From positions 1 through 27,034 of the IMG/VR virus record IMGVR_UViG_3300043409_001893: a stretch of DNA of 27,034 bases. The stretch is one strand, 5' to 3'. Both the position numbers and the translations under genes were made by a program. Of this stretch, positions 1-27,034 are shown one piece after another; position 1 is the first letter of the stretch, and the number at the start of each line of letters is the position of its first letter. The DNA comes from a virus. A model generated the notes under the pieces. It did no database searches. It saw only the letters and a program-made list of their open reading frames with translations, and was not told where the DNA came from.

Positions 1-72
1 GAGACTTTGACTGATGAAATTATCAATTCATTGACGAAAAGAAAACAATTAACACCAACAGGGGGGTTTTAA
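1..72 (+). CDS. C-terminal end of an upstream gene (partial)
   Basis: Frame 1 is open from the window edge to a TAA at 70-72 and gives 23 residues ending in L-T-P-T-G-G-F. The start lies outside the window. The reading frame stops inside the loop of an intrinsic terminator, and the next gene starts 22 bases later in the same direction, so this is probably the last gene of a preceding plus-strand unit. The visible piece is hydrophilic and too short to assign a function. Confidence 0.55.
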   Translation, partial: ETLTDEIINSLTKRKQLTPTGGF

Positions 73-85
73 CTCCCCTGTTTTT
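57..85 (+). terminator. Intrinsic terminator overlapping the end of the upstream gene
   Basis: AACAGGGG (57-64) pairs perfectly with CCCCTGTT (75-82) around a 10-base loop, and a run of T follows (81-85). The stem is GC-rich in otherwise AT-rich DNA. The loop contains the stop codon of the upstream gene. Expected to end or attenuate transcription entering from the left. Confidence 0.8.
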
Positions 86-94
86 ATCAACACA

Positions 95-295
95 ATGGGA
101 AAAGTATGTTCTTTTACAAAAGAAGAGGATGAGCTTATAGTAAAGATTCTGTCGGAAGCTACAGGAGCTATGAGCAAATCTATTAGAGAGGCTTCTGTTA
201 TAACTAGCAGAAGCTACTCTACAATTTATGGTCGTTATTACGATAAGTACAAATACGATCTTTTATTATTAAACAATTTAAAAACCAAATCATGA
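95..295 (+). CDS. Small Myb/SANT-like putative DNA-binding protein
   Basis: A 66-residue protein. The N-terminal part, S-F-T-K-E-E-D-E-L-I, looks like the first helix of a Myb/SANT repeat (aromatic, T, x, E-E-D). It is followed by an Ala/Ser helix and then S-R-S-Y-S-T-I-Y-G-R-Y-Y, which fits the recognition helix with its R-S and aromatic positions. Such single-repeat proteins occur in phages as DNA-binding regulators; the assignment is by pattern only. It is the first gene after the terminator, so it leads the small-gene operon and could regulate it. Its TGA overlaps the ATG of the next gene (ATGA at 292-295), implying translational coupling. No clear promoter or Shine-Dalgarno site is visible in the 22 bases between the upstream stop and this start. 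Confidence 0.6.
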   Translation: MGKVCSFTKEEDELIVKILSEATGAMSKSIREASVITSRSYSTIYGRYYDKYKYDLLLLNNLKTKS

Positions 296-870
296 AAAAT
301 TTAATCTTAGGAGCTCTACTATTATTGAGCACAATCACTTATAGTCAATATCACATTGATAGTTTATATCAAGATCAAGAAAGCTACTTACTATACAGTG
401 TAGTACAAGAGTATGATTCTTTATTACAAGAAGTATTAAACACAAAAGTTAAAAACTGGGCAGGTACTGCATTTGTTAGTCTTCCTGAAGTGCTTGTAGG
501 AGATACCAAAGAGCAAATGGTATTAAGATTTATTACAAATGCTTTCTATTTTAAAATGTTGGGTATGGCTACAATATGCCCTTGGTATATTAGAGTAGTT
601 ATCCTAATGAAAGATAATAAAATTAAGATTTCTTTCTATGATGATGGAAATTCTTTTTGGCCAGCTCGTTACACAGGTACTACAGTTATTCCAGCAGTAC
701 AAGCTGGAAAGTATCATTTTAATCACTATGCTTTTAAAAAAGATGGAACTGCAGCTAAGATGAGTAATGACGGTATAGCTAATATTAAACCTATTTGTAT
801 TAATATGGCAAATGATTTAAATAGTAGCATTCTATCTGCTGCAGCTCCTGTGGATAATAGTGGTTGGTAA
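292..870 (+). CDS. Exported protein of unknown function
   Basis: A 192-residue protein with a clear signal peptide: M-K-N, a hydrophobic stretch rich in Leu (residues 4-15), then T-I-T-Y-S-Q with probable cleavage near residue 19. There is no lipobox Cys, so it should be released to the periplasm or beyond. The mature part has a helical segment (about 25-50), then W-A-G-T-A-F-V-S-L-P-E-V-L-V and alternating hydrophobic strands with G-M and D-N-K-I-K-I-S-F-Y-D-D, an alpha/beta domain somewhat reminiscent of the Bacteroidota DUF4468 group (weak impression). It ends in S-G-W. It is coupled by overlap to genes on both sides. An exported phage protein beside a membrane peptide could act at the envelope, for example in superinfection exclusion; nothing in the sequence proves this. 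Confidence 0.75.
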   Translation: MKNLILGALLLLSTITYSQYHIDSLYQDQESYLLYSVVQEYDSLLQEVLNTKVKNWAGTAFVSLPEVLVGDTKEQMVLRFITNAFYFKMLGMATICPWYIRVVILMKDNKIKISFYDDGNSFWPARYTGTTVIPAVQAGKYHFNHYAFKKDGTAAKMSNDGIANIKPICINMANDLNSSILSAAAPVDNSGW

Positions 871-1061
871 TGAAACATTTCCTCAAATATCTAGTGGTGT
901 GGATAAGTCAAAACTTATCTATGCCGTTCTGGGTAGTTGGACATATACACCTTAGTGTAAACGTTTATGAGGATTTGTATGAAATAATGGCCTCTATTGG
1001 AATGAATCTAATAGTGGCCATAGGTTTTATTATTGATTATTTAGAAACAAGGAAAAAATGA
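870..1061 (+). CDS. Small membrane protein
   Basis: I place the start at the ATG at 870, which overlaps the preceding stop as TAATG, rather than at the in-frame TTG at 864; this gives 63 residues. There are two hydrophobic segments, about residues 5-24 (Leu, Val, Ile, Trp) and 39-57 (M-N-L-I-V-A-I-G-F-I-I), and a basic tail T-R-K-K. A two-helix inner-membrane peptide is likely. No family is recognised. The stop overlaps the start of the uracil-DNA glycosylase gene (ATGA at 1058-1061). Its position after an exported protein suggests that the two may work together at the envelope. Confidence 0.65.
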   Translation: MKHFLKYLVVWISQNLSMPFWVVGHIHLSVNVYEDLYEIMASIGMNLIVAIGFIIDYLETRKK

Positions 1062-1735
1062 GAGATAAGAAATTCTGGGTAGATACTCTTGGAGAAGGGT
1101 GGACTGAAAAATTAAAGCCTCTACTTAAGGATCCTTACATGGACAAAGTGTTGACTAAAGTAGCTATGGATTATAGCATATTGAAAGTTTATCCGCGTAA
1201 CCAAGCAGATATCTTTAAAGCCTTTAAACTTTGTCCTTATGAAAAACTCAGAGTTGTTATTATAAACACCGAGCCCAATGTATTTTCTGGGCTCGGCCCT
1301 TTAGCTTTTTCAGACACTACTATTATTGCGCGTAACTATGCTGCTGATGAAATAGTAAGATGTTTAACCAGGGAATACGACGAGCTAAGAGTAGGTTTTG
1401 ATTGTAGCTTTGAACATTGGGCCCAACAAGGTATCTTAATGCTCAACAGAAGCCTAACAAGCGTAGAAGGACAAACTATGGCACATAAGAATATGTGGAA
1501 GAAATTTTTTGGCTCTATACTTTACATCATAGAGAAATATAATCATGGTACTATTTTCTTGTTATGGGGCAAAGAAGCACAAAAATACAAAGAGCTGTTA
1601 TCTTTGCATCACCATGTGTTTACTTATGAGCATCCTGTAAAGGCAGCACTAAAGTATCGCCACTGGAATTGCCCAAATTTTAAACAAGTAGATTTATTAA
1701 TAAACAGCTTAAATGGAAAACGAATTGAGTGGTAA
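1058..1735 (+). CDS. ung: Family 1 uracil-DNA glycosylase-like protein with altered catalytic loop
   Basis: 225 residues, the usual length for bacterial Ung. The match to Ung runs the full length: V-Y-P-R-N-Q-A-D-I-F-K-A-F (44-56), L-A-F-S (82-85), G-I-L-M-L-N-R-S-L-T (125-134), I-F-L-L-W-G (166-171), E-H-P (191-193) and a terminal I-E-W. The uracil-binding Asn (N130) and the catalytic His (H192) are kept. The water-activating loop G-Q-D-P-Y-H is not: here it reads N-T-E-P-N-V (70-75), so the catalytic Asp is Glu72 and the Tyr that excludes thymine is Asn74. The protein could repair uracil with a modified mechanism, accept another base, or only bind DNA. It overlaps the next gene by 23 bases. 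A strong hairpin lies over the codons of this loop. Confidence 0.88.
   Translation: MRDKKFWVDTLGEGWTEKLKPLLKDPYMDKVLTKVAMDYSILKVYPRNQADIFKAFKLCPYEKLRVVIINTEPNVFSGLGPLAFSDTTIIARNYAADEIVRCLTREYDELRVGFDCSFEHWAQQGILMLNRSLTSVEGQTMAHKNMWKKFFGSILYIIEKYNHGTIFLLWGKEAQKYKELLSLHHHVFTYEHPVKAALKYRHWNCPNFKQVDLLINSLNGKRIEW
1269..1296 (+). other. GC-rich hairpin inside the glycosylase gene
   Basis: CCGAGCCCA (1269-1277) and TGGGCTCGG (1288-1296) form a perfect 9-bp inverted repeat with a 10-base loop. The T-rich stretch CCCTTTAGCTTTTT follows on the plus strand. It covers the codons for T-E-P-N-V and so lies on the altered active-site loop. It could be a weak internal attenuator or an mRNA structure; the tail is poor for a true terminator. 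Confidence 0.6.
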
Positions 1736-2072
1736 AGAAGGTTTAACTCGTCAAGATTTTTTAGATATCAGAGCGTTAATAATAAAAGGCATGCCCTTAG
1801 AATTAATTGCACGAAGATATAAAGTTAGCTATGACAGAATCGCAGGAGTATATTATTACTTTGAGATTGAAGTCAAGAAATTAAGAATCAGAGGTGCTCA
1901 TGCTATGATAGGACACAAAGATGAACCTTATTTTACAGAAGAAGAAATGCTAGCGGATTATCCTACGTATTCTTATAAAGATTTAAGTAGAACTGAGAAG
2001 GCATTTTATGAGTTAAAAACTAATAAGAAAAAATACAGAGACTCAATAGTATGGAAATTAGACAAAAAGTAG
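1713..2072 (+). CDS. Putative helix-turn-helix protein
   Basis: 119 residues. Residues about 24-50 read as a helix-turn-helix: I-K-G-M-P-L-E-L-I-A-R-R-Y-K-V-S, turn, then Y-D-R-I-A-G-V-Y-Y-Y-F. This is the pattern of DNA-binding regions that choose promoters or operators. The second half is charged, with a Tyr-rich middle (D-Y-P-T-Y-S-Y-K-D-L-S) and a Lys-rich end. The first ATG overlaps the glycosylase gene by 23 bases; a later ATG (codon 28) would cut into the helix-turn-helix and is less likely. It ends in TAG at 2070-2072, 22 bases inside the next gene. Small phage transcription regulator is the best guess; the family is not recognised. Confidence 0.6.
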   Translation: MENELSGKEGLTRQDFLDIRALIIKGMPLELIARRYKVSYDRIAGVYYYFEIEVKKLRIRGAHAMIGHKDEPYFTEEEMLADYPTYSYKDLSRTEKAFYELKTNKKKYRDSIVWKLDKK

Positions 2073-2365
2073 TATGTATTGACGATAGCGTCAAAGCTGG
2101 CCAAGAAGGGTTTGTAGCAAAAGCTTATAAGCAATGGGTCAAGAAGGATCAAGTTTACACTGTGCGAGCTATACTAGACAACAATGAGATTGTCACTGGC
2201 ATCTTATTAGAAGAAATCAGGAATACTCCTATTTACATTCATTTATTAAAAGACTTTCAAGAACCTGCATTTAGAGTATCTAGGTTTAAAGAATTAGATG
2301 AGTTTGAACCTGTAAGCAAAGAAGAAGAAATAAAAAACCTAATGAAACAAATTTTAAAATTATGA
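2051..2365 (+). CDS. Small conserved-looking phage protein, probable beta-barrel
   Basis: 104 residues. The layout is V-V-C-I-D-D-S near residue 8, then V-K-K-D-Q-V-Y-T-V-R-A-I (about 30-41), G-I-L-L-E-E-I-R-N-T (about 50-59) and F-R-V-S-R-F-K-E-L near residue 74. It resembles a group of small SH3-like beta-barrel proteins that I have seen in phages of Bacteroidota; I know of no function for them. A charged helix closes the protein. The gene overlaps its upstream neighbour by 22 bases and its downstream neighbour by the ATGA at 2362-2365, so translation of the whole set is probably coupled. Confidence 0.65.
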   Translation: MEIRQKVVCIDDSVKAGQEGFVAKAYKQWVKKDQVYTVRAILDNNEIVTGILLEEIRNTPIYIHLLKDFQEPAFRVSRFKELDEFEPVSKEEEIKNLMKQILKL

Positions 2366-2742
2366 CAGATAATTCTGCAAGCCCCGAAGCAATAACATAT
2401 GTAGTAATGCTATCTGCTATGCAGGTAGTTCTTAACTGTCAGCTGGAACTAAAAGGCACAGCATTTGACCAAGGAAAAATCACAAATAAAGTCCGCGAAG
2501 CGGTAAATATGTTGAATCTAAAGAATAGTTCTAATAGAGATTTAATCTGGAAAACTGATGACGTAAATGCTGCTAATACTATGAAAGGAATTCAAATCAT
2601 AGGAGAGCAGTTAGCCAAAGGTGATGGTCTAGTATTACATTTGTTAACAAATCTAACTCGTAAAGGAATTGATCTCTCCAGATGTGTGTTAAGAGAACTC
2701 ACAGATGAAGAGTTAGATAAATTAAAAGAAGAGCAGTTATAG
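2362..2742 (+). CDS. Hypothetical protein, last gene of the small-gene operon
   Basis: 126 residues, mostly helical, with no recognised family. A first helix (T-Y-V-V-M-L-S-A-M-Q-V-V-L) is followed by polar helices and an acidic end, L-T-D-E-E-L-D-K-L-K-E-E-Q-L. The start shares bases with the preceding TGA. The TAG stop (2740-2742) lies in the loop of the bidirectional terminator, so the final codons form the left arm of the stem. This makes it the last gene of the plus-strand unit. Confidence 0.65.
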   Translation: MTDNSASPEAITYVVMLSAMQVVLNCQLELKGTAFDQGKITNKVREAVNMLNLKNSSNRDLIWKTDDVNAANTMKGIQIIGEQLAKGDGLVLHLLTNLTRKGIDLSRCVLRELTDEELDKLKEEQL

Positions 2743-2756
2743 ACTGCTCTTTTTTA
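2724..2756. terminator. Bidirectional terminator between convergent blocks
   Basis: GAGCAGT (2731-2737) pairs with ACTGCTC (2743-2749) around the 5-base loop TATAG, and the stem extends by two A-T pairs. On the plus strand a T run follows (2750-2755). On the minus strand the stem is followed by TTCTTTTAATTT. Both genes end here: TAG at 2740-2742 on plus and TAA at 2754-2756 on minus. Confidence 0.85.
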
Positions 2757-5700
2757 TTCCATTACTTTATCACCTGTACGGTATAGTCTAATTAATTGCG
2801 AAGTTCCTGGTAAAAACTGTCCTGCATGAATAAGCCATTTTGGATTACCTTTAAAAGGACCTGATTCAAACACTGTTTTATCTTCTGCATCTTCTCCGTA
2901 ATAGTTTCCTATATCTGTAAATACTGCATATGCGTCAGATACTAATTGAGCCATTGGTAAAGCTGTTTTAGTAAGCTTTTCAAATTCTAATGGATTACTA
3001 TAAAAACTTATATCAGTACGTAGTCTAATAGTTTGATTAATTAAGAAGTTGCTAATTGTATCATCTTCGTCATCATCATCTGCGCCTGCTAATCCTTTAA
3101 GTACCATTGCTATTCCCATAAGTGTTAACATGATATATAATTCGGTCATGTTTTTACGCATGTTAGCAGCGTCTGTAGCATTAAATTTATCTTCAAATTT
3201 TGTAGGTTTAAACATTAATTTACGAGCTAATTGTTTAAGAGTAAATAAAGTATCTGATATAGCATTATCATTAGTATGCATACCAAAGAGTCTGCCTCCT
3301 ATATAACCAATACCTGCCCCTACAGCAGTTCCGATTCCTGGTAAAAAAGCTGTCCCTACAGCAGCTCCTGTAGTAAGTAGTTGCCCTTTAGTATAACTTT
3401 TATATCTACCCTTGCGTACATAAGGTTCGTCAGATCCATACGATAAAGCATAGTCAGGTTTCTCAGATTCAAATCTATTAGCAAATCCTTCAAACATCCA
3501 AGTTCTAAATTGACTTAAAGCTCTACCTGCAATAGTTTCTTTTACTTGTAATTGATTATAGTAATCACCATGGTTCATCTCAATTACACGCTTAATCTTT
3601 TGAAACATTTTTATTTCATCAACTTCAGTAGTATAGCCTGCTTTAAGTTTACCTGTAGAAGGTTCGTAAGCATCCCACATTGTGACTGTTTTGCCACTAG
3701 GATCTTTAGCATCAAACTCCATCATAATAGCTACCATTACTGGAGCAATGTTGACGTACTCAGATCGTTCTTGTATAGAAAAAGGTCCAAATCTTTTAAG
3801 CTTACTTAAAGAAGATTTGTTAGACATGTCAAACATTTCTTTTGTAGAAGTAGAGTTTAAATCCCACTTATCCATCAGAGTTCTAATCTTAACTGCATTG
3901 CCGTTAGGATTACTAAGTAAAGCATTAAAACTTAAATTCCTTCCAATAGAATTAGTTACTAGCATGCTAGCTTTTCTAAAGTTCTTCATAGAGTAATTTT
4001 GCCCTCCTGAAGCTTCTATTAAATTAGAAATTAATCCAAAGCCCATGTTAGATACTCCTGAAAACACGTTATATCCTAGTCCTTTTAGAGTCATGTACTT
4101 TAATACAGCATCTCCTGAACCACTAAGCGTTTTATAACCACCAAGATTATCTAGTCTTTTTTGAAGAAATTCTTTGCTGTCTGCATCAGCTTCTTTAGCA
4201 ATTAATTCTTCGAGTTCCTTTTTTTCTTTTGTTTCTTGTGCAGTATACAATTTCTTTTTACCTACCCCTTCTACTTTTCTAGCACCTATGCCATAATAAG
4301 TAGAATCAAAGAAATAATCCCAAGCGGATTTTGCGTTGGCAAGACCTTGTGTATCTAGTACTTCTCCGTCTTTTTTCTGAGCACCCCCTGCTTTGTTAGT
4401 AACAATTTCTTTTTTGTTTTTAAACGCTTGATCGAGTAATCTAATCTGTGGTTCTATTAAAGATTTATGTTTATGTGCTAATACTTCCATAGTATAAGCT
4501 TTCATAATCTTTGTTACATCCCAAGATTTTTGTCTAGATAAATAATCTTTAGCTTCGTTTCTAAATACTTTAATTTGCTCAAGTGTTGCTGGTATTCCAG
4601 TTTCTTGCTTGTGTTTAATCTTTTTTTGTTTTACTATTTCTCTAACTTCTGAGTCAGTGTCGGAGATATATTTTACTTGAATATTTTTCTCAATTTCTTT
4701 TGTTGCAGGATCGACATCAGAATATACATTTGTAGCAAAGTCAGTAGTAGTTTGAAGTTGTTTCATTTTATCCCAAAAAGGAACAACACCCATCATCATG
4801 CCTTTTTCTGAAAATATATCCATCAAATTTTTTTCAATAGTAGGTAATACACCTACGCCCATCATTGGCATTTTTTGCTGTGGTAGCAAGTAACGCATTT
4901 GATTAAGAGTCTTCATTAAGAATTCGTGGTATTCTAATAAGTCAGAGTCTGCTTCAATTTTTGTAAAGTTTTTATCATACCATTTAGTAGCTGTTCCGCT
5001 AATAGATCTGCGAGGTACTTGAATTGCATATTCCCGAACTCCTTTTGGTGCGTAGAAGCCTCCACCTTCTTTTTTTCTACTTGAAGGATTTTCAGTCATA
5101 TCTATTCCCCAATAAGGAGAATTTTCTTTAAGCCATTCCATAAATAAAGCATCTTTTTCTGCTTCAGAAAGTCCTGGCTCCATTTGATAAGACTCATAAA
5201 TAGCTTGTCTAAGTACTTTAAATTTTTCTAACTTAGTTTGTGCTTGCTCTAAATAAAAACGATACCCTTTTTCACCAAGTTGAGCTTTTAAATCTGCAAT
5301 ATGTTTAGCTTTTTGTTCTTCAGTAAAAGTTACGCTGTCGTATATAAATTTATTAGGAAGAGTCCCGTCTTCTAATTGGCTATCGGGAAACAATGCTCTT
5401 ACATCAAAAGTAATTGTGTTAGCATTAATCCAATCAAAATACATTTTAATATCTGCTGGGTCTTTTTTTAACTTACCAGATATATCCTTTGCTCGAAAGG
5501 CATTATTCATTAGGGTATTTCTAGTATCAAAGAATTCTGTAGAAAATCTATGTACTACTCTACCTGTCTCTTTGCCATCTGCAGTTAACTGCTTTAAAAT
5601 ATTAAAATTACCCCCTGATTTTTTAAGAAACTTTGGAGTAATAGTGTCTAGTTTTTGCCATACTTCTGTAGCTTCTTGCTGTGCTAACATATTAGCTTCT

Positions 5701-7670
5701 TCAACGGCCAAGAATGCTGTTTGCATCATAGGATCGTTATGACGACTTAGGTTTAAAGTAAGAGCTCCTACTTTATTTACATCTGCTATATGCTTATAAA
5801 TATCTTCAGTAGTTAATCTGCCATCAGTGTATTGCTGAACAAAAGCTGTAACGTGTTCTTTTTTAACCGCAGTAAGTCTACCTTGTAAATCTTGTGCTTG
5901 TGATGCAATTGCTCTAAATTTAGAACGAATAGAAGGAATTACAGTACCGTCTGGCAAGATTACATCTTCTGATGTATTAAACTCATCTTCGTCTAGAATA
6001 ATATGCTCTTGAGCACTAGTAGAAAAGTCTCCTGCTTTAATCCATAAGTTTAATACGCGTTGCGCATAATAAGCATCGTCAGCACTAACAGCTGGTTTAG
6101 CTAGTAATTTTCTAATTTCACCAATTTGTTTATTACCAAACTCTAATACGTCTTCAAAAGAGTTAATGCTTTTAGATAAAATCACACGGCCTTCTGCTAT
6201 ATCGGATTCTTTTTTAAGCTTTTCAATTTTAGACATTATCTTAGTCACCTCATCACTGTTTTTGACGTTTTTAAGCAACTGTCGCTGACGCATGATTTCC
6301 ATGTTAATCTTTTTCTCCCTCTTCTTTTCTACTGCTTCTACTTGAGTATATGCACTTTCTAAGATTTCATCAACTCTATCATCAATAATAGAATTTAAAC
6401 CTTCATTTTGTTGAGCTCCCAGTACTTGTTTCGATACTTCAGCTTCTGCTGCTAAGTCTCTTTGGTATTCTTCAGATTGCATATACTCACGATACGCTGC
6501 TTCACTAGAATTAAATGCTTCAACAGATTGTTTTGTATCTTGCATAATGTTGCTAGCTACAGCAAAAGCTTGAGAGTAAAGAGTAGTTCCTTTTTCAAAG
6601 CCTAAAACATCTAAAATATAAGAAAAGATTTCTTCAAATAAATTATTAAATTCTTCTGAGTTAATTGGAGGAAGACTTTCTAATTTTTGAATAAAAGGTC
6701 CGTTAGTAAATAATGCTACAAAGAATTCGTCTATATTGTAATTAGCGTATTCTCCTGTATCTGTTTGATCATCGTATCCTCCTAATTCTTTTACGCTCTG
6801 CTCATAAAGTTTTTGAAATGCAGCAGTGAATTTACCATTTTGTCTTAATGCCTTATACGATAAAGCATGAAGAATTTCATGTACAATAATTTCTTCCTCA
6901 GTACCTCCAAAACCACCAAACTCAGGAATACGAATTCTATTATTTCCTATTTCGTACATCCCCAGTGATTTAATAGCTGTTCCAGGGGTAGGAATAGTTG
7001 TAGCGCCTTCTTCTAAAAAAATATTAACGTTATTTATATCAGCATAATCTAACAAGTGTTGGGCAATAGGAGCCATTACCTTGTTTTTATTTGCAATATT
7101 TTGCAACATTTCTTTAGTAGAGACTTGATTAGAACTACTAAAGTATTCTCTAGCTAAAAATGATTTTGTATAATTTATTTTTTTTACAAATCCTGCTTCT
7201 GTTGCATTTGAAAATAAATTTAATTGTTCACCTGGCGTACTAGTAGGTGGCTTTGGTTTAACAGATGCTACATTAATAGGATATATATTAGAAAAGCTAT
7301 CTGCGTCAAAGTCATTCACTGCATACAAAGGATCTCCTTTGGCAGCCATTCTTTGCCTTTGCTTTTCTACATTGACAGGAAGGTAGTTATATTTAAACTC
7401 TAATTTATACGTATTGCCATACGCTTTCTCCATTGTAAAGTAATGGGACGTACCGTTCTGCTCGTTGTATTTACGTAGTCTATGTGCCATTCCTGCATAG
7501 CTTTCTACCAAAGGCTTAAAAGCTATTGCACGTTTAATTTCTGTTGCAGTTTTTACATCTGGAATTCTATATCCATTTGCTACAAAAGCTAGGTTGGCTA
7601 AATCCTCTCCTGTTTGAGAGACTAACATTTTCCACTCCTTAGAGGATTTATTTGGACAAGCTAATGACAT
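2754..7670 (-). CDS. Giant virion-type protein with zincin motif and membrane-active C-terminus
   Basis: 1638 residues. An HExxH zinc-protease motif, H-E-I-L-H, sits at 264-268 in a hydrophobic helix context, and a G-G-F-G-G-T-E-E-E run precedes it, so the N-terminal third is probably a metalloprotease-like domain. The middle (about 420-1300) is highly charged and partly coiled coil. Near the C-terminus there is a Gly/Ala-rich stretch (about 1425-1460) typical of glycine-zipper membrane segments, then a hydrophobic helix (L-T-L-M-G-I-A-M-V-L, about 1510-1525) followed by D-D-D-D-E-D-D. The end, L-P-G-T-S-Q-L-I-R-L-Y-R-T-G, resembles ends of phage ejected internal proteins. It starts six bases after the stop of the RNA polymerase gene, with an A-rich leader, and is the last gene of the block. 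Likely an ejected virion protein involved in crossing the membrane; its protease activity is unproven. Confidence 0.85.
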   Translation of the reverse strand: MSLACPNKSSKEWKMLVSQTGEDLANLAFVANGYRIPDVKTATEIKRAIAFKPLVESYAGMAHRLRKYNEQNGTSHYFTMEKAYGNTYKLEFKYNYLPVNVEKQRQRMAAKGDPLYAVNDFDADSFSNIYPINVASVKPKPPTSTPGEQLNLFSNATEAGFVKKINYTKSFLAREYFSSSNQVSTKEMLQNIANKNKVMAPIAQHLLDYADINNVNIFLEEGATTIPTPGTAIKSLGMYEIGNNRIRIPEFGGFGGTEEEIIVHEILHALSYKALRQNGKFTAAFQKLYEQSVKELGGYDDQTDTGEYANYNIDEFFVALFTNGPFIQKLESLPPINSEEFNNLFEEIFSYILDVLGFEKGTTLYSQAFAVASNIMQDTKQSVEAFNSSEAAYREYMQSEEYQRDLAAEAEVSKQVLGAQQNEGLNSIIDDRVDEILESAYTQVEAVEKKREKKINMEIMRQRQLLKNVKNSDEVTKIMSKIEKLKKESDIAEGRVILSKSINSFEDVLEFGNKQIGEIRKLLAKPAVSADDAYYAQRVLNLWIKAGDFSTSAQEHIILDEDEFNTSEDVILPDGTVIPSIRSKFRAIASQAQDLQGRLTAVKKEHVTAFVQQYTDGRLTTEDIYKHIADVNKVGALTLNLSRHNDPMMQTAFLAVEEANMLAQQEATEVWQKLDTITPKFLKKSGGNFNILKQLTADGKETGRVVHRFSTEFFDTRNTLMNNAFRAKDISGKLKKDPADIKMYFDWINANTITFDVRALFPDSQLEDGTLPNKFIYDSVTFTEEQKAKHIADLKAQLGEKGYRFYLEQAQTKLEKFKVLRQAIYESYQMEPGLSEAEKDALFMEWLKENSPYWGIDMTENPSSRKKEGGGFYAPKGVREYAIQVPRRSISGTATKWYDKNFTKIEADSDLLEYHEFLMKTLNQMRYLLPQQKMPMMGVGVLPTIEKNLMDIFSEKGMMMGVVPFWDKMKQLQTTTDFATNVYSDVDPATKEIEKNIQVKYISDTDSEVREIVKQKKIKHKQETGIPATLEQIKVFRNEAKDYLSRQKSWDVTKIMKAYTMEVLAHKHKSLIEPQIRLLDQAFKNKKEIVTNKAGGAQKKDGEVLDTQGLANAKSAWDYFFDSTYYGIGARKVEGVGKKKLYTAQETKEKKELEELIAKEADADSKEFLQKRLDNLGGYKTLSGSGDAVLKYMTLKGLGYNVFSGVSNMGFGLISNLIEASGGQNYSMKNFRKASMLVTNSIGRNLSFNALLSNPNGNAVKIRTLMDKWDLNSTSTKEMFDMSNKSSLSKLKRFGPFSIQERSEYVNIAPVMVAIMMEFDAKDPSGKTVTMWDAYEPSTGKLKAGYTTEVDEIKMFQKIKRVIEMNHGDYYNQLQVKETIAGRALSQFRTWMFEGFANRFESEKPDYALSYGSDEPYVRKGRYKSYTKGQLLTTGAAVGTAFLPGIGTAVGAGIGYIGGRLFGMHTNDNAISDTLFTLKQLARKLMFKPTKFEDKFNATDAANMRKNMTELYIMLTLMGIAMVLKGLAGADDDDEDDTISNFLINQTIRLRTDISFYSNPLEFEKLTKTALPMAQLVSDAYAVFTDIGNYYGEDAEDKTVFESGPFKGNPKWLIHAGQFLPGTSQLIRLYRTGDKVME

Positions 7671-7676
7671 AGGTTT

Positions 7677-10600
7677 TTATTTACCGCAAATTAACAAATA
7701 GTTTTCGTAATCGTCCCTATTAATCACAGAAGTTTCTAATGAGTAGTCTGCCCCTTGGGCAGGTCCTGTGTAGTCATCTCCTGTAAAATCAGTACCTGGG
7801 GTCTTGTATTTATCAGGGTCAGAAAGTTTACTCATATCTAATCCCGTAGATTTAGGTTGTATAGGCCCAGCAGCTGTACCTGTTTTACCAGATAGTACCA
7901 CTGTTTTCTTAGAGCTTCTACTAAATCCTACATACTTTAACTGATTGATTAACTCAAAGTCAGGACTAGGAAAATTCCTTGCTATATCAATATTGTTTTC
8001 ATCTACGAAAGCATATGCGTAAGTACCTCCTTGAGACTTGTGAATAGTATGTGCATACGCATAATCTACGGATTTATCTTTTGCTTTGTAAGGTCCTAAA
8101 TTTTTCTTAGTAGCATTTGGATTCTTGTCTTTTAACACTTTCAATGCTTCGTCGGCTGGTAAAATGAATCCATTTATTTCGTAAACATCATCTGTTAAAT
8201 TATAGTTGCTACTAAATTGATAGTAATTTTTCCAAGCTTCTGCTCTATTATTTGAAGGAGCACTAATAGCTGCAGTTTTTAATCGTGCTAGCTCATGTAA
8301 ATAATCTTTGTCTACTAAATTCATGTCAGCAATAAACAAATCATTTTCTTTAGGCTTACCTGTCTTAGCATCTACTAGTTTAATTCTATATCCTCTTACT
8401 GCAAACGAAGCTCCTGAAGGACTTTTGATAACATGTTGATCTTGGTATTCAACTCCTACAACTTTAACATCCGCACCATTAGAAAAATCATAATCTTGAG
8501 TTGCCATATTGTAGAACAAGTTCTCATACATCATTAACAACTCTCCATCATAGAAAGGCTCTGCTCCAAATCCAAACATATTGGTTCGAATCATTTGATT
8601 TAAGTCTCTAACTCTTGCATTAGTATAAGCTAATGCTCTAGCATGATTAGGATTTTTATCAAAGTTTTCCATTGTAAACTCTGCTAACATTTCTTTAGTC
8701 CAATTGTCTTGACTATTAGTAAACTCAATACCTTCTCCTTTATCTGATAGCTTAGTAGCATGATCAAACATATCTACTCTACTTAAAGGATTATCTCTAA
8801 TAGGTTGTAGTACTTCTGCAGGCATTGGATTACCATCTGCAGTTCTCATTACTTGAGTTAACTTAGAAATATTTGTAGTTCTTCTAAATGCTTGTGATTT
8901 TTGAATTTGTTTTACAGGCTTTAATTGACCGTCATCACCGATAAATAATACCTTAGTTCCTTTTTTACTTGCAAGCTGTATAACTTCTTTGTACAAGGCA
9001 TCGTTAATCATAGATGCTTCGTCGATAACTAGAATACCAGCAGAAGGAACTTTGTCTTTATTTTTAGCAACAAAGATTTTATCTTGTAAATTAAAGTCTT
9101 CTAAATCTACTCCTGCTGCTAAGCCTAATACTTGTGCTAGTGTTCTAGCTTTCTCACCTGTAGCATCGGAAAGTACTTCTTTTGCTCTGTGAGTAGGACT
9201 ACAGATTACATAGTTCTTACGTTTCTTACTTAAGTACTGTAAAACAAACTTAGTGATAGTAGTCTTACCAGTACCAGCGTATCCTGCTAATGTGTAAGAG
9301 ATATCTACATCACTAACTTCTCCTTTAATAATTAAGTCAACAAAATTAGCTACATTTTGTAGAGCATCTAATTGTTGTTGATTAATTGTAATTTCTCCTG
9401 TATTAATAGTAACTCCATTAATATTTAAAGTATTAGAGATAGGGGCCGCAGGCGGTGCAGACGGCGGAGGTGTTTGGCTTTTTTGTGTTTTTGCTAAAAG
9501 ATCTTGTGCTAGTTGTAATGCTTCTTCTATTGTAGGAACATAATCAGCAACTACTCCGTCTCTATCTAATACATCATAAGTACCATCATCTCCTTGAATT
9601 ATATCAAATCCATTTTCAAAAAGCATTTGCTTTAATGCTGCTTGTTCAGGAGTAATAGTATTTGTTAGATTAGTTTCAGTAGAAACTAAATCAGAAAAAT
9701 ATTTATCAGTAGTAATAACCTTAGATTGATCTAGTCCTGATATAGTAGTGTCAAGATTTGACTTCCAAGATTCTAAATTACTTGTATTGTCTCCTCTTTC
9801 AGTTGCTCTTTTAACAAAAACCTCTTTACTAGTAGTAATTACTTTATCAAAATCTGATGCGTTTTCTTTAAGGAAAATCATATCAGATACTATTAACATT
9901 TTATTTTGTTCTTTTGCTACATTTTTAGCTAAAATCCAAACATCTCGCATAACTTCATTAAACTGTTCTTCGCTGTTAGTTTCTCTCCATTTATTTAAAC
10001 CAATACTATTCCGTTCATTAATTGGTAATCCTAATTTTTTAGCAACAAAAGGTTTAAAATCAGTATCAAAATCTAATACTTTATCAGAATTTTGTTCTCT
10101 AAAAGTAGTCTTTCCTAATCCAGGATGTCCCCAAATAATTCTATCAGTAGGTTCTAATTTAACTTGCAAAGTTGGTGCAACAGGAGCGGCTGGTTGACTA
10201 TCTCTAACTTCAAATTCTTTTGGTAAAATAATATTATCAGGCAATGTCTTGTTTACTAATAAAGATTTCATTTCTTCAATAGTAAATCCTGCCATGTTAG
10301 TACCAAATTTAGTAACTAAAAATTCTAATTCTGGGTGTGCGTTAGCTTCCGCGATTAATGCATTAATTGATTGTTCAATTCTGTTTAAAGGCACGCTTCG
10401 TTTAGCTCCTATTTGTAAGGCTGTTCCTGAAATGTTTGCTGCTTTAGTTACAATTCCAAAAGATTTTCCTTCTGTACCTTGCATTAATTTATCTACTATT
10501 CCATATTCTGCCCATTTACCTTTTGTTCCTATAGGAAGAGCAGTATAGTTGCTAGAAGTAGTTCCTCTTTGTGCTAAGCCCGCAGTACCTCCTCCGTGGC

Positions 10601-13600
10601 CTCCTGCAGTATTTGCTCCAAATACAAATACTTGGTTTGGTTTTAATGTTGTTATGTTTTCAGGAGTATATTGCCTTTGTCCTGATTGAACAGTAGGTAC
10701 TATAGGGTTTCTTTTTGTTTGTGGATCAGCATTAGGATCTTGCTTAAATGCATCTAGAATTTTATTTTTTCTTTCTTCAAACCTTACATTAGTTTCTGCT
10801 GCATTCTTTTTAAGGTTTACTACATCAACAGGTGCACCATTTACAATTTTGATATCATAGTAAGCTCCGTAGTATTTAAAGGATTCTATCTGTTGTCCCG
10901 CTAGCATTGTTTCTTGAGTAGCAGAAATTAAATCCATTGTTTCTTTGATAGTAGTAGCTAACGCAGAACCTGCAGGAATATCCATTCCTAAAGCCTGTAG
11001 CAACTCGCTAAGAACTTGCTTAATCTTATCCCAAATGCTTAAACCATTTTTATCAATAATATTCTTAAGATGGTTTTGGAAACCTTGGTCAGTAAGTGCC
11101 ATAGTAACAAACTCTGTGAGTTTCATAGCTCCGTACAATTTACTTATATTACCTTGTACGGTTTTTGCTTTACCTGTTTTAAAGTTATTGTAAGACTCAA
11201 TAAATTTATCTAACTCTTCTTTGCTACCAGACTCTTCTAAATAATTAACATATTGCTTTTGAAGTTCTTCTAACTTCTTAATAGCATTTATTTGTTTTTC
11301 GTTGAGATTATCTAACTTGCCGTCTAAATAGTTATAAATAGCTTCCCCTGTATGAGCATGTATTAACTCATGTGCTACTACTGATGCTAATCTATCTGCA
11401 GTAATATAAGGCAGACTATTTAAATTGATCTTTAAAGTATGAGAAGTATAGTTATAGGATCCTGATTCTTGGTAATTTTCACGAACATATTCAACAGTAA
11501 AGTCTTCAGGTAAACTTAACTCTCGCAATTGATCTAATAATAAATGATTTAAAGAGCTTATTCCTTCAGCATCTTGTAGTACATTAATTATATCATCGAG
11601 TGCACCTTTTGTTTTATTAAGTTCTTTGGCTAATACTAAATCCTTAGCCATTGTAGTAGGTGTAGGATTGTTAACTACATTAACATTAAACCCTTTAGTC
11701 GGTGTTACAGGATTACTAGTGACATTAAATCCTGGAGCAGTAATACTAGGTGCTCTTGTAGGAATTCTATTAGCAGCCTCTATAGGCGTTGGCATACTAG
11801 AGTCAGAGTTGTATTGAACAAAGCCGTAGCTGCCTACTAATACAGGCACTCTACGGTAAATTCTATCATTACTATCAAATTCATATAGTGCATATTTACC
11901 AGGCAATTTAGAATCATAGATGGACAAGAATTTAGTCTGTTCCATTATAGGTTCACCTGTAAATGGATCAGGTACTTCTATAAAATTAGCAGCTAACGCA
12001 GATTCGTTTAGAGTAAACTGATCAGGTATAACTGTATTCTGTCCTTCAAGGTTTGATAATGTAACTTTCTTTACTTTATCAGGATTATTTTGGAAGTATT
12101 GACGAGCAAATCTAGATGGAGCTGTATAAATAATACCATTATCATTTACATTACCATAGAACTCACTTTGGAAATCAAATATGATATTTCCCAAGTAATT
12201 TCCAAAGCCTATTGTTTTTAAGTAAGAGGTAGGAACATACTTTAAATATTGCTTAGAGCCTTGGTTTCCTCCTTCTAAGAATGCAGCTGCTACTAATTCT
12301 TGAGCAAGCATTCTGGAAGTATAAGTTACACCGTTATTAAAAGTCCCATCTAGTGTCAATGGATTTTTGATAACAAAGTTTTTGTCTAATAAATATAAGA
12401 ACCCATCATAGATATTTCTCTCATCAAAGTTTTCTGCAGCAGCTGCTTCAAAGTTAATTCTTGAGATAGTTCCGTTTGTATTTAAACTCATGTCGAGTTT
12501 ATTTAAGAAACCATTTTTCTGATACCAACTTTGTGTAGATATAGTACTAAGAATCTTAGCAAGACTCATGTTCTTGTTAGGGCCTTCTATTACATCAATA
12601 AATAATCTTCTTCTTTCTGCATCAGGATCGTCTCCAAATAAATTAGCATCTGTATTAGCATATAAGAAAGATCGCATATCTTCAAAGATATCACGACGCA
12701 TTTCTGTTTGCTTGTTTAAGCTTTTATCTGATGCATTTGGCATGTGCATAAAAACTTCTGATGTAATTGCAGCAAACCCTTCAGTATTATATGGAAAGAA
12801 TTTATTATAAAGAGTATCAGCAAATAAAGTTCCGTAGTAAGAGGCAAAGCCATTAATAGTAGTAGGCTTTTCTAAGAATCCGTTTTTGCTATATTCTCCC
12901 AATAAGTTACCTGAATTAAAAATAGCGGACTTTTCTAATTCATTAATTTGTTTAGCTTTTGCTTGTACTTCTAAAATAGACTTAGGCAAACCTTTAGAAG
13001 CTGTATTGATAGAAGATTGTAATTGTTTAATTTGCTTTCCTATTTCATTTAATCTAATAAATTTACTTAGGGCCCCTATCTGTTTCATATTAAAATCTAG
13101 AGTAATGTCTCCTTCTTTTAATGGTTTTAGAGTCTCTGTTTCTAAGTCTGCTATTAATTCTTCTCCTGAAGCAGACATCCATTCTTGTTGTTCTTCTTCT
13201 GGAAGACTTAAAAACTTACCTTCTGGATCATATTTTTTAAGTAGCTCTTCAAAAATATCTGCTTCTGCATTAGGATTATAAGCTACTAACGATGATTGAG
13301 CAGTGACTAGTTTATTAATAAACTCCCATATAATCTCTTGTGTAAGTAACCCTGCAATATCTTTTTCTTCAAAGCCTAACATAGTCATAGCTCTGATAGC
13401 GTCAAAAGTATTGGTATTAATATTTAATTTATCAAGAATTTGGAACTTCTCGTTATCCACTGCAGTAGACTGTAAGTTTTTAATAATAGTAGACTTTAAT
13501 TTTAGAGAGTCTTTTTCGTCTTCTGTTAAAGGTCTATTCTGTTCGTTAGCTGCTTTAATAAGCGCTTGTGATCTTAGAGTATATTTATTAGACAAGTCTC

Positions 13601-15218
13601 CTTTAGAAACAGCATCTCCAAATATCGACACTGGTGTATTAGCTTCTAAAATTTCTGCAGCACTTGGATATCTAGGCTCTTCAAAACTTCCCATCAAAGC
13701 TTCTTGTGCTTCTTCTGTTAGATTTAAAATAGTCAAATCTTTTCCTTGTGCTGCTACATTAAATGTAGAGTCAAGAGAGAATGAACCTACTCCGTCTTTA
13801 CCTGCCGTTGCATTAACATACTTGTTTCTTTGGTAAACATCTGAAAGAATAGTAGTAATACCAGAAACTAGGCCGCGAGAACGACGGATTGTATCTACTT
13901 CAGGCGCCAATGATTCAAACTCACCGTATGAATCTAGTCCTAAGTTAGAAGCTAAGATTTCTGGAGTAGTACTCTCTAAAATCTGTAGTCGAACATCTTG
14001 TATATTATTTTCACGAGATGCTTTGTAAGAGCGCTTAAGCACTGAAAGAATATCAAATGCGTTCTCTATTTGTGCAGCAATTTTAGAATTTAAAACTGAG
14101 TTAATTATACCTGTAGCTAAGTCTTCAATTCTTTGAGTTTCTGTAAAGTCTTCTTCTTCTTCTGGGCCTATTATCTTACGCTCAATATAAGTATCAATAA
14201 GATTTCTATCTTTCTTAGATAACTTTAATTCTTCTTTAAGAGCATTGATCTTATCTTTTTGTACTTCTATAGCAGCGTCTATTTTCTTTTTATCTGAAAG
14301 GAAATTAGTTTTAATCTGCCCAGACTCTGAGTCATAGAAGTGATTGTAGTTATAAGTATATAACTTATCGACGTCAAAGTCGGACCCCATTCTCTTCGTA
14401 AAGTCTCTAGGTGCTAGGATTAAGTCTCCCGATGTCTCAGGTAAGAACCCTACTATTTCTATAGAGGCCATCTGGTTACGTCCTCCTGTTGGAATACGAT
14501 AGCCAAATAGTTTAAGAAGTTTTGCAGGGATTTTATCTGTGTCCATCATGATTCTACCATCAGGACCTTTAACAGTAAAGTCTTCTAATTTTAAAATCTT
14601 TCCTTGTTCATCTCTAAATTTAAAAGGAATCATGACTTGGTCAGGTAAAATCGTACCTGTGGCCTCATCATATCTCATTGGTAACAATCCTTTCTCAGCA
14701 TTAAAACTATCAGAGAAAACAATTCCTGACTTTCTTAGTTCACCTGCTGCTTTGTCGCCTTCTTTAATTTTAAATCCTTCCTGAGAACCTAATACATAAG
14801 AGTTACCAGGAGCTTTTGTCTTAACAACTTTCTTACTTACAATAGATGTAAGTAAACTCTCAAACTTTTTTGCATGCGGGGATGCCCATAATGGGATCTT
14901 AAAGTCTGTAAGTTCTTCGTTAATAGTTCCATCATCATTTTTGACAATGTTTAACTCTAATGCAGATAGCATATTGGGCGGATACCCTTCACGAGTTTTT
15001 ACTTCGTTGGCTAATATGTCTGCTAGCTTTCTAGCAGGCACAGTTGTTCTTTCAACGAGTTGCTTGGTTGTCTTTAACAACTTAGCAGGATCTGTTTTAA
15101 ATCCTGCTACTTGTATTTTATTAGAAGATATTAAATTATCTAATAGACCATTATTTAAAATCTCTTTTAGTTGGCCTTCGGTTACCCAATTACCATTTAC
15201 GAAATACTCACAAGCCAT
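7677..15218 (-). CDS. Virion RNA polymerase catalytic barrel fused to zincin, macro-like, kinase and helicase domains
   Basis: 2513 residues. Residues about 90-300 fit the catalytic double-psi beta-barrel of crAss-like virion RNA polymerase: Y-R-I-P-T-G-G-R-N-Q-M, V-G-F-L-P, then D280-F-D282-V-D284 in the frame G-S-D-F-D-V-D-K-L-Y. The three Asp should hold the catalytic magnesium. About 300-1130 is probably the rest of the polymerase core. After a Pro/Thr linker comes a zincin motif, H-E-L-I-H (1283-1287). Then come a macro-like A1S_2505-type domain (about 1525-1670, F-V-F-G-A-N with G-G-H-G-G-G), a P-loop kinase-like domain (Walker A G-H-P-G-L-G-K-T, 1697-1704), and after a Pro-rich linker a superfamily 1 helicase (Walker A G-Y-A-G-T-G-K-T, 1979-1986; D-E-A-S at 2066; H-K-S-Q-G near 2395). 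The first barrel seems to be in the 3031-residue protein. Probably packaged and ejected. Confidence 0.9.
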   Translation of the reverse strand: MACEYFVNGNWVTEGQLKEILNNGLLDNLISSNKIQVAGFKTDPAKLLKTTKQLVERTTVPARKLADILANEVKTREGYPPNMLSALELNIVKNDDGTINEELTDFKIPLWASPHAKKFESLLTSIVSKKVVKTKAPGNSYVLGSQEGFKIKEGDKAAGELRKSGIVFSDSFNAEKGLLPMRYDEATGTILPDQVMIPFKFRDEQGKILKLEDFTVKGPDGRIMMDTDKIPAKLLKLFGYRIPTGGRNQMASIEIVGFLPETSGDLILAPRDFTKRMGSDFDVDKLYTYNYNHFYDSESGQIKTNFLSDKKKIDAAIEVQKDKINALKEELKLSKKDRNLIDTYIERKIIGPEEEEDFTETQRIEDLATGIINSVLNSKIAAQIENAFDILSVLKRSYKASRENNIQDVRLQILESTTPEILASNLGLDSYGEFESLAPEVDTIRRSRGLVSGITTILSDVYQRNKYVNATAGKDGVGSFSLDSTFNVAAQGKDLTILNLTEEAQEALMGSFEEPRYPSAAEILEANTPVSIFGDAVSKGDLSNKYTLRSQALIKAANEQNRPLTEDEKDSLKLKSTIIKNLQSTAVDNEKFQILDKLNINTNTFDAIRAMTMLGFEEKDIAGLLTQEIIWEFINKLVTAQSSLVAYNPNAEADIFEELLKKYDPEGKFLSLPEEEQQEWMSASGEELIADLETETLKPLKEGDITLDFNMKQIGALSKFIRLNEIGKQIKQLQSSINTASKGLPKSILEVQAKAKQINELEKSAIFNSGNLLGEYSKNGFLEKPTTINGFASYYGTLFADTLYNKFFPYNTEGFAAITSEVFMHMPNASDKSLNKQTEMRRDIFEDMRSFLYANTDANLFGDDPDAERRRLFIDVIEGPNKNMSLAKILSTISTQSWYQKNGFLNKLDMSLNTNGTISRINFEAAAAENFDERNIYDGFLYLLDKNFVIKNPLTLDGTFNNGVTYTSRMLAQELVAAAFLEGGNQGSKQYLKYVPTSYLKTIGFGNYLGNIIFDFQSEFYGNVNDNGIIYTAPSRFARQYFQNNPDKVKKVTLSNLEGQNTVIPDQFTLNESALAANFIEVPDPFTGEPIMEQTKFLSIYDSKLPGKYALYEFDSNDRIYRRVPVLVGSYGFVQYNSDSSMPTPIEAANRIPTRAPSITAPGFNVTSNPVTPTKGFNVNVVNNPTPTTMAKDLVLAKELNKTKGALDDIINVLQDAEGISSLNHLLLDQLRELSLPEDFTVEYVRENYQESGSYNYTSHTLKINLNSLPYITADRLASVVAHELIHAHTGEAIYNYLDGKLDNLNEKQINAIKKLEELQKQYVNYLEESGSKEELDKFIESYNNFKTGKAKTVQGNISKLYGAMKLTEFVTMALTDQGFQNHLKNIIDKNGLSIWDKIKQVLSELLQALGMDIPAGSALATTIKETMDLISATQETMLAGQQIESFKYYGAYYDIKIVNGAPVDVVNLKKNAAETNVRFEERKNKILDAFKQDPNADPQTKRNPIVPTVQSGQRQYTPENITTLKPNQVFVFGANTAGGHGGGTAGLAQRGTTSSNYTALPIGTKGKWAEYGIVDKLMQGTEGKSFGIVTKAANISGTALQIGAKRSVPLNRIEQSINALIAEANAHPELEFLVTKFGTNMAGFTIEEMKSLLVNKTLPDNIILPKEFEVRDSQPAAPVAPTLQVKLEPTDRIIWGHPGLGKTTFREQNSDKVLDFDTDFKPFVAKKLGLPINERNSIGLNKWRETNSEEQFNEVMRDVWILAKNVAKEQNKMLIVSDMIFLKENASDFDKVITTSKEVFVKRATERGDNTSNLESWKSNLDTTISGLDQSKVITTDKYFSDLVSTETNLTNTITPEQAALKQMLFENGFDIIQGDDGTYDVLDRDGVVADYVPTIEEALQLAQDLLAKTQKSQTPPPSAPPAAPISNTLNINGVTINTGEITINQQQLDALQNVANFVDLIIKGEVSDVDISYTLAGYAGTGKTTITKFVLQYLSKKRKNYVICSPTHRAKEVLSDATGEKARTLAQVLGLAAGVDLEDFNLQDKIFVAKNKDKVPSAGILVIDEASMINDALYKEVIQLASKKGTKVLFIGDDGQLKPVKQIQKSQAFRRTTNISKLTQVMRTADGNPMPAEVLQPIRDNPLSRVDMFDHATKLSDKGEGIEFTNSQDNWTKEMLAEFTMENFDKNPNHARALAYTNARVRDLNQMIRTNMFGFGAEPFYDGELLMMYENLFYNMATQDYDFSNGADVKVVGVEYQDQHVIKSPSGASFAVRGYRIKLVDAKTGKPKENDLFIADMNLVDKDYLHELARLKTAAISAPSNNRAEAWKNYYQFSSNYNLTDDVYEINGFILPADEALKVLKDKNPNATKKNLGPYKAKDKSVDYAYAHTIHKSQGGTYAYAFVDENNIDIARNFPSPDFELINQLKYVGFSRSSKKTVVLSGKTGTAAGPIQPKSTGLDMSKLSDPDKYKTPGTDFTGDDYTGPAQGADYSLETSVINRDDYENYLLICGK
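14367..14381 (-). other. RNA polymerase active-site motif DFDVD
   Basis: Codons for D280-F-D-V-D284. In multisubunit polymerases the equivalent is DFDGD, and in phi14:2 gp66 I recall DFDID. The 40 residues upstream (R-I-P-T, then V-G-F-L-P, then a hydrophobic strand) follow the same order as the beta-prime barrel. Confidence 0.9.
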
Positions 15219-15229
15219 ATTATATAATT

Positions 15230-15730
15230 TTATCCTTTGTTCTCACTGCGCTCTAGTAAGTCAGCGTCAAACACTAACATATTATCAGTAAGCTTAAGTC
15301 TATTAATTAGATCTCCGTATTCTCCTACTGCTGCTACCTGGAAATTAATAAAGTCTTGTAGTAAAATTACGGTTTTTCTTGATATATCAGATACACAACA
15401 TACGCGCTCATATTCAGCAAGCAAGTCTGCTTCCATTTTATAAGCCATTTCTAATGCATCACCAATGCTTGCTGTATCAGAAGTAACAGCCATCAAACTT
15501 GTTACTTCTAACTCGCAATTTAAATCATTCATAAACGCAGCAAGCTTAGTATAATGCGTGCGCTCATCAAGAGATTCTTTTAAAAAGAAAGCTTCGGCGC
15601 CAAAGTAACCCAAAGACTTCATACGGTTTGTCAAATGCTGATATACATGAGAAGCAGTAAGTTCAAATGTTCCCAATTTATTAAGAGCTTTAATCTCTAC
15701 TTCGGTAAGTAATTTTTCCATTATTAACAT
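15230..15730 (-). CDS. Ferritin with H-type ferroxidase site
   Basis: 166 residues, close to the length of bacterial ferritins, predicted to be a four-helix bundle with a fifth short helix. Ferroxidase ligands fall where expected: E23 in helix A (F-E-L-T-A-S-H-V-Y), E56 and H59 in helix B (D-E-R-T-H-Y-T-K-L), E100 in helix C, and Q131 with A134 in Q-V-A-A-V-G-E-Y-G-D. The last set resembles animal H-ferritin (Q-V-K-A-I-K-E-L-G-D) more than E. coli FtnA, whose extra Glu ligands are Ala here. It should therefore oxidise and store iron, or protect DNA from peroxide chemistry. The first ATG overlaps the stop of the 3031-residue gene (ATGTTAA); the ATG at codon 4 starts just after that stop and would give 163 residues. 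It lies between the two putative polymerase halves. Confidence 0.88.
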   Translation of the reverse strand: MLIMEKLLTEVEIKALNKLGTFELTASHVYQHLTNRMKSLGYFGAEAFFLKESLDERTHYTKLAAFMNDLNCELEVTSLMAVTSDTASIGDALEMAYKMEADLLAEYERVCCVSDISRKTVILLQDFINFQVAAVGEYGDLINRLKLTDNMLVFDADLLERSENKG

Positions 15731-18700
15731 TTTTTAAATTCTTCATTTTCTTTTTGAGTCTCGTCAAAGAAGATGTTCATCTTAGCAGCAGCGATAGCTT
15801 TGATTATATCATCAAAGTTCTTGTTGATAAAGTTAACTCTTTCTAAGGTATCTTCCCCTACTTCATCTGCTAAATCTTCTTGTAGAGATACTTTCTGTAT
15901 AGCAGAAGCAGTTTTAAGTTTTTCAGCAAACTCATTTACTTTATCAAACACTGTAGTCTCAGGCATCACTGCTAAGGTTTCAATGTTTGGTGTATTAATA
16001 ATAGTGTCTCTGAGGCCTAATTTTTCTGCTAGTTTCTCTTGATTGTACTTAAAAATCTCTTCGTAGTTTTGGTTGTATACACTTAGCAAATCTTCAGCAG
16101 TTACATCTTTAGAAATTCTTAGGCCTAGCAAATCGCCAAACAACAAGCTTCGTTCTTGTGTACCAATATTGACAGAGTCTTTTTCACGCTTATAAGGAAC
16201 GTCTTGTTGAATTCTAAAATTAGATCTTGGAAGTAATAAAGCATTTGCCTTAGTAATATTGATATTATCTAATACATCTCCTTTATCATCAAACACAGGG
16301 ACAGCTTTTTGAACAGCTCCTACTTTGTTTGCTGTGTTAAACGATGCTCTCACAAATGCAGGAGTACCATCACTCAGTACTTTAGATCCTATTTCTGCTT
16401 CAAACTTCTCAACTGCTTGACGGATCTTATCAATCTGCATTCCTTGAGTTAATTGTGGAAGCAATGGGAAACTAGAAGATTTAATATAGACGCGTCGATC
16501 TAGATTGTCAGCTACGTCTAAAACATTTCCTACATAAACTGGTTTGATAGGCTGCATTACTAATCCTAGTTCTTCATAACTAAGAGTATTTGCTGGACTA
16601 AAATCCCCTTGTGATTGTGCAGTAAGCTTTCTAGTAAGCATATCAACTTGAGCAGAAGTTAGTCTGCCCATTTGTTTCATTACGTACAAGTGCTCTTTCC
16701 AAGTAGTATATTCCTGTGCATCGGAACCTTCTATTTTAGAGAAGTTTTTTCCAAAGCCTTTTACAACTTTTTCAAAATATTCTTTTTGCGCAGTGTCTCT
16801 TACATTCTCACTATTGATTTCTTTATCTTCTAAGAAAACCTGATAGTATTTATTGTCTTGGCTATTGGCTAATTCTAATCCTGGTGCAATGTTTCCTGCA
16901 AGACGTTTACCCATATTAGTAAAAGTCTCTTCTAGATTTAATCTAAGAACTTGCTCATCTGTTAAAGTCTCTTCTGCTACATCTAAACTCTTAGCTAATT
17001 GCTGTTTAGATTTAAACTTAGCATACATAGCAGGGTCACCTATGAAAAGCTTCATTGCTTCTGCGTTAGCGATTAAGTAATTATATACAAAATCTCTAGC
17101 CGCATATTTAAGCTTATCTTCGCCAACACCTTCTGTCATGCTGGCCATGTACTCTTTATCTAAAAAAGCAAACTGATCAACTACTCTACCACTTGCATCT
17201 TTAACAGTTTGTCCTATACCTAATGATCGCCAGTCTTTGAGCTTTTCTTCTATCATAGTATTAAACATACTTGATAAATGCTCTTTTACTGCTTCTTTAA
17301 CTTCAGGACGATTGACAGTATCGTTTTTATCTTTAACTATGTCCAAGTAAGACACTTCTTTATCGTCAAGAATAATCATTAACTCATTAAGACTAGGCAC
17401 TAAGTAAAAATAATTAGGCTCAAATCCTTTTATATTAGTAGACTGCTTACCTCTGATACGAGCTACCTCTGGAGTAACCATTGCTTTTACTAGTAATTCT
17501 AAATTACCATCTGTTAATTTACCGTCTTCAAATTTTACTTCTCTAGCTAATGCTTGAATAATAGTCATTGTAGACTTATCAGACATTGTTGGGTGGAAGA
17601 AAGCTACTTTTCTACGTCGTTCTTTATTAAGAATTACTTTTGATGTATTAAAGAATAATCCTAGCTTAACTACTTCGTGTTCTGCAGGAGTAAGTTTGTT
17701 GAGCTTTCTGTTATCTTGAGTAGGTGAAAACTTTTTCTTTAAAGCTTCTAATGATAAGTAACCGCTGTTTAGAGTATTTCTAGTAACATTTCCTAACTCT
17801 CCTTCGTCTGTAAGTTCTTCTAACCAAATACTATCTCGGGTAAAAGAGATTTCTTTTAAGCCGTTTATTAAATCACTGTTGATAAATGTTTTTGTCTCAG
17901 GATCGTAAGCAGTTAAATCTCTTACACGATTTACAAAGAAGTTATTATTACCATATGAGTAAACAGTTTTACCCCCTGATTGAAAAGAATTGCTGTGAAT
18001 ATTTAAAACATTTGCCGCATCTACGCGGGCAAGTGCTTTAACTGCAGAGTCGCTTAGTAACTCAGCGTCTTCTACTATTACATCACTATCAGCTTTTAAT
18101 TGTAATTGTTTAGCCAACACCGTCACTAGTCCCGAACCGTGAGTAAATAATTCTGCCCAAGTTCTGCGCCCCTGGTTATTAAATTTACCTTCTCTTAGGT
18201 CTGTGTAAGTTTGATCTGTGATAACAATTCCAAAGTTACCTAACCAAATAGCTAGATCTTCATTAGTAACTTTAGTTGGGTCTTTAGCAAACTCTGCAGC
18301 TTGGTTTCTTAATGTTTTAGCTACTTCTTTATTAAATACATAATCTCCGTTATCATTTACATCAATAAGATTACTTTGTCTTTCTACTCCCTTAAGATTA
18401 GAATCCCAAATAGCACGTAGTCTTTGCTCTGTAGCAGTAGCATTACTTGACCATTTTTGCAGAGAGTATCTACCGTTTTTATCTCTACTCCACATTACAA
18501 ATACCATATCAATATGGTGTTTAGCCATGTCAGATACAAACTCGTTCTGAATTCTTTCAGGAGCTATTTCTAATGCATCAATTACAGAACGTAACCATGG
18601 GAATTTATTCACATGTAGTTCTAAAACGTTCATCATTAGATCATAATTTGCAGGTTTGTTAGCAAGTATCTCGTGACAAGTGTCTGTTACGGTATCATAC

Positions 18701-21700
18701 GATAACATCTCTGGCCAACCTAATGGATTATTGATAGGGCCGTTTTCGTCTTGTGCTTGAATACCTGTAAAGAATTTCTTTAAGTCTGCAGAAGAAGTTG
18801 CTTTGTAACTTACACTAAATGACCAGTCGTCCGTGTAAACTACTTTCTCTAAACCACCTGATACTTCATCAGACTCATCAAGATTTAAATCTTCTGCTAC
18901 ACTGCCTATAGTAAACAATGCCATATGCTGATTAGTTAATCTCTTAACTTTCTCAAACTGATCTATAATGGCCCCCATTTTAGCAGCATTGTTCTTTAAA
19001 CCTAATTCTTCGTAAGCTGCTTTTAATTGTTTAAATGCTTCTAAATGTTTATCAAATATTGGTCGAGTCTTTACTGTCTTCTTTCCTCCAACTTCTTTAG
19101 AAGCTAGAGTCTCTTTCATAATAGTAGAAGCTATGAAAGCGATTAAAGATGATTGAGTATCTGAACTAATACCTCTGATTACTAAATTATCTACTTCTGT
19201 TCTTTGCTCTTCTACTTGCTCAGCGGTCATAGGTATAATCGACTCATCTACTTGATCGTCGCCTATAGGATTAGAATCTTGTGTATTACCGTTAACAATA
19301 ACCTTAGTACCGTTAGCTAAAGTAATAGTTCTACTATTTTTTGCTCTTTCTTTAGATAATTCTACTGCCTTTTTAAAACTTGCCAAAGCTTCTTCTACTG
19401 AAGAAAATTCATTAGGATTAGGACCTACTAACTCTTTTTCGCCAATAGCTCCTTTTTCAATGTTATCTACATATGCTTCTAACTGATCTATAGTCAATTC
19501 ATTTCTTAAAATATCTTCAGCAAAAGCATCTATTCTAGCTTGTCCTGTAAGTTCTTCTACTTCTTCTTCAGGCGCCTCTGTAGGTTCTTGTGTAGTAGCT
19601 TTACTACTTACATAAATATTTCTTAAAATTCCATTATCAGAATCAAAAGGTTCTTCGTAAACACCATTTTCATCTATATTATCAATTTGCTTTTCTTGTC
19701 CATCTTCGGTTTTATAAATAATACTATAATTAAAACCATTATCAGAAAAAATTTGTACAATCTTTCCTTTAGAATTTGCAATTTTACGAGCAGCAGTAAC
19801 AATAGTTATTTCGTCTCCTACATTCCAACCTGCAGGATTTGCAGGATCTTCTTCAGTTGTAGTTTCTGAAGCAGGTAATAAAGGAGTTATTAGTTTATCG
19901 TACTTGTCGTATATCTCGTTGTACTTAGCCAATACATCTTCTGTCATCCAAGTTTTGTCTATTTTACCATCTTTTCTATAGTCTTCTAAAGTAGGAATAG
20001 CTTGAGCTAACGCTGCTTGTTCTTGTGCTCTTAACTCTGCTACTTTAGCTGCATTAGCTTCTGCAGTTGAGGTAGTATTAACAGGACTTACTGTTTTTAA
20101 TCCTTGGGTCTCTAATATATTAGCATGATCAAATCCAAACTGAGCTTTGTCAATAGAGTTTAATTCTGACACAGGAATCCATCTAGCTTCTTTAGCATCG
20201 TCTTTACCTGCTACATCTGTAGCAATATCAAAGTCTGCAGGTAAATCAATTCTAAATACAGTAGCAGAAGTCCAAGCTTCTGTACTATTTCTTGGATCTC
20301 TTTCCTGACTATCAAATACACCGACTTGTGGCATAGGAAGATTCATTGAAGACTCTGTTAAGTCTAATCCTGTTTCTTCTTTAAGTTCTCTTATCGCAGC
20401 TTGCTTTGCTGTTTCTTTTCCTTGTGTCCAAGCAGTTCCTGGTCGAGCATTTGTATCATGAAATCCTCCAGGAAAAGCAAGTTTACCCGCTTCTGCCTGA
20501 GCAGTATCAGAACGTCTGATTAATAAAACTTGCTGCTCACCATTAACAGTACGAGTAACAATAAGGTCTACTGTTGGATTGGCTCCAGTGTAGCGTAATG
20601 GGGAAGTAGTAGTAGGTCTTGGTGTAGGGCTTACTGTAGGGCTTACTGCAGGGGGTCTTTGCTGTGCGGCAGTTTGCTTAGGCATTGCTCCTGCAAATGC
20701 TGTATCAAAAGTAATAGTAGGTTGGATAGTATAAACCCATTTAGGTTTAGCATCTGTACCTATGTTTACTGATAAGATATTAGTCTGATGTGATTCTTTA
20801 ATTTGATCTGCATAAGAAATAGTACGTGACTCTCCTTCTGGAGTAAGAATAATTGTACATCTTCTGCCTAATTGCAATCTGTCTTTGTCAGCATTAGAAA
20901 GTATCTGCTTGTTAAGTAATATAGGTAATAGTTTATTTCTAAGCTTAGTTCTATTCTCTTGCTTTCCTGTATTAGTTCTCTCAAAGTTTTGAGAAATCTG
21001 ATGTGCATAATATGGAGTACCGTCTCTATGGTTACCTGCTTTAACACCTGGTCGACCAAACTCTATACCTGTTGCAGTTACTGCAATTAAAGGTCTCTCA
21101 GATTTAAGAGTACTCAATGATCCTCCTTGAGACATTAAGATATTATTTAAACCTTCAGCTTTATCGGTGTTATATAAATAAATAAACTGAGATAAATACT
21201 GTGATAGACCTGCAGTAGTAGTAATATCAATGCCGCTGAGTCCAATTGCTTTTACAATAGGATTCTCAGTGTCGTTACTTAAGTGTGCTTCAATTGCATA
21301 TACTATAGAGTTAGCTACCTCTTCTGTGATAGGTTTCTTTTGTAAAGGAATAGGCATGTAATTGTTAGGACCTACTTTAACAACAGCATATAGTCTACCT
21401 GACTGTACGTTAACAGGCAACATTGATTGGTTCTTGCCTAAAATCATAGACACATCTCCACCTAATTCTACAACCCCGTTACGACCAACTCCTAAAATTA
21501 AATTAGGATCTGGCATAGCTTCGTTTATATTTAAAGAACGTCCGTCAAATGTTTTAAACAGTTTACCAAAACTCTTATAAGTAACTTTGCTAGTTACTCT
21601 ACCTGACTTAACAATCTTTTCTCTAATCTTAAGGTTAAAGGCTTTGTTCTGAGCAACTCCTTCAGGACCGCTGCTAAGGTTCTCACTACGATACCATGCA

Positions 21701-24700
21701 TTGTCGTGTACATAAAACACAGTTTGCCCATCAGCAGTAGTTACTTTAATAGGTACTTCTGCAATATACTCTGGCAAAGTGCTCAAAGGAATACCTTGTG
21801 CGTCAGCTTCTTTTTGTAATTCTGTAAGTCTTACAGACCATGGAGTTTTTTGGCGAGTGTTTGATTTAGGATCGTATTTATCTCCTGCATACTCAGCGTC
21901 AATTTCCATTGTCAACTCTGTACCTTCAGTTAAGAAGTCAGGGTCTAGTACTTGTAAGTTATCGATGTTGTCTGTAATCTCTTCACGATTAACAATACCT
22001 ACATCTTCTGATTGATTAAATTCTCTAGATAAAAATGCTCCTTTATCTTCTGCGTTTTCTGGACGGCCGTAGTTATAAACTAAATTACCGTTACCGTCTT
22101 CACCAATAATTTTAGTATTATCAGTTTGTAATAATTTCTGTGCAGCGTCAGTTACTTGTGCTTCTACATTTTGCTTTTCTGTAGTAGGGTTAGGAAGATC
22201 TTCAGGAATAGTTGTCTTGACATCCTTTTCATTATTTGCTATTTCTGCTGCTATTTCTTCAGGAGAACGAGAATCAAAAGTTCCTAACTTAATTTCATTT
22301 TCTTGTTCTTGTTCTTCAGCATCTTCTGGAGTAATTTCTCCTGTAAGTACACCAATGCGAGTTTCAATAATAGACGATAAGGCTTCTTTATTCTTGTCAG
22401 ATAATTCTGCTTTCTGAATTTCTTCTTTAAGATTATTTAATTCTGTAAGATCTGTAAGAGTTGCAATTTTAGTATTATATCCTTGAACTATTGCACTGGT
22501 TTTTTTATTTTTTGATTCTGCTTCAACGGCTTTTTTTAATTCTGCCATCTTAAATTCTGCACTTTGTTTTACGGCAGGGTCTGCACTCATGCGGGATAGA
22601 CGCTCTACTTCAGAGATAGTGGTAGCACTTTGTATTTGCTCTGCTATTTCTTTACTCTTAGCTTTATTTTCTTTTTGTCTAGCTATTTTATCTTGATGAG
22701 CTTTGCTAGTAATAGTAGTATAGTCTTTAGAGTTTTGTACAGAAGTTTCTTTTAACTTATCTAATTGTTGTTCGTATTCATTTGATCTATTAAAAGAATC
22801 TAATCCTTTAACTTCTGCTAAGAATTTTTCATAAACAGCTTTGTTATGCTCTGTGTCTCCTGTATTGTTATCTAAGTTACTTGTAGAGTAAGTAAGAGGT
22901 ACTTCTGTCTTTCGAATCTCTGTGCTTTCTACAACACCTTCTTTTTTAAATAATATTTCTTGCTCTCTTTCAAACTTATATTTCTTAGCAATAGTATTGA
23001 CTTCTTGAGATAACTCAAAGTCTGATTGTTTTTTAATATTCTCTACATCATTAGTAGCACGTTCAATACGAATCTTGCTAGCACGATTTTTAAAAACTTC
23101 ATCTACATTTTCAAAGTCTTCTGCATTATTATAAATACCTTCAAGTTCTTGAAGATCTTTAACAGCTTGTTGTGCACGTGCTACATAGTCAGCTCCTACT
23201 TTAGCAGGGTCTCTAGAAGCTTCTTGCTCATATAAATCTTGAAGTACTTCAGTTGTTCCTGATTGAAAAGCTTTTAATGCTTGCTCTTCAAACATTTGTG
23301 TTTTTAAGTTTTCTACTTCTTCAATATTACCTTCAGCTGATGCTTTATTTAATTTATCTACCCAAAGTATTCTATCATTGACATCCATTAAGGTATCCGT
23401 CATACGAACACCTTTTTCTTTCATGTCTTGAATTACAACTTGCTGTTTTTCATAATCAATTTTTGCTGCAGCATTAGCACTGATTCTATTACCATCTTCG
23501 TCTACTGTATTTCCTGGACCGTACTTAGAAGATTTTAGCGCACTGGTAATTCCTGTTTGCCCCATACCACCAAGTGCTCCTAAGAATGCAGCTTCCATTC
23601 CTTCCATAGAGTTAGCATCTTTGACGTGTTGCATAGCTGCTAAGAAATCATCTCCAATATTATTTCGTTTATGCTTTCCTTCTCCAACAGCCATACCTGT
23701 TTTAGAAGCAATAAAGTTGATAGTTTCTTCTAATGCTTCTTGGCTACCTTCTTTAACTAGTTCTCCTACAGCGTGGCCAAAACCTCCTGCCTCAAGTACT
23801 CTACGAGAAGATTTAATAGGAGTTAAAAATGCTTTAGCCGATGTAAGGTTTAATAAGATATTAACTCGGTTAAGATTCATTGTAGTAGCTGCACCATTAG
23901 CTGCTTGTTTTTTTGCTTGCTCTGGTGATAGGTTAGCTCTAATTCCTTTTTCGTAAATATCTTTATAAACTTGGCTAGCTTCCATAACTGCTTCAGCCTG
24001 ATTCAACATAGTAGCAGTAGTAAGCGTCTCTGCTGCACCTAAAAGAGTTTTAGATCTCTCTGCTCCTTTGGCAGCACCAAAAACGTAACGAGCTAAATCT
24101 TTACCTCTAGTTACAGCGCCTAATCCTTTGAGTCCAAAAGAAACTGCTTTACCTATCCCAGCACCTTGTGCTCCAAACGCTAATACAGACTCTACTAATC
24201 CTGAACCATTAGCAAACCACCAAGCAGAAGAATCAATATCCATAGGACCTCCTTTGGGGTCAGTATAAATAGGAAACCAATCTTGATCTACTTTTTCTTT
24301 TACATTAGCTGCCCAGTTTACTAGTTCGTTATTAGCAGCATGTTCTGCGTCAAAATAACCTGGGATATCTAGCATAGAAGCAAAACCTCCAATAATCTGA
24401 GGAATAACGTTTGTTCCAATACGAGCAAATGCATGGCCAACTTCTTGACCTAATGATTGATTTTCAAATCGCATTTGTTGTAATTCTCCAACATCATATG
24501 CACGTCCTTTTAAAGTATGAGGATTGATGTAATCTTCATAAGCATCGTAGAAATTAGACGGTAAATCTTTATGATATTTTTCAATACCTTGATAACTTAC
24601 AGGTGCTTTAGCAGCATTAGCATTTATTACATTAGGGTCTAATTCTGTACCATTAGCAATTCTTTCTTTACGAACTTCTCCTGCTCTTTGAACAAATGGA

Positions 24701-24819
24701 TTTACTTTAGGAGTAGTTTTTTTTGCAGAAGGTAGTATTGGAGTTTCTTCTTGAGTTGGATTTACATCTTGTGCAGCTACTCCTGGTACAACATCTTTAA
24801 GATTAACTTTATCTGCCAT
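15724..24819 (-). CDS. Giant virion protein with embedded Nudix domain and C-terminal RNA polymerase segment
   Basis: 3031 residues. The N-terminus is Pro/Thr-rich, followed by Gly/Ala-rich amphipathic stretches (about 120-420, including E-G-S-Q-E-A-L-E-E and A-F-L-G-A-L-G-G-M) like those of ejected membrane-crossing proteins. Charged coiled coils fill about 450-860. A linker of S-P-T repeats (about 1380-1405) leads to a Nudix domain (about 1409-1575): G-G-F 1451-1453, E1469, R1477-E-L-K-E-E-T-G, R-D-P-R 1507-1510 and F-D-H 1563-1565. An SH3/KOW-like module follows (about 1640-1715). The C-terminus (about 2775-2960) has K-S-S-S-F-P-L-L-P, N-K-V-G (K2832) and Q-Q-D-V-P-Y-K with G-T-Q-E-R; I read this as the beta-type barrel of the virion polymerase, whose catalytic half is in the 2513-residue protein. 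No complete domain assignment is possible for about 1720-2770. The start is the first ATG, 30 bases after the upstream stop. Confidence 0.85.
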   Translation of the reverse strand: MADKVNLKDVVPGVAAQDVNPTQEETPILPSAKKTTPKVNPFVQRAGEVRKERIANGTELDPNVINANAAKAPVSYQGIEKYHKDLPSNFYDAYEDYINPHTLKGRAYDVGELQQMRFENQSLGQEVGHAFARIGTNVIPQIIGGFASMLDIPGYFDAEHAANNELVNWAANVKEKVDQDWFPIYTDPKGGPMDIDSSAWWFANGSGLVESVLAFGAQGAGIGKAVSFGLKGLGAVTRGKDLARYVFGAAKGAERSKTLLGAAETLTTATMLNQAEAVMEASQVYKDIYEKGIRANLSPEQAKKQAANGAATTMNLNRVNILLNLTSAKAFLTPIKSSRRVLEAGGFGHAVGELVKEGSQEALEETINFIASKTGMAVGEGKHKRNNIGDDFLAAMQHVKDANSMEGMEAAFLGALGGMGQTGITSALKSSKYGPGNTVDEDGNRISANAAAKIDYEKQQVVIQDMKEKGVRMTDTLMDVNDRILWVDKLNKASAEGNIEEVENLKTQMFEEQALKAFQSGTTEVLQDLYEQEASRDPAKVGADYVARAQQAVKDLQELEGIYNNAEDFENVDEVFKNRASKIRIERATNDVENIKKQSDFELSQEVNTIAKKYKFEREQEILFKKEGVVESTEIRKTEVPLTYSTSNLDNNTGDTEHNKAVYEKFLAEVKGLDSFNRSNEYEQQLDKLKETSVQNSKDYTTITSKAHQDKIARQKENKAKSKEIAEQIQSATTISEVERLSRMSADPAVKQSAEFKMAELKKAVEAESKNKKTSAIVQGYNTKIATLTDLTELNNLKEEIQKAELSDKNKEALSSIIETRIGVLTGEITPEDAEEQEQENEIKLGTFDSRSPEEIAAEIANNEKDVKTTIPEDLPNPTTEKQNVEAQVTDAAQKLLQTDNTKIIGEDGNGNLVYNYGRPENAEDKGAFLSREFNQSEDVGIVNREEITDNIDNLQVLDPDFLTEGTELTMEIDAEYAGDKYDPKSNTRQKTPWSVRLTELQKEADAQGIPLSTLPEYIAEVPIKVTTADGQTVFYVHDNAWYRSENLSSGPEGVAQNKAFNLKIREKIVKSGRVTSKVTYKSFGKLFKTFDGRSLNINEAMPDPNLILGVGRNGVVELGGDVSMILGKNQSMLPVNVQSGRLYAVVKVGPNNYMPIPLQKKPITEEVANSIVYAIEAHLSNDTENPIVKAIGLSGIDITTTAGLSQYLSQFIYLYNTDKAEGLNNILMSQGGSLSTLKSERPLIAVTATGIEFGRPGVKAGNHRDGTPYYAHQISQNFERTNTGKQENRTKLRNKLLPILLNKQILSNADKDRLQLGRRCTIILTPEGESRTISYADQIKESHQTNILSVNIGTDAKPKWVYTIQPTITFDTAFAGAMPKQTAAQQRPPAVSPTVSPTPRPTTTSPLRYTGANPTVDLIVTRTVNGEQQVLLIRRSDTAQAEAGKLAFPGGFHDTNARPGTAWTQGKETAKQAAIRELKEETGLDLTESSMNLPMPQVGVFDSQERDPRNSTEAWTSATVFRIDLPADFDIATDVAGKDDAKEARWIPVSELNSIDKAQFGFDHANILETQGLKTVSPVNTTSTAEANAAKVAELRAQEQAALAQAIPTLEDYRKDGKIDKTWMTEDVLAKYNEIYDKYDKLITPLLPASETTTEEDPANPAGWNVGDEITIVTAARKIANSKGKIVQIFSDNGFNYSIIYKTEDGQEKQIDNIDENGVYEEPFDSDNGILRNIYVSSKATTQEPTEAPEEEVEELTGQARIDAFAEDILRNELTIDQLEAYVDNIEKGAIGEKELVGPNPNEFSSVEEALASFKKAVELSKERAKNSRTITLANGTKVIVNGNTQDSNPIGDDQVDESIIPMTAEQVEEQRTEVDNLVIRGISSDTQSSLIAFIASTIMKETLASKEVGGKKTVKTRPIFDKHLEAFKQLKAAYEELGLKNNAAKMGAIIDQFEKVKRLTNQHMALFTIGSVAEDLNLDESDEVSGGLEKVVYTDDWSFSVSYKATSSADLKKFFTGIQAQDENGPINNPLGWPEMLSYDTVTDTCHEILANKPANYDLMMNVLELHVNKFPWLRSVIDALEIAPERIQNEFVSDMAKHHIDMVFVMWSRDKNGRYSLQKWSSNATATEQRLRAIWDSNLKGVERQSNLIDVNDNGDYVFNKEVAKTLRNQAAEFAKDPTKVTNEDLAIWLGNFGIVITDQTYTDLREGKFNNQGRRTWAELFTHGSGLVTVLAKQLQLKADSDVIVEDAELLSDSAVKALARVDAANVLNIHSNSFQSGGKTVYSYGNNNFFVNRVRDLTAYDPETKTFINSDLINGLKEISFTRDSIWLEELTDEGELGNVTRNTLNSGYLSLEALKKKFSPTQDNRKLNKLTPAEHEVVKLGLFFNTSKVILNKERRRKVAFFHPTMSDKSTMTIIQALAREVKFEDGKLTDGNLELLVKAMVTPEVARIRGKQSTNIKGFEPNYFYLVPSLNELMIILDDKEVSYLDIVKDKNDTVNRPEVKEAVKEHLSSMFNTMIEEKLKDWRSLGIGQTVKDASGRVVDQFAFLDKEYMASMTEGVGEDKLKYAARDFVYNYLIANAEAMKLFIGDPAMYAKFKSKQQLAKSLDVAEETLTDEQVLRLNLEETFTNMGKRLAGNIAPGLELANSQDNKYYQVFLEDKEINSENVRDTAQKEYFEKVVKGFGKNFSKIEGSDAQEYTTWKEHLYVMKQMGRLTSAQVDMLTRKLTAQSQGDFSPANTLSYEELGLVMQPIKPVYVGNVLDVADNLDRRVYIKSSSFPLLPQLTQGMQIDKIRQAVEKFEAEIGSKVLSDGTPAFVRASFNTANKVGAVQKAVPVFDDKGDVLDNINITKANALLLPRSNFRIQQDVPYKREKDSVNIGTQERSLLFGDLLGLRISKDVTAEDLLSVYNQNYEEIFKYNQEKLAEKLGLRDTIINTPNIETLAVMPETTVFDKVNEFAEKLKTASAIQKVSLQEDLADEVGEDTLERVNFINKNFDDIIKAIAAAKMNIFFDETQKENEEFKKC
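20624..20653 (-). repeat. 12-bp tandem repeat encoding a Ser-Pro-Thr linker
   Basis: GTAGGGCTTACT occurs twice without mismatch (20624-20635 and 20636-20647), followed by a partial third copy. On the minus strand it encodes the V-S-P-T-V-S-P-T linker just before the Nudix domain of the 3031-residue protein. Confidence 0.8.
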
Positions 24820-24837
24820 TGGATTTTATTTGAGACA

Positions 24838-24845
24838 CAAATATA
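24838..24845 (-). promoter_or_regulatory. Possible Bacteroidota-type -7 element
   Basis: TATATTTG on the minus strand matches the TAnnTTTG element of Bacteroidota promoters. It lies 18 bases upstream of the ATG of the 3031-residue gene, in the longest gap of the minus block (24820-24849). I see no convincing TTTG element at the usual upstream distance, so it may be chance or a phage-specific promoter. Confidence 0.3.
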
Positions 24846-24849
24846 TGAT

Positions 24850-27034
24850 TTATTGTCCTACCATTAACGCTGCTCTTAAACCATTAACGTCGTTAAATTT
24901 ACCCATGTAAGTGCCGTCAGGATATTTAACAGTATAATATGGTTGAGTACCTCCGCTATCAGGAAATCTTTTTACTATTTTAATTGCCATAGGATTTCCT
25001 TGAGGATCTGCAATAACAATATCGCCTAATGTTCTTTCAGGATGTGCTTTATCTACTTGAAATGCAGGAGAGTTTGCTCGCACATCATTAATAGTATTTC
25101 CATATACTTGAGTAAACTTAGCATTTCTAATAGATTCATTAGTCTGTTTTTCTAATGGATTTGTCGAACCTGCAGTAGATTGATCTACTCTATCAAGAAT
25201 AGAATAAATATAATCTTCTGTTCCTGCTTTAGGTTTAATAGTTAACATACCTTGTCCGCCCTCATAAGCATAAGGTATTCGAACATATACTTGACTTCCA
25301 TGCAAAGTTAACATTGGTTGTTTGTTTCCTCCTACAGTTATTTTAGTTCCTGGTAATGGGTTACCGTTTTTATCAAATCCTGGCATACCTGCATAAGATT
25401 CAACTCCTGCATAAGAAATAACTTTATCAACTGTTGAAAATATAAAACCTAATTCTTTTTGAGAACGTTGATCATTTACTAAATCATAAGTCATTTTGTT
25501 TACTTCTAGACCTTTTTTACCTGACCAAGAAAGAAGATTTTGTTGTATCTGCTTAGCATTATTACCCATGTTAAATTGAGTAATAGTTTTTTCTAATTTA
25601 CCATCTTCTCCTATTTCGTAATTAGTTCCTACAGCAACTCCTCCAAAATCGTAACCTTTAATAATAGCATCACGGAAGTTTTTATATCCATGAAGTTTTG
25701 CTACTTCGTCGTATGTTAATAATACTCCTGGAGCTCCGTCATAAATATCAGACATTGCTTTATTATTACTAGTATTAATCCCTGCTTTTTTTAATCGTTC
25801 TGCAGAATAACTTCTACTACTAAAGACATGTCTAATTTTATCTAATTCTCCTCCTTCGGTAAATCCTCCCCAATCTCCTGCATCATTAGAGAATGTTAAT
25901 GGATCTTTAGTACCTACTTCATCTAATACTTTTTTAATATCAGGATCACTGTAAGCACTTGATTGAAGTAATTCATAATTTTGCTGTGCTGAAACACCGC
26001 TATTATAATGTACTTCTCCTCTTGCAATTCCTGAATTTAATTCTTGTAGGCCGACAGAACCAGATTTTTTTAAATCTTTGTAAAGTCTTTCTACGTATCT
26101 TAATGGTGGATTCATTCCGTTTTCTTTTAATTTTTCACGGAATTCACTCACACTGTTACTAGTAACTAATGCATCTCTTAGAGCTACTTGCGATTCATAA
26201 ATAGCAGCATTATCATTTATAATTCTTTTTCTACGATCAGATCCTTCAGAACCTAAAATAACTGCTCCTAAAGTTCCTCCTGAAATTTTATCATTTGCTG
26301 ATACAACACCCTTAAGATTAGTTCTTGCATTTTTGATATCATCTTTAATACTAAAGACATTAAACTTCATATCTTCCGCAGGTACTAAGAAAGGATTTGT
26401 GCCGTCTTTATTTTTATTTCCATTACCATTGCCGTCTCCGTCATCAAGTTTTCTAAACGTATGGTCATGAGTTACATCGTGTTTTTGAATAACATTACCT
26501 ACAGCTTGCATGTTATAACGATCATTTAACTGATCTTGGAAATATAAATCTTTTGTTAATTTGTCGTCATACTCACCTGTTTCTTTAGAAGCAATTGCTC
26601 TAGTCTTATAGTCTAATAATTCAAGATATTTTGCATCTTGCAATATAGATGGATTCTTCTTAGCTGCTTTTTCGTAACCAATTAATTCTGCATTTACACT
26701 ATTTAATAATTGATCATTTAAATTTGCTGCTAGTTCTTTATATTGATCTGCATTTCTTGGATCATTTTTAAGAGCATCAAAAGAGTAGTCAGCGTTTTCT
26801 TGAAAGTATTGTTTAAACCTAGGGAGAGTTCTTAAGTAACCAGAAATTCTAGCAGCAGCATCATTAGGGTTTACTTCTGTTACCATTGTCTTAACAAATT
26901 CTTTGTCCATAGTATCAGGGTCAATGCCTAATGCTTTAAAGGCATCATACCTATGTTCAGGAATAGTTTCCGCTATTTTCCATACTAACTCTTCAAACTC
27001 TTTATCTAAATCTTTACCACGTGGATTTAATCCA
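24850..27034 (-). CDS. Large virion-type protein, N-terminus outside the window (partial)
   Basis: The frame stays open through the window edge: 41 more codons precede the Met at 26910, including E-E-L-V-W-K-I-A-E-T-I-P-E-H, so that Met is internal and at least 727 residues belong to this gene. The visible part is mostly helical and polar. A flexible Asp/Asn/Gly linker (D-G-D-G-N-G-N-G-N-K-N-K) lies near 26400-26450. The last 200 residues look beta-rich with many Gly, ending in Y-Y-T-V-K-Y-P-D-G-T-Y-M and a short helix. No enzyme motif is seen. As first gene of the visible minus block, upstream of the polymerase proteins, it is probably another internal or tail-associated virion protein. Confidence 0.75.
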   Translation of the reverse strand, partial: GLNPRGKDLDKEFEELVWKIAETIPEHRYDAFKALGIDPDTMDKEFVKTMVTEVNPNDAAARISGYLRTLPRFKQYFQENADYSFDALKNDPRNADQYKELAANLNDQLLNSVNAELIGYEKAAKKNPSILQDAKYLELLDYKTRAIASKETGEYDDKLTKDLYFQDQLNDRYNMQAVGNVIQKHDVTHDHTFRKLDDGDGNGNGNKNKDGTNPFLVPAEDMKFNVFSIKDDIKNARTNLKGVVSANDKISGGTLGAVILGSEGSDRRKRIINDNAAIYESQVALRDALVTSNSVSEFREKLKENGMNPPLRYVERLYKDLKKSGSVGLQELNSGIARGEVHYNSGVSAQQNYELLQSSAYSDPDIKKVLDEVGTKDPLTFSNDAGDWGGFTEGGELDKIRHVFSSRSYSAERLKKAGINTSNNKAMSDIYDGAPGVLLTYDEVAKLHGYKNFRDAIIKGYDFGGVAVGTNYEIGEDGKLEKTITQFNMGNNAKQIQQNLLSWSGKKGLEVNKMTYDLVNDQRSQKELGFIFSTVDKVISYAGVESYAGMPGFDKNGNPLPGTKITVGGNKQPMLTLHGSQVYVRIPYAYEGGQGMLTIKPKAGTEDYIYSILDRVDQSTAGSTNPLEKQTNESIRNAKFTQVYGNTINDVRANSPAFQVDKAHPERTLGDIVIADPQGNPMAIKIVKRFPDSGGTQPYYTVKYPDGTYMGKFNDVNGLRAALMVGQ

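Follow-up and report, generated by a model that had tools for sequence, protein, structure and literature searches.

The virion RNA polymerase encoded in the window, i.e., the whole 27,034-nt stretch of DNA that we analysed, is divided between two genes that are separated by a ferritin gene. A cassette carrying this ferritin has quite probably interrupted a formerly single-chain polymerase between its two barrels, with the halves made apart and rebuilt in trans.

Gene Organization of the Locus

The window is the virus record fragment IMGVR_UViG_3300043409_001893. Three ORFs, all on the minus strand, lie where a sequence-only reading had placed them: P0002 (15724–24819, 3031 aa), the ferritin ORF (15230–15730, 166 aa), and P0001 (7677–15218, 2513 aa). 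By ORF structure and homology, P0002 comprises a gp67-like N-terminal part, a polymerase region preceding DPBB-B (residues 1989–2690, positions 16750–18855, minus strand) that is homologous to part of phi14:2 gp66, the DPBB-B region itself (residues 2691–2938, 16006–16749, minus strand), assigned by a profile match, and a C-terminal tail of about 93 aa ending in KKC (15727–16005, minus strand). The DPBB-B region holds K2780 (in KSSSFPLLP) and K2832 (in NKVG), both invariant across 20 diverse sequences. P0001 opens with an N-terminal head (residues 1–58, 15045–15218, minus strand; MACEYFVNGNWVTEGQLKEILNNGLLDNL...) and continues with the connector (clamp element) and DPBB-A (residues 59–328, 14235–15044, minus strand), assigned by homology; the catalytic DFDVD motif occupies residues 280–284 (14367–14381, minus strand), the position given for it earlier. 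Beyond the polymerase C-terminal half, P0001 carries a SprT-like protease motif, a P-loop domain, and a Dda-like helicase, and ends in LLICGK. The neighbouring P0004 (2754–7670, minus strand; 1638 aa, start MSLACPNK) is a gp65-like RNA polymerase-associated protein.

The junctions of −7 and +11 bases were found again as a 7-base overlap and an 11-base gap. The likely true start of the ferritin is the ATG at 15721 (MEKLL), the second Met, at which the gene begins in several related loci; with this start, the first gap would be +2.

Several features outside the polymerase core were also observed. P0002 contains a NUDIX hydrolase domain within residues 1425–1566 (20122–20547, minus strand; Pfam, 52.6 bits). 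In P0001, a SprT-like HExxH motif, a PHROG 2072 domain, the P-loop domain, and the Dda-like helicase lie at 7878–11500 (minus strand); the helicase is absent from the split relatives L024, L025, L026, and L029. The near-alike contigs L024 and L025 have P0001 homologues of 1664 and 1509 aa, respectively, a natural length change past the polymerase core. In L013, the P0002 homologue is cut again (1890 + 1087 aa; L013:6731–6735), with no terminal cysteines at that point, which may be due to an error in sequencing or to a break that is recent.

Homology of the Two Halves to phi14:2 gp66

Both halves can be related to a solved structure. A profile of P0002 residues 2685–2940 and relatives matches PDB entry 6vr4_A at 964–1185 (E = 4.7e-24), and one of P0001 residues 57–330 and relatives matches 6vr4_A at 1324–1408 (E = 1.8e-13), with DFDVD aligned on DFDID; the wider profile A7 found 6VR4, and profile A5, built from class A (split) sequences only, missed it. 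PHROG family 16227 (4401 aa) spans the two ORFs unbroken, since P0002 residues 2693–2937 correspond to profile positions 2750–2991 and P0001 residues 62–324 to 3003–3265.

These matches agree with the earlier statement that phi14:2 gp66 is one chain with both barrels. They also place the partner barrel in the 3031-residue protein as proposed; the barrel does not end that protein, however, and about 93 further residues follow it. The counter-case raised at the same time, a complete second barrel within the 2513-residue protein, was sought, and no second DPBB-B copy was found in P0001. We base the barrel fold on sequence homology to the solved gp66, since the AlphaFold models of the two barrel segments (13-row alignments; mean pLDDT 65 and 46) were too poor to judge either fold or interface; a Foldseek search with the better, low-confidence model gave no match (E above 1).

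From this homology, the locus appears to encode a crAss-like virion RNA polymerase belonging to the Fpv1-related group. It shares with phi14:2 gp66 (PDB 6VR4) and crAss001 gp50 the order DPBB-B, connector, DPBB-A, the DxDxD motif, and a gp65-like neighbour. In those two proteins, both barrels are in one polypeptide, whereas here DPBB-B is in P0002 and DPBB-A in P0001, parted by the ferritin cassette. Judging by domain order and alignment, the break would fall just past DPBB-B, either ahead of the connector or where the connector starts; this point appears to correspond to the boundary between beta and beta' in cellular enzymes.

Unsplit Relatives

The alignment of the locus among its relatives, suggested in the sequence-only reading, brought out close relatives that are unsplit, with a short linker and no ferritin, and 15 contigs in which split and ferritin occur together. 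In Fpv1, L053, L054, and L057/58, a single ORF encodes both barrels, joined at the break point by a linker of roughly 11–20 residues. Among named relatives, gp33 of Flavobacterium phage Fpv1 (4401 aa; PHROG 16227), a phage filed as Fipvunavirus with no order assigned, comes closest in sequence to the polymerase part in both halves. This protein has the same domain order as the window but is unsplit and without ferritin: P0002 homology stops at record base 43337 and P0001 homology restarts at 43374, 12 residues on in the same ORF. At the same point L053 reads LGLLTYDEDGNPVSRKSIPIEKLQEIL; in the window, LGL is followed by tail, ferritin, head, and then TTVPARKLADIL.

The full set with both barrels in one ORF and no adjoining ferritin consists of Fpv1, L053, L054, L057/58, L060, L061, L063–L066, L068, and L071–L074. 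No ferritin was found elsewhere in the 88-kb L053 record or in the other unsplit records tested.

Tail, Ferritin, and Head as One Cassette

Compared with unsplit homologues, P0002 has about 93 additional residues past DPBB-B, and P0001 has about 58 ahead of the connector. Among ferritin-bearing loci, the final ~48 residues of the tail and the initial ~36 residues of the head are conserved, and models of tail and head match ferritin loci only (head: 24/24). The tail is known only upstream of this ferritin and the head only downstream of it, and both are missing from unsplit relatives. Because tail and head occur solely beside this ferritin, the inserted unit appears to be an exchangeable three-part cassette of about 0.9 kb rather than a lone ferritin gene. 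The claim of an insertion into a polymerase gene is thus supported in part: it fits the unsplit relatives, in which a short linker without ferritin occupies the very point of the break, and what went in was not the ferritin alone, tail and head having been inserted too.

The small ORF is a ferritin, scoring 61.9 bits with Pfam PF00210, whose curated cut-off is 24.5. Six positions, which we take to be the ferroxidase ligands from general knowledge of H ferritin, are invariant in nine sequences (E19, Y26, E52, H55, E96, and Q127 in the numbering of alignment A1), and the ferroxidase positions of the phage ferritin line up with those of solved ferritins. Tail, ferritin, head, and DPBB-A are under purifying selection, with dN/dS of about 0.03–0.24 in most pairs and a single higher value of 0.47 for the head between L013 and the window; with synonymous sites close to saturation, these figures are only approximate in absolute terms.

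This constraint bears on whether the break could be mended in expression, by an intron, a split intein, a frameshift, or stop readthrough, such that the polymerase stays one chain. Introns and inteins are abundant in crass-like phages, and polymerase ORFs of the Zeta group are broken by stops and frameshifts (PMC7886860). Here, however, a complete ferritin gene with its own start and stop intervenes, tail and head are constrained at the protein level in most pairs, the stop and start are conserved, and there is no Rfam match within 13500–17500, so we consider repair of this kind highly improbable. As separate candidates, a group I intron or other known RNA was not found by Rfam in 13500–17500, and a split intein was rejected: the tail does not start with Cys, the head does not end in His-Asn, and a whole gene lies between them.

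Distribution among Metagenome Contigs

IMG/VR was covered by two ferritin scans and one polymerase scan. Class A comprises 15 contigs, the window included, in which the polymerase is split and a ferritin lies in every break. The same layout in 15 contigs excludes chance or assembly error, and an assembly artefact was rejected on this ground. Class B comprises 10 contigs of a distant lineage that carry the same tail–ferritin–head cassette directly upstream of the polymerase ORF; both barrels are in one ORF of about 3000 aa in all 8 contigs showing both, the other two of the 10 (L012 and L018) stopping before the barrels. No homology of the class B upstream ORFs to gp67 or to the P0002 N-terminus was detected. 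All 25 ferritin copies share a single location next to the virion polymerase gene, and each copy examined is followed by the head.

The ferritin gave no match in 50,697 GenBank phage records, and no close relatives of it were found in 84,980 bacterial and archaeal genomes, so that no donor was identified. The open-access literature yielded no description of a ferritin in such a location.

A different order of events can also be considered, in which an ordinary shift of ORF boundaries first broke the polymerase at the linker and the ferritin moved into the gap later, in the way that it came to lie at a different ORF boundary in the second lineage. The class B ferritin does occupy an ordinary ORF boundary, gene boundaries in the transcription block of crAss-like phages vary (PMC7886860), and the class B contigs L010 and L012 resemble class A mainly in the ferritin coding part, with different upstream tails. 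Against it, no split without ferritin was seen among loci with both barrels, the polymerase-only scan included, and tail and head are unique to ferritin loci, which means that break and ferritin share their ends. We hold a break preceding the ferritin to be distinctly unlikely and prefer interruption by the cassette.

Exchange and Repeated Change

Between L011 (class A) and L010 (class B), the ferritin is 87.5% identical and the polymerase core 19%; between the sisters L011 and L019, the corresponding values are 65% and 75%. DNA similarity between L011 and L010 begins sharply at the ferritin ATG. The ferritin tree intermixes both lineages, and a single class A clade is rejected (AU test, p = 4.8e-8). 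By these comparisons, the cassette or its ferritin passes horizontally between lineages.

On the polymerase tree (23 rows), the split state requires at least three changes, all forced by well supported branches, and a tree constrained to keep the split rows in a single clade is rejected (p = 3e-40). The unsplit L054 is the sister of the split L055, and L053 is placed next to the main group of split rows. Three changes are also required on the P4 tree, where L053 is outside the main group. Trees of near-junction columns give two changes and those of distal columns four, at low support, which hints that the flanks may travel with the cassette through recombination.

The linker of L054 (TDSGNIPV) resembles that of the outgroup L057 (IENGRIPV), and for the L054 allele a never-inserted or recombined origin would fit better than exact excision. 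The insertion is polymorphic among close relatives, with split and unsplit alleles interspersed on the tree. As to the direction of change, the counts alone agree equally with repeated insertion and with a single insertion that was later lost or replaced. A single insertion of the ferritin by itself was rejected, since tail and head belong to the ferritin and the trees demand several changes or exchange.

Terminal Cysteines in the Gene Block

The new ends of the polymerase halves share a feature with other proteins of the gene block. At internal block junctions, Cys occurs within eight residues of the N-terminal end in 68 of 71 cases, compared with 5 of 85 other ORFs, and within eight residues of the C-terminal end in 57 of 61, compared with 14 of 103 (Fisher values 4e-34 and 1e-25; the sequences are related, so independence is overstated, and the internal-junction grouping was defined after the pattern was seen). 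At the outer ends of the block, the first protein has no Cys at its start and the last none at its end (0/20). The pattern covers phi14:2, DAC15, cr8_1, cr118_1, and Fpv1, and in crAss001 the C-terminal Cys is slightly more internal. Conserved sites in the window are at 15727–15729, 15210–15212, 7683–7690, and 7656–7658 (minus strand). The class A split carries the terminal Cys pair in 14/14 on each side, and no such Cys occurs in the linkers of the unsplit L053, L054, and L057. The terminal cysteines may serve in disulfide pairing, in metal binding, or as a packaging signal.

A gp66-like protein of L062 (1905–9677) opens with a CPNKNTQEWK head that is otherwise typical of gp65-like proteins, which suggests that N-terminal heads may be swapped between block proteins.

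The ferritin itself has no terminal Cys (0/23). This absence, together with the intact ferroxidase residues, favours a ferritin that is a passenger, an ordinary oxidative-stress or iron gene passed from phage to phage and structurally unconnected to the polymerase, tail and head serving only as packaging or translation signals. Dps genes of the same superfamily occur in gut phages and were proposed to serve stress tolerance (PMC8008677). Genes of the ferritin superfamily, Dps among them, are likewise found in phages of Bacteroidetes-type hosts (Gratiaviridae and others), whereas here a PF00210 ferritin is fixed at one position by the virion polymerase gene; that 25 of 25 copies share this spot, with the head after each one examined, is unusual for a free passenger. 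Within the cassette explanation, we put the chances of a passenger ferritin at about even.

Model of the Split Polymerase

The proposed ancestor would be one giant polypeptide running from a gp67-like part through the polymerase N-terminal region and DPBB-B to the connector and DPBB-A, followed in several relatives by a helicase. The cassette, i.e., a tail with a stop, the ferritin, and a head with a start, would have taken over the short linker between DPBB-B and the connector, each half gaining a new end. The halves would then be translated separately from one operon, co-packaged, and ejected, and the active site would arise where DPBB-B of one half meets DPBB-A of the other. Assembly in trans is what we infer, of necessity, from the split anatomy. 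The polymerase-associated proteins of crAss001 are virion cargo and would cross constrictions of less than 50 Å partly unfolded (PMC10172136), so two shorter chains need be no handicap.

In this scheme, tail and head with their terminal cysteines may link neighbouring proteins or label them for packaging, and the ferritin may act as a separate ferroxidase or iron-binding protein produced alongside the polymerase. It seems to us rather unlikely that the cassette parts form a docking device, with the polymerase halves bridged physically either by the ferritin or by the pair of tail and head, which bear the terminal cysteines. If it were true, an exchangeable element would cut a phage gene and yet supply the means of holding the pieces, and the ferritin would possibly be packaged beside the polymerase.

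Split polymerases of PhiKZ-like jumbo phages and the cyanobacterial split beta' (PMC7598289) likewise form a two-barrel enzyme from fragments encoded apart. Their extra splits lie inside beta or beta' (PMC7598289), whereas here the beta–beta' fusion would be reversed at the boundary by an exchangeable cassette.

Crass-like polymerases are a leading case of a fused beta–beta' enzyme, and at this locus the fusion appears to be undone at the beta/beta' boundary. The unsplit sister alleles would provide a natural experiment on a two-barrel polymerase in one piece and in two, which bears on how fragments stay together without alpha or omega subunits, a question also asked of the jumbo-phage enzymes (PMC7598289). 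The terminal cysteines at internal junctions suggest a testable general rule for linking or packaging giant cargo proteins.
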